Positions 1 to 64,000 of a stretch of 64,000 bases of DNA are shown in pieces (the first letter of the stretch is position 1; every line of letters begins with the position of its first letter). The stretch spans positions 8,279,501 to 8,343,500 of the forward strand of contig NZ_CP108484.1 of the NCBI RefSeq assembly GCF_036226505.1. The letters are read 5' to 3'. The notes under the pieces were generated by a model. It saw nothing but the letters and a program-made list of their open reading frames with translations. It was not told the origin of the DNA and searched no databases. A program made the translations under genes and the position numbers. Origin of the DNA: Kitasatospora sp. NBC_01246. Lineage in GTDB: Bacteria; Actinomycetota; Actinomycetes; Streptomycetales; Streptomycetaceae.

Positions 1-12
1 CCGCCGGCGGGC

Positions 13-609
13 TCAGCGGCCGTCGAACAGGTGGGCCAGCCGGGTGGGCGTCAGGCGGATGTCGTCGAAGTCGACGCGGCAGCCCTCGCCGACCGGCGAC
101 TGGACTTCGATGCCGACCCGGACGGGAGCCGGCCCGTCCAGGGCGAACTGCCTGATCAGACGCCAGGTACGGCCGTCGGAGGAGACGTGGAAGGCGAACG
201 CCGGCGCGATCCGGCTGATCCGTAGCCACAGTGCGTCGCCCTCGACCGGTCCCGCGACCGCGTCGTCCGAGCGCCCGCGGGTGACCACCGAGTAGACGCT
301 CGGTGCTCCGTCCGGTGACTGCTCGAAGTTGAGCTTCGCCCAGTGGTCGGCGTCCGACCGGACGATGAGGGCGCCCGCGTCCCACGGGGCCCGGAACCCG
401 GCCCGGAGCCGGGCCGAGAACTGCCAGTCCCCGTCCGGCGGGTCGACCAGCGCCGTCGCGGCGTTGCGCCTGGCCTCGCCGGTGAGCGGGTCGGTGAAGA
501 CGTCGGTTCGGGGGGCGGCGGTGACGGACAGGACGTGGCCGGCCAGGGAGCAGGCGGCCGGGGCGGGCACCCAGCGGAGGGGGGAGGCGAATGCGTCGTC
601 GAGGCTCAT
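13..609 (-). CDS. DUF1349 (concanavalin-like) domain protein
   Basis: The 198-residue product opens with FASPLRWVPAP and runs through WAKLNFE and WLRISRIAPAFAFHVSSDG, the pattern of the DUF1349 family, a beta-sandwich fold related to lectin/glucanase domains that fills the whole protein. There is no signal peptide or membrane segment, so it is probably cytoplasmic; its ligand and biochemical role are unknown. I chose the ATG at 609 because family members begin just before this FASPL block. The open frame continues to 720, but that extension does not look like protein. No clear Shine-Dalgarno sequence precedes 609. It is transcribed away from the galT remnant. Confidence 0.8.
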   Translation of the reverse strand: MSLDDAFASPLRWVPAPAACSLAGHVLSVTAAPRTDVFTDPLTGEARRNAATALVDPPDGDWQFSARLRAGFRAPWDAGALIVRSDADHWAKLNFEQSPDGAPSVYSVVTRGRSDDAVAGPVEGDALWLRISRIAPAFAFHVSSDGRTWRLIRQFALDGPAPVRVGIEVQSPVGEGCRVDFDDIRLTPTRLAHLFDGR

Positions 610-906
610 GGCGTCATTGTCGACACTGGGCGAGGGGGATCCACCAAAGATCCACAGAATCAGCCAGATCCGATCGTTCGGCCGTGATCCGACGAGTCGC
701 CCGATGAAAGGTTGTTGCATTGTGGTGACTTCGGTTTAATGCTGTGCGTTAATGGAGAGGAGGTTCCTGTGGGAGGCGCATCATGAGCAAGTGCACCGGC
801 GACGTCGGCCGCCCCGGGCGGCGCGGTCGGGGCCCACCTGCCGTCGGCCGCCCACCGTCCCACCGCGCCGCGCGTCCCGACAGAACCGTCCGCGAGGGGT
901 GCCGGC

Positions 907-1631
907 GTGCACGGGACGGTCACCAATCTCGCGGACGGCCGCGAGCTCACCTACTACCACGTCGAGGCCGGGACCGGCCGCGACACCGCCGACAGCCGCC
1001 CGCTCGAACCCGCCCCGGGCCACTCCGAAGCCAGACTCGACCCGGTGGCCGGCGACTGGGTCACCATCGCCGCACAGCGCCAGGGCCGCACCCACCACCC
1101 ACCCGACCACGACACCTCCTTCGCCGACCTCCCCGAGGAGCGGGCCCGCCTCGTGCTGGACGCCTGGAGCGACCGAACCGCCGCACTGTCCGCCCTGCCG
1201 GACGCCGCCGAAGGCGTCGACACCCGCCGCCTGGTCGTCAACGGCGAACGCGGGAGCGCCTTCGTCCCGTTCGCCGCCCGCCGGCCCTACGAAGTCCACC
1301 TCCACCCCAAGCGCCGGGTGACCGACCTCACCTGCCTCGACGCGCACGAACGGGCCGAACTCCCCACCTTCTAGCTGGACTTGCTGTGCCGCTCCGCCCG
1401 CCTCTGCCACGGCGGAGCGGGCCGGCCGGCCCCACTCCCCACGTCGCCGCCTGGCACCAGGCCCCCAAGCGGGGCGGGGCGGAGCCGGCCCCGCACCTCG
1501 AACTGTTCACCGTCCGCCGGACGGCGGACCGGCTCACGTACCCGGCCGGCGTGGAGCCCGGGGCCGACGCCTTCGTCAACGACGTGTGCCCCGAGGACGC
1601 CGCCCGCCGGCTTCGCGAACTCGCCGCGTAG
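907..1631 (+). pseudogene. galT: Decayed galactose-1-phosphate uridylyltransferase (galT)
   Basis: Pieces of GalT appear in order: TNLADGRELTYYHVE, RPLEPAP, DWVTIAAQRQGRTHHPP, DTSFADLPEE, SAFVPFAARRPYEVHLHP, then in another frame WHQAPK, HLELFTVRRTADRLTYPAG and FVNDVCPEDAARRLREL. The segments between them are missing, including the zinc-site CPLCP region and the catalytic HPHGQ motif. The first two deletions kept the frame. A TAG at 1372-1374 sits where the family normally has Tyr before LDLL, and the frame shifts between about 1400 and 1440. It cannot make active enzyme. galE and galK, the usual operon partners, are not in the window. The GTG at 907 is close to the ancestral start. Confidence 0.85.
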
Positions 1632-1844
1632 ACGCAGGTGGCGGCCGGGTCGGGGGTCTGGCGGCCGGCCCGGCGGCCCGCCGCCGCAGGGCGCCCCGAG
1701 CCCTCCCGAGCGCCCTGCACCCGGCCCCGGGAGGCCGGGGGCGGCCCCCGGGGGCCCGGCTGTCGGTTTCTGATCGTTCCGGCGGTAGCCTGCCCTCTGG
1801 ACGTAGCGGGACATCGATGCCCGCCCAGGTCGTCAGGGGAGCTC

Positions 1845-2654
1845 GTGACCGATCAAGGGATGCTGGCACCACAGCGTCAGGCACTGATCCTGGAGGCCGT
1901 GCGCCGTCGTGGCGCGATGCGGGTCGCCGAGCTGGTCGAACAGCTCGGGGTGTCGGACATGACCATCCGCCGCGACCTGGACACCCTGGCCCGCCGGGGA
2001 ACGGTGCAGAAGGTGCACGGCGGCGCCGTGGCGATCGGCGCCTCCAGCACCGACGAGCCGGGCTTCGAGGCGAAGTCCTCGCTGGAGGAGGCCGCCAAGG
2101 CCGCCATCGCGGACGCCGCCGCCGCACGGGTGGAGCCCGGCAACGTCGTCGCGCTCTCCGCCGGCACCACGACCTTCGCGGTGGCGTCCAGGCTGCTCAA
2201 GGTGCCGCAGCTGACCATCGTCACCAACTCGCTCGCGATCGCCGACCTGGTGTGGGCGGCCGGCCGCGACGCCGGGGCGAGCACCCCCTCGCTGCTGCTG
2301 ACCGGTGGATCGCCCACCCGCTCGGCCGCCCTGGTCGGCGCCCTGGCCGAGCAGACGATCCGCTCCCTCCACGTGGACCTGCTGATCCTGGGCGCGCACG
2401 GCGTCTCGGAACGGGCGGGCCTGACCACGCCCAACCTGGCCGAGGCGCAGGCCAACCGCGCCATGATCGGCTCCGCCCGCCGGACCGTGGTGGTCGCGGA
2501 CCACACCAAGTGGGGGGTGATCGGTCTGAGCAGCTTCGCGGAACTCGCCGAGATCGACTGCTTCATCACCGACGACCCGCTGCCGGCGCAGGCCCGCGGC
2601 ACGCTCGAAGAGGCGGTCGGCGAGCTCGTGGTGGTCTCCACCGCCACCGGCTGA
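1845..2654 (+). CDS. DeoR/GlpR family transcriptional regulator
   Basis: This 269-residue protein is a DNA-binding regulator whose C-terminal domain normally senses a sugar phosphate. The N-terminal winged helix (about residues 8-62) contains RRRGAMRVAELVEQLGVSD and the recognition helix MTIRRDLDTL followed by VHGGA. The remainder is a DeoR C-terminal domain with the NVVALSAGTTTF and DLLILGAHGVS blocks. The length is normal for the family. The GTG at 1845 follows AGGGGAG; an ATG at 1860 is the alternative, while the longer open frame from 1638 is unlike protein. It lies just downstream of the galT remnant, so it may be the surviving regulator of a lost galactose operon; that link is inferred only from position. 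Confidence 0.85.
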   Translation: MTDQGMLAPQRQALILEAVRRRGAMRVAELVEQLGVSDMTIRRDLDTLARRGTVQKVHGGAVAIGASSTDEPGFEAKSSLEEAAKAAIADAAAARVEPGNVVALSAGTTTFAVASRLLKVPQLTIVTNSLAIADLVWAAGRDAGASTPSLLLTGGSPTRSAALVGALAEQTIRSLHVDLLILGAHGVSERAGLTTPNLAEAQANRAMIGSARRTVVVADHTKWGVIGLSSFAELAEIDCFITDDPLPAQARGTLEEAVGELVVVSTATG

Positions 2655-2725
2655 CCCGCGCGAGCGGGCGCGGGCGGGTGCGAGCGGGCGCGGGCGGGGC
2701 CGAATGCCCCCGCCCGCGGCCGGTC

Positions 2726-3112
2726 TCAGGCCGCCCGCGCCCCGGACCCCGACCCCGACCGGGGGCGGGGAATCGACACGAAGCGGTCCGGCAGTTTGAC
2801 CGTGCGACAGTTCGCACCCGCGAACGTGGACGTGATCAGCCGCGCCAGTCGCTCGTCGGTGGAGAACACCCACATGCCCGGCACGAGCACGATCCGGTGC
2901 TGCCCGTCGAGGACGGACCTGGTCAGCAGCTCCAACTGCGGGCGCACGCCCGCGGACGGGGCGCCGTTGTCGAAGTAGAGGGTGGGGGCGAGCAGGCCGA
3001 GGCGGTTGGCGAAGCGCCGCAGGGCCTCGCGGTGGGCGGCCATGCCCCGGGGGTCGAAGGGGAAGCAGCGCAGATAGGCCGCGGGGGCCAGACGGGCGGT
3101 CGGAGCGGTCAC
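2726..3112 (-). CDS. Small recombinase-like hypothetical protein
   Basis: This is a 128-residue protein. The segment AAYLRCFPFDPRGMAAHREAL, then LYFDNGAPSAG, LLTRSVLDGQHRIVLVPGMWVFSTDE, resembles the N-terminal catalytic fold of serine resolvases (YLRVS, then DNGxS, then vVxxxxR) in spacing. However, the canonical nucleophile serine after YLR and the arginines are not clearly present and there is no DNA-binding domain. Activity is therefore doubtful and the family assignment is only a resemblance. The GTG at 3112 is preceded by AGGAGG at a good distance, which is why the longer frame to 3289 was rejected. It is divergent from the cyclophilin gene. The C-terminus is a basic, Ser/Gly/Ala-rich tail. 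Confidence 0.6.
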   Translation of the reverse strand: MTAPTARLAPAAYLRCFPFDPRGMAAHREALRRFANRLGLLAPTLYFDNGAPSAGVRPQLELLTRSVLDGQHRIVLVPGMWVFSTDERLARLITSTFAGANCRTVKLPDRFVSIPRPRSGSGSGARAA

Positions 3113-3500
3113 GGAAAGCCTCCTCTTCGCAAGCCCCCCAGAACCTCGCCGGAACGCCGGCGGCCCACCCTCCGTACGGACGGCCGGGGTGGCGCCGGGC
3201 GGACTCTCCCACCCGCCGGTAGCGCCCGGACCGCGTCCTTGCGTTGCATCATCGGGTCCGCCGCGTGCCGAGTCAATGCCCAACCGCATCCTGGGTGGCT
3301 CGGGTGGCTCTGGCGTGCGGTCGGCGGTAGCGCGCTCCGCGCGCCGACGCGGCCGCGGCCGTCGGGCAGGGAAGCCGGTGCCGGCCTGGTCGCGGACGGG
3401 CGCCGGCGGTGTGATCCACCCCGGGACCGAGCGGTCATCCGGACGGATAGCCTGAGGGCGTCGCTCGCGTCCGGAGCGTCACGATGTGAGGAGTCCCGAC
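3113..3500. other. Divergent intergenic region upstream of cyclophilin
   Basis: There is no convincing gene in these 388 bases between two divergent starts. A TAGCCT at 3448-3453 fits the actinobacterial -10 pattern and lies about 48 bases before the cyclophilin start, but no good -35 is visible. Low-complexity GGGTGGCTC repeats occur near 3293-3312. Confidence 0.4.
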
Positions 3501-4025
3501 ATGGCCGACGCCAAGAACGCTGTGATCCACACCAGCCACGGTGCCATCACCGTGGAGCTGTTCCCGAACCAGGCGCCGAAGACGGTGCGCAACTTCGTGG
3601 AGCTCGCCGAAGGCACCCGGGAGGGGGCGACCGACCCGCGTACCGACGAGCCGATCAGCGGCCCGTACTACGACGGCACCCCCGTCCACCGGATCATCGA
3701 CGGGTTCATGATCCAGGCGGGCGACCCGACCGGAACCGGTCGCGGCGGCCCCGGGTACACCTTCGGTGACGAGCGCTACCCGGACCTCGTCTTCGACAAG
3801 CCCTACCTGCTCGCCATGGCCAACTCCGGCCCCGGCACCAACGGCTCCCAGTTCTTCATCACCCTGGGCCCGGCCGCCTGGCTGAACTTCAAGCACACGA
3901 TCTTCGGCAAGGTCGCGGACGCCGCCTCCGAGAAGGTCGTGGCCGAACTCGGCTCGGTGGCCACCGACGCGAACGACCGGCCGCTTGAGGCGGTCACCAT
4001 CGACCGGATCGAGATCAAGCGCTGA
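3501..4025 (+). CDS. Cyclophilin-type peptidyl-prolyl cis-trans isomerase
   Basis: This 174-residue single-domain cyclophilin catalyses cis-trans isomerisation of peptidyl-proline bonds and helps protein folding in the cytoplasm (no signal peptide). It has the family blocks ITVELFPNQAPKTVRNFVELA, YYDGTPVHRIIDGFMIQAGDP with the catalytic Arg in HRI, and LAMANSGPGTNGSQFFITLGP, then LNFKHTIFGKV. All active-site residues that I can recognise are present. The start is the ATG at 3501 with GAGGAG upstream; an in-frame ATG 15 bases earlier is less well placed. It is monocistronic: the next gene is on the other strand. The assignment is very secure; the exact paralogue name is not. Confidence 0.95.
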   Translation: MADAKNAVIHTSHGAITVELFPNQAPKTVRNFVELAEGTREGATDPRTDEPISGPYYDGTPVHRIIDGFMIQAGDPTGTGRGGPGYTFGDERYPDLVFDKPYLLAMANSGPGTNGSQFFITLGPAAWLNFKHTIFGKVADAASEKVVAELGSVATDANDRPLEAVTIDRIEIKR

Positions 4026-4047
4026 GACCCCTCGGTGAGCACGAACC

Positions 4048-4063
4048 GGCCGGACCACCGGCC
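4048..4063. terminator. Weak bidirectional hairpin between convergent genes
   Basis: GGCCGG at 4048-4053 pairs with CCGGCC at 4058-4063 around a four-base loop, between the stops of the cyclophilin and EF-hand genes. The stem is short and there is no T-tract. Confidence 0.3.
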
Positions 4064-4077
4064 CCGGGGCGAGTGGC

Positions 4078-4608
4078 TCAGGGGGACGGGACCGGCGCCG
4101 GCGCGGGTCGGCCGTCGCCGTACACGCTCGCCATCGAGGAGGTGCCGGTGGTGAGGAAGTCCCGGATGGCCGCCAGGTAGGTGTCGCGGTCGACGGTGCC
4201 GCCGCCGTCGGGGTCGAGGGCGTCGAAGGCCGCGTCGACGTCGCCCTCCGCGTTCCCGGTCGCGGTGCGCAGCCGGCTGAACTCCTCGCGGGTGAGGCGG
4301 CCGTCGGCGTCGGCGTCGGCGAGGTCGAACAGCGAGCCGAGGGCGGGCCGGCAGGTCGCCTCGAACGCGTCGTGTCCCGCCCAGGAGCGGTACTCCTCGA
4401 AGGTGACGCGGGAATCGTGGTCGGCGTCCATCTGGCGCCAGACCTCCTCGTGGGCGGTCCGGGCCGCGACGACGAGCGGGTCCCGGGCGTCGCGCCCCAC
4501 GGCCGCGGCCGCCCGGTCGACCCGGGCGGCGTACTCCGCCCGCGAGATGACGCCGTCGCCGTCCGTGTCCAGCATGGAGAAGATGCGGCGCTTCGCCGGA
4601 TCTGACAT
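4078..4608 (-). CDS. Four-EF-hand calcium-binding protein
   Basis: The 176-residue protein has four EF-hand loops: DTDGDGVISRAE (about residues 14-25), DADHDSRVTFEE (near 62-73), DADADGRLTREE (near 98-109) and DPDGGGTVDRDT (near 133-144). This is the calerythrin/calsymin-like layout found in actinomycetes: a small soluble calcium buffer or sensor. The loops keep the acidic residues at positions 1, 3, 5 and 12, except for a Thr at position 12 of the fourth, which may be weakened. There is no signal peptide. The ATG at 4608 has an ideal AGGAGG. It converges on the cyclophilin gene and follows the regulator gene only loosely in orientation. Confidence 0.9.
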   Translation of the reverse strand: MSDPAKRRIFSMLDTDGDGVISRAEYAARVDRAAAAVGRDARDPLVVAARTAHEEVWRQMDADHDSRVTFEEYRSWAGHDAFEATCRPALGSLFDLADADADGRLTREEFSRLRTATGNAEGDVDAAFDALDPDGGGTVDRDTYLAAIRDFLTTGTSSMASVYGDGRPAPAPVPSP

Positions 4609-4727
4609 TGCGTGTCCTCCTGGTGGCTGTCCGTGGTTCTCGCCGGTCACGCTATCCAGTGGGACCGCCCTGGCGGCGCAGGCGCGTCGACGCCCGGCCC
4701 GGGCCCGGCTCCGGGCCCGCCCCGGGG

Positions 4728-5657
4728 TCACAGCCAGCCGCGCTCCTTGGCGCGCAGGGCGGCCTGGAAGCGGGTGGTGGCGCCGAGGCGGGTCATCAGG
4801 CCGGCGACGTGGGTGCGGTACTTGCGCAGGGAGATGTTCAGCTCGCGGGCCGCGTTCTCGTCCTTGCTGTGCTCGCTCAGGGTGCGCAGGACCTGGGCCT
4901 CGACGGTGGTGAGGTCGAGGTGGTCGAGGTCGGTGGCGCGGGTCCAGAGCCCTTCGAACAGGTCGACCAGCGCGGCGACGATCCCGGGTTGGCCGATCTG
5001 CAGGGTGTCCGACTCCGGCCGGGCGGGGTCGAGGCGGACGAAGGCGACCCGCCGGTCGACGATGAGCAGCCGACGGAACGGTTCGGGCGTCACGCGGTGG
5101 ACGTCGCCCAGGTCGTGCCAGTGCCGGGCGTAGGCCATCTGCTCGGGCCGGTCGAGAGCCGCCGTGCTGACGAGGGTGCGGCAGGCCATCCCGTCGGCGA
5201 GCGCCCGCCGGAACCGGAGGGCCGTTTCGTCGCGGAGCGGAACCCCGCTGCGGGGCAGCGGTTTGGCGTTCAGCGTCTCGACGCGTCCCGGCATCGTACG
5301 GATCCGGTGGGTGACCTGCGCGGTGTCCCTGATGCGCTCGACGAGCTCGACGCGGCGACCGTGGCGGGCCTCCTCGGCGAGCTCCCACACCACGTCGAAC
5401 GCGGAGTCGAGCCGGGCCAGTTCACGGGAGGTGTGCTCCACGCGGCGGCGGACGAGCAGGTCGACGGCGGCCGCGGGCGGCAGCGGGGCCAGCGTCGCGT
5501 CGAGCAGCCCCAGGTCCCGCAACTCCCCGAGGACCGCCCGCACATCGGGCAGGCCCAGGTCCGCGCCCGCGGTGTCGGGATCGCCCGGCCGGGTACGCAG
5601 CACGTAGCGGTAGACGCGCTCCTGGTCGTCCGTCAGACCCAAGCTCTGCAAACTCAT
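4728..5657 (-). CDS. TrmB-like/LuxR-type transcriptional regulator
   Basis: The 309-residue protein begins with LGLTDDQERVYRYVLRTRPGDPDTAGADLGL, a TrmB-like winged helix. A central effector-like region follows. It ends in a LuxR-type helix-turn-helix, LTTVEAQVLRTLSEHSKDENAARELNISLRKYRTHV (about residues 245-280). Such proteins are common orphan regulators in Streptomyces, and the ligand is unknown. The start is the ATG at 5657, which begins the TrmB block; upstream in-frame codons to 5939 do not look like protein. It is divergent from the membrane protein gene at 5857, and the region between carries tandem 19-base repeats that could be its operator. Confidence 0.85.
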   Translation of the reverse strand: MSLQSLGLTDDQERVYRYVLRTRPGDPDTAGADLGLPDVRAVLGELRDLGLLDATLAPLPPAAAVDLLVRRRVEHTSRELARLDSAFDVVWELAEEARHGRRVELVERIRDTAQVTHRIRTMPGRVETLNAKPLPRSGVPLRDETALRFRRALADGMACRTLVSTAALDRPEQMAYARHWHDLGDVHRVTPEPFRRLLIVDRRVAFVRLDPARPESDTLQIGQPGIVAALVDLFEGLWTRATDLDHLDLTTVEAQVLRTLSEHSKDENAARELNISLRKYRTHVAGLMTRLGATTRFQAALRAKERGWL

Positions 5658-5790
5658 GGCCGCCCCCGGGTCCGTGCAGTTTCCTGCATCAAGTCTTGCA
5701 CCAACTGCCCGTTCCGCCGAGAGCGGGTGCTTGACAGGCTGAGGGATTGCCGGGGCGGAGCGACCGCCCGCGGCGCCGACCGACAGCGGA

Positions 5791-5841
5791 TCGCACGATG
5801 GACACCGCATCGCACGCTCGACACCGCATCGCACGTTCAAC
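5791..5841. repeat. Tandem 19-base direct repeats in a divergent promoter
   Basis: Copies at 5791-5809 and 5810-5828 differ at only two or three positions (core TCGCACG..GACACCGCA), and a third partial copy (TCGCACG) follows at 5829-5841, ending 15 bases before the membrane-protein start. Iterated direct repeats between a regulator and a divergent target suggest operator sites for the regulator at 4728-5657. This is inference. Confidence 0.5.
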
Positions 5842-5856
5842 AGGGGAGACATCGTC

Positions 5857-6435
5857 ATGGGCCACCTCCGCAGCTTTGCCCCGTGGATCGCCGTCGCGGT
5901 CCTCACCGGCACCGTCGACCTCCGCTGGGCCGCGCTCACCGGCCTCCTGCTGGCCCTCGCACTCGTGGTGACCCAGCGCCGCGCCGGCCGGGGCTGGGAC
6001 GCCCTGGTGATCGAGGCCAGTGCCGTCGTCTTCCTGGCCGGCTACACCTGCGCCGCCTTCGCCGCGCCCGACTCCACCGCCGTCGCCCACTACGGCCCGC
6101 CGCTGTCCTCGCTCTGGCTGGCGGCCACCGCCTGGGGCTCGCTCGCGCTCGGCCGGCCCTTCACCCTCGGCATCGCCCGCACCCAGACCCCCGAGCACGT
6201 CTGGAAGAGTCCGCTGTTCCTCCGGGTCAACCGCGTCATCACCGCGGTGTGGGCGGCCGCGTTCACCCTCGCCGGCCTCGGTGGCGCGCTGCTGCGCCAC
6301 TACCGGCCGGACGCGGGCGACGCCCGCACCCTGCTCACCGTCGCCACGTTCGTCCTGCCGCTCCTGTTCACGGTCCGCTATCCGACGCTCGCCCGTGCCC
6401 GGCACGCGGCCGCGGCGGGCCCGGCCGCCCGGTGA
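5857..6435 (+). CDS. Multi-pass membrane protein of unknown function
   Basis: This 192-residue protein is hydrophobic throughout, with about five predicted membrane segments (near residues 9-40, 51-70, 83-100, 125-145 and 158-175). The segment HVWKSPLFLRVNRVITAVWAAAF resembles small actinobacterial intracellular septation A-like membrane proteins, but I cannot name the family with confidence. The ATG at 5857 follows CAGGGGAGAC. It is divergent from the TrmB/LuxR-type regulator, which is probably its controller. No enzymatic motif is visible. Confidence 0.7.
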   Translation: MGHLRSFAPWIAVAVLTGTVDLRWAALTGLLLALALVVTQRRAGRGWDALVIEASAVVFLAGYTCAAFAAPDSTAVAHYGPPLSSLWLAATAWGSLALGRPFTLGIARTQTPEHVWKSPLFLRVNRVITAVWAAAFTLAGLGGALLRHYRPDAGDARTLLTVATFVLPLLFTVRYPTLARARHAAAAGPAAR

Positions 6436-6576
6436 GCACCCCTGACCCCGGTCGCCCGGTCCGTGCGTCGTCCGCGGCGACGGGCCGGGCGGCGTCGTCG
6501 TAAGTCGGTTGCCCCGTCCGCCGGGCGGGCGTCACAGTGGGCGCATCGCGCCGAACCACCAGGGAGGAGCGCGACC

Positions 6577-6660
6577 GTGAACGCCTTCACCAGCTCCCCG
6601 TGTCAGTGCTCCCCGTATCAGCGCTTCCGGTACTCCCGGATCCGGGGGACGTCCTCGTAG
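6577..6660 (+). CDS. 27-residue Cys-containing peptide (leader-peptide-like)
   Basis: A short frame starts with GTG at 6577, preceded by GGGAGGAG at ideal distance, and encodes MNAFTSSPCQCSPYQRFRY followed by SRIRGTSS. It has a CxC pair and a basic C-terminus. It ends 21 bases before a perfect 15-base-pair hairpin. This is the arrangement of an attenuator leader peptide or a small autonomous peptide gene. No downstream protein gene is close enough to be an obvious target; the next element is a tRNA. It could also be chance. Confidence 0.4.
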   Translation: MNAFTSSPCQCSPYQRFRYSRIRGTSS

Positions 6661-6681
6661 TGCGCCCGCCGGCCGCCGGCC

Positions 6682-6715
6682 GGGCCGCCTCGGGGGACGG
6701 TCCCCGAGGCGGCCC
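6682..6715 (+). terminator. Strong hairpin between the short ORF and the tRNA
   Basis: The arm at 6682-6696 (GGGCCGCCTCGGGG) pairs with 6701-6715 around a four- to five-base loop, giving a GC-rich stem of about 15 pairs. It is followed by TCTTC rather than a long T-run, as is common in actinomycetes. Confidence 0.7.
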
Positions 6716-6739
6716 TCTTCGATGCGGCGCCTCCGCCGA

Positions 6740-6819
6740 GGGCGAGCTGGGCACGGGAGGGCCCAGGGGTCTGTAACACCCCCGCTTCGGCTGTGACGGT
6801 TCGACTCCGTCCTCGCCCA
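6740..6819 (+). tRNA. tRNA-Tyr (anticodon GTA), atypical
   Basis: A cloverleaf can be drawn: acceptor arms GGGCGAG (6740-6746) and CTCGCCC (6812-6818), D stem GGGC/GCCC, and anticodon stem GGGGT/ACCCC around the loop CTGTAAC with GTA at 6773-6775. A long variable arm CGCTTCGGCTGT follows, as expected for bacterial tRNA-Tyr, then T arm GACGG-TTCGACT-CCGTC. The discriminator is A6819; CCA is not encoded. Oddities: position 8 is C and 9 is T instead of the usual T and A, and the D loop is short. It may be an extra, diverged tRNA-Tyr gene rather than the main one. Confidence 0.65.
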
Positions 6820-7034
6820 CCCACGCCGGCTCCGCACGGCAGCCGGCTTGCCGCACCGGTGGTCTGATGCCGTTTCAGTGTCAGACCCTCCGAGCATAAT
6901 GAAGTATCGCCGCAGACGGGGGCCGTCCTGGCGCGGCCGGATCCGCATTCCGAGCGACCCGCGCGAGCGGGGCGGAATCCGCGCGCCGCAGGTCGTCAGG
7001 CACCTCGTCCGGCGCCAACTGGGGGAGTGGATAG

Positions 7035-7241
7035 ATGATCATCATCGGTATCGTCATTCTGGCCGGACTCGTCCTGTTCGGCATCATCGCCGGCTCGCTG
7101 ACGGACGGCGGGGACCGGAAGAGGAAGTCCCGTTACCGCGGCGGGGATTCCGGCAGCGGCGACTCCGGCGGCAGCGGCGGCGGTTGCGGCGGGGGCGGCT
7201 GTGGCGGAGGTGGTTGCGGCGGCGGCTGCGGCGGCAGCTGA
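7035..7241 (+). CDS. Membrane-anchored Gly/Cys-rich small protein
   Basis: The 68-residue protein has one N-terminal membrane helix (IIIGIVILAGLVLFGIIAG, residues 2-20), a short basic stretch DRKRKSRYR, then a Gly/Ser-rich tail ending in four single cysteines separated by glycine runs. Similar Gly/Cys tails occur at the ends of actinobacterial membrane proteins of low complexity. The spaced cysteines could bind metal or become cross-linked. GGGGGAG lies seven bases before the ATG. It is followed after 28 bases by the GRDP-like gene, so the two probably form one transcript and one function, which is unknown. Confidence 0.65.
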   Translation: MIIIGIVILAGLVLFGIIAGSLTDGGDRKRKSRYRGGDSGSGDSGGSGGGCGGGGCGGGGCGGGCGGS

Positions 7242-7269
7242 GCGCCCGGCCGCCGGGAACGGAGCAGGC

Positions 7270-7731
7270 GTGCTCTCACGAACGTACTCCCGTCGCGTCG
7301 ACCGCGTGCAGGCGGCCGTCGACGCGCTCGAACTGCCCCCCGCCGTCTACCGGACGTGCCCGTTCGAACCGCGCGAGCTGGTCGAGACCGGGCTGCGCCA
7401 GTGGCTGCGCTGCTGCGGGGCGGCGATGCTGGACCGGCAGGTCATCGGCATGCCGTCGTTCGCCGTGGACGAGGCGTGGCACGGGCTGATCCTCTGCACC
7501 GAGCGCTACGCGGCCTTCTGCCGGAGGGCCTACGGGAGGTTCCTCCACCACCATCCGCAGGGCGGAGAACTCGCCGGCAGCGCGCGGCGCGCCGGATCGA
7601 TGGCGGAACAGCTGCGCCGCACCGCCGTGGCCTGGTCGTTCGTGGCCCGGCCCGGTGAGGAGTGCGTCCTGTGGGACCTCGACGTGCGGGTGGGCGTGCC
7701 CGAACCGTGGGGCGCGGGCACCCGGCCGTAG
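7270..7731 (+). CDS. GRDP-like (glycine-rich-domain-protein family) protein
   Basis: This 153-residue soluble protein contains MPSFAVDEAWHGLILCTER followed by YAAFCRRAYGRFLHHHP, the D-E-x-W-H and F-x-H-H-x-P pattern of the GRDP-like domain (PF07173), named from plant glycine-rich domain proteins and widespread in bacteria. The conserved His and Asp residues hint at metal binding; no activity is established to my knowledge. The GTG at 7270 has GGAG five bases upstream; an upstream in-frame ATG at 7201 would overlap the preceding gene with an Ala-repeat sequence and was rejected. Its partnership with a Gly/Cys-rich membrane peptide is the notable context. Confidence 0.65.
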   Translation: MLSRTYSRRVDRVQAAVDALELPPAVYRTCPFEPRELVETGLRQWLRCCGAAMLDRQVIGMPSFAVDEAWHGLILCTERYAAFCRRAYGRFLHHHPQGGELAGSARRAGSMAEQLRRTAVAWSFVARPGEECVLWDLDVRVGVPEPWGAGTRP

Positions 7732-7760
7732 TGGCGACGGTGCCCGCGGCCGACATGGTT

Positions 7761-7798
7761 CGGGGCGGGTCGGCCGGGATTCCGGCCGACCCGCCCCG
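7761..7798. terminator. Bidirectional terminator hairpin
   Basis: A perfect 17-base-pair stem, 7761-7777 with 7782-7798, encloses the loop GATT between the converging GRDP-like gene and the ABC binding-protein gene. Confidence 0.85.
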
Positions 7799-7806
7799 GG
7801 ATCGTG

Positions 7807-9507
7807 TTACTTGGTGAAGCCGATGTTCTCGTACAGGTAGTCCGAGAGGCCCGGGGCACCGAGGTTGGCGACCGACTTCTTCACACCGAAGATGGCGGGG
7901 CGCTGGTACAGGGTGACCAGGGCGGCGACCTTCCAGGCCTCGGCGTCGGCCTTGTTGATGGCCGCGAACTCGGTCTCGGGGGTCTGGGCGGCGGCGGCGT
8001 CGGCCATCGCCTGGTCCAGCTCGGGGCTGCCGACCTGGCTGTAGTTGGCGCCGCCGTCGGTCTTGAAGTTCGCGGTCGCGGAGCTGGCCGGGAACGGCGT
8101 GCCGATCAGCGAGAACGCCGTCATGTCGAAGTCGTACTTGTAGATGTACTTGTCGAAGAACTCGTTCGACGGGGCGGTGAAGATGTTCACCTTGACGCCG
8201 ACCTGCTGCAGCATCTGGGTGAGCATCGAGCCCTCGTTGGTGGCGATGGTGACGCCGGCCGGGATGACGAACTTGAGGTTGAGCTCCTTGCCGTCCTTCT
8301 TGCGGACGTCGCCGTCCATCTTCCAGCCCGCCTCGTCGAGCATCTTCTTGGCGGCCTCGGGGTCGAACTTGCTCAGGCCGTCCGAGTTGTCCTTGTAGCC
8401 GTTCTGGTTCGGCACCAGGAAGTGGTTGTTCATCGCGGCGGCCGGCCAGCCCAGGCCGGTGAGGTCCGACTTGGCGATGGTCTCGCGGTCGATGGCCTGG
8501 AAGAGCGCCTGGCGGACCTTGGGGTCGGTCAGCATCGGGCTCTTGCCGTTGAACATGAAGTGGCGGAAGTTCGGGCCGCCGGCCTCGCGGACCTCGCCGT
8601 CGGCGGTGGACTGGATCTGCTTGAAGCCGGACGCGTCCGGGCCGTTGTCGTAGAAGTCGATCTCGCCGTTCTGGAACGCCTGCGGCATGGTGTTGGTGTC
8701 CATGGCCTTGTAGACGATCTTGTCGAGCAGCGGCTTCTGGCCCCACCAGGCGGGGTCGGCGACGACGGTGACGGTCTTGGCGGTCTGGTCGATCTTGTCG
8801 AGCTTGAACGGGCCCGCCGAGGTCGGGATCTTGTCGACGTACGCGGTGTTGAAGACGTCCGGGGTGGCGACGTACTTGGCCGGGAACAGCGGCGCGTTGG
8901 CGGCGTTGTTGAACAGCGCCTGCCACTCGGAGAACGGCGACTTGAAGGTCATGATCGCCTGGTAGTCGTCGGCACCCTTGACGACGCTCTCGACCTGGTC
9001 GAAGCCGGTCGTCGAGGTGGCCTTGAACTCCGGGTTGGTGCCGTTCTGGGCCTTCCAGTTGGCTTCCAGGTCCTGCCAGGTGATCGGCGTGCCGTCGTTC
9101 CACTTGGCCTTCGGGTTGAGGGTCCAGGTGACGACCTGCTTGCCGTCCTTGGTCTCGGACTTGGCGTCGAGCAGGTAGTCCTTGTTCGGGGTCTGGGTGC
9201 CACCGGCGTCCGAGTGCCAGAAGGTCGGCATGAGCGCCTTCATGACGTCGGTCGTGGAGACCTCGTTGCCGTCCGCCTCCAGCGGGCTCCACTGGCTGGA
9301 GAGCTGGTCGATCGCCCAGTTGAGCGTGCCGCCCTGCTTCAGGTCGGCACGGTCCTTCTCGTTCATGGCCCGCTGGGTCATCTTCGGGGCCTCGGACTTG
9401 GCGGGAGCGGCGTCCCCTCCGGAGGAGCTGCTGGAGCAGGCGCTGAGGCAGAGCGAGGCGGTGGCGACGGTGGCGACCAGCGCGACCGGGATCCGGGTGT
9501 GCTTCAA
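7807..9507 (-). CDS. Family 5 ABC substrate-binding lipoprotein
   Basis: This 566-residue extracytoplasmic binding protein captures peptides or related solutes and delivers them to the permeases encoded upstream. The signal sequence KHTRIPVALVATVATASLC ends in the lipobox LSAC (Cys near residue 24) followed by a Ser-rich linker. The mature part has the family 5 blocks GGTLNWAID, VTWTLNPKAKWNDGTPITW, DKIVYKAMDT, VRQALFQAIDRETI and KKMLDEAGWK. The start is assigned to TTG at 9507, just before the signal sequence, with GGGGA upstream; the longer frame lacks signal character. It ends in TAA. It is the last gene of the transporter operon, 153 bases after the ATPase gene. Confidence 0.9.
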   Translation of the reverse strand: MKHTRIPVALVATVATASLCLSACSSSSSGGDAAPAKSEAPKMTQRAMNEKDRADLKQGGTLNWAIDQLSSQWSPLEADGNEVSTTDVMKALMPTFWHSDAGGTQTPNKDYLLDAKSETKDGKQVVTWTLNPKAKWNDGTPITWQDLEANWKAQNGTNPEFKATSTTGFDQVESVVKGADDYQAIMTFKSPFSEWQALFNNAANAPLFPAKYVATPDVFNTAYVDKIPTSAGPFKLDKIDQTAKTVTVVADPAWWGQKPLLDKIVYKAMDTNTMPQAFQNGEIDFYDNGPDASGFKQIQSTADGEVREAGGPNFRHFMFNGKSPMLTDPKVRQALFQAIDRETIAKSDLTGLGWPAAAMNNHFLVPNQNGYKDNSDGLSKFDPEAAKKMLDEAGWKMDGDVRKKDGKELNLKFVIPAGVTIATNEGSMLTQMLQQVGVKVNIFTAPSNEFFDKYIYKYDFDMTAFSLIGTPFPASSATANFKTDGGANYSQVGSPELDQAMADAAAAQTPETEFAAINKADAEAWKVAALVTLYQRPAIFGVKKSVANLGAPGLSDYLYENIGFTK

Positions 9508-9600
9508 GGGATTCCCCAGGGAGTGTGCGGAAGGGTGGATGGACCCAGCGGGCCGCCGGAGCGGAAGGTGCTGGAGGGTTGGCACTGCGGACTTGCGGGT

Positions 9601-9636
9601 GGGGCCGGACCGGGTTGTTCCGCCGGGCCCGGCCCC
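9601..9636 (-). terminator. Hairpin between the ATPase and binding-protein genes
   Basis: GGGGCCGG at 9601-9608 pairs with CCGGCCCC at 9629-9636. It lies inside the operon, so it may act as a partial terminator or as an mRNA end that stabilises one segment; without a T-run it is uncertain. Confidence 0.4.
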
Positions 9637-9661
9637 CTTTCGTGGGGGTCGGATCGTGGGG

Positions 9662-11815
9662 TCAGATCACTTCGAGGGCGGCGGCGAAGTGGCAGGCGGC
9701 GACGTGGTCGTCGGAGAGCCTGCTGTTGCCGGGGTCCTCGTCGCGGCAGCGCTGCTGTTCGGCCTCGCTCAGCGCCGGGTGCTTCGGGCAGCGGTTGCGG
9801 AACCGGCACCCGGTCGGCACGTTGGCCGGGCTGGGCAGGTCGCCGCTGAGCAGGATCCGGGTCCGCTCGCGTTCCCGGCGCGGGTCCGGGAGCGGGACGG
9901 CGGAGAGCAGCGCCTGCGTGTACGGGTGGGAGGGCGCGTCGAAGATGGACCGGGAGTCGCCCAGCTCGACGATCCGGCCCAGGTACATCACGGCGATCCG
10001 GTCGGCGATGTGCCGGACCACCGAGAGGTCGTGGGCGACGAACAGGTAGCTCAGACCGAGCTTCACCTTGAGCTCGTCCAGCAGGTTGAGCACGCCCGCC
10101 TGGATCGAGACGTCGAGGGCGGAGACCGGCTCGTCCAGGATGACGAGGCGGGGCTCCAGGGCGAGCGCGCGGGCGATCGAGATGCGCTGGCGCTGGCCGC
10201 CGGAGAACTCCTGCGGGTAGCGGTCGGCGTGGTCGGGGTTGAGGCCGACCATCTCCAGCAGCTCGGGGACGCGGGCGGCGATCCGCTCCTTGTCCCAGCG
10301 GTGCGTGCGCAGCGGCTCGGCCAGGATGTCACCGATCGGCATCCGGGCGTCCAGGGCCGCCATCGGGTCCTGGAACACGATCTGCATGTCGCGGCGCAGC
10401 GCCTTGCGGTCGGCCCGGCCGAGGCCGCGGACGTCCTTGCCGAACACGGTGACGGTGCCGGCCTGGCCGCTGGGCAGGTCCAGGATCTCCAGCAGGGTGG
10501 TGGTCTTGCCGCAGCCGGACTCGCCGACCAGGCCGAGCGTCTCGCCCTCGCGGATGTCCAGCGTGATGCCGTCCACCGCCTTGACCACGCCCACCTTGCG
10601 CTTGATCACGGCGCCCTGGGTGAGCTGGAAGTGCTTGGTCAGCCCGTCGATCTCCAGCACCTTGGGGCGCTGCTCGCGCGGCACGCTCTCCAGCGTGACG
10701 GCGGCCGGGAGTTCGGGCACGGGGTAGATGGTGGCGGGGTCCAGCGCGCCGGCCAGTTCGTGGCTGCGGTGGCAGGCGGTCGGGTGGGTGTTGCCCTCCT
10801 TGACCGACAGCGCCGGCTCCACCTCGCGGCAGCGCTCGACGGCGATCGGGCAGCGGGCCGCGAACGGGCAGCCCTCGGGCAGCTCGACCATCGACGGCGG
10901 GGTGCCCTCGATCGGGGTCAGGGCCCGGCGCCCGGTGTTGTCCAGCCGGGGGATCGAGCCCAGCAGTCCGATGGTGTACGGCATCCGCGGGCGGTAGTAC
11001 ACCTCGTCGACACCGCCGGACTCGACGGCCCGGCCCGCGTACATCACCTGGACGCGGTCGGCGAAGCCGGCGATCACGCCGAGATCGTGGGTGATCATCA
11101 CGATCGCCGCGCCGGTGACGTCCTGGGCCTTCTTCAGGACCTCCAGGACCTGCGCCTGGATGGTCACGTCGAGGGCGGTGGTGGGCTCGTCGGCGATGAT
11201 CACCTTGGGGTCGTTGGCGATCGCCATGGCGATCATCGCGCGCTGGCGCATGCCGCCGGAGAACTCGTGCGGGAAGTTGTCCACCCGGCGCTTCGGGTCC
11301 GGAATGCCCACCACGTCCAGGAGTTCGACGGCCCGGGTGCGGGCCTGCTCCTTGGTCATGTCCTGGTGGATCCGCAGCGCCTCGACGATCTGGGTGCCGA
11401 CCGAGTAGACCGGGGTGAGCGCGGACAGCGGGTCCTGGAAGACCATGCCGATGTCCTTGCCGCGGATCTTCGAGAGCTCGTTGTCGGACAGGCCGAGCAG
11501 CTCACGGCCGCCGAGCCGGACCGAACCGGAGACCTCCGCGGCTTCGGGCAGCAGCCCGAGCACGGCCATCGAGGAGACGGACTTGCCGGAGCCGGACTCG
11601 CCGACGATGCCGAGCACCTCGCCCGGGCGGACGGCGTAGGAGACGCCGCGGACGGCGCGGACCTCGCCGGCCTCGCTGGGGAAGGAGACATGAAGGTCCG
11701 TCACTTCGAGTACGGGCTGCGGCTTGTCCAGCCGGGTGTCGGTCACCGGTCGGAGTCCTTCCTTGGTACCGGGGGTGCTGGTGTCGGGCTGCGGGGGCTG
11801 GAGCGCGTCCGTCAT
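9662..11815 (-). CDS. Fused double ABC ATPase (DppD-DppF type)
   Basis: The 717-residue protein powers peptide-type import. It carries two complete nucleotide-binding domains in one chain. The first has Walker A GESGSGKS, signature FSGGMRQR and Walker B VIIADEPT, then a C-terminal Cys-containing oligopeptide-transporter tail (GCPFAARCPIAVERC). The second has GESGCGKT, FSGGQRQR and LVILDEPV, and a second such tail (GCRFRNRCPKHP). Most family members are two separate proteins of about 330 residues; here they are joined by a linker near residues 365-390. The ATG at 11815 overlaps the permease stop by four bases (ATGA), so translation is coupled. Confidence 0.95.
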   Translation of the reverse strand: MTDALQPPQPDTSTPGTKEGLRPVTDTRLDKPQPVLEVTDLHVSFPSEAGEVRAVRGVSYAVRPGEVLGIVGESGSGKSVSSMAVLGLLPEAAEVSGSVRLGGRELLGLSDNELSKIRGKDIGMVFQDPLSALTPVYSVGTQIVEALRIHQDMTKEQARTRAVELLDVVGIPDPKRRVDNFPHEFSGGMRQRAMIAMAIANDPKVIIADEPTTALDVTIQAQVLEVLKKAQDVTGAAIVMITHDLGVIAGFADRVQVMYAGRAVESGGVDEVYYRPRMPYTIGLLGSIPRLDNTGRRALTPIEGTPPSMVELPEGCPFAARCPIAVERCREVEPALSVKEGNTHPTACHRSHELAGALDPATIYPVPELPAAVTLESVPREQRPKVLEIDGLTKHFQLTQGAVIKRKVGVVKAVDGITLDIREGETLGLVGESGCGKTTTLLEILDLPSGQAGTVTVFGKDVRGLGRADRKALRRDMQIVFQDPMAALDARMPIGDILAEPLRTHRWDKERIAARVPELLEMVGLNPDHADRYPQEFSGGQRQRISIARALALEPRLVILDEPVSALDVSIQAGVLNLLDELKVKLGLSYLFVAHDLSVVRHIADRIAVMYLGRIVELGDSRSIFDAPSHPYTQALLSAVPLPDPRRERERTRILLSGDLPSPANVPTGCRFRNRCPKHPALSEAEQQRCRDEDPGNSRLSDDHVAACHFAAALEVI

Positions 11816-12897
11816 GACGAACTCACGACGTCCCGGGTGCCGCCGGGGAGCGTGGCGCCCCGGCGGGCGGCGTTGCGCTCGGCGAGGGCCCTGCGGCGGC
11901 GCCCCTTCGACTTCGCCCCGCCGGAGGTCGGGTCGAAGGCGTCGCGCAGACCGTCGCCGACGAACGCGACCGCGATGCCGATCAGCACCAGGCAGGTGGC
12001 CGGGAAGTAGAACAGCCACTGGAAGGTCGGCGCGTTGGTGGTGTTGTCGGCGATGATCGTGCCGAGCGAGACGTCCGGGGCCTGCACGCCGAAGCCGAAG
12101 AACGACAGGCCGCTCTCGCCGATGACCGCGGCACCGACCTGGATCACCGTGTCGATGATCAGTAGCGAGGCCATGTTCGGCAGGATGTGCCGGATGATGA
12201 TGACCGGGCCGGGGACGCCCATGTACTTGGCGGCCTTCACGAACTCCCGGTCCTTCAGCGTCAGCGTCATGCTGCGGACCACCCGTGCGGTGATCATCCA
12301 GCTGAACGCCGCGAGCAGGACCACGAAGATCAGCCAGCTGGAGTTGCGGAAGATCGGCGACAGCACGGCGATGATCAGGAAGCTCGGCAGGACCAGCAGC
12401 AGGTCGACGAACCAGGTCAGGCCCTTGTCGATCCAGCGGCCGTAGTAGCCGGCGAAGGCGCCGACGAAGCCCGCGACCACGGTGCTGATGCCGCCCACCA
12501 GCAGGCCGATCACCAGCGACTTCTGCAGTCCGCGCATGGTCAGCGCGAAGAGGTCCTGGCCGCCCTGGTTGGTCCCCCACCAGTGGGTCCCGCCGGGCGG
12601 CGCGTTGAAGGCCATGTAGTCGTGGAAGCGGTAGTCGTACTTGCTGAACGACGGGCCGGCGTACGCGGCCACGAACAGCACGACCAGGATGCCCAGGCCG
12701 ACGAGGGCGAGCCTGTTGCGGGCGAAGCGGCGGGCGGTGAGCCGGCCCCGGCCGGTCCGCTTGCGGGCGGTGGCGGGGGACTTCGGGGCGCTGGCGGCCG
12801 GGGTCTGCGGGACACCGGCCGTGGCGGCGGCCAGGGCGGAGACCGCCTCGCCGCCGGCGGCGGAGGTGTTCGAGGGGGCGGGTTGGTCGGCGCTCAT
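11812..12897 (-). CDS. ABC transporter permease, DppC/OppC type
   Basis: This 361-residue inner-membrane permease has a long Ala/Pro-rich cytoplasmic N-terminus (about residues 1-50), the first helix LALVGLGILVVLFVAAYAG, and the DppC N-terminal and BPD-transporter domains. These include GTNQGGQDLFALTMRGLQKSL and the EAA-loop region FVKAAKYMGVPGPVIIIRHILPN, which docks on the ATPase. It ends with a basic tail. The ATG at 12897 has AGGAGAG upstream. It lies between the DppB-type permease and the fused ATPase, in the usual gene order. Confidence 0.93.
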   Translation of the reverse strand: MSADQPAPSNTSAAGGEAVSALAAATAGVPQTPAASAPKSPATARKRTGRGRLTARRFARNRLALVGLGILVVLFVAAYAGPSFSKYDYRFHDYMAFNAPPGGTHWWGTNQGGQDLFALTMRGLQKSLVIGLLVGGISTVVAGFVGAFAGYYGRWIDKGLTWFVDLLLVLPSFLIIAVLSPIFRNSSWLIFVVLLAAFSWMITARVVRSMTLTLKDREFVKAAKYMGVPGPVIIIRHILPNMASLLIIDTVIQVGAAVIGESGLSFFGFGVQAPDVSLGTIIADNTTNAPTFQWLFYFPATCLVLIGIAVAFVGDGLRDAFDPTSGGAKSKGRRRRALAERNAARRGATLPGGTRDVVSSS

Positions 12898-12945
12898 GTT
12901 CTCTCTCCTCTACGGGTGTTGGGGTGCTCGGCGGGGCGGGGTGCG

Positions 12946-13923
12946 TCAGCGCACCCGGACCCGGGGATCGAGCGCCGCGTAGAGCAGGTCGGACAGCAGA
13001 CCGGCGATCAGCACCAGGCCGGCGGTGAACAGGGCCACCGCCGACGTGGTGTTGACGTCGTTGCGGGTGATCGAGTTGATCAGCAGCTCGCCCATGCCGT
13101 GCCAGCCGAAGGTCTTCTCGGTGAAGGTCGCACCGACGAACAGCAGCACGATGTTGAACACCAGCAGCGGCACCACCGGGAGGATCGCCGTGCGCAGGCC
13201 GTGCTTGACCAGGGCGGTGCGCCGGCGCAGGCCCTTGGCCCGGGCGGTGCGCAGGAAGTCGCTGCCGAGGACGTCGAGCATGGTGCTGCGCTGGTAGCGG
13301 CTGTACAGGGCGATCTGGATGAGGATCAGCGTCAGGCCGGGGAGCAGCATGTGCTCGGCCCGGTTGCCCAGGGCGGCGAAGTCCCAGCGGCCGGCGAACT
13401 CGGCGTCCGTCTCACCGGTGAAGTGGATGGTGCCGGCGCCCAGGAACTTGATCGTCAGCAGCTTCAGGAAGAGGCCGAGCACGAAGACGGGCATCGCGAG
13501 GACGAAGAACGAGGCCAGGGTCGTGAACCGGTCGAAGAACTTGTACTGCTTGATCGCGCCGATGGTGCCGAGCGCGACGCCGCCGACCGAGCCGACCAGG
13601 GTCGCCAGCAGCAGCAGCCGGGTGGAGACGCCGATCCGGCGGCCCACCTCGCTGTTGACCGGCGAGCCGTCGATCGACTTGCCCAGGTCCCCGTGGATCA
13701 CACCGTTCGCCCAGGTGCCGAAGCGGCTGACGATCGGGGTGTCGGGGTTCATGTTGACGTCGTCGAGCGTCTTGCTGATGGTCGCCTTGGCCAACGGGGG
13801 GTTGCGGCCCTCGTAGTTCGCCTGCGGGTGCAGGCTGAGCCCCGCGACGAAGTACGAGAGAGAAGCCGCAAGTATGACGAGTATCAAATAGTTGGCCAAC
13901 TTGCGGAGCATGTAGCGGCCCAA
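12946..13923 (-). CDS. ABC transporter permease, DppB/OppB type
   Basis: This 325-residue integral membrane permease starts GRYMLRKLANYLILVILAASL, the standard DppB N-terminus. It has a periplasmic loop (PPLAKATISKTLDDV and PIVSRFGTWANGVIHGDLG), then GALGTIGAIKQY-like membrane segments and the EAA loop FLRTARAKGLRRRTALVKHGLRTAILP. I use the TTG at 13923 because GGGAGAG sits at proper distance and it restores the family's initial GRY; an ATG at 13911 is the alternative. It is the first gene of a four-gene minus-strand operon. Confidence 0.92.
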   Translation of the reverse strand: MGRYMLRKLANYLILVILAASLSYFVAGLSLHPQANYEGRNPPLAKATISKTLDDVNMNPDTPIVSRFGTWANGVIHGDLGKSIDGSPVNSEVGRRIGVSTRLLLLATLVGSVGGVALGTIGAIKQYKFFDRFTTLASFFVLAMPVFVLGLFLKLLTIKFLGAGTIHFTGETDAEFAGRWDFAALGNRAEHMLLPGLTLILIQIALYSRYQRSTMLDVLGSDFLRTARAKGLRRRTALVKHGLRTAILPVVPLLVFNIVLLFVGATFTEKTFGWHGMGELLINSITRNDVNTTSAVALFTAGLVLIAGLLSDLLYAALDPRVRVR

Positions 13924-14663
13924 GGCGGTTCTCTCCCTCGTGCGGACCCGCGCCCACCGACGGAACAGGACTCCGGGGTCCGTGAGGACGGAGGACCGTG
14001 CGCGGACTGCCGTGGAGCGTCTTTGATGTCGGACGGATGGTCGGAAAGGTCGGCCGCCACTGTCAGGCGGCTCGGATGCACATCTTGCTGACCGGGCGGA
14101 GGGCTGTCGACTGACGCTTTGTCAAAGGTTAGGTAAAGAAGGGTTCAGTCCTTTGGGTGGCAGCCCTCTTTGACCATGGCTTCCTCGGTCCGAGTCGCAG
14201 GCCACGAGGTGTTTTGCAGGCTCAGGGGCTCCCGGAACGCATGGTTCCACCGGTCGAAGTGTTTGTCCGGTTATGTTCGTGCATGTCCCGCCAGTGGCGA
14301 GGATTCGCCAACAAACGGACGCCCTGAGCTGCCTGATCGAGCAGTCATTTCACCGCCTCCCAGCTGTCACTCCGGCCCCACGGGACGGTGTCGCGGGAGC
14401 GTCGGGACGGTTGCGGCAGGGGGGTCTCCGATCGACCTTAGTTGACGTGTGCGCGTCGGGCGCGATCATTTTCGGTCGACCGGGACGGGTGCCCTGGCGC
14501 GCGGTGCATTGGTGCCCCGGAGGCAGGGCCGTGCGGGTGGGTGTGCAACGGAGGTTCGGGGGCACGGAACGGGGCCGGTGCGGGTGACCGAGGGGGCTCG
14601 GTCACCCGCACCGGGGGTGGGGTGTCGCCGGGGGTGTCGTGCTGCTTCACCCCGTGGTCAGGC
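13924..14663. other. Long intergenic region upstream of the ABC operon
   Basis: No gene is supported in 740 bases. The part at about 14095-14290 is richer in A+T than the surroundings and probably holds the ABC operon promoter, but no consensus pair is convincing. A strong terminator for the lanthipeptide operon occupies 14575-14614. Confidence 0.5.
14575..14614 (-). terminator. Terminator of the lanthipeptide operon
   Basis: A perfect stem of 16 to 18 pairs, with arms at 14575-14592 and 14597-14614 around GGGG, lies about 50 bases after the stop of the last precursor gene. It should end transcripts reading the lanL-lanA2-lanA1 operon and can also act on the other strand. Confidence 0.85.
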
Positions 14664-14783
14664 TCAGTTGTCGCCCATGCTCCAGTTGCCGCACTGGAAG
14701 ATGCTGAACGGGAAACAGATGTAGCCGCTGCCGGCCTGCTCCTCGCTGTCGAGCAGCTGCAGGGCGTTGACGTCCTCGGTCAT
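14664..14783 (-). CDS. Lanthipeptide precursor 1 (class IV)
   Basis: The 39-residue peptide opens with the leader MTEDVNALQLLDSEEQ, identical over 16 residues to that of the next peptide. Its amphipathic ALQLLDSEE segment is like the leader helices recognised by class III/IV synthetases. The core is AGSGYICFPFSIFQCGNWSMGDN, given here as two parts: AGSGYICFPFSIFQ and CGNWSMGDN. Ser19 with Cys23 and Ser27 with Cys31 form two SxxxC pairs that could each give a lanthionine ring; Ser35 is unpaired and could become dehydroalanine. AAGGAGAACACC gives a strong ribosome site. It is the last gene of the operon. Confidence 0.88.
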   Translation of the reverse strand: MTEDVNALQLLDSEEQAGSGYICFPFSIFQCGNWSMGDN

Positions 14784-14812
14784 GGTGTTCTCCTTCTGTG
14801 GAGGGGGAGTTG

Positions 14813-14932
14813 TCACATGTCGTTGATGCTCCAGTTGCCGCACTGGAAGATGCTGAACGGGAAGCACATGTAGCCGGTGGTGGTCTGCTCCTCGCTGTCG
14901 AGCAGCTGCAGGGCGTTGACGTCCTCGGTCAT
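14813..14932 (-). CDS. Lanthipeptide precursor 2 (class IV)
   Basis: This 39-residue peptide has the same leader as precursor 1. Its core begins TTTGYMCFPFSIFQ and continues CGNWSINDM. Thr19 with Cys23 and Ser27 with Cys31 give one TxxxC and one SxxxC pair, so the first ring could be methyllanthionine where precursor 1 has lanthionine. Differences from precursor 1 are limited to the first three core residues, Ile22/Met and the last residues. AAAGGAGGTG precedes the ATG at 14932. The synthetase stop codon lies within this ribosome site, so synthesis of the two is probably coupled. Confidence 0.88.
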   Translation of the reverse strand: MTEDVNALQLLDSEEQTTTGYMCFPFSIFQCGNWSINDM

Positions 14933-14937
14933 GGTGG

Positions 14938-17634
14938 TCACCTCCTTTCGGCCGGGTCGGGGGCGGGGAGCCAGAGGCGCGGTCCGCCGTGGTGGAGCCG
15001 TACCAGCAGGCCGAGGGGCCCGCCGAGTCCGGTGTTGTAGCCGACGCCCACCCTGCTCAGGGTGTCGTCGGGGATCAGGAGCAGCCCGTCGTGGACGACG
15101 TGGCGTGCGTGGGCGCAGGCGAGGAGTTCCTCGGCGCGGCGCCGCTGGAGGGGGTCGTCGAGGGCGTCGGCGAGGTCGAGGAGGAACTCGGCGTTGCCCG
15201 CGAGGCCGTGGCAGGCGGCCGGTGAGCTCTGCCACCGCCAGCGGTACACCTCGGCCGCGGCCTGTTCGGCCGTCTCGCGGTAGCGCGGGTCCCCGGTGGC
15301 CTGCCAGAGCCGGATCAGGAAGGTGCCGATGCCGGAGGCGCCGCTGCACCAGTGGGGCGCGTGGGCGGGGGCGTCGGCGCCGCGGTCCTCGACCGGCCAG
15401 GCGGCGGCGCCGTCACGGACCCGTGCGGTGGCGAGCAGCGTCTCGGCGGCGACCCGGGCGGCGTGGACGAAATCCTCCCGTTCGGCGGCGAGTCCGGCGA
15501 GGAGCAGGAAGGTCGCGACGCCGGCGACGCCGTGGGCGAAGCCGAGGTGGGTGATGCCCGCGAGTTCGGAGTCGAAGTCGGCCGGGACGGGCCACACCAC
15601 ACCGGAGCGGCCCTGCGCGGCGGTGGTCAGCAGGTGTTCGGCGGCGGTCACCGCGCGTCGGCGGAACTCCTTGTCGCCGGTGGTCCGCCAGAAGTGGAGC
15701 TGGGCCAGGCCTGCGCCGGCCACGCCGTGGCAGACGTCGGGGTTGGGCCACCGCAGCGGGACGGCGCGGGCCAGCTGGGCGGCGTGTGCGGCGAGGCCGT
15801 CGTCGCCGAGCAGCCGGGCCGCGTCCAGCAGCGCCCAGGCGGTGCCGGAGCGGCCGAAGTGCAGTCCGGGCAGCAGCTGTCCGCCGGCCCCGGCCCGGGC
15901 GGCGATCCACTGCGCCGCCTCGGCGACGGTGGCCCGCAGCCGCGGGTCGGCGCGGTGGGCGGCGGCCGCGGTGAGGACGGACAGGACGCCGGCGGCACCG
16001 TGCTGCACGTTCAGCGGATCGGTCCCCTCGCCGGAGGGGCCGGCGGGCCAGAGCCGTACCGGGTCCTGCGGGGTCATGGTGTCCATCAGATGGGTCAGCC
16101 CGTCGGCGAGCAGCCGTCGCGCGGTCCGGTCGTCCAGGACGGTGCCGCTCCCCGGGGCGGCCGCGGTGGCGGCGGGCAGCGCGGCGAGCGCCGCGCGGGC
16201 CTTCGCCAGGCTCCACCGCTCGTTCCGGTCCTCGGCCATGAGCCCGAGGACGAGCGGGCGGAGGTCGGTGAGGTCCGGGCGGTCGGCGAGCGCGGTGGCG
16301 AGCAGGGCGGCGGTCCGTTCGTCCCGGCCGCGGGCCGCCCCGCGGTCCGGGGCGAGCGCCGGGTCGGTACCGGTCAGCAGGTGGAACAGCACGGCGCCGA
16401 GGCTGTAGAGGTCGGACTCCGGCGCGGGGGCGGGGCCGCTCGGTGCGCCGTCGACGACCTCGGGCGCGCCGAAGCCCGGGGTGTGCAGGCGCAGGACGTG
16501 GTCCCCGGGGCGGGCGAGGGACTCCAGGTCGATCAGGCGGACCTCGCCGTCCGGGGTGACCATCAGGTTGTTGGGGTTGAAGTCGCGCAGGACCAGGCCG
16601 AGTTCGTGGACGGCCGCGACGACGTCCAGCAGTTGCCCGGCCAGGTCGAGCACCTGGGCCCGGTCGGGGCGCAGCCGCTCGGACACCCAGGCGCGCAGGG
16701 TGCGCCCGGCGACGAGCTCCTCCACGAGGTACCGGTTGCCGCCCTGGCCGAAGACCTCCACGACCTGCGGACATCGGCCGAGCGGTGCGAGCAGGGCGTG
16801 CATGGCGGCCTCGTGGTCGAGCAGGTCGCCGGCGTCGGTGCCTTCGAGGACGGCCCCGACGTGCCGGCGGGCCTCCTTGACGACGACCTCCAGGCCGGTC
16901 CGCCGGTCGGTGGCGAGGAAGACGCCGCCCTTGAAGGCGTGCCGGATCGCCTTGTGCACGACGTAGCGGTTGTTCAGCAGCACGCTCGTCCCGGGGGCGG
17001 CCGGGGGAGTTTCGGGGAGCGGGAGCGGCGAGGCGGCCCAGGCGGGCGGGGTGAACCCGGCCGTGCGCCGGTCGCGGACGAAGGTCCCGTCCGGCGCCTG
17101 CAGCATGGGTTCGACCGAACCGTCGTTGGTGAGCCGGGGGGAGCCACGGAAGGCCCCGTAGCGGTAGTGGACCGGGCTGTCCGGCCGGTACCGGCGGTCG
17201 GAGAGGATGCCCGGCCCCGGCAGGTGCGCGGTGGCCCGGTGCAGTTCCTCGGCGAGCCGGCGGAAGTGGTCGTCGTCGTCCGGGTAGACGGTGATGAACT
17301 TCCCGCCGCCGCCCCGGTCGTAGCGGGCGGAGACGAGTTCCGTCAGCCGGCCGGGTGTACCGGCGCACTTGAACGGGGCCCGGGCGGCGACGAGCACTTC
17401 GGCGGCCCGGGTCAGCACCGTCGGGGCGGAGAGCGGGGTGGCGGACACGTGCAGCTTCCAGCCCTGCCGGCGGCCGAGGCCGGCGTCGTCCGGCCGGACG
17501 TGGCACCAGAAGTCCCCGGGAGTGACGGTCCAGCCCCGCGCGCCCTGACGGCGCAGCACCGCCCCGATCAGGTCGGGGTAGAACGTGGCGTACGGATCCG
17601 CCGAGCCCTGACCCGCCGTCTGCCCCTCTGCCAT
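14938..17634 (-). CDS. lanL: Class IV lanthipeptide synthetase (LanL)
   Basis: This 898-residue three-domain enzyme phosphorylates Ser/Thr of the precursor, eliminates phosphate and cyclises with Cys. The lyase domain spans about residues 10-200 (GWKLHVSATPL, APFKC, GKFITVYPDD, ILSDRRY, VHYRYGAF). The kinase domain spans about 220-490: Lys253 in VVVKEA, the catalytic loop LRDFNPNNLMV with Asp351 and Asn356, and the metal site LIDLES with Asp369. The LanC-like cyclase spans about 505-890, with LGFAHGVAG (His701) and the zinc ligands Cys763 (HWCSG), Cys808 and His809 (ACHG). These zinc ligands place it in class IV rather than class III, whose cyclase lacks them. The ATG at 17634 has GAAGGAAG upstream. 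Confidence 0.92.
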   Translation of the reverse strand: MAEGQTAGQGSADPYATFYPDLIGAVLRRQGARGWTVTPGDFWCHVRPDDAGLGRRQGWKLHVSATPLSAPTVLTRAAEVLVAARAPFKCAGTPGRLTELVSARYDRGGGGKFITVYPDDDDHFRRLAEELHRATAHLPGPGILSDRRYRPDSPVHYRYGAFRGSPRLTNDGSVEPMLQAPDGTFVRDRRTAGFTPPAWAASPLPLPETPPAAPGTSVLLNNRYVVHKAIRHAFKGGVFLATDRRTGLEVVVKEARRHVGAVLEGTDAGDLLDHEAAMHALLAPLGRCPQVVEVFGQGGNRYLVEELVAGRTLRAWVSERLRPDRAQVLDLAGQLLDVVAAVHELGLVLRDFNPNNLMVTPDGEVRLIDLESLARPGDHVLRLHTPGFGAPEVVDGAPSGPAPAPESDLYSLGAVLFHLLTGTDPALAPDRGAARGRDERTAALLATALADRPDLTDLRPLVLGLMAEDRNERWSLAKARAALAALPAATAAAPGSGTVLDDRTARRLLADGLTHLMDTMTPQDPVRLWPAGPSGEGTDPLNVQHGAAGVLSVLTAAAAHRADPRLRATVAEAAQWIAARAGAGGQLLPGLHFGRSGTAWALLDAARLLGDDGLAAHAAQLARAVPLRWPNPDVCHGVAGAGLAQLHFWRTTGDKEFRRRAVTAAEHLLTTAAQGRSGVVWPVPADFDSELAGITHLGFAHGVAGVATFLLLAGLAAEREDFVHAARVAAETLLATARVRDGAAAWPVEDRGADAPAHAPHWCSGASGIGTFLIRLWQATGDPRYRETAEQAAAEVYRWRWQSSPAACHGLAGNAEFLLDLADALDDPLQRRRAEELLACAHARHVVHDGLLLIPDDTLSRVGVGYNTGLGGPLGLLVRLHHGGPRLWLPAPDPAERR

Positions 17635-18413
17635 CGTTCTTCCTTCGTCCGTGGAGCCCTGCCGGAGCCGGTCGGCCTCCGAGCGCATCGCTGATCCTGG
17701 CGGCGCGGGGACATCCGGTTCATGGGGGACGACCACGTATCTTCCGGCCGTGAACCCCCATGGGGCCGGTCGACGGCTCGCCGAACGGTCCCGACCCCGG
17801 GCCGGGTCCGGTGGGTCCGCCGGGGCGCGTGGTGCCGTAACGGCCCGTCGGCCGCCACGGCCGGCGGGCGGGGGCGGGTTGACGTGCCCGTTCCCGGGGC
17901 GGAGCGGGAATCGCGCGCAGGTTCGGAAACTGTCGGCCGGCGAGGCGAGGAGTGGGTTGTTCCCGTACCGGGGGGCCGGTTCCGGTCCTGCCCCGGCCCG
18001 ATCGGGCTTTGAGCCGTACCCGGGGGCGGCCGAGACGCCGGCCGGGGAGCCCGGACGGGCCGGGAGATGCCCGGCCGGCGCGGTGCGCCGTCGGGCCTGC
18101 TGACGCTCCCGGCGCCCGGTCCGCGCGATGAACCGCCCGTTCGGCCCGTCCGCGCGGGGCGGGAGGCCTGGTAGCTCCGGGGGAGGAGCCCCCGACCCCC
18201 GGGTGGCGGGGCCGTCCTCGGCACCCACGAGGGGCACCGATCCTCGTGAACATGTCCAGCAGCGTCGGCTCCGCCGACCCACCGGTGCGGCCGGCCCCGA
18301 TCGTCGGCTGTCGGCACACTCGAATCGGCCAACGTCGGGGGAGATCCGGCTGAGGTCCCGCCGCCGGCCGCACCGATTGCCGTACCGTGACCGGCAGCGA
18401 AGTGGAGGACCCT
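17635..18413. other. Divergent region between lanL and the toxin-antitoxin pair
   Basis: No gene is supported in these 779 bases. The lanL-proximal part (17640-17770) carries the CATGGGGG inverted repeat listed separately. The rest is GC-rich with no conserved frame on either strand that I recognise. Confidence 0.5.
17721..17762. promoter_or_regulatory. CATGGGGG inverted repeat upstream of lanL
   Basis: CATGGGGG at 17721-17728 and its perfect complement CCCCCATG at 17755-17762 are separated by 26 bases, about 87-128 bases upstream of the lanL start. The spacing of about three helical turns between arms would suit a dimeric regulator or looping. No regulator gene lies in the locus. Confidence 0.35.
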
Positions 18414-18725
18414 TTGAGCGCCCAGCCCGACCACCTTCCCGCCGCGCCGGCGGCTCCGGCGCCGCGTGCCGCCGCCCGACTGCTCGCCCGTATCCACGCC
18501 GAGCCGCCCGAGCGGGCAGCCAGGTGGCTGCCGGCGTTCGAACGGGACTGGGCCAAGGCGCTCGACGACTCGCGTCAGACCTACGACCTCTCCCCGCTGC
18601 ACCACGTGGTCCGGACCTGGCGGGTCCGTCTGGACAGCGCACCGGCGGTCGACGCGTTCGTCGCCGCCGGCCCGGACGACGGGGACGGGATCGACCTCGC
18701 CGAACTCACCGGGACGGACCGGTGA
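18414..18725 (+). CDS. DUF6247-like antitoxin candidate
   Basis: This 103-residue acidic, Ala/Pro-rich protein has the core RLLARIHAEPPERAARWLPAFERDWAKAL, then TYDLSPLHHVVRTWRVRLDSAP. This resembles DUF6247 proteins of actinomycetes, which often precede small RelE-like genes. The TTG at 18414 has GGAGG five bases upstream and is preferred; the GTG at 18387 is the alternative. Its stop overlaps the next gene's start (GTGA), the classic arrangement of antitoxin followed by toxin. It would neutralise the toxin by direct binding and perhaps repress the operon; no clear DNA-binding motif is visible. Confidence 0.65.
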   Translation: MSAQPDHLPAAPAAPAPRAAARLLARIHAEPPERAARWLPAFERDWAKALDDSRQTYDLSPLHHVVRTWRVRLDSAPAVDAFVAAGPDDGDGIDLAELTGTDR

Positions 18726-18982
18726 GCGACCGCGTCTGGCCGGCCCGGCTGTCCCCGCAGGCGGCCAAGACCTTCGTCGACCTCCCCCCACACGCCCAGC
18801 GGACGGTCCGCGACCTGCTGGACATCGCCTCCCGAACCCCCTGGGGGTGGCCGCAGTGGGACGCCACCGACCTCGAAGGCGAAGACGTCCGCTGCGCCTC
18901 CGTCGGCCAGCTCAGCCTCGTCTACCTGGTGAACCGCCCGGCCGGGCGCCTGCACGTCATCGACATCGTCTGGCTCGGCTGA
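18722..18982 (+). CDS. RelE/ParE-like toxin candidate
   Basis: The 86-residue protein begins VWPARLSPQAAKTFVDLPPHAQRTVRDLLDIA, with a beta strand, two helices and then LEGEDVRCASVGQLSLVYLVNRPAGRLHVIDIVWLG. This is the order expected of the RelE/ParE fold (residues forming a C-terminal sheet with VRxxxVGxxxxxYxV). RelE members cleave mRNA on the ribosome and ParE members poison gyrase; the sequence does not decide between them. It is translationally coupled to the upstream antitoxin candidate through a GTGA overlap. Size and gene order are typical of a type II module. Confidence 0.7.
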   Translation: MSDRVWPARLSPQAAKTFVDLPPHAQRTVRDLLDIASRTPWGWPQWDATDLEGEDVRCASVGQLSLVYLVNRPAGRLHVIDIVWLG

Positions 18983-19272
18983 CAGCCTCCGCGGATCCGG
19001 CCGACCTTCACGGCGGGGGTCGACCTTCACGGCGCCGGCGGCCCGAACGGGCCGCGCCCGACGGTCGCTTTGGACGACGGTCGGCGACGCTCCGGTCCTC
19101 CGGACGGCGACCGGCCGTGGCTCCGTGGACGGTCGGGCGGCCCAGGCCGACGGACCAGAACGACGGCATCCATCGAACCGAAGTGGCGGAACCCCTCGTT
19201 CCAAGTGTTGTAGAGGGAACGGCCGTGGAGCACCGTTCTCGACGTTCCGTCCCCCGAAGGAGCCCGCCGCCC

Positions 19273-20460
19273 ATGGGAAATCACCGCAAACCCAGCCGTC
19301 CGAGCCGGGCCCGCCTCGCTGTCCTCACCACGGCCGTGGCCGGCGGCGCGGTGCTCGCCGCCGGGACGGCGCACGCCGAGCCGGCGCCCACCCTGGCCTC
19401 CGTCAAGGAGCAGGTGGACAGGCTCAACGGGGAGGCCGAGCAGGCCATCGAGCGTTACAACGGGTTCCAGGAGAAGCGGCAGTCGCTCCAGGCCGACGCC
19501 AACCGCATCCAGGACAAGGTCGCCCGCGGCCAGGACTCGCTCAACGAATTGCGCACCTCGCTCGGCGCGGTGGCCGGTGAGCAGTACCGCAGCAACGGCA
19601 TCGGCCCGGGCGTCCAGCTGATGCTCGACTCCGACCCGGCCGGCTACCTGGAGCGCGCGGCCGTGCAGAACCAGGTCGCCGACAGCCAGGCCGCGTTGCT
19701 GAAGCAGGCCCGCGACGCGCAGCGCAAGCTCGACCAGGACCGCGCCGAGGCCACCGCGATGCTCGCCCGACTCGACGCCGCGGGCGCGTCGCTGGGCGAG
19801 GAGAAGAAGCAGATCCAGGCCAAGCTCGCCGAGGCCGAGGCCCTGCTCAACAAGCTCAGCGCCGAGGACCGGGCCAGGATCAACGCCCAGGAGAGCGCCG
19901 AGAAGGCCAAGGCCACCGCCCAGCAGGCCGCTGCGGCCGACCGCGCCGCGCGCGCCGCCGAGCGGCCCGCGCAGGGCGCCGCCACGGCACCCGCGACGCG
20001 CCCGGCCGCCGGAGCCACCCCGGCGGGAGCCGCCCCTGCCGGAACCCCCGCCGGAGCCGCTGCCGAAGCCCCTGCCGGAGCCGCCGCCGGACCCGCTCCG
20101 GCGAGCGCGGGCGGCCGGGCCGCCGACGTCGTCAAGTTCGCCACCGCCCAGCTCGGCAAGCCCTACGAGTGGAGCTCCACGGGACCGAACTCCTTCGACT
20201 GCTCAGGCCTCACCGGCGCCGCCTACCGCGCGGCCGGCGTCAAGCTCCCCCGGATATCCCAGGACCAGTGGAAGTCCGGCCCGCACGTCGCCCGGGGCGA
20301 CCTCCAGCCCGGTGACCTCGTCTTCTTCTACGACGACATCCACCACGTGGGCCTCTACATCGGCGACGGCAAGATGATCCACGCTCCGCGCAAGGGGAAG
20401 AACGTCGAGGTCCTCCCGATCAGCGTGATGCCGTACATGGGCGCGGTCCGCCCGGCCTGA
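19273..20460 (+). CDS. Secreted NlpC/P60 peptidoglycan endopeptidase
   Basis: This 395-residue protein cleaves peptide stems in peptidoglycan outside the membrane (RipA/CwlO-like). A signal peptide (residues 1-36, ending GTAHAEP) is followed by a long coiled coil (about 40-235) rich in KQARDAQRKLDQDRAEATAML. An Ala/Pro/Gly linker follows (about 236-280), then the NlpC/P60 domain (about 285-395). The catalytic Cys is in NSFDCSGLTGAAYRAAG and the His in HHVGLYIG; HAPRKGKNVEV contributes the third residue. The coiled coil probably blocks the active site until regulated. The ATG at 19273 has AAGGAG ten bases upstream. Confidence 0.93.
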   Translation: MGNHRKPSRPSRARLAVLTTAVAGGAVLAAGTAHAEPAPTLASVKEQVDRLNGEAEQAIERYNGFQEKRQSLQADANRIQDKVARGQDSLNELRTSLGAVAGEQYRSNGIGPGVQLMLDSDPAGYLERAAVQNQVADSQAALLKQARDAQRKLDQDRAEATAMLARLDAAGASLGEEKKQIQAKLAEAEALLNKLSAEDRARINAQESAEKAKATAQQAAAADRAARAAERPAQGAATAPATRPAAGATPAGAAPAGTPAGAAAEAPAGAAAGPAPASAGGRAADVVKFATAQLGKPYEWSSTGPNSFDCSGLTGAAYRAAGVKLPRISQDQWKSGPHVARGDLQPGDLVFFYDDIHHVGLYIGDGKMIHAPRKGKNVEVLPISVMPYMGAVRPA

Positions 20461-20827
20461 GCCGCGGTGGCCGGGGCGGCCGTGCCTCGGTACCGCCCCT
20501 GGCGCCACGGGCCGGCCGCCCGCGGGCAACGCCGTAGCGAGGCGCTGCCCCGGCGGGGCACCGTCGGCGTGCTCCTCGGGGAGGGGCAGCGGGGCCACGG
20601 CGAAGCCGTGTCCGCACCGACGGCAGGACCGCCGGAGGAACGGGCCCGTCCCGCAGCAACCGGCAGCCCCGTGTGGTGATCACCCGAGGAGGGCGACGCC
20701 CGCCCGGCCGTGCTTTGCGCCCGGTGGCCCGGCGACGGCGTGCCGCCGGGCCCCGTCCGGTCGAAACCCCGGCGCGCCGGGCTCGTCCACGGCCGGTCCG
20801 TCCGGGCCGGAAGCTAGGTTCGGCTCC
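20461..20827. other. Intergenic region before the phosphate transporter
   Basis: No gene is supported in these 367 bases. An imperfect GC hairpin around 20726-20754 (GGCCCGGCGACGG with CCGCCGGGCC) may end the endopeptidase transcript. I saw no PHO-box repeat in front of the transporter. Confidence 0.35.
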
Positions 20828-21988
20828 GTGACGGGCAACGACGCGGTCCTGGCCCTGGTGGTCACCACCGCGCTGGGTTTCGACTTCACCAACGGATTCC
20901 ACGACACCGGCAACGCCATGGCGACCTCGATCGTCACCGGCGCCCTACGCCCGCGCGTGGCGGTCGCCCTCTCGGCGGCGCTGAACCTGGTCGGCGCGTT
21001 CCTGTCGACCGCCGTCGCGGCGACCATCGCGAGCGGTCTGGTCGACAGCGCCGACGTGACCCTGGTGGTGGTCTTCGCGGGACTGGCCGGCAGCATCCTG
21101 TGGAACCTGACCACCTGGTACCTCGGCATCCCCTCCAGTTCCTCGCACGCGCTCATCGGCGGCGTGGTCGGGGCGACGATGGCGGCGGCCGGGGTCTCGG
21201 CCGTCAAGTGGCAGGGGTTGGTCTCCAAGGTGATCGTGCCCGCCACCCTGTCGCCGTTCATCGCCGGGACGGTCGCGGTGGTCGGCACCCACCTCGTCTA
21301 CCGGCTCACCCGCGACGTCTCCCAGGGCCCGCGCGACCACGGCTTCCGGATCGGCCAGATCGGTTCGGCCTCGATGGTCTCGCTCGCCCACGGCACCAAC
21401 GACGCGCAGAAGACCATGGGCGTCATCACCCTGGCCCTGATCGCCAACGGCACCCTCCAGGCCGGCGCCACCTCCCCGATCTGGGTGATCACCTCCTGCG
21501 CGATGGCCATCGCCCTGGGCACCTACCTCGGCGGCTGGCGGGTCATCCGGATGCTGGGCAAGGGACTCATCGAGATCGAGTCGCCGCAGGGCATGGCCGC
21601 CGAGTCGGCCTCGGCGGCGGTGATCCTCTCCTCCACCGACTTCGGCTACTCGCTGTCCACCACCCACGTGGCCACCGGGTCGATCCTGGGCGCCGGGGTC
21701 GGCCGCAAGGGCGCCGTGGTGCGCTGGAACACCGCCCGCCGCATGGCGGTGGCCTGGCTGCTCACCCTGCCGGCCTCCGCGACGGTCGGCGCCGCGACCT
21801 ACTGGGCCGCCCACGGGATCGGCGGGACCATCGGCGTCGTAGTGATCTTCATCGTGCTGGTCCTGGCCTCAATCGCCTTCTTCGCGGCCTCCCGCCGGCC
21901 GGCCGTGGCGGTGACGCCGGAGAACGTCAACGAGGCCTGGACCGGCTCGCTGGTCCCGGCCCCGGACGCCGGCGAGGTGGCCTCGTGA
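20828..21988 (+). CDS. PiT family inorganic phosphate transporter
   Basis: This 386-residue membrane protein imports phosphate by cation symport. It shows the two inverted PiT signature repeats: GFDFTNGFHDTGNAMATSI near residues 17-35 and SLAHGTNDAQKTMGVITLAL near 190-208. The paired motifs SSSSHALIGGVVGA and LSTTHVATGSILGAGVGRK are also present. About ten membrane segments span the protein. The length is typical of the short bacterial PiT group. The GTG at 20828 begins at the first membrane segment. It is coupled by a GTGA overlap to a small membrane protein. Confidence 0.93.
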   Translation: MTGNDAVLALVVTTALGFDFTNGFHDTGNAMATSIVTGALRPRVAVALSAALNLVGAFLSTAVAATIASGLVDSADVTLVVVFAGLAGSILWNLTTWYLGIPSSSSHALIGGVVGATMAAAGVSAVKWQGLVSKVIVPATLSPFIAGTVAVVGTHLVYRLTRDVSQGPRDHGFRIGQIGSASMVSLAHGTNDAQKTMGVITLALIANGTLQAGATSPIWVITSCAMAIALGTYLGGWRVIRMLGKGLIEIESPQGMAAESASAAVILSSTDFGYSLSTTHVATGSILGAGVGRKGAVVRWNTARRMAVAWLLTLPASATVGAATYWAAHGIGGTIGVVVIFIVLVLASIAFFAASRRPAVAVTPENVNEAWTGSLVPAPDAGEVAS

Positions 21989-22239
21989 ACTCCTGGATCA
22001 ACCTCGACGCACTGTGGGGGATCGTCGTGGTGGGCCTCGTCGCCGGAGCCGGCCTGCCGGCCCTGTTCGCCCTCGGCCTGCGCGCCCTCAACCCGTCGGC
22101 CCGCCCCGCCGGGCGGTCTGCCGTGACCGGGCCCCCGGCCGCCGTCGGACCGGTCGGCTACGCCGTGGCCGTACTCTGCTTCGCCACCGTGCTCGCCGCG
22201 ATCGCCTGGGGCATCTTCGTCATCGTCAACCACAGCTGA
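21985..22239 (+). CDS. Small membrane protein linked to the phosphate transporter
   Basis: The 84-residue protein has two predicted membrane helices (LWGIVVVGLVAGAGLPALFALGL, near residues 10-33; GYAVAVLCFATVLAAIAWGIFVIV, near 58-81). Its GTG overlaps the transporter stop (GTGA), and small proteins of this type commonly follow pit genes in Streptomyces. It may be an accessory or stability subunit. No known motif is present. Confidence 0.8.
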   Translation: MNSWINLDALWGIVVVGLVAGAGLPALFALGLRALNPSARPAGRSAVTGPPAAVGPVGYAVAVLCFATVLAAIAWGIFVIVNHS

Positions 22240-22766
22240 ACGGCCGTGCCGCGGGCGAGGGAGCGTCACCCCGCCGCCGGGGCCCGCGCGGTGAGGGACC
22301 AGGGGGCGGCCCACAGCGGAAGGACCTCGACGGTGGCGCGGGCGTCGCGCCGGTGCCCCTCGGCGCCGCGCCCCGGGCCGACGGCGGGACAACGGGGACG
22401 GGTGCCGGCCGGCTGACGGGCAGCCTCGGAGTTCACTGGGCTCATGCGTCGCAACCTACTCCGGGGCACTGACAGGCCCGGTGCGGGCGGATCGACGGTC
22501 CGACCGGCTACCACCTTCCGGCACGGAACGGGCGGTGATGGACCGAGTCGTGCCCCCGCCGGTTCGGACGAGCCCGGTCGTCGGAGTGGCCGGGACGGGC
22601 CGTGCACCCGGCGGCGCCCCGCAACCGTCCGGGCGAACGGTGCGCCGGGGTGGGGGTGCTGCTCGACGAGGGGGTGGCCGCCGGGGCCGGCGGCCGTCGC
22701 GCCCGCGGTGTTGTCGGTGTGCCGGGTTAGGTTGACGATCATCAGCCGGACCGGATGGGGGACGTC
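22240..22766. other. Intergenic region before the DUF6493 gene
   Basis: No gene is supported in these 527 bases. TAGGTT at 22728-22733 fits a TAGNNT -10 box about 33 bases upstream of the DUF6493 start, without a clear -35. A short minus-strand frame at 22266-22445 was considered and not accepted. Confidence 0.4.
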
Positions 22767-25499
22767 GTGACCGACCGTACGAGCGAGTCGATCAGCTGGG
22801 AGGAGACGCGCGCGCTCATCGCCGCGCGGATCCCGCAGGGGGTGATCGACCGGCTCCGGCCGGTGCCCGCCGGTGCGCTGCGCCATCTGCGGACCCCGTT
22901 GCGCAAGCTCCGCACCGAGCTGGTGCGCGAACTCTCGTCGGGCGACCGGGGCCGGTACTCCACCGCGTACGACCAGCTCGCCGCACTGCAGCTGGCCGGG
23001 ATCCTCGCTGCCGCCACCCCGGCCGAGGCGTTGGAGTGGCTCACCTCCCGCCGCCTCCTCGACGTCACCTGGCCGCGGCCGGGCGGCGGCTCCAGCAGCC
23101 CCGACCACCACACCGTCCTGCTGACCCTGCTCGCGCCGCACCGGGACGCGGCGTTCCACCGCGAACTCGCGGGCCGGCTCGCCGCATGGCTGCCCGCACG
23201 TGGCGACGCCGCCCGGTGGCTGATCACCCAGGGCCTCGCCCTCCGGTCCGGCGCCGAGCCCCCCACCACCGACGGCTACGTGATCGGGTGGCTCCGCGAG
23301 GGCCGGCTGATGGGCTCCCACCACCGGGAGATCGGCGAGTGGCTCGCCGACCAGGGCCTGCGCGAACCGGTGCCGCACCACCACTCGCTGCTCTCCTGGC
23401 TGCGGACGCAGCCCCGGCTCGCCGAGTTCACCCGTCGAGCGTTCGAAGTCCCGGACGCCGGGGCCGAGTTCACCGAGTCCCCGTCGACCTGCGGCTGGGC
23501 CGAGTCGCTCGCCGTCGTGGCGGCCGAGGGACTGCTCGACCGCGCCGAACTGATCGACCTCTGCCTGGGCCGACTGCTGCGCGGCGACCGGCCCGGCAAC
23601 CTGCGCGGATTCCTGCGGCTGTACGCGGTGCTGGCCCTCGACGCCGACGAGATCCTCGCCCGGGCCGGGGACCACGTCCGGCTGGCCGCCGACGGTGCGC
23701 CGGGCGCCGCCAAGGCCGCCCAGGCGGCGCTGGTTTCCGTGGCGGAGCGGCTGCCGGCCGAGCTGTTCGTCGAACTCACGGGCGCCGTCCTGGCCCGCCC
23801 GGAGAAGGGCCTCGCCACCGTCCAGCTGGGCCGGGTCGACGCCGCGCTGCGCCGCGACCCGGCCGGGGCCGACGGCCTGCTGCCCGCCGTCGCCGTGGCC
23901 TTCACCCATCCGCTCGCCGCGGTCCAGGAGCAGGCGCTGCGTCTCGTCGCCCGTCACCTGTCGCACGCCGCACCCGCCGTCGCCGGGGCCGTGCGCGCCG
24001 CGGCCGCCGATCTCGGACCCGCCCTGCGGCCCGACGCCCACCGCCTGCTGGAGATCCCCGCCCCGCCCGCGGAGCCGCAGTCGGACGCGCCGGTCGCGGC
24101 GGTACGAGTGGCGTGCGCCGAACTGCCCGCCGCACCCGCGGGGCCGCTCGACACCGCCGAGCGGCTGAGCGCCCTGATGGCCGACCGGGTGCCCGACCCG
24201 GGTGAGTTCGAGGTGGTGCTCGCCGCCCTGGTGGCGGAGCACCACCGTGACGCCGCCGCGCTCCGGGCCGCGCTGGCCCCGCTCGCCGCACGGCGCGCCG
24301 CGAACCCGGACCGGTTCCCGTTCATCCGTGAAGTCGGCGGAGCGCTCGCTGTTCTGCTCGACGCCCTGACGGGCCGGCCGCAAGCGCCCCGGGCGAGCCT
24401 GGCCGTGCTGCTGGGGATGCCCGCCTTCATGCGCACCCTCGGTGTGGTCACCGCGGTGCGCGTGCACGAAGCGGCGTGTTCGGCCGTGGAGGCGCCGGTG
24501 CCGCTGCTGCTCGCCACGCCCACGGCCGGCGACGGCACGATCGACCCGGCCGTGCTGCTCGACCGGCTCGCCGCGTACCGGACCGCCGGTGCCCGCCCCT
24601 CACCCGCCGACCTGGCCCAGGCGTTGCTCCGGGTGGCCCCGCCCGCGCTGCCGGCCGTCCGCGCCGCGGCCGCCGGGCTCGGCTGCGAGCTGCCGCCGGA
24701 CGTCGCGCCGCCCGCACCCCGGCGGTTCCACACCCAGACCGCGAACATGCCCGAGCGGCTCAATGGCGTCGGCCGGGCCGCTGCTCCGGTCGTGCGCATC
24801 GCACCGTGTGCCCCCGAGGCCGCGCCGGCACCCGAAGGCGTCACCGGCCTCCTCCACGCCGTCCCCGACCCCGCCGAGTACGCCCGGTTCGTGGACGTGC
24901 CGTCGACGCCGGCCATCGAGCTCGTCCAGTTCGCCTGGGTGGCGCCGTGGCACCCGGAGGCCGTCGCGGCGCACGGCGTCCCGGGCGCGGTGTTCCGGGT
25001 GGACGCGCCCGGTCCCCGGGAGCCGAACCCCCTGCTGCCCCGGCTCGCGGAGGTGCCGGGCGAGTTCGGACCGGTGTGCCACCTCCTGCTCGCCTACGGG
25101 CTGACCGCGTCCCGGGCGGAGAACCGCACCGCCGCGCTGGACTTCCTGCTGGCGGCGGGCGCCCAGGGCCGGCTCCGGCCGGATCTGCTGGGCGGATGGA
25201 TCGCGGCACTCTGGAGGCTGTCCGTGGCCAAGCCGAACCGGGTCCTGCCCGTCCTGGCCGAGGCCGCCCGCGCCGGTGCGGGCCGGACGACCTGGGCCGT
25301 GCTCACGGCCGTGATCACCGAGTCCGCCACCGAGCCCGGCCGGCGAGGACTGGCCGACGCGCTGGTACTCGCCGCCGAGTGCGCGGTGGCCGAGGGCATC
25401 CGTGAGGCGCTCCCGGCCCTCGACGCCCTGAGCGCCGCGGGGGCGCCGGCTCGCGTCCGGGCGGAATCGGCCCGACTGGCCGCAATCCTGACGGGGTGA
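22767..25499 (+). CDS. Large DUF6493 family protein
   Basis: This 910-residue soluble Ala/Leu/Arg-rich protein is built of helical HEAT-like repeats (for example DRAELIDLCLGRLLRGDR and LAAVQEQALRLVARHLSHAAPAV). It matches my memory of the DUF6493 family, found in Streptomyces next to SWIM-zinc-finger or MoxR/VWA genes; none of those is here. The function is unknown and a scaffold role is plausible from the repeats. The GTG at 22767 follows GGGGGA; an ATG 12 bases earlier is the alternative. There is no signal peptide. A mid-protein conserved-looking core spans RRFHTQTANMPERL and EYARFVDVPSTPAIELVQFAW. Confidence 0.7.
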   Translation: MTDRTSESISWEETRALIAARIPQGVIDRLRPVPAGALRHLRTPLRKLRTELVRELSSGDRGRYSTAYDQLAALQLAGILAAATPAEALEWLTSRRLLDVTWPRPGGGSSSPDHHTVLLTLLAPHRDAAFHRELAGRLAAWLPARGDAARWLITQGLALRSGAEPPTTDGYVIGWLREGRLMGSHHREIGEWLADQGLREPVPHHHSLLSWLRTQPRLAEFTRRAFEVPDAGAEFTESPSTCGWAESLAVVAAEGLLDRAELIDLCLGRLLRGDRPGNLRGFLRLYAVLALDADEILARAGDHVRLAADGAPGAAKAAQAALVSVAERLPAELFVELTGAVLARPEKGLATVQLGRVDAALRRDPAGADGLLPAVAVAFTHPLAAVQEQALRLVARHLSHAAPAVAGAVRAAAADLGPALRPDAHRLLEIPAPPAEPQSDAPVAAVRVACAELPAAPAGPLDTAERLSALMADRVPDPGEFEVVLAALVAEHHRDAAALRAALAPLAARRAANPDRFPFIREVGGALAVLLDALTGRPQAPRASLAVLLGMPAFMRTLGVVTAVRVHEAACSAVEAPVPLLLATPTAGDGTIDPAVLLDRLAAYRTAGARPSPADLAQALLRVAPPALPAVRAAAAGLGCELPPDVAPPAPRRFHTQTANMPERLNGVGRAAAPVVRIAPCAPEAAPAPEGVTGLLHAVPDPAEYARFVDVPSTPAIELVQFAWVAPWHPEAVAAHGVPGAVFRVDAPGPREPNPLLPRLAEVPGEFGPVCHLLLAYGLTASRAENRTAALDFLLAAGAQGRLRPDLLGGWIAALWRLSVAKPNRVLPVLAEAARAGAGRTTWAVLTAVITESATEPGRRGLADALVLAAECAVAEGIREALPALDALSAAGAPARVRAESARLAAILTG

Positions 25500-25872
25500 C
25501 GGCCGCGCGGGCTGTCGACGGCCCGGTCCAGGCGCCGGCGCGCGCCGTCGTCGTCCACCGCACCGCTTCGCGGTCCGCACCGCCCGGGTCCACCGGTGCG
25601 ACCGTCATCACCGGCTGGAAGTACGCCGGCTCCGCCGGTTCGCCCACCGGGGGGCGGCCGAGGGCGACCGACCCGGCAGCTGGAGGCCGGTCCGGACCTC
25701 TGAGCACCCGGGCCACCCTTCGGCCTCCGGTGGCGCAGGCGGTGGCGGGAGGCCCCGCCGTCACCGGATCGGGTGAAGATCGACCGATCGCCGGACAGTA
25801 CGGCCCGGGCCCCGGCACGCTCATGACGGCCTCGCGGAGAGCGCGGGCCGGCGGCGAGCGGAGGGGGCGGCA
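25500..25872. other. Intergenic region before the prenyltransferase operon
   Basis: No gene is supported in these 373 bases. Both strands have open frames caused by high GC content, but none shows a ribosome site or a recognisable domain. Confidence 0.35.
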
Positions 25873-26673
25873 GTGGTGGTGGAGCAGGTCTTCGGAGGTC
25901 TCGCGCCGCCCGGGGGAGCGGCCGTGCCCCGGCCGGCCGCAGGGGAGCGCTCGGCCCCGGTGCCACGTCATGTCGCCTGTGTGATGGACGGGAACGGCCG
26001 CTGGGCGGCGCGGCGCGATCTGCCCCGCACCTCCGGTCACCGCGCGGCCGAGGCGACGGTGATCGACGTCATCGAGGCGGCCCGGGCGTCCGGCGTCCGG
26101 TGGCTCAGCCTGTACGCGTTCTCCACCGAGAACTGGAGCCGCCCCGGCGAGGAGGTCGACTACCTCCTGCACCTGGTGCGCCGGGTCGTGCGCAAGCACG
26201 CTCCGCTGTTGCACGCGCGCGGGATCCGCTGCCGCTTCCTCGGCGGCGCGGATCCTCGGATCCCGGCCGCACTGGCCCGCGACTTCGCGGACCTGACGAC
26301 GCTCACCAGCCGCAACCGGGGCATGACACTGACCGTGGCGTTCGACCATGGCGGGCGCCGGGACATCGTCGAGGCCGCGCGCTCGCTGATCCGCAGCGGT
26401 GCGGCGGCCGAGACCCTCGACGAGGAGGGCTTCGCGGCCCACCTGCCGTTCCCCGACACCCCCGACGTGGACCTGGTCATCCGGACCTCCGGGGAGCAGC
26501 GCATCTCGAACTTCATGCTCTGGCAGGTCGCCTACGCCGAGTGGATCTTCCCGCCGGTGCTCTGGCCCGACTTCCGGGCGACGCACTTCCTGGAGTGCCT
26601 GAACACCTATCAGCGACGCCACCGCCGCTTCGGCGGGGTGGCGGCCGACACGAATGGAGAGGCCGGACCGTGA
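25873..26673 (+). CDS. uppS: cis-Prenyltransferase (UPP synthase family)
   Basis: The 266-residue enzyme condenses isopentenyl diphosphate onto an allylic diphosphate in the Z configuration. The catalytic Asp39 lies in CVMDGNGRWAARRDLPRTSGH. Further family blocks are SLYAFSTENWSRPGEEVDYLL, the central LTVAFDHGGRRDIVEAAR and the C-terminal LVIRTSGEQRISNFMLWQ with YAEWIFPPVLWPDF. All motifs needed for activity appear present. Product length cannot be read from sequence. It is unlikely to be the housekeeping copy, because it is coupled (GTGA overlap) to an oxygenase gene rather than to recO or era. The GTG at 25873 has GAGGGGG upstream. Confidence 0.92.
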   Translation: MVVEQVFGGLAPPGGAAVPRPAAGERSAPVPRHVACVMDGNGRWAARRDLPRTSGHRAAEATVIDVIEAARASGVRWLSLYAFSTENWSRPGEEVDYLLHLVRRVVRKHAPLLHARGIRCRFLGGADPRIPAALARDFADLTTLTSRNRGMTLTVAFDHGGRRDIVEAARSLIRSGAAAETLDEEGFAAHLPFPDTPDVDLVIRTSGEQRISNFMLWQVAYAEWIFPPVLWPDFRATHFLECLNTYQRRHRRFGGVAADTNGEAGP

Positions 26674-28241
26674 CCCGGACGACCGACGACCACCCGGAGG
26701 GCGAGCACACCGCCCCCGGAAGCGGAGCCATCCCCACAGCCGGGGCCACTCCCACATCCGGAGCCACTCCCGGAGCCGGGTCCACCGCGCGGCCCGGACC
26801 GCTGTTCGGCCCGGGCACGCGGTTCCACCGCCTCTTCGACGACCCGTGCTGGGCCGTGGCCATGATCCGGGCGACGGTCCTGGAAGCCGCCCACCCGCAG
26901 ATCGGTGCGGCCCTGGTCGACAGCTCCACCTTCCTCACCCACCCCTGGCGCCGGATGGCCAACACCCTGCGCAGCCTGCAGCGCGTGACCGGGGCGGACG
27001 AGGCGGCCCGGGACCGGGAGGTGGCCCGGCTCAACCGGATGCACGCGCGGATGAGCGGCACCGACGCGGCGAACCGGCCCTACGACGCGATGGACCCGGC
27101 GGCCCGCGCGTGGGTGGTCGCCACGATGTTCGAGAGCGCCGTCACCATGTTCCGCTGGAGCGGGCGGCCGCTCGACCAGGCCGCGATGGAGGAGCTGTAC
27201 GCGCAGTTCCTGGCCTTCCAGGCGCTGCTGGGCGACTCCTCCGGCCAACTCCCCGCCTCACTGCGGGACTTCTGGCCGTACTACGACCGGGTGGTCGAGG
27301 AGGAGCTGGAGAACACCGAGGCGCTGCGCACCATCCTGTACCACCTCTTCGACCACCTTCCGGCGCCTCCCTTGCTGGAGGGCGTGCCGACGCTGTGGGC
27401 GGCCGGCCGGGCCCTCGCCGGGCCGGCGATCGGGGTGGTCACGGTGGCCTCCCTGCCGGAGACGTTCCGCAGGCGGGCCGGACTGACCGAGGTCCCCGGC
27501 GCCCAGGCCCTGAGCCAGGCCGCCTACCTGGCCCTCGGTTCGGCGCGCCTGCTGCCGGAGGGCTGGGTCACCGCCGACAACCTCCTCGACCTGATCTCCC
27601 TGTCACCCGACAGCGACGACCCCCGGGCCAGGGCGCTGGCCGCCGTGGGCGACGGGATGAAGCGGTTCGGTGCCCTGCTGCGACTGGTCACCCCGCTCCC
27701 GGACGAGCCCGGGCGGCCCGGCGCCGGGAGGCCGTCGGGGCGGTCGGCGCGGGCGGGTGCCGGGCGGCGCGGCGCCGAGGAGTTCTTCGACACCGTGCTG
27801 GACCAGACCGGGAACGGCTACCTGGACTGGCCCGACCTGGCGGCCATGGCACGGGAGCTGTCCGGCCGCCTCGACCTGGACGAGCCGGAGGAGACCAGGC
27901 TCTACGACGCCTATGCCGCCTGGTGGCGTGAGCTCCAGTCGACGCTCGACACGGACGGCGACGGCCGGGTCAGCCGGCAGGAGTACGCGGAGGCGGTCCC
28001 CTTCCTCGCCGGCCCCGCCCTGATCCGGGTCGCCGAGGTGCTGTTCGACGTGACCGATGCCGACGGCAACCAGAGCATCGACGCGGACGAGTACCGCGCG
28101 CTCTTCCGCACCGGCTTCCACCGCGAACTGCTCGACTCGAACGGGACGTACACGCGGGCCGCGTTCATCAAGGACTTCCTCGCCTTCATGGCGGGCCGTC
28201 AGCGCTCCACGGCCTACGACCCGCTGCTCGCCCAGGCGTGA
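26670..28241 (+). CDS. MpaB-type (DUF2236) oxygenase with EF-hand domain
   Basis: In this 523-residue protein an N-terminal low-complexity stretch of repeated Gly-Ala-Thr-Pro (residues 14-40) precedes a DUF2236/MpaB oxygenase domain (about 48-350). That domain carries AAHPQIGAALVDSSTFLTHPW, NRMHARMSGTDAANRPYDAMDP and ARAWVVATMFESAVTMF. This family includes heme-dependent enzymes that cleave prenyl double bonds (MpaB; the rubber-cleaving Lcp). A Pro/Gly linker leads to a C-terminal calcium-binding domain with the loops DQTGNGYLDWPD, DTDGDGRVSRQE and DADGNQSIDADE. The start GTG overlaps the prenyltransferase stop, so the two are translated together and probably act on one product. Confidence 0.85.
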   Translation: MTRTTDDHPEGEHTAPGSGAIPTAGATPTSGATPGAGSTARPGPLFGPGTRFHRLFDDPCWAVAMIRATVLEAAHPQIGAALVDSSTFLTHPWRRMANTLRSLQRVTGADEAARDREVARLNRMHARMSGTDAANRPYDAMDPAARAWVVATMFESAVTMFRWSGRPLDQAAMEELYAQFLAFQALLGDSSGQLPASLRDFWPYYDRVVEEELENTEALRTILYHLFDHLPAPPLLEGVPTLWAAGRALAGPAIGVVTVASLPETFRRRAGLTEVPGAQALSQAAYLALGSARLLPEGWVTADNLLDLISLSPDSDDPRARALAAVGDGMKRFGALLRLVTPLPDEPGRPGAGRPSGRSARAGAGRRGAEEFFDTVLDQTGNGYLDWPDLAAMARELSGRLDLDEPEETRLYDAYAAWWRELQSTLDTDGDGRVSRQEYAEAVPFLAGPALIRVAEVLFDVTDADGNQSIDADEYRALFRTGFHRELLDSNGTYTRAAFIKDFLAFMAGRQRSTAYDPLLAQA

Positions 28242-28412
28242 TCCGGCCGGGGCGGTGAGGTGGGGGACGTCGGCGGGCACGGCGGCGGCGCTCGGGGCGA
28301 CCCGGTCACGCCGCCGTCACGGGAAATTCACAGCACGGGGTCTACTCGCATAGAGGGCGCCGGGGCCATCCTGGCCCGGTCCGAGGTTCAGCGCCCTCAC
28401 CGGGAGACGCAG

Positions 28413-28889
28413 ATGAAGCCCCGCACCGCAGCCACCGTCATCGCCCTGGCCCTGGCCGGGCTCGCCGTCACGGCGCCCACGGCCGGCGCCAGTGGCACCA
28501 AGGTCTCGCAGTCGACCGCCGCCGGTCAGTTCAGGAACGCCGGCATCACGTGGAGTTCCAGTGGCGGCTGTACTACCCGGTCCAACTCCACCTGCACGTC
28601 GTTCGAGCAGATCAACTCCGGCACGGTGAGCACGATCATCACCCTGAAGCAGTCCAGCGGCTGCGCCATCAACATCACGGGCGGCACCGAGGTGGGCCAC
28701 GCCTCCGGAACGTACAGCCACTACAACGGCTACAAGGTCGACATCTCCCGCAACTCCTGCATCGACGCCTACGTCCAGAACTCCTTCACCTACATCGGCT
28801 ACCGGGGTGACGGCTACCCGCAGTGGAAGGCCGCGTCGGGCAACCTCTACTGCAACGAGGGCAACCACTGGGACATCCTGGTCTACTGA
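28413..28889 (+). CDS. Secreted M15-like (LAS-fold) peptidase-like protein
   Basis: The 158-residue protein has a signal peptide (residues 1-28, ending PTAGAS). The mature domain contains TGGTEVGHASGTYSHYNGYKVDIS followed at the C-terminus by NEGNHWDI. This gives the S-x-H-x-x-G-x-x-x-D and E-x-x-H-W pattern of M15/VanY-like zinc peptidases, with candidate zinc ligands His, Asp and His. Six cysteines suggest disulfides, fitting an extracellular enzyme acting on peptidoglycan cross-links. It is shorter than typical M15 proteins, so catalysis is inferred, not certain. GGGAG precedes the ATG. Confidence 0.65.
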   Translation: MKPRTAATVIALALAGLAVTAPTAGASGTKVSQSTAAGQFRNAGITWSSSGGCTTRSNSTCTSFEQINSGTVSTIITLKQSSGCAINITGGTEVGHASGTYSHYNGYKVDISRNSCIDAYVQNSFTYIGYRGDGYPQWKAASGNLYCNEGNHWDILVY

Positions 28890-29203
28890 CCCCGGCCTCC
28901 GGTGGGGGCGGGCCCGGCCTGCCCCCACCGACCGGCCGGACCGCGGTGCCGCGGGAGCCCGACGAACGCGCGTCGCCGCGGTCGGGGCGACCGGCGGCGA
29001 CGGAACTCCGCTGCGGCGCAGCCCACTTCCGCCGGCCGCGCCTCCTCTCCCCGGCCCGCTTCCTGCTCCTCACCCCTGCTCCTCACCCGTGCCCCGCGCC
29101 GGGAACCGGCCCGGCATCGGCCCGGCGGCGAACCCTGGCCCGGTCGCCGGCCGTTCAAGGAGGAGGAGTACGGAACAGTCGAACCAGCCTGCGGGAGTGA
29201 CAG
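28890..29203. other. Intergenic region with a terminator
   Basis: Apart from the hairpin at 28900-28930, no gene or site is recognised in these 314 bases. Confidence 0.4.
28900..28930 (+). terminator. Terminator after the secreted peptidase-like gene
   Basis: CGGTGGGGGC at 28900-28909 pairs with GCCCCCACCG at 28921-28930 right after the stop codon; the loop can form extra GC pairs. Confidence 0.7.
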
Positions 29204-29719
29204 ATGCCGAAGTACCGAGGCGCCCACCGGATCACGGTGACCGGCGTGCAGGCCGACCGGCCGCAACGGGCCGTGGCGACCGTCCGGGGCGGCGGCACCG
29301 TCGTGGTGCCGGGCGTCGTCGGTGCCAGCGAGCTGATCGATGCCGCGGACTGGGAGCTCTCCGTCGAGCACGAGCACGACGGCGTCTGGGAGCCCAGCAT
29401 CCGCGCCGTCGTGGGCCGCTGGGAGGAGCGTGGCGGCACCCACAGCCAGGTGGTCCGGTGCACCGACCGCGACCGGAGCGGCTACCCCGGCGGCCGCAGC
29501 CTCGTCCTGCGGATCGACCGGGAGGACCCGCGCCCCCCGGCGGCCCCCGCGTCCGCCCCCGCGCCCCGGTGGGCCGGTACCGAGTCGGCCGGCCGCCAGG
29601 AGGCCCCGGGCCGGGGCGGCGCCCGGATCAGCACCTCCGGCTCCGACCTCCCGTCGACCCGCACCGCCGACACGGCCACCACCTCCGGCGGCTTCCACAC
29701 CACCTCCGGCGGCTGGTAG
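29204..29719 (+). CDS. Hypothetical protein with disordered tail
   Basis: The 171-residue protein has an N-terminal folded-looking part (residues 1-108; KYRGAHRITVTGVQADRPQ, DWELSVEHEHDGVWEPSIRAVVGRWEERGGTHSQVV) rich in beta-strand patterns. A Pro/Ala/Ser/Thr-rich tail ends in TTSGGFHTTSGGW. No signal peptide or membrane segment is visible. I do not recognise the family. The ATG has GGAG a short distance upstream. It stands alone between a terminator and a converging sigma-factor gene. Confidence 0.6.
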   Translation: MPKYRGAHRITVTGVQADRPQRAVATVRGGGTVVVPGVVGASELIDAADWELSVEHEHDGVWEPSIRAVVGRWEERGGTHSQVVRCTDRDRSGYPGGRSLVLRIDREDPRPPAAPASAPAPRWAGTESAGRQEAPGRGGARISTSGSDLPSTRTADTATTSGGFHTTSGGW

Positions 29720-29881
29720 TCCGCGGCCTCGTCGGCCGTCAGGGGCGGCGTCCACGACGTGGGCACCGTCCCGGCGGCCGCTCGCGCACCCGCCCGGCCC
29801 GTGCCCGGTACCGCTCCCATGACAGTGAGGTCGCAGACCGGGCGCGCGGGGGCCCGGAGAGCGCCGGCGACCCACGGCGGC

Positions 29882-30799
29882 TCAGCGCAGGTCGTGGCGG
29901 GTGCCGTCGCCGACGGCGCGGAGCTTGTCCGGGTTGGCCACGTTGTGGATCGTCGAGATCCGCCCTTCGGGGTCGAACTCGAAGGTCAGCGTGGCGACCA
30001 CGCGGTCCGGGCCGCGGAAGACCAGGCCCGGGCCGCCGTTGATCGAGGTGAGCTCCGCCCGCATCTGCCCGGGCTCGATGCCCTGATAGGTCACGCTGCC
30101 GAGCGCGGCGAACCAGCGGGCCACCGTCTCCAGGCCGACGACCGGCTTGAGGGCCTGGCGGACCTTGCCGCCGCCGTCGGTCCACAGCGTCACGTCCGGG
30201 GAGAGCAGCTCCATGAGGGTGTTGATGTCGCCGCCCGACGTCGCCGCGAAGAACCGTTCGGTGACGTCGCGTCGGCGGGCGGGGTCCGCCGTGAAGCGCG
30301 GCCGGCGGGCCTGGACGTGCTCGCGGGCGCGGTGCCCCGCCTGGCGCACGGCCGGCTCCGAGCGCTCCACCGCCTCGGCGATCTCCGCGTAGCTGAAGGC
30401 GAAGACCTCCTTCAGGACGAACACCGCGCGCTCCAGCGGGCTCAGCGTCTCCAGGACGACCAGCAGGGCCATCGAGACCGAGTCGGCCGCGGCGATGTCC
30501 TCGGCGGTGTCCGGGAGGGTGAGGATCGGCTCGGGGAGCCACGGGCCGACGTAGGTCTCGCGCTGGTGGCGGGTCGACCGGAGCCGCTCCATCGCCAGGT
30601 TGGAGACGATCCGGGCCAGGTAGGCCTTGGGGTCGGCGACCTGGGAGCGGTCGGCCGCCGACCACTTGAGCCAGGCGTCCTGGACCACGTCCTCGGCATC
30701 GGCGGCGGTGCCGAGGAGGCGGTAGGCGACGGAGAAGAGCAGGGTGCGGTACTGCTGGAAGACGAGCTGGTCGGCGTCGTCCTGTCGCGGCTGGGTCAC
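29882..30799 (-). CDS. sigJ: ECF41 family sigma factor (SigJ-like)
   Basis: This 305-residue protein directs RNA polymerase to a small regulon. Sigma region 2 (QYRTLLFSVAYRLLGTAADAEDVVQDAWLKW, about residues 16-46) and region 4 (LSPLERAVFVLKEVFAFSYAEIAEAV, about 120-146) are followed by a fused SnoaL-like C-terminal domain (about 180-290; FFAATSGGDINTLMELLSPDVTLWTDGGGK). The latter is the hallmark of ECF41 and modulates its activity; there is no separate anti-sigma factor. The GTG at 30799 overlaps the oxidoreductase stop (GTGA), so sigma factor and oxidoreductase share one transcript from the ECF41-type promoter upstream. Confidence 0.93.
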   Translation of the reverse strand: MTQPRQDDADQLVFQQYRTLLFSVAYRLLGTAADAEDVVQDAWLKWSAADRSQVADPKAYLARIVSNLAMERLRSTRHQRETYVGPWLPEPILTLPDTAEDIAAADSVSMALLVVLETLSPLERAVFVLKEVFAFSYAEIAEAVERSEPAVRQAGHRAREHVQARRPRFTADPARRRDVTERFFAATSGGDINTLMELLSPDVTLWTDGGGKVRQALKPVVGLETVARWFAALGSVTYQGIEPGQMRAELTSINGGPGLVFRGPDRVVATLTFEFDPEGRISTIHNVANPDKLRAVGDGTRHDLR

Positions 30800-31998
30800 T
30801 TGGCGCTCCGGATCCTGGTGTAGCGGCCGCCGTGCGGCCAGAACGCGCCCGAGGCGGGCATCTTCTTCATGCGGGCGAAGGTCGGCCACGGCGCGGCGCT
30901 GACCGTCTCCTTGTACTTCGCGGCCCGCTTGCCGGTCAGCACGAGCCGGCGCGGGGTGTCGTCGGGGTGGGTGAACTGGACGACGGCGTCGTGCCGGCCC
31001 AGGCTGACGGGTGTGTGGTAGTAGCCGAAGCGGAAGGGCTTGGGCTCCTTGCCGGCCAAAACCCGCAGGATCGAGAGGGCCGCGTGCACGCCGGTGGGCA
31101 TGCCGCTCTGGCAGGTCCCGTGCATCACGCCGTAGCCCTGGCGGACCGCCGCCGCGTCGCCCACGGCGTAGACGTCCGGGTGGGAGACCGAGCGCAGGGC
31201 CGGGTCGGTGACCACGCGGCCGCGCTCGTCGACGGTCAGGCCGGCGGCGGCGGCCAGCGGGGAGACGCGGGTGCCGCTGGTCCACAGCACCGCGTCCGCG
31301 GGGAGGACGGTGCCGTCCGCGAGTTCGACGCCGTCCGGCAGGACCTTGGCTACCTCGACGCCGCCGCGCACCCGCACACCGAGCCGGGCGAGCGCCGCGT
31401 CCAGGTGGGCCTTGGCCTTCGGGTGCATGGTCGGGCCCGGCTCCTGACGGCCCAGCAGCTCCACCCGGAGCTCCGGGTACCGCTCGGCGATCTCCGCCGC
31501 GGCCTCCACGCCGGTGAGGCCGCTGCCGCCGACCACGACGGTCCCGCCGCCGAGCCGGGCCAGCCGGTCGGCGAGGAGCGCGGCGTCCTGCGGGCTGTTG
31601 AGGGTGTGGGCGTGGTCGTCCACGCCGGGGACGGCGTCGGTGTCGGCGACGCTGCCCAGGCCGTAGACCAGGGTGTCGTAGCGCAGGACCCGGTCGTCGT
31701 CGATCCGGACGGTCTTCGCCCCGGCGTCCACGGCGGTGACCCAGCCGCGGACGAAGGTCGCACCGGTGCCGTCCAGCAGCTCCGGGATGCTCATCGCGGC
31801 CGTCTGCTGGCCGGTGGCGGTCATGTGCAGCCGGAGCCGCTCGGTGAAGTGCTCGTCGGGGTTGACCAGCGTCACCCGCAGATCCGCGCGCTTGCGGGTG
31901 CGGGCCGCGAGCTGGATCGCCGCGGAGAGTCCGGCGTAGCCGGCTCCCAGGACCAGGACCTCGTGCTGCCGTGTTGCTGTCGTGTTCGTCATCGTCAT
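30796..31998 (-). CDS. FAD/NAD(P)-dependent oxidoreductase (NDH-2-like)
   Basis: This 400-residue two-dinucleotide-fold flavoprotein has the FAD-binding GAGYAGLSAAI near residues 17-27, a second nucleotide site TVVVGGSGLTGVEAAAEIAE near 153-172, and the FAD-closing motif HPDVYAVGDAA near 290-300. It resembles type II NADH dehydrogenases and related disulfide-reductase-fold enzymes but has no clear C-terminal membrane anchor, so the electron acceptor is unknown. Oxidoreductases are the conserved partners of ECF41 sigma factors. Two ATGs six bases apart are possible; the one at 31998 has AAGG at a suitable distance. Confidence 0.88.
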   Translation of the reverse strand: MTMTNTTATRQHEVLVLGAGYAGLSAAIQLAARTRKRADLRVTLVNPDEHFTERLRLHMTATGQQTAAMSIPELLDGTGATFVRGWVTAVDAGAKTVRIDDDRVLRYDTLVYGLGSVADTDAVPGVDDHAHTLNSPQDAALLADRLARLGGGTVVVGGSGLTGVEAAAEIAERYPELRVELLGRQEPGPTMHPKAKAHLDAALARLGVRVRGGVEVAKVLPDGVELADGTVLPADAVLWTSGTRVSPLAAAAGLTVDERGRVVTDPALRSVSHPDVYAVGDAAAVRQGYGVMHGTCQSGMPTGVHAALSILRVLAGKEPKPFRFGYYHTPVSLGRHDAVVQFTHPDDTPRRLVLTGKRAAKYKETVSAAPWPTFARMKKMPASGAFWPHGGRYTRIRSAK

Positions 31999-32042
31999 CG
32001 TCGCCTTCGTGTCGGTCGTTCCCGCCGTGCGGACAACCACCA

Positions 32043-32070
32043 GACGCGAGCTGCCCTCCCGTTCGTGACA
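32043..32070 (-). promoter_or_regulatory. ECF41-type promoter of the oxidoreductase-sigJ operon
   Basis: On the minus strand TGTCAC (32070-32065) is followed after 18 bases by CGTC (32046-32043), about 45 bases upstream of the oxidoreductase start. This matches the published ECF41 consensus as I remember it (TGTCACA at -35, CGTC at -10), and implies autoregulation by the sigma factor encoded in the same operon. Confidence 0.65.
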
Positions 32071-32080
32071 CGGGGCCGAA

Positions 32081-32094
32081 GTGACCCGCGTCAC
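32081..32094. promoter_or_regulatory. Candidate Crp site GTGACCCGCGTCAC
   Basis: This palindrome has perfect GTGAC/GTCAC arms around CCGC and fits the Streptomyces Crp consensus GTG-N6-GNCAC. It lies 11 bases upstream of the ECF41-type -35 element. Confidence 0.4.
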
Positions 32095-32295
32095 ATCGCC
32101 GAGAGGAGTGCGCGGGCGCGCGGCACAAGCCCCCCGAGTGCCGCGACGCAGAGCATTCAACCATGATCGACTCGGCGTCGCGGGGGAGCCGGGGGACGGC
32201 GGGACCCGCAGGTCGGCGGCGGCTCCGGTCCCTCCGCACGCCGCCCGGCCGGGCCCACCGTCGGTCCGGCGCCGGCCTTCGGAGGAGCTCCGGAG

Positions 32296-32733
32296 GTGTC
32301 CACTAACTTCCCTGTGTTCTTTGGAAGTTGGCCGCCCGAGCGGGATCGGCCCGGTAGGAATGGGGGTGCTCGGCCCGCCCGGGCCGGGCGGGGGGCGTGG
32401 GGCACGGAGCCGGCCGCGCCCGGGTGCGGCGGCCACACCCGGGTCCTGGGCTGCGTCGACACGGCTTGCGGCACGCTGCCGCAGGCCGTGGCCCGGGCCA
32501 CCGTGGACGACTGCCTCAGGACCGCCGACCACCGGCCTCCCAGTGGTACGGCGTTCTGGCACCTGGTGTACGACACCCCGGACGCGACCGCCATGCGCGC
32601 CACCCTGGACTCGGCCTTCACCCGCGGCGCCGGCTACGTCTACGCCACCGACGACGAGCTGGACATCCCGTGGGACGCCGCCCCGGGTTGGGGTTTCGCC
32701 ACCGAGACCGCCTACGCGGCCACCAAGGGCTGA
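32296..32733 (+). pseudogene. Internally deleted spherulation-specific family 4 gene
   Basis: The frame encodes RVLGCVDTACGTLPQAVARATVDD, which matches the VLGYVDT-YG-R-P...VDxW block of spherulin-4-like proteins. It then jumps to FWHLVYDTPDATAMRATLDSAF and GAGYVYATDDELDIPWDAAPGW, the end of that family. The catalytic-barrel middle of about 100 residues is missing, and the first roughly 50 codons (Arg/Gly/Pro-rich) do not resemble the family. The total is 145 residues against about 220-250 usually. It may still be transcribed but is unlikely to fold as the parent did. Confidence 0.6.
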
Positions 32734-32746
32734 CGGGGGGTCTGCC

Positions 32747-32776
32747 CGTCGCCGGGGTCAGGGTGCCCCGGCGACG
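32747..32776 (+). terminator. Hairpin after the spherulin-4 remnant
   Basis: CGTCGCCGGGG at 32747-32757 pairs perfectly with CCCCGGCGACG at 32766-32776, loop TCAGGGTG. Confidence 0.7.
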
Positions 32777-32985
32777 ACGGCGGCGGGCGTCACCCCGGTG
32801 GGGTGTCCTCGCCGCCGCCTTGCGAAGGGCCGGGGCTGAACCGGAGTGCGGCTCCGTTTCGTTCTTCCTGGTGTCCTCGGGTGCTCCGCCGACTCGTGCC
32901 GGAGCGCCCGGACCGTCGGTGCGCACCCGAACGCCCCGTCGGCGTGCGGTGTTCCGGGGTCCGCCGCCGCGGCGGGTTGCTCTTC

Positions 32986-33022
32986 TGGACATTATATGTC
33001 GGTAGCCTATATATGTAGCTGC
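32986..33022 (+). promoter_or_regulatory. AT-rich promoter with palindromes, leaderless start
   Basis: TGGACA (32986-32991), an 18-base spacer and TATATG (33010-33015) end seven bases before the ATG at 33023, the geometry of a leaderless transcript. A perfect inverted repeat GACAT-TAT-ATGTC (32988-33000) covers the -35, and the near-palindrome CTATATATGTAG (33007-33018) covers the -10. These are probably operators. Confidence 0.5.
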
Positions 33023-34870
33023 ATGACACAACGCTCCACGCAGCCGCAGACCCTGCCGCGGCCCGCCGTCCCCGACGCGGGCCGGGCCGGTGCCACGGAG
33101 ACCGCCGGGCCCGCCCGTCCCGCCGACGGCCTGTCAGGCCTGTTGGGCCTGGTGGCGCTGCGGTTCGAGGTGGCCCGCGGCCGGCGCTGGTTCTGGCCGG
33201 TGGTCCTGGTGGCCGGATACACGGTCGAGGTCCTCTTCCGCCTGGTGCTCGTCCGGCACCTGAGCTACCCCTCGGTGCACCCTGACGAGGACTCCTACCT
33301 GGTCCTCGCCCGCGTGCTGGCTGGCCGGCCGACCACCGAGATGCCGGTCGGCGTGGTGATCCCGGGCGGCTACCCGCTGCTGGTCTCCCCGGCGTTCCGG
33401 ATCGCCGACGACCCGGTCACGGCCTATCACCTGATCATGGGGATCAACGCGCTGCTGAACGCGCTGGTCTTCCCGCTGGCCTACCGGGCGCTGCGCCGGC
33501 TGGGCCTGCGCCGGCTGCTGGCGTACGTCTTCGCGGGGGCCACCGCGCTGCTGCCGCCGGTGATCTTCTACTCCGAGTTCGTCATGTCGGACACCGTGCT
33601 GCCGGTGCTGGTCCTGGCCTGGCTGCTCTGCCTGCACGGCTGGCTGAGCGAGGGCCCGGTCAAGCACCGCTCCTGGTACGCGGCCGGCACCGGCGCGGCC
33701 GCCGCGTACACGATGGCCACGCACGACCGCGGCGGCGTGGTGGTGGCGCTCACCGGGGTGGTCCTCGTCGGCGTCCTGGCGCTGCGCTGGGCCCCGTGGC
33801 GCACCACGCTGGTCGGCCTCGGCTCCCTGGGCGTCGGCGTGGTGGGGGTCAAGGCGCTGTCCTGGTGGCTCGACCGCCAGTTCACCGTCGAGCCGAGCGA
33901 CGTCGGCGGCTACCTCTGGAAGGGCCTCACCGACCCCGACAAGACCGGGATGACGCTGACCCGGGTGGCCGGGCAGATCTGGTACTTCATCGTCTCCACC
34001 TGGGGCATCGGCGGCCTGGCAGTCGTGGTCTGCCTGTTCGCGCTCTTCAGCGGCCGCTTCCCGCGGCCCGACCGGATCGTCGGCGGGGTGCTGGCGGCCC
34101 TGCTGGTCGGCACCGCGCTCGCCTCCGCCGCCGCCCTGCCGGACGACGGGCGGGTCGACGACTGGGTCTACGCCCGCTACCTCTCGTTCCTGGTCCCGGC
34201 GGCCTTCGTCGTCGGCGCCGCCGTGCTCTCCCGGCTCGGCCGCCGCCGGCTCGCCGCCACGGCGGCCGTCACGGTCGGCCTCACGGTGCTCCTCGGCAAG
34301 CTGGTCGTCTGGTCCGCGGGCTCGGCGCTGACCACCAAGCTGTTCATCGGCTGGGCCCTGCCGGACGTCACCTTCCTGGCCACCGACTGGATGCGGCTGA
34401 ACGTCATGCGCTCGTCCGTCGCCGCCTTCGTCGTCCTGGGCGCGGTGGTCCTGTTCCTGGCCGCGGGCGGGCGCCGGGTGCTCTGGGCGATCGGACTCTC
34501 CCTCGCGCTGTTCGCCGGCTTCGCCACCGCCACCATCACCGAACAGGTCAGCTACCCGCACGCGAACTACCGCAAGCCGCTGGCGACCGGCTTCACCAAG
34601 GCCTCCGGGATCAAGCCCACGGACAACGTGGTCCTGGCCTGGGACCTCGACGGGGGTCTGCGCAACGCCCAGGCCTTCGAGGTCTACCGGGGCCGGGTTT
34701 GGTACCGCGACCCGCGCTGGCAGCCCGTCCCCGCGGAGGCGACCGTCCTGGTCACCCCGGCGGCCCCGGAGGGCAAGGCCACCGACGGGTACTGGCCGGA
34801 GCACCCCGCCGAGTGGTACGTCGCGAAGGAGAACCGGGCGCAGGGCTGGGCGCTCTGGCGCAAGTCCTGA
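33023..34870 (+). CDS. GT-C-like polytopic membrane protein
   Basis: The 615-residue protein has about 11-12 membrane segments after a Pro/Ala-rich cytoplasmic N-terminus (residues 1-50). The first extracytoplasmic loop holds YPSVHPDEDSYLVLARVLAG with adjacent acidic residues, the position of the catalytic Asp in ArnT/PMT-type GT-C glycosyltransferases, and FYSEFVMSDTVLPVLVLAW follows. It would transfer sugars from a polyprenyl carrier outside the membrane. A C-terminal soluble tail (about 540-615; NVVLAWDLDGGLRNAQAFEVYRG) follows the last helix. There is no Shine-Dalgarno sequence and the promoter is very close, so leaderless translation is likely. Confidence 0.75.
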   Translation: MTQRSTQPQTLPRPAVPDAGRAGATETAGPARPADGLSGLLGLVALRFEVARGRRWFWPVVLVAGYTVEVLFRLVLVRHLSYPSVHPDEDSYLVLARVLAGRPTTEMPVGVVIPGGYPLLVSPAFRIADDPVTAYHLIMGINALLNALVFPLAYRALRRLGLRRLLAYVFAGATALLPPVIFYSEFVMSDTVLPVLVLAWLLCLHGWLSEGPVKHRSWYAAGTGAAAAYTMATHDRGGVVVALTGVVLVGVLALRWAPWRTTLVGLGSLGVGVVGVKALSWWLDRQFTVEPSDVGGYLWKGLTDPDKTGMTLTRVAGQIWYFIVSTWGIGGLAVVVCLFALFSGRFPRPDRIVGGVLAALLVGTALASAAALPDDGRVDDWVYARYLSFLVPAAFVVGAAVLSRLGRRRLAATAAVTVGLTVLLGKLVVWSAGSALTTKLFIGWALPDVTFLATDWMRLNVMRSSVAAFVVLGAVVLFLAAGGRRVLWAIGLSLALFAGFATATITEQVSYPHANYRKPLATGFTKASGIKPTDNVVLAWDLDGGLRNAQAFEVYRGRVWYRDPRWQPVPAEATVLVTPAAPEGKATDGYWPEHPAEWYVAKENRAQGWALWRKS

Positions 34871-35252
34871 CCGCGGGCGCCCGTCGGCCGTCGGCTGGCG
34901 CCCATGCCCGTCGCCCGCCGGGCCGACCGCGCGACCGGGTCGGCCGGGCGGGCCGACGGGGTCCGCCGAGCGGACGGCGCGGTCCGGCCGAGCGGACGCC
35001 CCGTGTGGCCCCGGTCACCTGTGCCGCACCTCACAGGTGTTCCCGCAGGCGGCCCTCACACCCGCTCTGACCTGCTGGTTCGCCCGTGGGCAGGCCGTCG
35101 CCCCAGGTGCCTGCACGGGGTGGGCCCGGGCTCCGCGGCTTGCGAAGGACGCGTCCGTTCGCACAAGCTCCACCCTCGACGGGCTCTCCTCCGCTCCTGC
35201 CGCGGACGGGGCCCGCGGCTCTCCAGGGGGGCAGGAAAGGTACTGCCACAGC
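34871..35252. other. Upstream region of the GH16 gene
   Basis: No gene is supported in these 382 bases. The region contains a perfect 8-base inverted repeat CACCTGTG/CACAGGTG (35016-35039) and a nearly palindromic stretch around 35140-35163 (GCGAAGGACGCGTCC then GTTCGC), both candidate operators for the glucanase gene. Confidence 0.4.
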
Positions 35253-36551
35253 ATGAGAACCCTGCGAAACAACGCCCGACACCGCCGGGGCGCGCCGACG
35301 GCGTGGAAGCGGCTGACCGTCGCCGGACTCGCGGCCGCGGCCGTGACCGCCGGCACCGCGACCTGGGCGGTGCAGTCCGAGGCGGCCACCAGCCCGGTCA
35401 CCGTCGACTCGCTCGGCATCACGCCGACCTCGCCCGCGCCGGACTCGGCCGTGACCGCCACCGCCAAGGTGCACGCGAACAAGCGGCTCAAACTGCAGAG
35501 CCTGACCATCGCGGTGCGCTCGGCGAGCGGCGCCAACTACGACTTCCCCGGGGCCGTCGCCACCACGCTGGGCACCCGGCAGACCACCGTCACGCCGAAG
35601 AGCCGGACCTTCCCCAGCGGCTCGTACACCTATTTCGTCGCCTACCAGGCCTCGGACGGCTGGCACAACCTGACGCCGGTCCACAGCTTCACGTCGAGCG
35701 GCGGCACCGTGACGCCCACGCCGACGCCGACGCCCACGCCGACGCCGACCTCGACGCCCACGCCGACGCCCACGCCCACGCCCACGCCCACGCCGACGCC
35801 GACGCCGACGCCGACCCCCACGCCGACCCCTACCCCTACCCCGACTCCGACGCCGACCCCCACCGGCGGTCCGCTGGGCATCGCGGGCAGCTGGCGCCCG
35901 GTGTTCGCGGACGAGTTCAACGGCAGCACCGTCGACAGCGCCAAGTGGACGCCCAACTGGTTCGGCTGCCAGACCTGCACCACGCAGCCGGTCAACCCCG
36001 ACATCGAGCTGGCGGCCTACGCCCCGTCGCAGTCCACCGTCAGCGGCGGCTCGCTGCACCTGAACATCGCCCAGCAGCCGACCGTGGTGAACGGCAAGAC
36101 CTACCCGTACCGCTCCGGCATGCTCTCCTCCAACGGCAAGGCGGAGTTCACCTACGGCGCCTTCGAGGCACGGATCTACCTGCCCGCCGACGGCTCGCAG
36201 ATCGCCAACTGGCCGGCGTTCTGGACGGACGGTCACAACTGGCCGGCCGACGGCGAGATGGACGTCATGGAGGGCCTGGGCGGCCAGGCCTGCTACCACT
36301 ACCACTCGCCGTCCGGCGGCCCCGGCGGCTGCGCCACGGGCAACTACAGCGGCTGGCACACCTACGGCGCCGAGTGGAAGCCGGGTTCGGTGACCTACTT
36401 CTACGACGGCAAGCAGGTCGGACAGATCACCACCGGCATCAGCTCGTCGCCGCAGTACCTGATCCTGAACAACGCCGTCTGGTCCGGCGGCGGTCCGTCG
36501 GCGACGCCGGCCGACATGCAGGTCGACTACGTGCGGGTCTGGCAGCACTGA
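35253..36551 (+). CDS. Secreted GH16 endo-beta-glucanase
   Basis: This 432-residue enzyme cleaves beta-1,3 or beta-1,3-1,4 glucans outside the cell. A signal peptide (residues 1-46, ending QSEAATS) is followed by an Ig-like beta domain (about 48-148) and a Pro-Thr repeat linker (about 152-206). The GH16 domain (about 210-432) contains the catalytic motif GEMDVMEG, with the nucleophile and acid/base Glu in ExDxxE, plus SGMLSSNGKAEFTYGAFEARI and WHTYGAEWKPGSVTYFYDG. There is no carbohydrate-binding module. The ATG at 35253 is preceded by GGAAAGG 12 bases away. Confidence 0.93.
   Translation: MRTLRNNARHRRGAPTAWKRLTVAGLAAAAVTAGTATWAVQSEAATSPVTVDSLGITPTSPAPDSAVTATAKVHANKRLKLQSLTIAVRSASGANYDFPGAVATTLGTRQTTVTPKSRTFPSGSYTYFVAYQASDGWHNLTPVHSFTSSGGTVTPTPTPTPTPTPTSTPTPTPTPTPTPTPTPTPTPTPTPTPTPTPTPTPTPTGGPLGIAGSWRPVFADEFNGSTVDSAKWTPNWFGCQTCTTQPVNPDIELAAYAPSQSTVSGGSLHLNIAQQPTVVNGKTYPYRSGMLSSNGKAEFTYGAFEARIYLPADGSQIANWPAFWTDGHNWPADGEMDVMEGLGGQACYHYHSPSGGPGGCATGNYSGWHTYGAEWKPGSVTYFYDGKQVGQITTGISSSPQYLILNNAVWSGGGPSATPADMQVDYVRVWQH
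35710..35868 (+). repeat. Six-base microsatellite encoding the Pro-Thr linker
   Basis: About 26 near-perfect copies of the unit ACGCCG/ACGCCC encode alternating Thr-Pro between the Ig-like and GH16 domains. The units vary only at third positions. Such tracts change length by slippage, so linker length may differ between strains. Confidence 0.85.
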
Positions 36552-36574
36552 CCTGCCGTCCAGCAGCACAGTAC

Positions 36575-36610
36575 GGCGGTGGCCCGACCTCCCGGGGTCG
36601 GGCCACCGCC
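36575..36610 (+). terminator. GH16 gene terminator
   Basis: A perfect 15-base-pair stem, 36575-36589 with 36596-36610, begins 24 bases after the glucanase stop. Confidence 0.88.
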
Positions 36611-36748
36611 GTTCCCGGAGCGTCCGCGTCGTCGGATCCCCGTTCGGCCTCCGGGGCCCGAACGGCCGCCGGTCGACCGGCCCGGACCAGGTGCGCGTCC
36701 GTGGCCGACCGAGGCGGGGAACCGGAAACCGGCTCCCCGCGGGTGCGA

Positions 36749-36786
36749 CCGAGGCCCCGCGCTCCGGGGGAAGCGCGGGACCTCGG
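36749..36786 (-). terminator. Terminator of the DedA-PAP2 operon
   Basis: Arms 36749-36763 and 36772-36786 form about 14 pairs with one C/A mismatch, downstream of the last PAP2 stop on the minus strand. Confidence 0.75.
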
Positions 36787-36915
36787 TGGATCAGGAGCCC
36801 GGACCGGGCGACCCGGCCGGGCCGGGGGCGGTCGCCGTCCGAGCGGTGCGGTTGTGGTGTGCAACCGCGGCACGGCGGGGTTTCCCGTCGAGCCGTGCGC
36901 AGGCTGGGCCGGCCG

Positions 36916-37596
36916 CTACGGGACTTCGGGCACGGGAGCCGTCGATCGCGTCGGGGGACGCGGGACGATCGAGGCGGCGGCCAGGCAGCCGGCGGCGAGG
37001 AGCCAGGCGCCGAGGACGTCCAGGGGCCAGTGCACCCCGAGGTAGATACGGCTGAGGCCGATCGAGCCCGCGAACAGGGCCGCGGTCACGACGGCGGCCC
37101 GGGCCGCCCGGGGGTGGGCGCGGGCGACGGCGAGGGCGAGCAGGCCCGCGCAGAGCGCGGAGGTGAAGGCGTGTCCGGACGGGAAGGCGAATCCGGAGGC
37201 GGTGAACGCCCAGTCGGTCCGCGGCGGCCGGGGGCGGCCGAAGGCGTGCATCAGGCCCTGGCGCAGCAACTGGCCCGCGGCCAGGCAGAGCACGGGGGCG
37301 AGCACGGTCCCGGCGGTCGCACGGCGGGACCGGGGGGCGGGGGAGGCGCGCAGGGTGACGAGGCCCGCGGCCAGCACCAGGAGGTAGGGCGCGACGCCCG
37401 TGCCGAGCGAGGTGACGGCGAGGGCCACCGTCTCGGCGACGGGCGGGCGGTGCGCGACGCTCCAGTCGACGGCGGTCCGTTCGAACGGGAAGGGTGTCCA
37501 GTCGTGCGCGGCGAGTACGGCCGCCAGCACGGCGAACGCCGCCCAGCTCCCGGCGAGGACGGCGGGCCGGCGGCGGCCGGTCACGCGGTGAGCCAT
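36916..37596 (-). CDS. PAP2 family membrane phosphatase (second of two)
   Basis: The 226-residue protein has about six membrane helices. The three PAP2 phosphatase motifs are complete: the Lys/Arg-x6-RP type RQGLMHAFGRPRP, the PSGH box in FAFPSGHAF, and SRIYLGVHWPLDV with the catalytic His and Asp. Such enzymes dephosphorylate lipid phosphates such as undecaprenyl diphosphate outside the membrane. The ATG at 37596 overlaps the end of the upstream PAP2 gene by 16 bases. It is third in the dedA-PAP2-PAP2 operon. Confidence 0.88.
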   Translation of the reverse strand: MAHRVTGRRRPAVLAGSWAAFAVLAAVLAAHDWTPFPFERTAVDWSVAHRPPVAETVALAVTSLGTGVAPYLLVLAAGLVTLRASPAPRSRRATAGTVLAPVLCLAAGQLLRQGLMHAFGRPRPPRTDWAFTASGFAFPSGHAFTSALCAGLLALAVARAHPRAARAAVVTAALFAGSIGLSRIYLGVHWPLDVLGAWLLAAGCLAAASIVPRPPTRSTAPVPEVP

Positions 37597-38198
37597 CGGT
37601 GCGCGCCGCCCGACCGGGCCCGGTCCACCACGCCCCCGCCCCGCCCGGCCAGGAGGCCGAGCCCGTATCCGGCGCAGACGCCCACCAGCGCGCCCAACGC
37701 GACATCGTGCGGGTAGTGGACGCCGACCAGCACCCGGGAGGCGCCCATCGCGGCGGCCAGGAGCAGCGCGAGCGCGCCGATGCGGCGGCTGACCTGCCAC
37801 AGTACGGCGGCGCCGGCGAACACGATGACGGTGTGGTTGCTCGGCAGCGACCAGTCCCCGGTGCCGGGGCACGCCTCGAGCGTGGTGCCGGCGTCGAGGA
37901 CCTGGCACGGCCGTGGCTCGTGCAGCAGGGTCTTGAGGACGGTGTCGGCGGCGAACACGGCGGTGACCACCAGCGGCGCGCCGAGAGCCCGGGCCATGGC
38001 GGCGCCGTCGTCGGCGCGGGCGCGCCACCAGGCCCAGAGCAACAGGACGGCCAGAAGTCCCAGCCCGTAGGCGGAGAACGCGGTGATCACCTCCCGGGCG
38101 GGAGCGGGAAGGTGCTGGGCCCAGTGGTCGGCGCGCAGGTACAGGCCGGCGTCGATCGGGCGGCCGTCGAGGGCGAGCGCGGTGGCGGCGGCCGTCAT
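37581..38198 (-). CDS. PAP2 family membrane phosphatase (first of two)
   Basis: The 205-residue protein has about five to six membrane helices and the PAP2 motifs KTLLHEPRP, LPSNHTVIVF (Asn replacing the usual Gly of PSGH, as in several BcrC-like enzymes) and SRVLVGVHYPHDVALG. A predicted extracytoplasmic loop contains two cysteines. Its likely substrate is an isoprenoid or phospholipid phosphate. The start ATG overlaps the DedA stop (ATGA), so the two are translationally coupled. Confidence 0.88.
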   Translation of the reverse strand: MTAAATALALDGRPIDAGLYLRADHWAQHLPAPAREVITAFSAYGLGLLAVLLLWAWWRARADDGAAMARALGAPLVVTAVFAADTVLKTLLHEPRPCQVLDAGTTLEACPGTGDWSLPSNHTVIVFAGAAVLWQVSRRIGALALLLAAAMGASRVLVGVHYPHDVALGALVGVCAGYGLGLLAGRGGGVVDRARSGGAHRWLTA

Positions 38199-38842
38199 CG
38201 GGCTTCCCGGCAGCGGCGCGAGCGGAGGACTTCGAGCACGAGGGGCAGCAGGGAGACCGCGATGACGACGCCGACGATCGGCAGGAGGTAGTGGTCGACA
38301 TCGGGCACCGACGAGCCGAGCGCGTAGCCCGCCAGGACGAGACCGAAGGTCCAGACGAGGCCACCCACGGTCTGCCAGATCGTGAAGGTGCGGAGGTCGA
38401 CCCCCAGGGCTCCGGCCAACGGGTTGAGCACGGTGCGGACCACGGGGACGAACCGGGCGAGGACCACGGCCTTGCCGTGGCCGTAGCGGGTGAGGAGTTC
38501 CTCGGCCCGCAGAGCTCCCTCGTGCAGCCGTCTGTTGCGGGAGCGGGCGAGCAGCGCGCTGCCACCGCGCCGCCCGATGACGTAGCCGACCTGGGCACCC
38601 GCGAGGGCCCCGACGGCGGACGCGCCCAGGACCTGGGCCAGGTCGAGGTGCGGTCCGCTGTGCGAGCCGGTGGTGCACAGCAGGCCCGCGGTGAACAGCA
38701 GGGAGTCACCCGGCAGGAAGAAGCCGATCAGCAGACCGGTCTCCGCGAAGAGGACCACGGCGATGCCCAGGGCGCCGAACGCGCCGAGAAGGGAACTCGC
38801 GTCCAGCGGATTGACGGCCAGCAGGGCGGATGAGGAGAGCAT
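38195..38842 (-). CDS. DedA family membrane protein
   Basis: This 215-residue protein of the SNARE-associated/VTT superfamily was recently linked to flipping of undecaprenyl phosphate and phospholipids. It has the early AVVLFAETGLLIGFFLPGDSLLFTAGLL block with Glu and PGD, then GALAGAQVGYVIGRRGG, the RYGHGKAVVLARFVPVVRTVLNPLAGALG segment with the conserved Arg, and a final helix followed by a basic tail. The ATG at 38842 is used; a GTG immediately before it is possible. It leads an operon with two PAP2 phosphatases, a combination that suggests lipid-carrier recycling. Confidence 0.9.
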   Translation of the reverse strand: MLSSSALLAVNPLDASSLLGAFGALGIAVVLFAETGLLIGFFLPGDSLLFTAGLLCTTGSHSGPHLDLAQVLGASAVGALAGAQVGYVIGRRGGSALLARSRNRRLHEGALRAEELLTRYGHGKAVVLARFVPVVRTVLNPLAGALGVDLRTFTIWQTVGGLVWTFGLVLAGYALGSSVPDVDHYLLPIVGVVIAVSLLPLVLEVLRSRRCREAR

Positions 38843-38952
38843 CACGGGGTTGCGCCTTTCCAGAGGGAGCTGTTCGAGCCAGTCGGGGCGGCCGCGGCCG
38901 GAGCGCGGTTGCGGTGTCTCCGCGCGCGGCCCGGCCACGCCGACCCGGTGGA

Positions 38953-39108
38953 TCAGCCGCCCAGGACCGCGTTGCCGGTGACCGTGCCGGTGGCCCCGTC
39001 GACGGTCACCAGGTGCCGGACACCGTCCGGGCCGAGGACCACGGCCTGCCGGCCCCGGCCGCCGCCCGGCTCCTGCGGCGACCGCGTCCCGCCTCTGGGC
39101 TCGCTCAC
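38953..39108 (-). CDS. Short PepSY-like peptide, possibly a remnant
   Basis: The 51-residue frame reads RQAVVLGPDGVRHLVTVDGATGTVTGN near the end, matching the final strand pattern of PepSY domains, which usually occur as secreted lipoproteins beside two-component systems. Signal peptide and first repeats are absent. The GTG at 39108 follows GGGGTGGG. It is divergent from the response regulator. It may be a truncated gene or a small cytoplasmic protein. Confidence 0.4.
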   Translation of the reverse strand: MSEPRGGTRSPQEPGGGRGRQAVVLGPDGVRHLVTVDGATGTVTGNAVLGG

Positions 39109-39249
39109 TGCGCCCACCCCGATCCTGTGACAAGGCCCGGGACCTGCGCCCGGACGGTACGGCCAGCATGACCGGGCGTTGCTGAAGGACAGCTGAAGAC
39201 CTGAAGGCACCTTCAGCCGCCCGGTCCGCGGACCTGCCACCCTGGGGGC

Positions 39250-39927
39250 ATGCGAGTACTGGTGGTGGAGGACGAGCGCCGACTGGCCCTGGCGCTGCAG
39301 CACGGGCTGACCGCCGAGGGGTTCACCGTCGACATCACCCACGACGGCCTCTCGGGCCTGGCCAAGGCCATGGACCAGGCCTACGACGTGATCGTGCTCG
39401 ACATCATGCTGCCCGGTCTCAACGGGTACCGGGTGTGCGCGCGGCTGCGGGCCGCCGGCAGCGACGCCGGCATCCTGATGCTGACCGCCAAGGACGGCGA
39501 GTGGGACGAGGCCGAAGCCCTGGACACCGGAGCCGACGACTACCTGTCCAAGCCGTTCTCCTTCGTCGTCCTCGTCGCCCGCCTCAAGGCCCTCGCCCGC
39601 CGGATCGGCAGCCGCGCACCCCGGCGCACCGTCCTGGGCGACCTCGTGGTCGACTCCGCCGCCCGTACCTGCACCCGGGCCGGCACCGCCATCGCGCTCA
39701 CACCCCGCGAGTTCGCCGTCCTGGACCACCTCGCCCGCCGGGCCGGCGAGGCCGTCTCCAAGCGCGAGATCCTCGACGCCGTCTGGGACAGCGCCCTCGA
39801 CAGCGACCCCAACACCGTCGAGGTGCACGTCAGCGCGCTGCGCCGCAAGATCGACACCCCCTTCGGCAGGGCCTCGGTGCAGACGGTCCGCGGCACCGGC
39901 TACCGCCTGGCGGCCGACGGTGGCTGA
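39250..39927 (+). CDS. OmpR-family response regulator
   Basis: This 225-residue DNA-binding regulator has a receiver domain (residues 1-115) with phospho-acceptor Asp51 in VLDIMLPGLNGY, the acidic pair near residues 8-9 and the Lys of LSKPF. A winged-helix output domain (about 128-222) contains LTPREFAVLDHLARRAGEAVSKREI, then DPNTVEVHVSALRRKI and VRGTGYRL. It is translated together with the adjacent histidine kinase (8-base overlap). Likely targets are its own operon and the divergent dedA-PAP2 genes. Confidence 0.95.
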   Translation: MRVLVVEDERRLALALQHGLTAEGFTVDITHDGLSGLAKAMDQAYDVIVLDIMLPGLNGYRVCARLRAAGSDAGILMLTAKDGEWDEAEALDTGADDYLSKPFSFVVLVARLKALARRIGSRAPRRTVLGDLVVDSAARTCTRAGTAIALTPREFAVLDHLARRAGEAVSKREILDAVWDSALDSDPNTVEVHVSALRRKIDTPFGRASVQTVRGTGYRLAADGG

Positions 39928-41401
39928 CCCGACCGCCGGCCCCGCACCCCGCCGGCCCGCCGCCTACCGCCGGGCACGCACCGCCCTCGGCAGGCTCCTC
40001 GGCCACCCCCGCACGGTGGCCCTCCTGGACCGCCTGGCCCCGCGCTCGGTCCGCACCCGGACCACCGCCGCCGCCTGCCTCAGCGTCGCCGTCGTCCTCG
40101 CCGTCGCCTCGGCCGCCGTCATCCTCCTGCTGCGCGTCAACCTGGAACGCACCGTGGAGACCGGCGCCCGCGAACAGGCCCAGGCCGTCGCCCGGCTCGC
40201 CACCGACGGGCACCTCGGCAACCCCTTGCCGCTCGACCACGGCACCGACTTCATCCAGGTCGTCGACGCGAACGGCACGGTGGTCGCCGCCAGCCAGAAC
40301 CTGGCCGGCCACCCGCCACTCACCCCCGCCGGCCACCGGGAGGGCCACGACACCTTCAACCTCGGCGCCCTGGGCGACGAGCACCACCAGCGCGTCACCA
40401 CGGTCACCGCCGCCACCCCCACCGGGCCCGCCACCGTCCATGTCGGGGCCTCCCTGCGCACCGCGGACGCCGCCGAGGACCTCACCACGGGCGCCCTCGC
40501 CGCCCTGAGCACCGTCCTGCTGCTCACGGTCGGCGCCCTCACCTGGCGGGCGACCGGCCGCGCCCTGCGGCCGGTCGAGGCGATCCGCGCCGAGGTGGCC
40601 GCCATCGGCGACCGGGACCTCGACCGGCGCGTTCCCGACCCGCGCAGCGACGACGAGATCGCCCGCCTCGCCGACACCATGAACGCCATGCTCGAACGCC
40701 TGGAGGCGGCCGGCACCCGACAGCGCCGCTTCATCGCCGACGCCTCCCACGAGCTCCGCAGCCCCCTCGCCGTGCTGCGGACCCAGCTGGAGGTGGCGCT
40801 CACCCACCCCGACGCCGAGGTGCGCGCCGACCTGGTGGCCGGCGCGCTCCAGGACACCGAACGGCTCCAGTCGCTCGCCACCGACCTCCTGCTCCTGGCC
40901 CGTCTCGACGCCGGCGGCCACCACCACCCCGACGAGCCGGTCCGCCTCACCGAACTCGTCCGCACCACCGCGCGGGCCTACGGACCCGAGCCCCACCCGG
41001 TCGTCCTCGACGCCCCGGACGAGATCACCGTCCCGGGCAACGCCCTGTGGCTCGGGCGCCTGCTGACCAACCTCCTCGACAACGCCCGGCGCCACGCCCG
41101 ACACCGCGTCACCGTGCACCTGTTCGAGGACAGCGCCACCGGGTGCGCCGTTCTGGACGTGAGCAACGACGGCCCCCGGATCGACCCCGCCGACCGGGAG
41201 CGGATCTTCGAGCGGTTCACCCGCCTCGACGACGCCCGCAGCCGCGACGACGGCGGCTCCGGCCTCGGCCTGTCCATCGCACGTGACATCGCCACCGTCC
41301 ACGGCGGCACCCTCACCGTCCTCGACACACCGGACACCACCACGTTCCGCACCCGGCTGCCCGGCGCGAGCCCGGAGCCCGGGGCACGACGGCCTGCGTA
41401 G
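39920..41401 (+). CDS. Sensor histidine kinase (HAMP-HisKA-HATPase)
   Basis: This 493-residue membrane sensor has a first helix at about residues 50-72, an extracytoplasmic sensor of about 115 residues, a second helix at about 190-210, then HAMP. HisKA has the phosphorylated His277 in FIADASHELRSPLAVL, and HATPase has the N box NLLTNLLDNARRHA-like segment, DRERIFERFTRLDD and GGSGLGLSIARDI. The GTG at 39920 lies inside the end of the response-regulator gene. The signal is unknown; cell-envelope stress is plausible given the nearby lipid phosphatases. Confidence 0.95.
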   Translation: MADPTAGPAPRRPAAYRRARTALGRLLGHPRTVALLDRLAPRSVRTRTTAAACLSVAVVLAVASAAVILLLRVNLERTVETGAREQAQAVARLATDGHLGNPLPLDHGTDFIQVVDANGTVVAASQNLAGHPPLTPAGHREGHDTFNLGALGDEHHQRVTTVTAATPTGPATVHVGASLRTADAAEDLTTGALAALSTVLLLTVGALTWRATGRALRPVEAIRAEVAAIGDRDLDRRVPDPRSDDEIARLADTMNAMLERLEAAGTRQRRFIADASHELRSPLAVLRTQLEVALTHPDAEVRADLVAGALQDTERLQSLATDLLLLARLDAGGHHHPDEPVRLTELVRTTARAYGPEPHPVVLDAPDEITVPGNALWLGRLLTNLLDNARRHARHRVTVHLFEDSATGCAVLDVSNDGPRIDPADRERIFERFTRLDDARSRDDGGSGLGLSIARDIATVHGGTLTVLDTPDTTTFRTRLPGASPEPGARRPA

Positions 41402-41665
41402 CCGCCCCGAAGGCCGGCCGGCGGCAGACCCCTCCAACTGGCGACGCGACCGGACGATCTCCGGCCGGCGCGGGCGATGAGCCTCGGTGCCGCGCGCGAG
41501 GCGCGTGGTCGCCCCAGTGGTCGGAACCGCCGGGAGTCCTGCCGACTGCCGACCTGGGTGGATGATCATGCCTCTGAACTGGGAGGAAACATCGGGCACG
41601 GGACATCCGGGGGGCGCACGGCCCCGCCGAGGTTTGCGACGCCGGGTTCGGGTGACACGTAGGGC

Positions 41666-41983
41666 ATGGGCAGCTATGTGATCACCATTCCCGGAACAGT
41701 CCAGCGACCGGTCGAGGACTCCGCTCGCCGTACCCTGCTGGCCGTCGTGCGCGGCGCCGATCCCGAGGAGGTCGGTACGGAGGAGGTCCCCGACCTCGAT
41801 GTGCTGACCCTGGACGAGCCGGAGGGGACGTTCGTGCTGCGCTTGGAGGTCGAGGCGGCCGACCGCACGGCCGCCGGTGAGGCGGCCCTGGACCTCACCA
41901 GGCGGGCCTTCGCGGCGGCCGGGTACGAGGCGGACGCGGTGGGCATGGGCACCCCGGCGGTCACCGGCATCGACGTCGGCTGA
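41666..41983 (+). CDS. Hypothetical protein, 105 residues
   Basis: This acidic soluble protein (GSYVITIPGTVQRPVEDSAR, then ADRTAAGEAALDLTRRAFAAAGYEADAVGMG) has an alternating beta-alpha pattern suggesting a small ferredoxin-like fold. No known motif is seen. The ATG has only AGGG close upstream. The gene is followed directly by a very strong terminator, which supports it being a real single-gene unit. Confidence 0.55.
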   Translation: MGSYVITIPGTVQRPVEDSARRTLLAVVRGADPEEVGTEEVPDLDVLTLDEPEGTFVLRLEVEAADRTAAGEAALDLTRRAFAAAGYEADAVGMGTPAVTGIDVG

Positions 41984-42004
41984 GCCGCCCCCGGGGTCCG
42001 GCTT

Positions 42005-42046
42005 CCGCCCCGCTGTCGTCCACGTCCGTGGACGACAGCGGGGCGG
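42005..42046. terminator. Very strong 20-base-pair hairpin
   Basis: Arms 42005-42024 and 42027-42046 are perfectly complementary (central CCACGTCCGTGG). It lies 22 bases after the hypothetical gene. Confidence 0.88.
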
Positions 42047-42136
42047 TCGGTGTTCGGTTCCGCAGCGGTCAACACGGACGTCCCGAACGCGGCGGCCCCG
42101 TCGGCCGCCGCCTTAGTCCGGCGCCTTCGCCCGCCC

Positions 42137-42164
42137 GGGAGTCACCGATCGGGAGTCACCGATC
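42137..42164. repeat. Two tandem copies of GGGAGTCACCGATC
   Basis: Identical 14-base units at 42137-42150 and 42151-42164 lie about 120 bases upstream of the methyltransferase gene. They could be an operator or an upstream activator site. Confidence 0.4.
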
Positions 42165-42285
42165 GGGTGGTTTCGCCGGTGCGGGGTCGAACGTGGGGTG
42201 AAGGTTTCGGTCGGCCGGTTTCCGCCGCCGCAGGGCCCGGTATGGAGGCTGTCACCGCTGCCACGACCCAGGGAGAGACCAGCTG

Positions 42286-43026
42286 ATGAGTGATTCGGAG
42301 CGCTACGTACGCGCGTGGGAGGGGTTCTGGGCGGAGAACACGGGTGAGCCGGGCGAGCCGTTCTGGGACGCGGATCCGGCGCTGACGGCGGCCCCGCACA
42401 CCGCCCTGTTCGCGAGCCACGCCGACCGCACGCTGCCGATCGTCGACCTCGGGTGCGGCAACGGCACCCAGACCCGCTACCTGGCCGGACGGTTCCCCCG
42501 GGCGGTGGGCGTCGACCTGTCCGCCTCGGCCGTGGCACACGCCCGTCGGGCGGACCGCGACGCGGTGGCCGAGTTCGAGCAGCTCGACCTCACCGACCTG
42601 GCGGGGGTACGGCGCCTCGGTGGCCGGCTCGGCGACGCCAACGTCTACCTGCGGGCGGTGCTCCACCAGAGCGAACCGGCGGACCGGCCACCGGTCGCGG
42701 CCGCCGTCGCCCTGCTGCTCGGCCGGCGAGGCCGGGGCTTCGTGGTCGAGCCGACCGCCGCCGCGAAGACGGTGCTCCAGCAGGTCGCCGAACGGCCGGG
42801 TGGGCCGCCGGAGAAGCTCCGCCAGGTCCGCAAGCACGACCTGCGCCCGGCCGAGGTCACGCCGGGGGAGATGCCCGGGCTGCTGCGCGGCGCCGGGTTG
42901 GAGATCCTCGACGAGGGCGGGACGGACCTCGCGATGAGCGAACACCACCCGGACGGCTCCCGGGTCGCGCTGCCGGCCCACTGGTACGTGGTCGCGGCGG
43001 CCGGGGGTGGTCCGGCGGGCGGCTGA
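42286..43026 (+). CDS. SAM-dependent class I methyltransferase
   Basis: The 246-residue protein has motif I IVDLGCGNGTQTRYLAGRF (near residues 51-69), motif II AVGVDLSASAVAHARR and the acidic QLDLTDL, all SAM-binding elements of the Rossmann-fold methyltransferases. The C-terminal half (EHHPDGSRVALPAHWYVVAA) is less conserved and sets the substrate, which is unknown. The start ATG at 42286 follows GGGAGAGACC. There are no close neighbours in the same operon, so no pathway can be assigned. Confidence 0.88.
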   Translation: MSDSERYVRAWEGFWAENTGEPGEPFWDADPALTAAPHTALFASHADRTLPIVDLGCGNGTQTRYLAGRFPRAVGVDLSASAVAHARRADRDAVAEFEQLDLTDLAGVRRLGGRLGDANVYLRAVLHQSEPADRPPVAAAVALLLGRRGRGFVVEPTAAAKTVLQQVAERPGGPPEKLRQVRKHDLRPAEVTPGEMPGLLRGAGLEILDEGGTDLAMSEHHPDGSRVALPAHWYVVAAAGGGPAGG

Positions 43027-43083
43027 GGTCGGGGCGACGTCCCGGGGAGAAGGCGGCCGGGACGACCCGCCGCACCTTGGAGG

Positions 43084-43147
43084 CTAGCAGCGCTAGACAT
43101 TCGAGCGGCGACACCTCTAGCATTGCCCCATGACCTAGCGGCGCTAG
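43084..43147 (+). promoter_or_regulatory. DUF1772 promoter with paired CTAGC-N3-GCTAG operators
   Basis: Two 13-base palindromes, CTAGC-AGC-GCTAG (43084-43096) and CTAGC-GGC-GCTAG (43135-43147), flank a promoter made of TAGACA (43094-43099), an 18-base spacer and TAGCAT (43118-43123). A half site CTAGC (43117-43121) overlaps the -10. This geometry indicates repression by a dimeric MarR- or TetR-type regulator, not encoded next to it. Confidence 0.65.
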
Positions 43148-43178
43148 AAGGCGCCGGGTCCGAACTTGGGGAGGGAAC

Positions 43179-43625
43179 ATGCAGAACGCACTGGCCGTCG
43201 TCGCGGTCGTGGTCGTCGGCCTGCTGGTGGGTGTGGAGTTCGCGGTGGCGGTCTTCGTCAACCCGATCGTCGACGGGCTGCCGCACAACGGCGGACTCGC
43301 CGCCCGCAGCGAGGGGGCCCGGCTGCTCGGGCGGGTGATGCCGTTCTGGTACATCGGATCGGTGGTGCTCGGCGTGGCGTGGTCCGCCGTGACCTGGGGG
43401 GACGCCGGGGCGGGGCTGGTCGCCACGGCCGCCGGGCTGCTCGTCCTCAGCGTGGTGATGTCGGTCGCCCTGCTCGTGCCGATCAACTCCCGGGCGGCGC
43501 ACTGGACACCGGAGAGCGCCCCGGCGGACTGGCGCGAGCAGCTCGGCCGCTGGGACCGCCTCCACTACCTGCGGGTGGCCGTCATCGTGACCGCGTTCCT
43601 CCTCCTGGTCATCGCCCTCGTCTGA
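43179..43625 (+). CDS. DUF1772 family membrane protein
   Basis: The 148-residue protein has four membrane helices (about residues 4-27, 52-70, 76-98 and 128-147). It has the family hallmarks FVNPIVDGLP in the first loop, LVPINSRAAHW after the third helix and WREQLGRWDRLHYLRV before the fourth. These small proteins occur widely beside oxidoreductases and regulators; their function is not known. The ATG at 43179 has GGGGAGGG upstream. It is a single-gene unit under a conspicuous operator-bearing promoter. Confidence 0.85.
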   Translation: MQNALAVVAVVVVGLLVGVEFAVAVFVNPIVDGLPHNGGLAARSEGARLLGRVMPFWYIGSVVLGVAWSAVTWGDAGAGLVATAAGLLVLSVVMSVALLVPINSRAAHWTPESAPADWREQLGRWDRLHYLRVAVIVTAFLLLVIALV

Positions 43626-44012
43626 GGGTCCGGCGCCCCTCCAGCAGCGTCCGGCGGGCCTGGTCCCGGCGGGCGTTCTGCGCGTCCGGACCGGGCGGGT
43701 GACCGCTGGGCCGGGTCGCGGTCCGCGTTCGGGAGCGGGGCGAGGTCGACGGCGAGGAAATCCGCGCCGGACGGTGGCGGGTGCGGTATTCCGAATTCGG
43801 GTGACCGCCGGGCGACGAGCGGTGATTCGTCCGACCCGTGCCCGGCGCCGCATTCCGGTTTCCCGTCCTCGGGCAGGCGAATCAGACGGGTCGTCAATGG
43901 GCGGTGAAGCCCCAGGCCAGGGAGGATTGTCAGTGCCTCGCCGTAGTGTGGAACCAACGTTGGAGGGGGCGCCGGAAGGCGTCGCGAGCGCGTTGGGACA
44001 AGGGGTAGAAGA
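43626..44012. other. Intergenic region before the VWA gene
   Basis: No gene is supported in these 387 bases. A perfect palindrome CCAACGTTGG (43954-43963) lies five bases after TAGTGT (43944-43949), a possible -10 box, so it could be an operator at the start of the VWA transcript. Confidence 0.4.
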
Positions 44013-45104
44013 ATGTCTGCGAACAGGATCAAGCACAAGGTCAACCACGTTTCCCTGGTGGTCGACAATTCCGGCTCGATGCGCCAGCACGCGGCGCAGC
44101 TTGTTCGCGTGGTGGACGAATTCGTGAAGGGCCTTCAGGAGGAGTCCGACCGGCTCGGTCACGAGACCCGCATCAGCCTCTACGCGTTCGACCACGAGGT
44201 GGAGAACCTGGTGTGGGACATGGACGTCAAGCACCTGCCGTCGCTGCGCGGTCTCTACAAGGTCAACGGCGGTGCGACGGCGCTGATCGAGGCGGCCGTG
44301 AAGTCCGTCGACGACCTGAAGAACATCTGGGAGGGGTACGGGGAGCACTCCTTCCTCCAGGTCGTCGTCACCGACGGTGAGGAGAACGCCTCCGGGTTCT
44401 CGCAGAACGGCCGGATGCACACCCAGATGAACGGCGGCCGGGGCAGCACGGTGCTGAGCACGTGGCTGAGCCGCATCCAGAAGGCCATGGACGACCTCCC
44501 CGACCACTGGACGTCGGCGATCCTGGTCCCGAACTCGCTGGCCAAGCGCACCGCTCAGGAGTACGGCTTCCCCGCGGGCAACATCGCGATCTGGGACGCG
44601 GACTCCAGCAAGGGTGTCGAGGAGGCGATCGGCACCGTCAAGTCGGCCGCCACGAGCTTCCTGCGGGGCCGCGAGCAGGGTGTGCGCGGCACCAGGAACC
44701 TGTTCGCGATGGGCCAGGACTTGAGCACCGCCGACGTGACGGCCAATCTCGACGCCCTGGACGCCGGCAAGTACATCCTGGTCCCGGTCGACGAGGCGAT
44801 GCCGATCCGCGACTTCGTCACCGGCGCCGGGCACCCCTACAAGACGGGCTGCGCCTACTACGAGTTGTCCAAGCGGGAGAAGATCCAGGGCTCGAAGCAG
44901 CTCGCGGTGGCCGAGAAGGACCCGGCCACCGGCCGGATGACGGGCAGGGTGTTCTCCGGTCCGGCGGCCCGCCGGCTCCTGGGCCTGCCGTCGGCGGAGG
45001 CCACGGTGAAGCCGGGTGACAACCCGTCGTACACCGTGTTCGTCCAGTCGACCTCGGTGAACCGCAAGTTGGTGACGGGCACCAAGCTGCTCGTCATGCT
45101 GTGA
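44013..45104 (+). CDS. Von Willebrand factor A domain protein
   Basis: The 363-residue cytoplasmic protein (no signal peptide) has a VWA domain at about residues 8-215. The metal-ion-dependent adhesion site is seen as LVVDNSGSM (Asp18, Ser20, Ser22), GGATALIEA (Thr) and VVVTDGEEN (Asp). The C-terminal part (about 230-363; GKYILVPVDEAMPIRDFV, YKTGCAYYELSKREKIQGSKQ) is a separate domain I cannot name. VWA proteins mediate metal-dependent protein contacts, often in complexes with AAA ATPases, but none is nearby. The stand-alone arrangement and the short AGAAGA before the ATG are notable. Confidence 0.85.
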   Translation: MSANRIKHKVNHVSLVVDNSGSMRQHAAQLVRVVDEFVKGLQEESDRLGHETRISLYAFDHEVENLVWDMDVKHLPSLRGLYKVNGGATALIEAAVKSVDDLKNIWEGYGEHSFLQVVVTDGEENASGFSQNGRMHTQMNGGRGSTVLSTWLSRIQKAMDDLPDHWTSAILVPNSLAKRTAQEYGFPAGNIAIWDADSSKGVEEAIGTVKSAATSFLRGREQGVRGTRNLFAMGQDLSTADVTANLDALDAGKYILVPVDEAMPIRDFVTGAGHPYKTGCAYYELSKREKIQGSKQLAVAEKDPATGRMTGRVFSGPAARRLLGLPSAEATVKPGDNPSYTVFVQSTSVNRKLVTGTKLLVML

Positions 45105-45141
45105 CGGGCACCCGCGGTCCGGCCGGCCCCCTCCGCCACGG

Positions 45142-45528
45142 TCAGCGCGACGGCGAGGGCGGCAGCGGCTCGAGGGGGAGGACGCGGTCCGCTCGCCCGG
45201 CCGCACGGGCCCCGCGGCTCGGGTAGACGCACAAGGTGTCGCCGTCCCGGCCCAGTTCGGGATCGGTCCACGCCTCGGTGGCTCCGGGCACGAGGATCCG
45301 CGTGGTGGCCAGCTCGGCGTCGTGGACGACCAGGGACAGGACGGTGCAGCCGAGGTGTCCCATCGTGTGGCCCTGCTCGGGGTGGTCCTGCGGGCCCTCG
45401 GCCTGGACCACGTAGTACCGTCCGTCCACCCAGTAGCCCGAGCTGTCCAGCGTGATCCCGTCCGCCACCCGGACGCCGTCCACCCAGACGTCCGTCCTGG
45501 AGTGGTCCGACGGGTCCTGGAGGTGCAC
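45142..45528 (-). CDS. Hypothetical protein, downstream half of a TGA-interrupted frame
   Basis: The 128 residues from GTG at 45528 look well conserved (HLQDPSDHSRTDVWVDGVRV, YWVDGRYYVVQAEGPQDHPEQGHTMGHLG, LVVHDAELATTRILVPGATE). The protein-like reading continues upstream without a start codon (SAYGIDVEFTADDRHRAV) back to the TGA that ends the preceding gene in the same frame. No ribosome site precedes the GTG. The true product is therefore either a longer protein made by read-through or recoding of that TGA, or this is the second half of a gene broken by a nonsense mutation. The family is unknown to me. Confidence 0.6.
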   Translation of the reverse strand: MHLQDPSDHSRTDVWVDGVRVADGITLDSSGYWVDGRYYVVQAEGPQDHPEQGHTMGHLGCTVLSLVVHDAELATTRILVPGATEAWTDPELGRDGDTLCVYPSRGARAAGRADRVLPLEPLPPSPSR

Positions 45529-45579
45529 GGCGCGGTGCCGGTCGTCGGCGGTGAACTCGACGTCGATCCCGTACGCGCT

Positions 45580-46026
45580 TCAGCAGTCCTTGAACCCGCT
45601 GCAGGCGCCCGGAACCGGACCCGTGCGGTGCCGGGGTGCGGCGGTCGGGTCGTCGTCGGCCCGGTCCTGGCCGCACGTCCCCGGATCGCGGCACGGCCGG
45701 TCGATGCGGCGGGTGCACCCGATCCCCAGGGCCGCCACGTCCCGCGGTGAGGCGCGGGACAGCAGCTCGGCCAGCCGCTGGAGGTAGCGCTGCGGCCCGA
45801 CGAGGGCGAGCAGGTCGCCCCCCTCGTCCCGCCACCACACCAGCAGGTCGACCCCGACGGGGGAGCGGCGCAGCCAGTCCTGCCACTGCTCGGCCCAGGG
45901 CCCCCAGCGATGGCTCCACTGATGTGCCGCCACCGCCGCGGGACGCTCCTCGGGGAGCGGGACGGCCTCGGCCGTCGCCACGGGCTCGGGGCCCGTGCCG
46001 GTCCTCGTGCGCCGTCGCCACCTCAC
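45580..46026 (-). CDS. Hypothetical protein, upstream half of a TGA-interrupted frame
   Basis: The 148-residue frame has HQWSHRWGPWAEQWQDWLRRSP, VGVDLLVWWRDEGGDLLALVGPQRYL and LGIGCTRRIDRPCRDPGTCGQD. It ends in SGFKDC directly before TGA (45580-45582). Five cysteines lie in the last 45 residues. The codon after TGA continues a protein-like sequence in the same frame, see the downstream half. The GTG at 46026 follows GGGGG. I do not recognise the family. Confidence 0.5.
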   Translation of the reverse strand: MRWRRRTRTGTGPEPVATAEAVPLPEERPAAVAAHQWSHRWGPWAEQWQDWLRRSPVGVDLLVWWRDEGGDLLALVGPQRYLQRLAELLSRASPRDVAALGIGCTRRIDRPCRDPGTCGQDRADDDPTAAPRHRTGPVPGACSGFKDC

Positions 46027-46395
46027 CAAGGCACCCCCGTTCTGCCTCGACCACGGTCCGGCGGCCCCGGACCCATGGCGTACCGGCCGGCGGACCCGAC
46101 GATCGTAGAGGGTGCTCCCGGGCAGGCGCGCGCGGATTCCTCCGCGCGCGCCTGCCGTCCTCAGGCCATGGCGGTCGCACCGTCGCACCGTGGCCGCTCC
46201 CGCGAGCGGCAGGCGGCGACCCGGAACCGGCCCCTCGGCTCCGGGTCGACCGGACGGGTGGTCTTCGCCAGGGGTCGGCACCGGCGTCGGGCGGAGCCGG
46301 ACCGGCATCGCCTTACATGGGCATGCGCCCCAGCCGATGGGGCGCGCCGCCGTCCGTCTCGGACGGACCGGCTCCGACGACGAACCGGGAACACC
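46027..46395. other. Divergent region with a hairpin
   Basis: No gene is supported in these 369 bases between divergent starts. It contains a perfect 16-base-pair hairpin (46121-46156), unexpected between two gene starts. Confidence 0.4.
46121..46156. terminator. Terminator-like hairpin between divergent genes
   Basis: GGCAGGCGCGCGCGGA (46121-46136) pairs perfectly with 46141-46156 around TTCC. It has no gene ending at it on either side, so it may be the relic of a lost gene or a structured leader. Confidence 0.5.
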
Positions 46396-47712
46396 ATGAC
46401 CGACCCGGACCCAGCAGCCGGCGGCCGCATCGGCGGCCGTCCCCTCCTGCGCCGCCTCGCCGCCGTCCTGGGAGCCGTCGTGCTGGCCGCGGCGGGCACG
46501 CCCGGCCACGCGGCCGGACGGCCCGCCCTCGCACCGGGCACGCAGTTCACCCCCTTGACCGCGGCGGTGATGACCGAGCCCGCGCCGTTCGACGCCTCGG
46601 ACGGGAAGGTCCACCTCTCCTACGAACTGCTCACCACCAACGCGCTGTCCACCAGCCTCGCGGTGCGGCTGGACCGCGTGGACGTCCAGGACGCCGCCAC
46701 CAAGCGCGTCGTCGGCTCGCTGAGGGGGTCGGCGCTGGGTGCGGCGGCCAATCCCGTCGGTGACCCGCTGCCGGGCGCGGTCGTCGACCGCCCGCGCGAC
46801 CCGGCGGCCGACGGCGGCCGCGGTGCCGCGCCGCCGCCCGAGCCACCGGCGGAGACGGTGATCCCGGGCTCGCAGCAGTGGGTGCTCTGGATCGACCTGG
46901 CGCTCGCCCCGGGCGAGCCGGTCCCCGAGGTGGTGGAGCACCACCTGGTGGGGGCCGTCCTGTCCGCGTCGGGCTCCTCGCCCTTCGAGGAGACGGTGCA
47001 GCCCACCCGGACCGCCCGTACGGCGCTGCCGGACCTGCTGCCGCCGGTCCGCCCGGGCAGCTGGTACGCCAGCGAGTCGTGCTGTGACAACACCCACCAC
47101 CGGCGCGGACTCGCCCCGATCAACGGCGCGTTCTACGTTCCGCAGCGCTTCGCGATCGACTGGTACCGGGTCGGCGGCGACGGGCAGACCTGGGAGGGCG
47201 ATCCGGGGCAGCTCACCAGCTATCTGACCTATCGTCAGCCGGTCCTCGCCGCTGCCGGCGGCCGGGTGGTGGAGGTCCAGGACGGCGTCCCGGACAACCC
47301 GCCGCCGTACCCGCCCGCGGTACCGCCGATCGAGGACACCGTGGGCAACCACATCACCCTGGAGGTCGCCCCCGGCCGGTACCTGCTCTACGCACACCTC
47401 CAGCCGGGATCGCTCCGGGTCCGGGCGGGCGACTGCGTCGAACCCGGGCAGGTCCTCGGGCTGATCGGCAACAGCGGCAACTCCACCACCCCGCACCTGC
47501 ACTTCCAGGTGATGACCACGGCGGAGTTCTTCCCGACCGACAGCCCGCCGTTCACCTTCCGGGAGTTCCGGGTGCTCGGCCATGTCGCGCCCCGGCTCTG
47601 GGACGACAACCTGGGGCTGCAGCCGACCGGCGTGCTGCCGATCGACCCTTCGCCCTACGACGGCCCGCACCGCTCCGCGTACCCGCTCGACCGCCAGGTG
47701 CTCGACTTCTGA
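46396..47712 (+). CDS. Secreted M23 family metallopeptidase
   Basis: This 438-residue protein has a signal peptide (residues 1-40, with a twin-Arg-like RPLLRRLAAVLG start and cleavage near GHAAG). A beta-rich N-terminal domain (about 45-215) is followed by a peptidase M23 domain (about 225-400). The zinc-site elements are RFAIDWYRVG (Asp), LYAHLQPGSL (His) and PHLHFQV (HxH). The segment SCCDNTHHRRGL precedes it and may supply the first His. M23 enzymes cut peptidoglycan cross-bridges. The ATG at 46396 has a weak GGGA upstream; the longer frame from 45910 is not protein-like. Confidence 0.88.
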   Translation: MTDPDPAAGGRIGGRPLLRRLAAVLGAVVLAAAGTPGHAAGRPALAPGTQFTPLTAAVMTEPAPFDASDGKVHLSYELLTTNALSTSLAVRLDRVDVQDAATKRVVGSLRGSALGAAANPVGDPLPGAVVDRPRDPAADGGRGAAPPPEPPAETVIPGSQQWVLWIDLALAPGEPVPEVVEHHLVGAVLSASGSSPFEETVQPTRTARTALPDLLPPVRPGSWYASESCCDNTHHRRGLAPINGAFYVPQRFAIDWYRVGGDGQTWEGDPGQLTSYLTYRQPVLAAAGGRVVEVQDGVPDNPPPYPPAVPPIEDTVGNHITLEVAPGRYLLYAHLQPGSLRVRAGDCVEPGQVLGLIGNSGNSTTPHLHFQVMTTAEFFPTDSPPFTFREFRVLGHVAPRLWDDNLGLQPTGVLPIDPSPYDGPHRSAYPLDRQVLDF

Positions 47713-48195
47713 CCGCCGGCCCGTGGCCCGCCACCCCGTACCCGGGGTGGCGGGCCACGGCGGCGTCCGGAGCGCCGCGGCGAAGGGGTGGGGCGACGTC
47801 CGCGGGCCGGTGCCCGGTAGGCCTCGCGCGGGGTACGGACGGGACCGTCCGCCGGGCGAACGGGGCCGGCTCCGTGCGGACGTCCAGGGCAGGTCATGCC
47901 GCTGCGGCGGGCGGCCCGCTCCCGGGCACCCGGGCCACGGGAACCCGGGAGCGGCCGGGGCCGGGGGCGGACCGGCGCGCCCCGGGAGGAAGGCCCAGGT
48001 GGACCCGGGCGGCGCGGGCCGACCGGGCCGCCCGGCCTGGTCGGAGCCGCCGCGACCCCCGGAGAGCGGGCGGCGAAGGCCGTTGACGGCCGTGCGCCCC
48101 CGCCCTACAACGAACACGTGGGCCCTCGGCGCGGCAGGCCGGGGCCGGTGACGCCGCCCCGCCCGGGCGCCGCACGAACCCCGAGGAGCAGGCCC
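47713..48195. other. Intergenic region before the P450 remnant
   Basis: Apart from the terminator at 47721-47760, no gene or clear site is seen in these 483 bases. Confidence 0.4.
47721..47760 (+). terminator. M23 gene terminator
   Basis: A perfect 18-base-pair stem, 47721-47738 with 47743-47760 and loop TACC, starts nine bases after the stop. Confidence 0.9.
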
Positions 48196-49094
48196 GTGAC
48201 TCCCGAAGACAGTGGCTGCCCCGTACTCGACATGGCCGCCCGGGCCCCGCACGCGCAGAACGCGCTGCTCCGCTCCGCCGGGCCCGCGGTGCGGGTCGAA
48301 CTCCCCGGCGGCGTCATCGCCTGGTCCGTCACCCGGAGCGAGGTGATCCGCGCACTGGCCGGCGACCCCCGGGTCTCCCGGGACCCGCGCAAGCACTGGC
48401 CGGGGCTGGCCGACGTGCCCGAGGGGTGGCCACTGGCACCGCTGGCCCTGCAACAGACCTTCCCAACCTCTACGGGGGCGAACACCGCGCGGCACGGCGG
48501 CGGATGACCCCCTCGTTCGCCGGCGGAGACGACCGACCGACCGAGGAACAGTCCCGCGACACCCTCTTCCTGATGATCGGCGCCGGCTACGAGACCGCCG
48601 TCAACCTGATCACCAGCGCCGTCCACGCCCTGCTGACCCACCGCCGGTTCCTCGCCCTGGTCCACGAGGGAACCCTCGGATGGGAGGACGTCATCGAGGA
48701 GACGCTGCGTCACGAGGGCCCGGTGATGCACCTTCCGCTGCGGTACGCGCTGGAGGACATCGACCTCGGCGAGGGCGTCGTCGTCCGACGGGGTGAGCCG
48801 ATCCTGCTGGCCTTCGGCGCGGCCGGCCGCGACCCGGAGGTCCACCTGGACCGGCCGGACGACTTCGACCCGACCCGCCCGGCCAAGGACCACCTGGCCT
48901 TCGGCCACGGCCCGCACTTCTGCCTCGGCGCCCCGCTGGCACGCCTGGAGGCCGAAGTGGCCCTGTCCGGGTTCTTCGGCTCCTACCCGGACGCCGTCCT
49001 GGCTCCGGAGGGCCCGCCGCCCGTGCGCCTGCGGTCCGCCGTGGTCAACGGCCCGGCCGAGCTCTGGATCGTGCCGGCCCCGGTACCCGCGTGA
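48196..49094 (+). pseudogene. Decayed cytochrome P450 (frameshift plus internal deletion)
   Basis: The first part, from GTG 48196, reads CPVLDMAARAPHAQNALLRSAG to WPLAPLALQQTF, a normal P450 N-terminus. The frame then shifts near 48455-48465. In the new frame NLYGGEHRAARRRMTPSFA is followed at once by EEQSRDTLFLMIGAGYETAVN (I helix), EETLRHEGPV (K helix) and the heme motif FGHGPHFCLGAPLAR. About 130-140 residues between the B/C and I helices are gone. The heme ligand Cys is intact, but the fold cannot be complete. Later parts resemble CYP105/107-like actinomycete enzymes. Confidence 0.85.
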
Positions 49095-49101
49095 CGGCCG
49101 G

Positions 49102-49121
49102 TCCGGCAGTCGCCTGCCGGA
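49102..49121. terminator. Hairpin between the P450 remnant and the DUF4193 gene
   Basis: TCCGGCAG (49102-49109) pairs with CTGCCGGA (49114-49121), with further outer GC pairing. Confidence 0.6.
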
Positions 49122-49214
49122 GCCGGACCGGGGCGGCGGTACCGCGGCCCCGGTCCCCGGTCGCCGTCGTCGGCCGGTCGCGGTCGTCGTTCAGCCGCGG
49201 TCGCGGGCCGGCGG

Positions 49215-49514
49215 TCAGTCGCAGTCGACGCAGAGGGGGCGGCCGTTCTTCATGCGCGAGAGACGGCTGCGGTGGTGCACCAGGAAGCAGTTCACGCAGG
49301 TGAACTCGTCGGACAGCATCGGCTGCACGGTGACGGTGAGTTCCTCGCCCGAGAGGTCCGCGCCGGGCAGCTGGACACCGTCCGTCGATTCGAGCTGGTC
49401 GACGGCGTCGATGGCGCCGGAGGAGGTGTCGGTGCGGCGGGTCTTCAGCTCCTCGATGCTGTCGTGCGACCCGTCGTCGTCGGTCTTGCGGGGGGCGTCG
49501 TAGTCGGTTGCCAC
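49215..49514 (-). CDS. DUF4193 family zinc-ribbon protein
   Basis: The 99-residue protein starts ATDYDAPRKTDDDGSHDSIEELKTRR and has LPGADLSGEELTVTVQPML. It ends with the paired cysteines of FTCVNCFLVHHRSRLSRMKN and PLCVDCD, which form a C4 zinc ribbon. This is the actinobacterial DUF4193 family, whose usual member sits near dut and sigma-factor genes; here it stands alone, so it may be a paralogue. The function is unknown; the ribbon suggests binding to nucleic acid or protein. The GTG at 49514 is used; minus-strand TAAACT (49546-49541) could be the -10. Confidence 0.88.
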   Translation of the reverse strand: MATDYDAPRKTDDDGSHDSIEELKTRRTDTSSGAIDAVDQLESTDGVQLPGADLSGEELTVTVQPMLSDEFTCVNCFLVHHRSRLSRMKNGRPLCVDCD

Positions 49515-50119
49515 AGATGGTCCCTTGTCGTCGTGGTTGAAGTTTACGCCGTGTGCGACGTGCCTGGTGGCGGCCGCGGTGGTCCGCTGGGCAGGGCTGG
49601 CGGCCCGGCCCTCGGGTGGTCGGAGGCCTGGTGGGGGCGGCGGTGCGTGCGGCCGGTCGGGGCGGTCGGGGGCGGGGCGGGGATGGCAGGCGTTCACTCG
49701 CGTCCGACGCGGGTGTTGATCATGCCATGAAGTCCGCCGGGATCCGCCGTCCGCACCCCCGACCGCGATCGCGTGCCACCAGGACGGTGACGAAGCTGCG
49801 GGTCGTCCCGGTACTGTACGGCGGCCGCGCCCCCGACCACGACCGCCGGGCCCGCGCCGCCCCGGCCGGCGCACCCCGGCGGCCCGGCCGGACGGCCTGG
49901 CCCGTTCACGCGGTACGGCCGGCTCGCGTCGGCGCGGAGGGCGCGGAGGGCGCGGACGGCGCACGGTGCGCCGGGCGCGCCGTCCCCACGACCCGTTCGC
50001 ACTCCGTGCGCTCTACCGACGTCCGCGGGCCGCCGCGATGATGAGCGGACCGCACGTGATCCGGGCGACTCCGCCCACCTGCCCCCGGGCAGGCGGACCT
50101 GCGGCGGAAGGGGCCCACC
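49515..50119. other. Intergenic region before the furan operon
   Basis: No gene is supported in these 605 bases. Short tandem repeats of GCGGAGGGC occur near 49936-49962, next to an imperfect GC hairpin. No promoter pair is convincing for the plus-strand operon. Confidence 0.4.
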
Positions 50120-50872
50120 GTGTTGCTTCTCATCTCCCCGGACAGCGTCGAGGAGGCCCTCGACTGCGCGAAGGCCGCGGAGCACCTCGACATCGTCGAC
50201 GTCAAGAAGCCTGACGAGGGCTCGCTCGGCGCGAACTTCCCGTGGGTGATCCGGGAGATCCGCGACGCCGTCCCGGCGGACAAGCCGGTCTCCGCCACCG
50301 TCGGCGACGTCCCGTACAAGCCGGGGACGGTCGCGCAGGCGGCGCTCGGAGCGGCGGTCTCCGGAGCCACGTACATCAAGGTCGGCCTCTACGGGTGCAC
50401 GACCCCGGACCAGGCCGTCGAGGTCATGAGCGGTGTGGTCCGGGCGGTGAAGGACTACCGGCCGGACGCCTTCGTCGTCGCCTCGGGCTACGCGGACGCC
50501 CACCGGATCGGTTGCGTCAACCCGCTCGCCCTGCCCGACATCGCCCTCCGCTCCGGCTCCGACGCGGCCATGCTCGACACCGCGATCAAGGACGGGAGCC
50601 GGCTGTTCGACCACGTCCCGCCGGACGCGTGCGCGGAGTTCGTCCGCCTCGCCCACGGGGCCGGGCTGCTCGCGGCCCTCGCGGGCAGCGTCCGACTCGG
50701 CGACCTCGGCGAGCTGACCCGGATCGGGACCGACATCGTCGGGGTGCGCGGGGCGGTCTGCGAGGGCGGCGACCGCACGGTGGGCAGGATCCGGCCGCAC
50801 CTGGTGGCCGCCTTCCGGGCCGAGATGGACCGGCACGCCCGCGAGCACGCGGCCGCCGTCGCGCAGAGCTGA
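50120..50872 (+). CDS. mfnB: (5-formylfuran-3-yl)methyl phosphate synthase (MfnB family)
   Basis: This 250-residue TIM-barrel enzyme joins two glyceraldehyde 3-phosphate molecules to make 4-(hydroxymethyl)-2-furaldehyde phosphate, the first step to the furan of methanofuran in archaea. The family blocks are [52 protein letters not shown] and [14 protein letters not shown]. Lys29, Lys87, Asp153 and Lys157 line up, with a constant offset of two, with the catalytic residues I recall for the Methanocaldococcus enzyme (27, 85, 151, 155). The GTG at 50120 follows GGAAGGGG. It leads a tight operon with an aldehyde and an alcohol dehydrogenase. Confidence 0.88.
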
Positions 50873-50880
50873 CTGCCGGC

Positions 50881-52287
50881 ATGCTGCCGACACCCGTGCC
50901 CCGGCGCTCGCCGGGCCCACGCGGCGAGCACTTCGCCGTCCTCGACCCGGCGACGGGCGAGGCCTTCGACGAGGCTCCCGACCAGCGGCCCGAGGAACTC
51001 GACACCGTCGTCGGCCGGGCCCACCAGGCCTGGCGCGGCTGGCGGGCCGACCCGGCCGCCCGCACCCGCGCGCTGCTCGCGGCGGCCGACGCGGTGGAGG
51101 CGGCCGGCGCCGAGCTGGCCCCGCTGCTCACCCGTGAACAGGGCAAACCCCTCGCCGAGTCGTCCGCCGAGGTCGCCCGCACGGCGGCCCGACTGCGCTA
51201 CTTCGCCGGGCTCGCCCCCGTGCCCCGGCCGATCGACGACGGCCGGCCGGTCCGCAGCGAGGTCCGCTGGCGGTCGCTCGGGCCGGTGGCGGCGATCGTG
51301 CCGTGGAACTTCCCCCTCCAGCTCGCGGCGGCGAAGTTCGCGCCCGCGCTCGCGGCGGGCAACACGGTGGTCCTCAAGCCCTCCCCGTTCACTCCCCTCG
51401 CCACCCGGCTGCTGGGGTCCGTCCTCGCCGGCGCGCTCCCCGAGGGCGTCCTGACGATCGTCACCGGGCTCGAACCGCTCGGTGCCCGGCTCGTCTCCCA
51501 CCCGGGGATCCGGCACGTGAGCTTCACCGGGTCGATCCCGACCGGCCGGGCCGTCGCGGCGGGCGCGGCGCCCTCGCTGGCCCGGATCACCCTGGAGCTG
51601 GGCGGCAACGACGCCGCGATCCTGCTGGAGGACGTGGATGTCGAGCGGATCGCGGACCGGCTGTTCTGGGCGGCGTTCCGCAACTGCGGGCAGGTGTGCA
51701 TGGCGGTCAAGCGCGTCTACGCCCCGGCCCGGCTCCGCGACCAGGTGGTCGAGGCCCTCGCGCAGCGCGCCAGGGCCGCCGTCGTCGGCCCCGGGCTCGA
51801 CCCGGGCACCCAGCTGGGGCCGCTCAACAACGCCCCCCAACTGGCCCGCGTCGAGAGCTACACGGCCCGGGCCCTGGCGGACGGCGCCCGGGCCGCCGCC
51901 GGCGGCCACCGGCTGGACCGGCCGGGCCACTTCTTCGCCCCGACGGTCCTCGCCGATGTCCCGCCGGACAGCCCGGTGGTGACGCAGGAGCAGTTCGGGC
52001 CGGTCCTGCCGGTGCTGGCCTACCGGAGCGTCGACGAGGCCGTCGCGGCGGCCAACGACACCGGCTTCGGTCTGGGCGGTTCGGTCTGGGGGACGGACCT
52101 CGACCGCGCCGAGGCGGTGGCCGACCGGCTGGAGTGCGGGACGGCCTGGATCAACCACCACGCCGAGCTCTCCCTCGCCCAGCCCTTCGCGGGCATCAAG
52201 GAGAGCGGGGTCGGCGTCGCGGGCGGGCCGTGGGGGCTCTACGGGAACCTCAGGCCGTTCGTCGTGCACCGCCCGGAGGAGGGGTGA
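50881..52287 (+). CDS. NAD(P)-dependent aldehyde dehydrogenase
   Basis: This 468-residue ALDH oxidises an aldehyde to a carboxylic acid. The landmarks are PWNFPLQLAAAKFAPALAAG with Asn143, the general base Glu239 in LELGGND, and the nucleophile Cys273 in NCGQVCMAVKR. QFGPVLPVLAY and AWINHH are C-terminal family signatures. The sequence is closest in style to aromatic/semialdehyde dehydrogenases. The start ATG is eight bases after the MfnB stop and its own stop overlaps the next start (GTGA). The likely substrate is the furaldehyde group made by MfnB or by the ADH; this is inferred from the operon. Confidence 0.93.
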   Translation: MLPTPVPRRSPGPRGEHFAVLDPATGEAFDEAPDQRPEELDTVVGRAHQAWRGWRADPAARTRALLAAADAVEAAGAELAPLLTREQGKPLAESSAEVARTAARLRYFAGLAPVPRPIDDGRPVRSEVRWRSLGPVAAIVPWNFPLQLAAAKFAPALAAGNTVVLKPSPFTPLATRLLGSVLAGALPEGVLTIVTGLEPLGARLVSHPGIRHVSFTGSIPTGRAVAAGAAPSLARITLELGGNDAAILLEDVDVERIADRLFWAAFRNCGQVCMAVKRVYAPARLRDQVVEALAQRARAAVVGPGLDPGTQLGPLNNAPQLARVESYTARALADGARAAAGGHRLDRPGHFFAPTVLADVPPDSPVVTQEQFGPVLPVLAYRSVDEAVAAANDTGFGLGGSVWGTDLDRAEAVADRLECGTAWINHHAELSLAQPFAGIKESGVGVAGGPWGLYGNLRPFVVHRPEEG

Positions 52288-53378
52288 GGTTCCGCGCGGC
52301 GGTCCTGCGCTCCCACCAGGGGCCGTTCACGGTCGAGGAGGTGGCCCTGGGGACGGGGCCGGCCGACGGCGAGGTCCTGGTGAGGATCGCGGGCTGCGGG
52401 ATGTGCCGGACGGACCTCGCCGTCCGGCGTTCGGCGGGCCGCTCACCGCTGCCGGCCGTCCTCGGCCACGAGGGGGCGGGAGTCGTGGTGGAGACGGCCG
52501 GCCCGGACACCGGCCTGCACGTCGGGGACCACGTCGTGCTGAGCTTCGACTCCTGCGGCCACTGCCGGAGCTGCCGGGGCGCGGCCCCCGCCTACTGCGA
52601 CTCCTTCGCCGCGCTCAACCTCTTCGGCGGGCGCACGGAGCACGCCGCGCGGTTCACCGACGCGGCCGGGGGAGGACTGGCCCCCCGGTGGTTCGGCCAG
52701 TCCTCGTTCGCCGAGTACGCGGTGGTCCTGGCCCGCAACGCCGTCCGGGTCGACCCCGCACTGCCGGTCGAACTGCTCGGACCGCTCGGCTGCGGCTTCC
52801 TCACCGGCGCCGGAGCGGTCCTGAACACCTTCGCGGCCGGTCCGGGCGACACCGTCGCGGTCTTCGGCGCCGGAGCGGTGGGCCTGGCCGCGGTGATGGC
52901 GGCCACCGCCGCCGGCGCCGTCACCGTGGCCGTCGACCGGTACACCGAACGGCTCGCCCTCGCCGAACGGTTCGGCGCCGTCCCGCTGCCCGCCACCTCG
53001 GCCGACCTGCCCGGCCGCATCCGGCGCCTGACCGACGGCGGCGCCCGGTACGCGCTGGACACCACCGGCTCCGTCCGGCTGATCAACGACGCGCTCCTGG
53101 CGCTGCGCCCGACCGGACACCTCGGACTGGTGGCCCGGCTGAGCGGCGCGCTGGCGATCGAACCGGGGGCACTGGACCGGGGCCGGCGGATCTCCCACCT
53201 CTGCGAAGGTGACGCGGTGCCGGGGCTGCTGGTGCCGAGGCTGACCGCACTGTGGCAGGCCGGGCGGTTCCCCTTCGACCAGCTGATCCGGACGTATCCG
53301 CTCGCCGCGGTCAACGAGGCCGAGCGCGACTGTGACGAGGGGCGCGTGGTCAAGCCCGTGCTGATCCCGGCCGGGTGA
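52284..53378 (+). CDS. Zinc-dependent (aryl-)alcohol dehydrogenase
   Basis: This 364-residue medium-chain dehydrogenase has catalytic zinc ligands Cys41 in GCGMCRTD and His62/Glu63 in GHEGAG. The structural zinc lobe has Cys91, Cys94, Cys97 and Cys105 (DSCGHCRSCRGAAPAYC). The cofactor site is VAVFGAGAVGLAAVMAA, and the acidic VDRYTERL points to NAD. It resembles benzyl/aryl-alcohol dehydrogenases. In this operon it could interconvert a hydroxymethylfuran and the matching furaldehyde. It is translationally coupled to the ALDH and closes the operon. Confidence 0.93.
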   Translation: MRFRAAVLRSHQGPFTVEEVALGTGPADGEVLVRIAGCGMCRTDLAVRRSAGRSPLPAVLGHEGAGVVVETAGPDTGLHVGDHVVLSFDSCGHCRSCRGAAPAYCDSFAALNLFGGRTEHAARFTDAAGGGLAPRWFGQSSFAEYAVVLARNAVRVDPALPVELLGPLGCGFLTGAGAVLNTFAAGPGDTVAVFGAGAVGLAAVMAATAAGAVTVAVDRYTERLALAERFGAVPLPATSADLPGRIRRLTDGGARYALDTTGSVRLINDALLALRPTGHLGLVARLSGALAIEPGALDRGRRISHLCEGDAVPGLLVPRLTALWQAGRFPFDQLIRTYPLAAVNEAERDCDEGRVVKPVLIPAG

Positions 53379-53430
53379 GCCGCCGAGCGGGTGCCTCCGC
53401 ACCGGCTCGCCGCCCCGCGGGGGATGCGAG

Positions 53431-53490
53431 CCCGCGCGGGGGAGAGGTGCCGCCGCGCGGAGTACGTACCGCTTCGCGCCCCCGCGCGGG
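53431..53490. repeat. 12-base inverted repeat before the propeller gene
   Basis: CCCGCGCGGGGG (53431-53442) is complementary to 53479-53490 with a 36-base loop that includes the palindrome GTACGTAC. It could be a late terminator of the furan operon or a structured upstream element. Confidence 0.4.
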
Positions 53491-53625
53491 ATACGTTCGT
53501 TGGCGTATCTTCCGCCGGGATCCCCCGGGACCGTTGACCGCCGTGCCTCCCGACGATTGGCTCGTCGGGAGCCCGCTGCCGGGAGGGAGCCCGGCCGGGC
53601 GATCACCAGGGGAAGGGACAGACCC

Positions 53626-55191
53626 ATGGCACGCACCACCCGCACCACCAGCAACCGGTGGCTGGCCGGCGGCGGCAGCGTCCTCGCGGCGGCTGCCGTA
53701 CTCGCCGTGACCGTCGTGCCCGCCCAGGCCCGTCCGGCGGCGCGCGGCACCGTCCAGGTCAGCGTCGGGGTGAACGGCGCCAGGCCGGACGACCAGTCCT
53801 GGAACCGGCAGATCAGTGCCGACGGCCGCTACGCGCTCTTCACCTCGTGGGCGACCAACCTGGTCTCCCAGCCCGCGAAGAGCGGACGCGACGCCTACGT
53901 CCGCGACCTGGCGACCGGCCGCACCGAGCGGGTCAACCTGTCCGACGACGACAACGCGCTGGACGGCTTCACGGACTACGCCGCGATCAACGCCGACGGC
54001 CGCTACGTCGCCTTCGAGAGCGACGCGGTGAACGTGGTCCCCGGCCTGCCGGTCCCGGGACGCACCGAGGTGTACGTCCGGGACCGCCGCACCGGCCGCA
54101 CCGAACTGGTCAGCGGCGGACCGGTCAGCACCGACACCGACCGGTTCCACGCCTCGTACGCGCCCTCCGTCAGCGCGAACGGCCGCTACGTGGCGTTCGT
54201 CTCCAGCCGGACCGACCTCGTCCCGGCCCCCCAGGGCGACGGCGCCTCGCTGGCCAGGCCCTACACCTGGGACTACAACATCTACGTCACCGACCGCTGG
54301 ACGGGGAAGACCCGCCTGGTGACCCGCGGCGTGGACGGCAAGCCGGGCGACAGCATGTCCCTCAACCCGACGATCAGCGCGGACGGCCGCACCGTCGGCT
54401 TCACCTCGCTGGCAGGCAACCTGCTGCCCGCCGACCAGACCCCCGCCGACCGAACCCCCGCGCCCGCGGCCGGCGCCGCCGGTCCCGCCGCCGACGTGGA
54501 ACTCGCCCCGGGTAGCGGCGCGGACCTCCCCCGCAGCGCCCGGCCCGGTCTGGCCCGGCCGACGACCGGCGTCTACTACACGTACGACGTGGCGTCCGGC
54601 CGGATCTCCGCCGCCAGCCTCGCCCCCGACGGCACGCTCGGCTACGCGAGCTTCGACGCGACGATCAGCCCCGACGGGCGGCGCGCGATCTACGCCCTGC
54701 CCGAGCCCGGCGGGTCGACCAACGGCCACCGGTACCACACCGTGCTGTACGTCCGGGACCTCGGGGAGGGCACCGTCACGAAGATCAGCGGGGGCCTGCC
54801 CGGCACCGCCTCGGTCGGCTCCTCCGACCACGGCCGGATCACCGCCGACAACCGCTGGGTGTACTACTCCTCCGCCGCCGACAACCTGGTGGCGGGCCCG
54901 CAGCACGCGGCCTGGGACGTCTACCGCCACGACCTGCGCACCGGCCGCACCGAGCGGGTCTCCACCGCACCGGACGGCTCGCTCGGCAACGGATCGTCGG
55001 TCGACCCGGCCGTGGACGCCCGCGGCGACACGGTGGTGTTCGGCTCGACCAGCGGCAATCTGCTGACCGGCCCCGGCGGCCCGGAACACACCGACTACCA
55101 GGTCTACGCCCGCATCACCGGGCACCACGGCGACGGCGACGACCAGGGACAGGGCCGGGGACAGGGGCAGGGGCAGGGCCGGGAGGACTGA
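53626..55191 (+). CDS. Secreted TolB/WD-like beta-propeller protein
   Basis: The 521-residue protein has a signal peptide (residues 1-36, ending PAQARPAA). At least six propeller blades share the pattern of Ser-Ala-Asp-Gly-Arg-Tyr followed by hydrophobic strand, Ser/Asn and Leu-Val (SADGRYALFTSWATNLVS, NADGRYVAFESDAVNVV, SANGRYVAFVSSRTDLV, SADGRTVGFTSLAGNLL and others). Each blade ends in a tail like YVRDLATGRTERV. A Gln/Gly-rich basic-acidic tail closes the protein. Such PD40-type propellers bind ligands or proteins outside the cell; no catalytic motif is seen. GGAAGGGA precedes the ATG. Confidence 0.85.
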   Translation: MARTTRTTSNRWLAGGGSVLAAAAVLAVTVVPAQARPAARGTVQVSVGVNGARPDDQSWNRQISADGRYALFTSWATNLVSQPAKSGRDAYVRDLATGRTERVNLSDDDNALDGFTDYAAINADGRYVAFESDAVNVVPGLPVPGRTEVYVRDRRTGRTELVSGGPVSTDTDRFHASYAPSVSANGRYVAFVSSRTDLVPAPQGDGASLARPYTWDYNIYVTDRWTGKTRLVTRGVDGKPGDSMSLNPTISADGRTVGFTSLAGNLLPADQTPADRTPAPAAGAAGPAADVELAPGSGADLPRSARPGLARPTTGVYYTYDVASGRISAASLAPDGTLGYASFDATISPDGRRAIYALPEPGGSTNGHRYHTVLYVRDLGEGTVTKISGGLPGTASVGSSDHGRITADNRWVYYSSAADNLVAGPQHAAWDVYRHDLRTGRTERVSTAPDGSLGNGSSVDPAVDARGDTVVFGSTSGNLLTGPGGPEHTDYQVYARITGHHGDGDDQGQGRGQGQGQGRED

Positions 55192-55238
55192 CCGGCGCCA
55201 CCGCTCGGACCTCGGAGCGCGGACGGCGGTGGGCCGTG

Positions 55239-55268
55239 CGGTGGGGGCGGGCCGATCCGCCCCCACCG
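55239..55268 (+). terminator. Propeller gene terminator
   Basis: CGGTGGGGGCGG (55239-55250) pairs perfectly with 55257-55268, loop GCCGAT, about 48 bases after the stop. Confidence 0.8.
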
Positions 55269-55450
55269 GAAGGATGGGTTACCGAGAGGTGGCGCCCTGT
55301 CAACTGCGTTGTACCCGACCGAATGTCACGGTTCCGTCGCCGTCCTGTCCTCATGATTGTGACGCTGTGCATGCCACCATTCGCGGTCGGCCGGTCGTCC
55401 TGTGGTGTGTCCGAACACAGTTCAGTACGCGCCACCATCGGGGAGCCACC

Positions 55451-56209
55451 ATGTTCGTCCGCCGCCGCCGTCCGCTGCTCGTCTCCGTCGTGCTCGTCGC
55501 CGGGGCGGGTCTCGCGTTGACCGCCTGCGGGCCCGACAACACCGACGCGGCCGGCGGCTCGACGGCGCCCGCGACCACCGCGGTGGCCGTGACGCCCTCC
55601 GCGACGGGCGCGCCGGCCACCGGTGCCCCCTCGGCGCCGGCCGGTGCCACCGGTGCGCCCAGGACGAGCGCGCCGGCCACCGGAGCGGCGTCGCACACGC
55701 CGTCCGGGGTGAGCCCGTCGAGCGGCACCCGGCCCGACGGCGGGAGTGCCGGCGCCGCCGCCCGCCCGTGCGCCATCGACAGCCTGGCGATCCACGCGAC
55801 GGCCCGGGCGGGGGCCCCGACCCAGTGGGTGATCGAGGTACGCAACAGCGGTACGGCCGCCTGCAGCCTGAGCTCCACCCCGGGGGTCGACCTGGGCAAC
55901 TCCACCGCCGCCGACCGGAGCAAGAACATCAAGCCGGTGCTCGCGAGTGGCACAGCGCGGTTCGCCGTCCCGGCGGGCCAGAGCGCCTACGCGGTGATCG
56001 ACCTCGACCCGAGCGGTGCCACCACGGGTACCGTCCCCGGCATCAACGAGCTCAACGTGCTGGTCGACGACGACGACACCAACATGCCGCTCGCCAACAC
56101 CCGGAACTTCCCGCTCGGCAGCGGCGCACGGGTCCTGAACCCGCAGATGGGCATCTACCGGTCCAGCGTGGCGGAGGCGGTCACCTCGATGGCCGCCGCC
56201 CCCAACTAG
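55451..56209 (+). CDS. DUF4232 lipoprotein
   Basis: This 252-residue protein has a basic N-terminus (FVRRRRPLLVSVVLVAGAG) and the lipobox LTAC with the lipidated Cys near residue 26. A long Ala/Thr/Pro/Ser linker (about 33-105) leads to a DUF4232 domain (about 108-240): PCAIDSLAIHATARAG, WVIEVRNSGTAACSLSSTPGVDL, FAVPAGQSAYAVIDLDP. It is probably attached to the outer face of the membrane; its function is unknown. The ATG follows GGGGAGCCACC. Confidence 0.88.
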   Translation: MFVRRRRPLLVSVVLVAGAGLALTACGPDNTDAAGGSTAPATTAVAVTPSATGAPATGAPSAPAGATGAPRTSAPATGAASHTPSGVSPSSGTRPDGGSAGAAARPCAIDSLAIHATARAGAPTQWVIEVRNSGTAACSLSSTPGVDLGNSTAADRSKNIKPVLASGTARFAVPAGQSAYAVIDLDPSGATTGTVPGINELNVLVDDDDTNMPLANTRNFPLGSGARVLNPQMGIYRSSVAEAVTSMAAAPN

Positions 56210-56248
56210 CCGACCCGCCCGGCTCGGCCCGGCCCGGGGGAGGGCCGG

Positions 56249-56287
56249 CGGGCACGGCCGGGGTCCTGGCGACCCCGGCCGTGCCCG
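56249..56287. terminator. Bidirectional terminator
   Basis: A perfect 17-base-pair stem (56249-56265 with 56271-56287) lies between the converging lipoprotein and PRC/YsnF genes. Confidence 0.85.
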
Positions 56288-56349
56288 CCCGCGCGTTCTG
56301 CTCCCGTGCCCGTCCGGACATCGGTACCGCGCTCGGCGGCGCCGGTGGC

Positions 56350-57204
56350 TCAGCGGCGCCGGTCCTTGCCCGTCGCGGGCGGGTCCTCGGGCAGCTCCGC
56401 CTCGATCCGCTCCTTGCGGACCGTGCCGGTCACGGTCTCCTGCTCGACGAGCTCCTCGGTGGTCAGCCGCACCCGTTCCACCGGCACGGCCTCGGTCCGG
56501 ACCACCGGCCGTTCCTCGTGCAGCACGACCTCGTGCTCGGCCTCGCCGATGGGCTCACCGGCGAGTGCGGCGTCCCGGTCGGCCTCGGTGATCGGCTCGC
56601 GTTCGACGCGGACCTCCTCGTGGCGCACCGGTACGGTCCGCTGCTGCTCCTCCTCCACGACGTACTTGCGCAGGCGGGCGCGGCCGGCCTCGTGGCGTTC
56701 GGTCCCGACGGTCATCCGTTCCTCGGAGCGGGTCATCGCGTCGTCCTGGTCGGCCGCGGTACCCGCCCGGGCGCCCGTACCCGCGGTGGCGGCGGCAGCG
56801 CCTGCCGCGCCGGTGGCCGCGGTCCGGTCCCCGGAGTGGGCCCACCCGCCGTCGCCGGGCTGGTTGGCCTCGTGCCAGGCGTTGTCCCAGGCGATGCCGT
56901 AGTGGTCGTACAGACGGTGCTCCTCCTGGGCGGAGAGGTGGTTGCCGCCGTCGACGTCGACGTTGGGCGCGTCCTTGACGGTGGCCTTCGGGTAGGGCAC
57001 TTCGAGGTGGTCGTCGACGATCCGGGCATCGCGGATCGGGACGAACGACTCGCTCGTCCCGAACCATCCGGTCTTGACGCTCACCCACTCCGGCTTGCCC
57101 GTCATGTCGTCGAGGAACAGGTGGTCGGCCTTGCCGATGCGGTGGCCGTCGGCATCGTGGACCGGGTGGTCGAGGACGGTACGGATCTGCTGTTCGGTGA
57201 TCAT
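56350..57204 (-). CDS. PRC-barrel and YsnF (DUF2382) stress protein
   Basis: The 284-residue protein has an N-terminal PRC-barrel domain (about residues 5-80; HPVHDADGHRIGKADHLFLDD, WVSVKTGWFGTSESFVPI). An Ala/Gly linker follows, then a DUF2382/YsnF domain (about 160-270) made of ERMTVGTERHEAGRARLRKYV, TVPVRHEEVRVEREPI and VLHEERPVVRTEAVPVERVRL repeats. Such proteins are linked to general stress responses, but the mechanism is unknown. It is highly charged and cytoplasmic. AGGAGG stands before the ATG at 57204. Confidence 0.92.
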   Translation of the reverse strand: MITEQQIRTVLDHPVHDADGHRIGKADHLFLDDMTGKPEWVSVKTGWFGTSESFVPIRDARIVDDHLEVPYPKATVKDAPNVDVDGGNHLSAQEEHRLYDHYGIAWDNAWHEANQPGDGGWAHSGDRTAATGAAGAAAATAGTGARAGTAADQDDAMTRSEERMTVGTERHEAGRARLRKYVVEEEQQRTVPVRHEEVRVEREPITEADRDAALAGEPIGEAEHEVVLHEERPVVRTEAVPVERVRLTTEELVEQETVTGTVRKERIEAELPEDPPATGKDRRR

Positions 57205-57864
57205 CAGTTACGCCTCCTCCATGGGTCTGAGGAGCGCCTTGCCATCGGGGCCGGGCCGAAACGGCCTCCCGCATGACGTTCGCTCAGCGTCACCGGTGTC
57301 GTGAACCCGCTTGCGCCACCGCCTGGATGGGGCTGCGGCCGGGGTGGCGACGGAGCGTTGCCGGTCTCGGCGAGCGGAGCCCGTCAACGGGGGGTACTCG
57401 CGGTGGCGGCGACACGGTGGGTGGCAGCTGGTCGGCGGCGGGAGAGCCTGCGGTTCACCCGTTCGGCCCACCGTCGGGGTCGGTACCGGTCACCCTCCGG
57501 AGCCGGTGGGGAGGACCTGGTCGTGGATTCGGGACCGGCCGCCCGAAGGTCTCCGGCCTGCGGCTTCGGCCCGTGACTCCGGCCCGTGACTCCGGCCCGT
57601 GACTGCGGCCGACCCGTGGGGCACCATCACCGGTGCGTCCGGAGCCACCGCTGCGGACAGCCCGCCCCCGCCGCCGGGTGGCCCGGCCTCCGCGTTTCCC
57701 GGACTTCGTCCTCGAACCTCCCGTACAGTGCGGTCCAGAGGGTGGGCCCATCGGTCGGCACGAGCCGATCCCGGACATCTTCGCCCCTTCGACGGGGGCG
57801 GAACTCCGGACCTTGCTACGAGACCGGCCCCGGTTCCGGCCGGGACGCCGACGGGGGAGACGAC
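57205..57864. other. Divergent region between PRC/YsnF and SDR genes
   Basis: No gene is supported in these 660 bases. It contains three tandem 13-base repeats (57568-57606). Open frames here lack ribosome sites and recognisable domains. Confidence 0.4.
57568..57606. repeat. Three tandem 13-base repeats GGCCCGTGACTCC
   Basis: Copies at 57568-57580, 57581-57593 and 57594-57606 differ by one base in the last. They lie about 260 bases upstream of the SDR gene, in a region without genes. Confidence 0.6.
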
Positions 57865-58644
57865 GTGGGGGAACTGGACGGCAAGGCCGCCCTGGTGACG
57901 GGCGGCTCGCGCGGGATCGGGCGCGCCGTCGCCCGACGGCTCGCCGCCGAGGGGGCGTTGGTCGCGGTCCACTACGGTGCGAACCGAGCGGCCGCCGCCG
58001 AGACGGTGGCGCTCATCGCCGAGGCCGGCGGTGTGGCGTTCGCGGTGCGGGCCGGGTTCGGCGAAAGCGGCGCGGTGGACCGGCTGTTCGAGGAACTGAC
58101 CGCGGGGCTGGCCGAGCACGGCGCCGACGGTCTGGACATCCTGGTCAACAACGCGGGTGTCCACTCGGCCAGTTCGATCGGGCAGCTCACCGAGGAGGAG
58201 CTGGAACGGCTGCTCGCGGTCAACGTGCGCACGCCGATCTTCGTGATCCAGCGGGCGCTGCCCCTGCTGCGGGACGGCGGCCGGATCGTCAACGTGGGCT
58301 CCGCGGCCACCCGGATCGCGAGCCCCCTCCAGATCGGCTACACCGTGACCAAGGCGGCGCTGGCCGCTCTCGGCCCGTCGCTCGCCAACGAGTTCGGCCG
58401 GCGCGGGATCACCGTGAACACGGTCGAACCCGGGGTGGTACTGACCGACATGACCGCCGGGTGGACGGGCGCTCCCGAGGCGGTGGCCGGACTGGAGTCG
58501 ATCACCGCGCTCGGACGGATCGGCGAACCGGAGGACGTCGCCGATGTGGTGGGCTTCCTGGCGGGGCCGCGGGGCCGCTGGGTGACCGGCCAGACCCTCG
58601 ACGTCTCCGGCGGCACCTACCTCGGCCCGATCCCTGCGGGGTGA
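57865..58644 (+). CDS. Short-chain dehydrogenase/reductase (FabG-like)
   Basis: This 259-residue NAD(P)-dependent oxidoreductase has the cofactor motif TGGSRGIGRAVARR (TGxxxGxG) near residues 12-25. ILVNNAGVHSAS supplies NNAG, the catalytic Ser lies in NVGSAATRI, and YTVTK gives Tyr-x-x-x-Lys; VNTVEPGVVLTDM and the C-terminal GQTLDVSGG are also typical. The Ser-Tyr-Lys set is complete. The substrate cannot be inferred. The GTG at 57865 has GGGGGAG at good distance. It has no operon partner. Confidence 0.93.
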   Translation: MGELDGKAALVTGGSRGIGRAVARRLAAEGALVAVHYGANRAAAAETVALIAEAGGVAFAVRAGFGESGAVDRLFEELTAGLAEHGADGLDILVNNAGVHSASSIGQLTEEELERLLAVNVRTPIFVIQRALPLLRDGGRIVNVGSAATRIASPLQIGYTVTKAALAALGPSLANEFGRRGITVNTVEPGVVLTDMTAGWTGAPEAVAGLESITALGRIGEPEDVADVVGFLAGPRGRWVTGQTLDVSGGTYLGPIPAG

Positions 58645-58776
58645 GCCGCAACCCCCGACGACCACCGACGGGTTGACACCGTACCGGCCGGGCGGAACGT
58701 CCACTGGGCACTCGACCCACTTCACCTACTGAGCGGGGCCCGGCCGGTTCGTCCGCTGCTTGTCGGGTGCGCGCGT

Positions 58777-58816
58777 GCGGAACGCTCGACCGGGAGATCC
58801 CGGTCGAGCGTTCCGC
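58777..58816. terminator. Strong terminator downstream of GAPDH
   Basis: A perfect 19-base-pair stem, 58777-58795 with 58798-58816, lies between the converging SDR and GAPDH genes; it starts 17 bases after the GAPDH stop on the minus strand. Confidence 0.9.
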
Positions 58817-58832
58817 AGGAGATGACTTCCCG

Positions 58833-59831
58833 TCAGTTGGCGGCGAGGAGCTGGAGCGTATCGATCACGCGGTTGGAGAAGCCCCACTCGTTGTCGTACC
58901 AGGCGACCACCTTGACGTGTCGGCCGTCGACGCGGGTCAGGGCCGAGTCGAAGATGGACGAGGCCGGATTGCCCGTGATGTCGGAGGACACGAGCGGGTC
59001 GTCCGAGTACTCGAGGATGCCGGCGAGCGGCCCCTGCGCCGCGGCGCGGTACGCGGCGAGGACCTCGTCGCGCGTCACGTCGCGGGTGACGGTGGTGTTG
59101 AGTTCGACGATCGAGCCCACCGGCACCGGCACGCGGATCGAGTCGCCCGACAGCTTGCCGTCGAGGTTCGGCAGCACGAGGCCGATCGCCTTGGCGGCGC
59201 CGGTCGTGGTCGGCACGATGTTGACGGCGGCGGCACGGGCCCGGCGGGCGTCGCGGTGCGGGCCGTCCTGCAGGTTCTGCTCCTGCGTGTAGGCGTGCAC
59301 CGTCGTCATGAAGCCGTGCTCGATGCCGGCGAGGTCGTCGAGCACCGCGGCCAGTGGCGCGAGGGCGTTGGTCGTGCAGGAGGCGTTCGAGACGATCGTG
59401 TGCGCGGCCGGGTCGTAGGCGTCGGTGTTGACCCCGTACGCCAGCGTCACGTCGGCACCGTCCGACGGTGCGCTGACCAGGACCTTCTTCGCGCCGGCGG
59501 CGAGGTGGGCGCGGGCGGCCCCGGCCGAGGTGAAGCGACCGGTCGCCTCCAGCACGATGTCCACGCCGAGTTCGGCCCACGGCAGCTGCGCGGGTTCACG
59601 CTCGGCGAGCACCGTGATGCGACGGCCGTCGACGACGAGGGCGTTTCCGTCGACGGTCACCGGGCGGCCGAGCCGGCCGGCCGTCGTGTCGTAGGCGAGC
59701 AGCCGCGCGAGGATGGCGGGCTCCGTGAGGTCGTTGACCGCGATGATTTCCAGGTCGCTGTCACGTTCCAGCAGCGCACGCAGCACATTGCGTCCGATGC
59801 GGCCGAATCCGTTGATGGCGATGCGCGTCAT
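58833..59831 (-). CDS. gap: Glyceraldehyde-3-phosphate dehydrogenase
   Basis: This 332-residue glycolytic enzyme oxidises and phosphorylates glyceraldehyde 3-phosphate. It has the NAD motif INGFGRIGRNVLRAL, the catalytic Cys152 in SNASCTTN, the partner His in TTVHAYTQEQN and the C-terminal VKVVAWYDNEWGFSNR. Asp33 after VN (AVNDL) indicates NAD preference. The length is standard. It is not beside pgk and tpiA, so it is probably a second, solitary isozyme of the kind found in Streptomyces. The ATG at 59831 is at the family's conserved N-terminus. Confidence 0.96.
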   Translation of the reverse strand: MTRIAINGFGRIGRNVLRALLERDSDLEIIAVNDLTEPAILARLLAYDTTAGRLGRPVTVDGNALVVDGRRITVLAEREPAQLPWAELGVDIVLEATGRFTSAGAARAHLAAGAKKVLVSAPSDGADVTLAYGVNTDAYDPAAHTIVSNASCTTNALAPLAAVLDDLAGIEHGFMTTVHAYTQEQNLQDGPHRDARRARAAAVNIVPTTTGAAKAIGLVLPNLDGKLSGDSIRVPVPVGSIVELNTTVTRDVTRDEVLAAYRAAAQGPLAGILEYSDDPLVSSDITGNPASSIFDSALTRVDGRHVKVVAWYDNEWGFSNRVIDTLQLLAAN

Positions 59832-59991
59832 GAGTGGTGTCCCTTCGGTTCACCACCAAATCTCGCGTACGGCGCCCGCTCACGACAGCGGCGTGATTGC
59901 CACGGTTCAAAAGGATCACGCCAGCTCACCCGTCCTCGAAGGTGATCCGAGCGGGCCCCGGCCGTCGTCCAGGAAGGCGAGGAGGCGAGGT

Positions 59992-60244
59992 CGTGCTCGG
60001 CCTCCCCGCCCCCACCGTCGCCGGCTTCGCCCGGAACGGGATCGTCGAAGCGCTCGGCCCCGACCGCTGCCGACTCGTCCTCGGATCCTGGTCCTGGACC
60101 GGCCTGGCCGCCGCCCCGGGCAGCTTCGACGCCGACATCGAGGTCGTCGGCCCGCCCGAACTCGGGAGCGCGTTCGCGCACCTCGCCACGCGTTGCGCCA
60201 AGGCCGTCGGAGCCTCCGGCCCGCCCCCGGCCGGGACGCCGTAG
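59992..60244 (+). pseudogene. C-terminal remnant of a WYL-domain regulator
   Basis: In the frame from about 59992 the sequence LGPDRCRLVLGSWSWTGLAAAPGSFDADIEVVGPPELGSAF, read as two blocks (LGPDRCRLVLGSWSWTGLA and FDADIEVVGPPELGSAF), matches the last about 80 residues of HTH-WYL (YafY-type) regulators. Their common pattern is Cys-x-Leu...D-E-V-x-x-P-x-E-L. The helix-turn-helix and WYL regions that should precede it are absent, and GAPDH lies immediately upstream on the other strand. It is therefore a truncated gene end with no start of its own. Confidence 0.55.
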
Positions 60245-60281
60245 ACCCGGAACACCCCGCGTGGAACGGCCCGGGCTGCTC

Positions 60282-61241
60282 CTAGGACTGCTGGGCCGTG
60301 AAGGTGCGCCGGTACTCGCTCGGCGTCGTGCCGAGGATGCGACGGAAGTGCAGCCGCAGATTGGCACCGGTGCCCAGACCGACGTCGGCGGCGATCTGCT
60401 CGATGTGCCGCTCGGAGCGTTCCAGCAGCTCACGGGCCCGGTCCAGGCGGGCCCGCATGACCCACTCCATCGGCGTGTACCCCGTGTCGTCGACGAAGCG
60501 CCGCGAGAAGGTGCGCGGCGACACCGCGGCGTGCCGGGCGAGCAGTTCGAGGGTGAGGGGCTCGCCGAGCCGGTGCAGCGCCCACTCGCGGGTGGCGGCG
60601 AACCGCTCGCCGAGTGGCTCGGGCACACTGCGCGGCACGTACTGCGCCTGGCCGCCGCTGCGGTAGGGGGCGGCGACCAGGCGACGGGCGGCGTGGTTCG
60701 ACGCGGCCACCCCGAGGTCGCCGCGCAGGATGTGCAGGCACAGGTCGATGCCCGAGGCCGCGCCGGCGGACGTCAGGACGCTGCCCTCGTCGACGAACAG
60801 GACGTTCTCGTCGACCTGGACGAGCGGGTGCTTCGCCGCGAGCGCCCGCGCGTAGTGCCAGTGCGTCGTGGCGCGCTTGCCGTCGAGCAGGCCCGTGGCG
60901 GCGAGCGCGAAGGCGCCCGTCGAGATGGCGGCGAGCCGCGCGCCCCGGTGGTGGGCGGCGATCAGCGCGTCCACGACGGCCCGCGGCGGGTCGTCGCGGC
61001 CCGGGAACCGGTACCCGGGGACGAAGACGATGTCGGCCCACGCCAGCGCGTCGAGGCCGTGGGCGACGAGGTACGACAGGCCGTCGCCGCCGGTCACCGG
61101 ACCTGGCGCGGCCCCGCACACCCGCACCTCGTACGGCATGCTCGCGCGGGTCGTGAAGACCTGGGCGGGAATGCCGACATCGAGCGGTTTCGCGCCCTCC
61201 AGGACGAGGACGGCGACGCGAAGCAGGCGGGAGTCGGGCAC
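60282..61241 (-). CDS. GlxA-type AraC-family regulator (DJ-1/PfpI plus HTH)
   Basis: This 319-residue transcription regulator has an N-terminal DJ-1/PfpI-like domain (about residues 8-185; VAVLVLEGAKPLDVGIPAQVF, ADIVFVPGYRFP, AAISTGAFALAATGLLDGKRATTHW). There Ser replaces the usual nucleophile Cys in the elbow, so it senses rather than catalyses. The C-terminal AraC helix-turn-helix (about 215-312) has LTLELLARHAAVSPRTFSRRF and IEQIAADVGLGTGANLRLHF. The GTG at 61241 starts the family's normal N-terminus. Neighbouring genes do not reveal a target. Confidence 0.92.
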   Translation of the reverse strand: MPDSRLLRVAVLVLEGAKPLDVGIPAQVFTTRASMPYEVRVCGAAPGPVTGGDGLSYLVAHGLDALAWADIVFVPGYRFPGRDDPPRAVVDALIAAHHRGARLAAISTGAFALAATGLLDGKRATTHWHYARALAAKHPLVQVDENVLFVDEGSVLTSAGAASGIDLCLHILRGDLGVAASNHAARRLVAAPYRSGGQAQYVPRSVPEPLGERFAATREWALHRLGEPLTLELLARHAAVSPRTFSRRFVDDTGYTPMEWVMRARLDRARELLERSERHIEQIAADVGLGTGANLRLHFRRILGTTPSEYRRTFTAQQS

Positions 61242-61554
61242 AGGAAGAGGTTACGTGGAGCCGTGACCCCGGTCGGCCCCGGACGCGGGCCGGCCGGACG
61301 GCCTTCGGCGGTGCGCCCGGTGGGTGCGTTGCCCTGGCCGGCGCTTCCGATCGGGCCGACCTTCACCGGGGAGCCGCCGCCGTCCGTGACGGGCAGGGCG
61401 CCGGTGCCCGGCCAGGTGAGGTGGACCGGCTTCGTCTCGTCCGGCGGGGTCACGACCAGCCCGGTGACGCGAACGCCCGAGCCGCGCCCGTCCCGCCACG
61501 CACCCTCGCCCCCGGCGCGCGCGGGCGGACCGGCCTCGGCTAGCCTGCCCCCTC
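61242..61554. other. Intergenic region before thpR
   Basis: No gene or clear site is recognised in these 313 bases between divergent starts. Confidence 0.35.
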
Positions 61555-62169
61555 GTGGACGATCGACCCGAGCCCTCGACCCTGCGCGTCTTCGTGGCGC
61601 TAGCCCCGCCCGACGATGCCAAGGACGAACTGGCCCGGGCCCTGCGACCCGCCTATGCCGGGTACCCGCGGCTGCGGTGGAACCGGATCGAGGACTGGCA
61701 CATCACCCTCGCCTTCCTCGGCGAACTGCCTGCCACGGCGGTGCCGCTGCTGCGGTCGGCGCTGGCCGGCCAGGCCGCGTCGCGCCCGGCTCTGCGCCTG
61801 GGCCTGCGGGGCGGCGGCCACTTCGACCAGCGCCTGCTGTGGAGCGGGATCGACGGCGACCTGGACGGACTGCACCTGCTCGCCACCGACGTCCGGAGCG
61901 TGATCAGGTCCTGCGGGATCGCGTTCACGGATCGCCCCCTGCGCCCCCATCTGACGCTGGCACGGTCCCGGCGCGACGACCCCACCAGCGTGCCGCAGGC
62001 CGCGGCCGGACTCGCCGGGTTCGTGGGCCGGTCCTGGCGGACCGAACGCCTCCACCTCGTCGGCAGCAACATCGGCCGCGGCCCCGGGCCGATCCGCTAC
62101 CGCGACATCGAGGCATGGCGATTCGCCGCCGCCCGCACCGGCGGCGAGGACGTTCCCAGCGAGCCGTGA
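61555..62169 (+). CDS. thpR: RNA 2',3'-cyclic phosphodiesterase (ThpR, 2H family)
   Basis: This 204-residue member of the 2H phosphoesterase superfamily opens 2',3'-cyclic phosphates at RNA ends (LigT/ThpR). The two catalytic HxT motifs are HITLAFLGEL (near residue 50) and HLTLARSRR (near 134). RVFVALAPPDDAKDEL is the typical N-terminus and LHLVGSNIGRGPGPIRY the typical C-terminus. Both catalytic dyads are intact. The GTG at 61555 directly precedes the conserved N-terminal strand; I see no strong ribosome site, so a start a few codons away is possible. Confidence 0.92.
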   Translation: MDDRPEPSTLRVFVALAPPDDAKDELARALRPAYAGYPRLRWNRIEDWHITLAFLGELPATAVPLLRSALAGQAASRPALRLGLRGGGHFDQRLLWSGIDGDLDGLHLLATDVRSVIRSCGIAFTDRPLRPHLTLARSRRDDPTSVPQAAAGLAGFVGRSWRTERLHLVGSNIGRGPGPIRYRDIEAWRFAAARTGGEDVPSEP

Positions 62170-62411
62170 CCGAGGCCTTGCGGCCTTGCGGCCTCGCGGC
62201 CGCAGTGGGGGGCGGCCGGGGGATCAGCCGCCTCCGAGCGGTGCTCGACCGCCGGCCGAGGCGCCGTGCCCGGCGGTGCGTTCGGGGAGGTGACGGGGGG
62301 CTGTCGGTGATGACGGCGATCTATCAGTGATCGGTGAGTCGGCCGCTGTGTGATGGGTCAGGTCGGCGCCGCCGTCCTGCACACCTCCCCCAGTCGAAGG
62401 AGCCACTCGTC

Positions 62412-63362
62412 ATGACCCCCGCACCCCTGAGCCCGCCGTGGGACGTCCACCGGTTGCCGTCCGCCGCCGGCAAGTCCTTCCTGGTCACCGGAGGCAACGC
62501 CGGGATCGGCTACTTCGTCGCGGAGCAGCTCGCCGCGACCGGGGCCGTCGTGGTGCTCGGCTGCCGGGACCGGGGGAGGGCGGGTGCCGCCATGGCGGCG
62601 ATCCGGTCGCGTGTTCCCGCCGCCCGGCTGCGCCACCTTCCGCTGGACCTCGCCGACCTGGCATCCGTGCGCGGCGTGGCGGACGGCCTCGGGCTCGACC
62701 GCCTCGACGCGGTGGTCCACAACGCGGGCGTCGCGCTCGACGACCCGCCGCGGCGGACGACGGAGGACGGTCACGAGCTGATGTTCGGGGTCAACCACCT
62801 CGGCCACGTCGCGCTGACCCGGGCACTGGCGCCCCTGCTGTCCGCGGCGCCGGCCGCCCGGATCGTCACGGTGGGGAGCTTCGCGGCGCGCTCCGAACGG
62901 CTGGACCCGGACGACCTCCAGTCGCTTCGGGACTACCGCCCCAGTCGTACCTACGGCCGGTCGAAGCTGGCGCAGATGTCCTTCGCCTTCGAGCTGGACC
63001 GCCGCCTGCGCGCCCGGGGCAGCACCCTGCTCAGCGTGGTGGCCCACCCCGGCGGCGCCCTGGACTCCCTGACCCCGCCCCGCCCGGGGGTGCACGCGGC
63101 GTCCCGGGGCACCCGGCTGCGCGCGCTGCCCGCCGGGCTGCTGCTCCAGGGCAAGGACGCCGGGGCGTGGCCGATCGTCCGGGCGGTCCTGGACCCGCGG
63201 GTGCGGGGAGGGCAGCTGTGGGGGCCCAGGGCCTTCGGCCTGCGCGGCGCGCCGCGGCTGGAGCCCGCGCGGGCCCACATGACCGATCCGGCCGTCGCCG
63301 GGCACCTGTGGGACGCCAGCTGCGACGGGGCCGGCGTCGAGGCCCACCTGGGCCTCCTCTAG
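62412..63362 (+). CDS. SDR-family oxidoreductase (retinol-dehydrogenase-like)
   Basis: This 316-residue extended SDR has cofactor motif TGGNAGIGYFVAEQL (TGxxxGIG) near residues 28-42, and GCRDRGR after strand two favours NADP. LDAVVHNAGVALDDPPRRTTEDG gives the NAG element, NHLGHVALT the structural Asn, then the catalytic Ser in TVGSFAAR and YGRSK as Tyr-x-x-x-Lys. It resembles bacterial WW-domain-oxidoreductase/retinol-dehydrogenase-like enzymes. The ATG at 62412 follows AAGGAG. The substrate is unknown. Confidence 0.9.
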   Translation: MTPAPLSPPWDVHRLPSAAGKSFLVTGGNAGIGYFVAEQLAATGAVVVLGCRDRGRAGAAMAAIRSRVPAARLRHLPLDLADLASVRGVADGLGLDRLDAVVHNAGVALDDPPRRTTEDGHELMFGVNHLGHVALTRALAPLLSAAPAARIVTVGSFAARSERLDPDDLQSLRDYRPSRTYGRSKLAQMSFAFELDRRLRARGSTLLSVVAHPGGALDSLTPPRPGVHAASRGTRLRALPAGLLLQGKDAGAWPIVRAVLDPRVRGGQLWGPRAFGLRGAPRLEPARAHMTDPAVAGHLWDASCDGAGVEAHLGLL

Positions 63363-63456
63363 ACGCGGCTCCCGGTGTAGAAGCGGCTCCCGGTGCTCCG
63401 TGCCACCGTCGTGGTCGGCGCCGCCCCGGGAGCCGGGACGGTCAGCGGCGGGCAGG

Positions 63457-64000
63457 TCAGCGCCGGGCGGTGGCGGTCAGCTCCGCGGTGGCGAGGATGT
63501 GTCCGCTCATCGCCATCGAGAAGGAGGCCACGGCGGGGGTGCTGGTCGCGGCCAGGCCCAGGCCGGGCACGTCCAGCGCCACCACCCGGAGCACGTAGTG
63601 GTGCGCGCGGTCGCCGGCCGGCGGGCAGGGGCCCAGGTAGCCGGTGGCGCCGGTGTCGTTGGGCCCCGCGACCGCGCCGGCCGGTGTGGCGCCGGTGAGG
63701 GTCGTGACGGTGGCCGGGATGTCCCAGGTCATCGCGTGCCAGAAGCCGCTGCCGGTCGGCGCGTCCGGGTCGAAGAGCGAGACGGCGTAGCTGCGGGTGC
63801 CGGCGGGGGCGCCGGACCAGTGGACGGTCGGTGCCTGGTTGGCGCCGGAGCAGCCGAAGGCGTTCGCGTAGCCGGCCGCCGGGACCGTCCCGTTCCGCCA
63901 GTCGGGGCTGGTCACGGTGAACCGGGGCGTGTGCCGGGGGACGCCCGCGCGCACCTCGGTGTGCCCGAAGCGGTCCGATTGGGTGGCGGAGTGGGCCGCC
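63457..64000 (-). CDS. YbhB/YbcL (PEBP) family protein, cut by the window edge
   Basis: At least 181 codons are present. The reading frame is open beyond the right edge (SATQSDRFGHTEVRAGVP precedes the first internal start), so the start and probably a signal peptide lie outside. The PEBP fold is shown by FTVTSPDWRNG, NQAPTVHWSGAPAG, YAVSLFDPDAPTGSGFWHAMTWDIPATV and YLGPCPPAGDRAHHYVLRV. The DPDAP and GPCPP-H ligand-pocket motifs are complete. Bacterial members bind phospho-ligands or inhibit serine proteases; the role here is unknown. It converges on the SDR gene. Confidence 0.88.
   Translation of the reverse strand, partial: AAHSATQSDRFGHTEVRAGVPRHTPRFTVTSPDWRNGTVPAAGYANAFGCSGANQAPTVHWSGAPAGTRSYAVSLFDPDAPTGSGFWHAMTWDIPATVTTLTGATPAGAVAGPNDTGATGYLGPCPPAGDRAHHYVLRVVALDVPGLGLAATSTPAVASFSMAMSGHILATAELTATARR

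Follow-up and report, generated by a model that had tools for sequence, protein, structure and literature searches.

The locus analyzed in this study raises the question of whether one lanthionine synthetase gene and two very short open reading frames make up a complete lanthipeptide system, and, if so, how much of that system is new. The host genus, Kitasatospora, consists of soil bacteria. The genes lanL, lanA1 and lanA2 lie on the minus strand of the window, by which we mean the whole 64,000-nucleotide stretch of DNA that was analyzed, and their coordinates are exact (Table 1). An initial sequence-only reading had given the lengths, coordinates and residue numbers of LanL and the two precursors correctly, the minus strand being unstated there. 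It had also placed the tandem precursors in the lanL operon, and this is supported; the gaps are 5 nt between the lanL stop codon and lanA1 and 29 nt between lanA1 and lanA2. We conclude, with a probability of about 0.9, that the locus is a minimal class IV lanthipeptide cassette, in which lanL and two paralogous precursor genes stand between a single promoter region and a terminator.

Table 1. Features of the cassette (window coordinates) and precursor arrays of sister genomes (coordinates of the respective loci)
Feature	Position	Strand	Remarks
Candidate promoter/operator block, GAAGATACGTGGTCGTCCCCCATGA, 25 bp	17720..17744	-	Upstream of lanL; function inferred from conservation
lanL, class IV lanthionine synthetase, 898 aa	14938..17634	-	N-terminal lyase, central kinase, zinc-dependent LanC-like cyclase
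lanA1 precursor, MTEDVNALQLLDSEEQTTTGYMCFPFSIFQCGNWSINDM, 39 aa	14813..14932	-	Open reading frame with Shine-Dalgarno-like AAAGGAGGT upstream; NF038157 match
lanA2 precursor, MTEDVNALQLLDSEEQAGSGYICFPFSIFQCGNWSMGDN, 39 aa	14664..14783	-	Open reading frame with Shine-Dalgarno-like AGAAGGAG upstream; NF038157 match; tandem duplicate of lanA1
18-bp hairpin, probable transcription terminator	14575..14614	-	Downstream of lanA2; folding energy, inverted repeat, conservation
ALQxL arrays of sister Kitasatospora	L073 6560-8220 (G005:C3:2344559-2346269); L074; L075 4268-5514; L076 6658-7142		Ten precursors in G005 and seven model matches in a second G005 array; eight in G022; four in G061

Conservation of the cassette

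The gene content of the cassette, its family membership, the invariant ligand positions of its enzyme and the conservation of the whole unit are established. A cassette precursor was found in 3 of 70 genomes of the genus and in 3 of 395 genomes of the family, the three being identical in both sets: that of the window, that of K. tateyamensis (one copy) and that of K. xanthocidica (two or more copies, broken up by contig ends). A fourth cassette, with two precursors and a LanL of 83.2% identity, is carried by Kitasatospora sp. NBC_00039 on a linear 853-kb plasmid (NZ_CP108290.1), where NCBI annotates lanL and two ALQxL precursors (WP_331741485.1 and WP_331742630.1). The window copy belongs to an 8.76-Mb contig and lies about 0.47 Mb from the contig end. 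The plasmid location in NBC_00039, as against the 8.76-Mb contig of the window, suggests movement between replicons. A DNA pattern made from the core only gave no further match when 392 order-level and 396 phylum-level genomes were searched. A scan of 84,980 species returned K. tateyamensis and K. xanthocidica; since it used leader patterns only, it could have overlooked cores of this type that follow a different leader.

The dN/dS of lanL among the cassette orthologues is about 0.34-0.37 relative to the window copy, so that the enzyme is maintained under purifying selection. Since orthologous precursors and lanL occur in three other Kitasatospora, lanL shows this dN/dS and curated family cut-offs are passed, the cassette is not a chance arrangement.

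The 25-bp block upstream of lanL is aligned in the upstream regions of three species and is visible in NBC_00039 too. Of the 70 genus genomes searched, just the three cassette carriers contain it, each in a single copy; it has one match in the window and zero in shuffles. The sequence TGGGGG just 5' of the block forms with it an inverted repeat of the type TGGGGG...CCCCCA. About fifty bases past lanA2 begins a hairpin with a perfect 18-bp stem and a 4-nt loop (inverted repeat I8; -45.3 kcal/mol, z -7.4 against shuffles), without a clear U-run. The strong terminator proposed from the sequence thus stands as a terminator-like hairpin. Across the four strains, three pairs of the hairpin show changes in both partners, and paired positions make up 95.8% of the cells, far above slid versions, although with four sequences the shuffle control is modest, three such pairs being reached in 33 of 500 shuffles.

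Neighboring genes and completeness

Conservation among the cassettes is limited to the 25-bp block, lanL, lanA and the hairpin, and the neighbors differ; the flanks of the window, K. tateyamensis and K. xanthocidica have only lanL and lanA in common. No exporter or protease gene attached to the cassette was found at the compared loci.

Several other genes lie near the window copy. A dpp/opp-type (dipeptide/oligopeptide) ABC uptake operon occupies approximately 7807-13923 on the minus strand. It was considered as a dedicated transporter and rejected, because it is not conserved with the cassette. Its distribution is patchy, with strong matches in only four other genus genomes among those searched and no strong match, at the threshold used, in K. 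tateyamensis or K. xanthocidica; lying to the left of the cassette, it can be aligned with other, cassette-free genomes as far as about 14310-14340. Since the operon is absent, at that threshold, from both other cassette holders in the genus set and occurs elsewhere without a cassette, we place it outside the system. An NlpC/P60 protein of 664 residues (18466-20460), which was also considered as a linked gene, has the peptidoglycan hydrolase RipC as its best NCBIfam match, below the cut-off, and has no match near the related phosphate-transporter loci. The PHO4-type phosphate transporter near the cassette (20828-21988 in the window; 15558-16712 of locus L117 in NBC_00039) is 86% identical between the two strains and lies on opposite sides of lanL in them.

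The lack of linked export and processing genes could also mean that the locus is silent, or that it is a decaying remnant of a larger cluster, which has lost its exporter and protease and yields no mature product. In sister Kitasatospora, LanL and the precursors are accompanied by an S9 prolyl oligopeptidase plus an ABC exporter (G005) or by an S9 peptidase (G061); the ven cluster carries venT and venH (PMC2843593), of which the window cassette has no linked equivalents; and in NBC_00039 the second precursor is followed by what looks, by eye, like a piece of a leader whose ALQ motif is degenerate. However, every element, from the upstream block through lanL and both precursors to the hairpin, is intact and has been retained in four strains, and lanL is under purifying selection (dN/dS about 0.35). 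Moreover, unlinked leader peptidases are documented for class III and IV systems, an example being the SflA leader peptidase, which is encoded outside its cluster (PMC10885120). Decay of the locus thus appears quite improbable.

One product or two

The two precursors had been suggested to form a two-peptide product, and this suggestion was not upheld. On that interpretation A1 and A2 would be distinct peptides, both required together. The window and NBC_00039 do each have two precursors, and in K. xanthocidica, where contig ends interrupt them, at least two different ones can be counted. A1 and A2, however, share 91% DNA identity and the same core scaffold, whereas known two-component lantibiotics have dissimilar cores (LanII-57, PMC9576775). 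K. tateyamensis has a single precursor, and sister class IV clusters hold 2 (G042, both identical), 3 (G067), 4 (G061), 8 (G022) or 10 (G005) precursors by NF038157 search, some of them exact duplicates. An obligate pair is accordingly very improbable.

The sequences favor two paralogous variants over a two-component product. The lanA1/lanA2 region contains a 134-nt direct repeat, 90% identical, with a spacing of 149. The identity of lanA1 to lanA2 exceeds that to any ortholog (at most 89% at the DNA level), and the precursor copies of NBC_00039 are likewise nearest each other (92%). That copies within a strain are closest to each other fits repeated duplication or gene conversion. In a published count, 83% of class IV precursors were alone in their cluster, so that 17% were not (PMC7268733).

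Tandem arrays of distinct ALQxL precursors beside one LanL are found in sister Kitasatospora (Table 1). Such combinatorial arrays look more unusual than the window locus itself.

The LanL enzyme

The expected lyase, kinase and cyclase domains of LanL were confirmed by three Pfam matches, all above the Pfam cut-offs: RamC_N (27-210), Pkinase (236-478) and LANC_like (540-883). The zinc ligands are Cys763 (in HWCSG) and Cys808 and His809 (in AACHG), and all three are invariant in an alignment of 31 class IV LanLs of the genus. Likewise invariant or nearly so in these 31 enzymes are K60, H62, R107, K112 and Y157 of the lyase, K253, E275, D351, N356 and D369 of the kinase, and H636 of the cyclase; the roles of these residues are those that we assume from family knowledge and the aligned motifs. 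The class IV equivalog model NF038150 of NCBIfam gives the window LanL 1056.8 bits against a cut-off of 650. Together with the class III score and the three ligands, this upholds the earlier assignment to class IV and not class III. In ThurKC, a class III enzyme, Ser, Phe and Asp occupy the positions of the zinc ligands (PMC10604976).

The chance that the locus is a class III (LanKC) one with labionin chemistry is negligible, since, although the lyase-kinase-cyclase order is identical to that of LanKC, the class III model NF038151 also matches and class III LanKC is among the closest solved chains, the class III score of 483.6 bits stays below its cut-off of 575, the cyclase has all three zinc ligands, and the cores, as read from the sequence, lack the S-x2-S-x3-C labionin motif.

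The sequence-only reading had further described class IV lanthipeptides as few and poorly understood. The few characterized products agree with that description; the scarcity does not, since 815 class IV gene clusters have been counted (PMC7268733) and 54 of the 70 genomes from the genus Kitasatospora encode a LanL above the NF038150 cut-off. The genome of the window has two further such LanLs.

A phylogeny of 30 LanLs groups the three cassette enzymes in a single clade (100/100 support), which is nested in a clade of seven with those of G056/G058 and G055/G061 (100/100). The precursors of G056 and G058 have the leader MTxDVNALQxLDSEE in common with the cassette precursors, but their core is wholly different. 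Leader and enzyme are retained here, and the core is replaced. In the G058 locus (L077, 9887-14972), a LuxR-type regulator with an AAA domain and a LanM-like protein (DUF4135 and LANC_like) lie upstream; both are common to G056, and a class II lanthipeptide locus thus seems to adjoin the class IV locus there.

Precursor cores and predicted rings

Both precursors pass the cut-off of 19 of the model NF038157 for the ALQxL family of class IV lanthipeptides (lanA1, 22.0 bits; lanA2, 20.9 bits), and the genes are therefore already nameable by current RefSeq models. The window cassette agrees with this family, defined by NF038157 and a LanL of NF038150, in leader motif, LanL family and gene order. 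The sequences of A1 and A2 contain Cys and Ser/Thr residues suited to (Me)Lan formation in their cores. In all six complete precursors, which come from four strains, S/T19, C23, S27, C31 and S35 are constant, T17, T18 and residue 30 vary, and two S/T-x3-C units are present, so that each Cys has a Ser/Thr four residues before it. In contrast to the window core GYxCFPFSIFxCGNWS, all seven ALQxL cores examined from other Kitasatospora are without the S/T-x3-C unit, and all seven have a Ser/Thr directly before Cys.

Judging from this spacing and conservation, the simplest reading is that each precursor likely forms two equal, non-overlapping rings. The topology should not be assumed, since overlapping rings have been proposed for venezuelin (PMC2843593) and the prediction is drawn from six precursors in four strains.

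Core and leader strings of the precursors were not found in the papers searched, a set outside MIBiG, subscription journals and supplementary files. Within this scope, the earlier remark that the core is unlike characterized class IV products is borne out, and the core appears uncharacterized.

Comparison with known systems

Venezuelin (VenA/VenL, Streptomyces venezuelae) resembles the window system in its LanL with lyase, kinase and zinc cyclase, and in having no protease gene in the cluster (PMC2843593). It differs in that VenA has four Cys and the window precursors two, in that its proposed rings overlap whereas those of the window are predicted not to, and in the ABC transporter genes venT and venH of the ven cluster, whereas the window cassette has no conserved linked transporter. 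SflA is described as a class IV peptide with a non-overlapping ring pattern (Ren et al. 2020, as cited in PMC9576775). It thus resembles the prediction for the window in ring pattern and class and, according to PMC10885120, has its leader peptidase outside the cluster. The PDLLK processing site of the SflA leader (PMC10885120) is absent from the window precursors, and the likeness is one of descriptions, not of cores. Streptocollin and globisporin are cited as class IV products of streptomycetes in PMC12328550, where globisporin is described as venezuelin-like; globisporin is set beside the window peptides by this description only.

Proposed biosynthesis

Dehydration, the ring pattern, unlinked processing and the biological role are predicted here from the sequences and from characterized relatives. 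LanL would recognize the shared leader DVNALQLLDSEE of A1 and A2, its kinase domain would phosphorylate Ser/Thr residues of the core, its lyase domain would eliminate the phosphate, and its zinc-dependent cyclase domain would add the Cys thiols. VenL, the founding LanL, dehydrates and cyclizes VenA in vitro (PMC2843593). The predicted rings are S/T19-C23 and S27-C31, which would give one MeLan plus one Lan in the A1 product and two Lan in the A2 product. The monoisotopic neutral masses calculated for the full-length precursors are 4477.92 (A1) and 4315.85 (A2), and those for residues 17-39 after loss of two waters are 2626.08 and 2464.01, respectively. The conserved Ser35 might be left unmodified or be dehydrated. 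Leader removal and export would use genes encoded elsewhere in the genome, and the leader may be removed by an unlinked peptidase, as with SflA. A1 and A2 would probably be variants of one product that arose by tandem duplication. The product is most likely a secreted small peptide.

A more far-reaching proposal is that the aromatic core CFPFSIFxC, confined here to a few Kitasatospora, combines a pair of equal forward Lan/MeLan rings, different from the rings of the sister ALQxL peptides, with a new activity, such as that of a surface-active peptide in development or of a narrow antibiotic, and does so without a dedicated exporter or protease. Taken as a whole, we regard this proposal as unlikely.

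Significance

The kind of system is already known and common in the genus Kitasatospora, its family models exist, and NCBI labels are in place on orthologues; the exact peptide seems unstudied and rare. The window cassette would leave the overall picture of the field unaltered. Since characterized class IV products are few, one enzyme acting on peptides with two Cys each would be a convenient test case for the size and direction of the rings formed by LanL. G056 and G058, with a common leader and an unrelated core, would serve as a natural experiment on the extent of core change that LanL tolerates.
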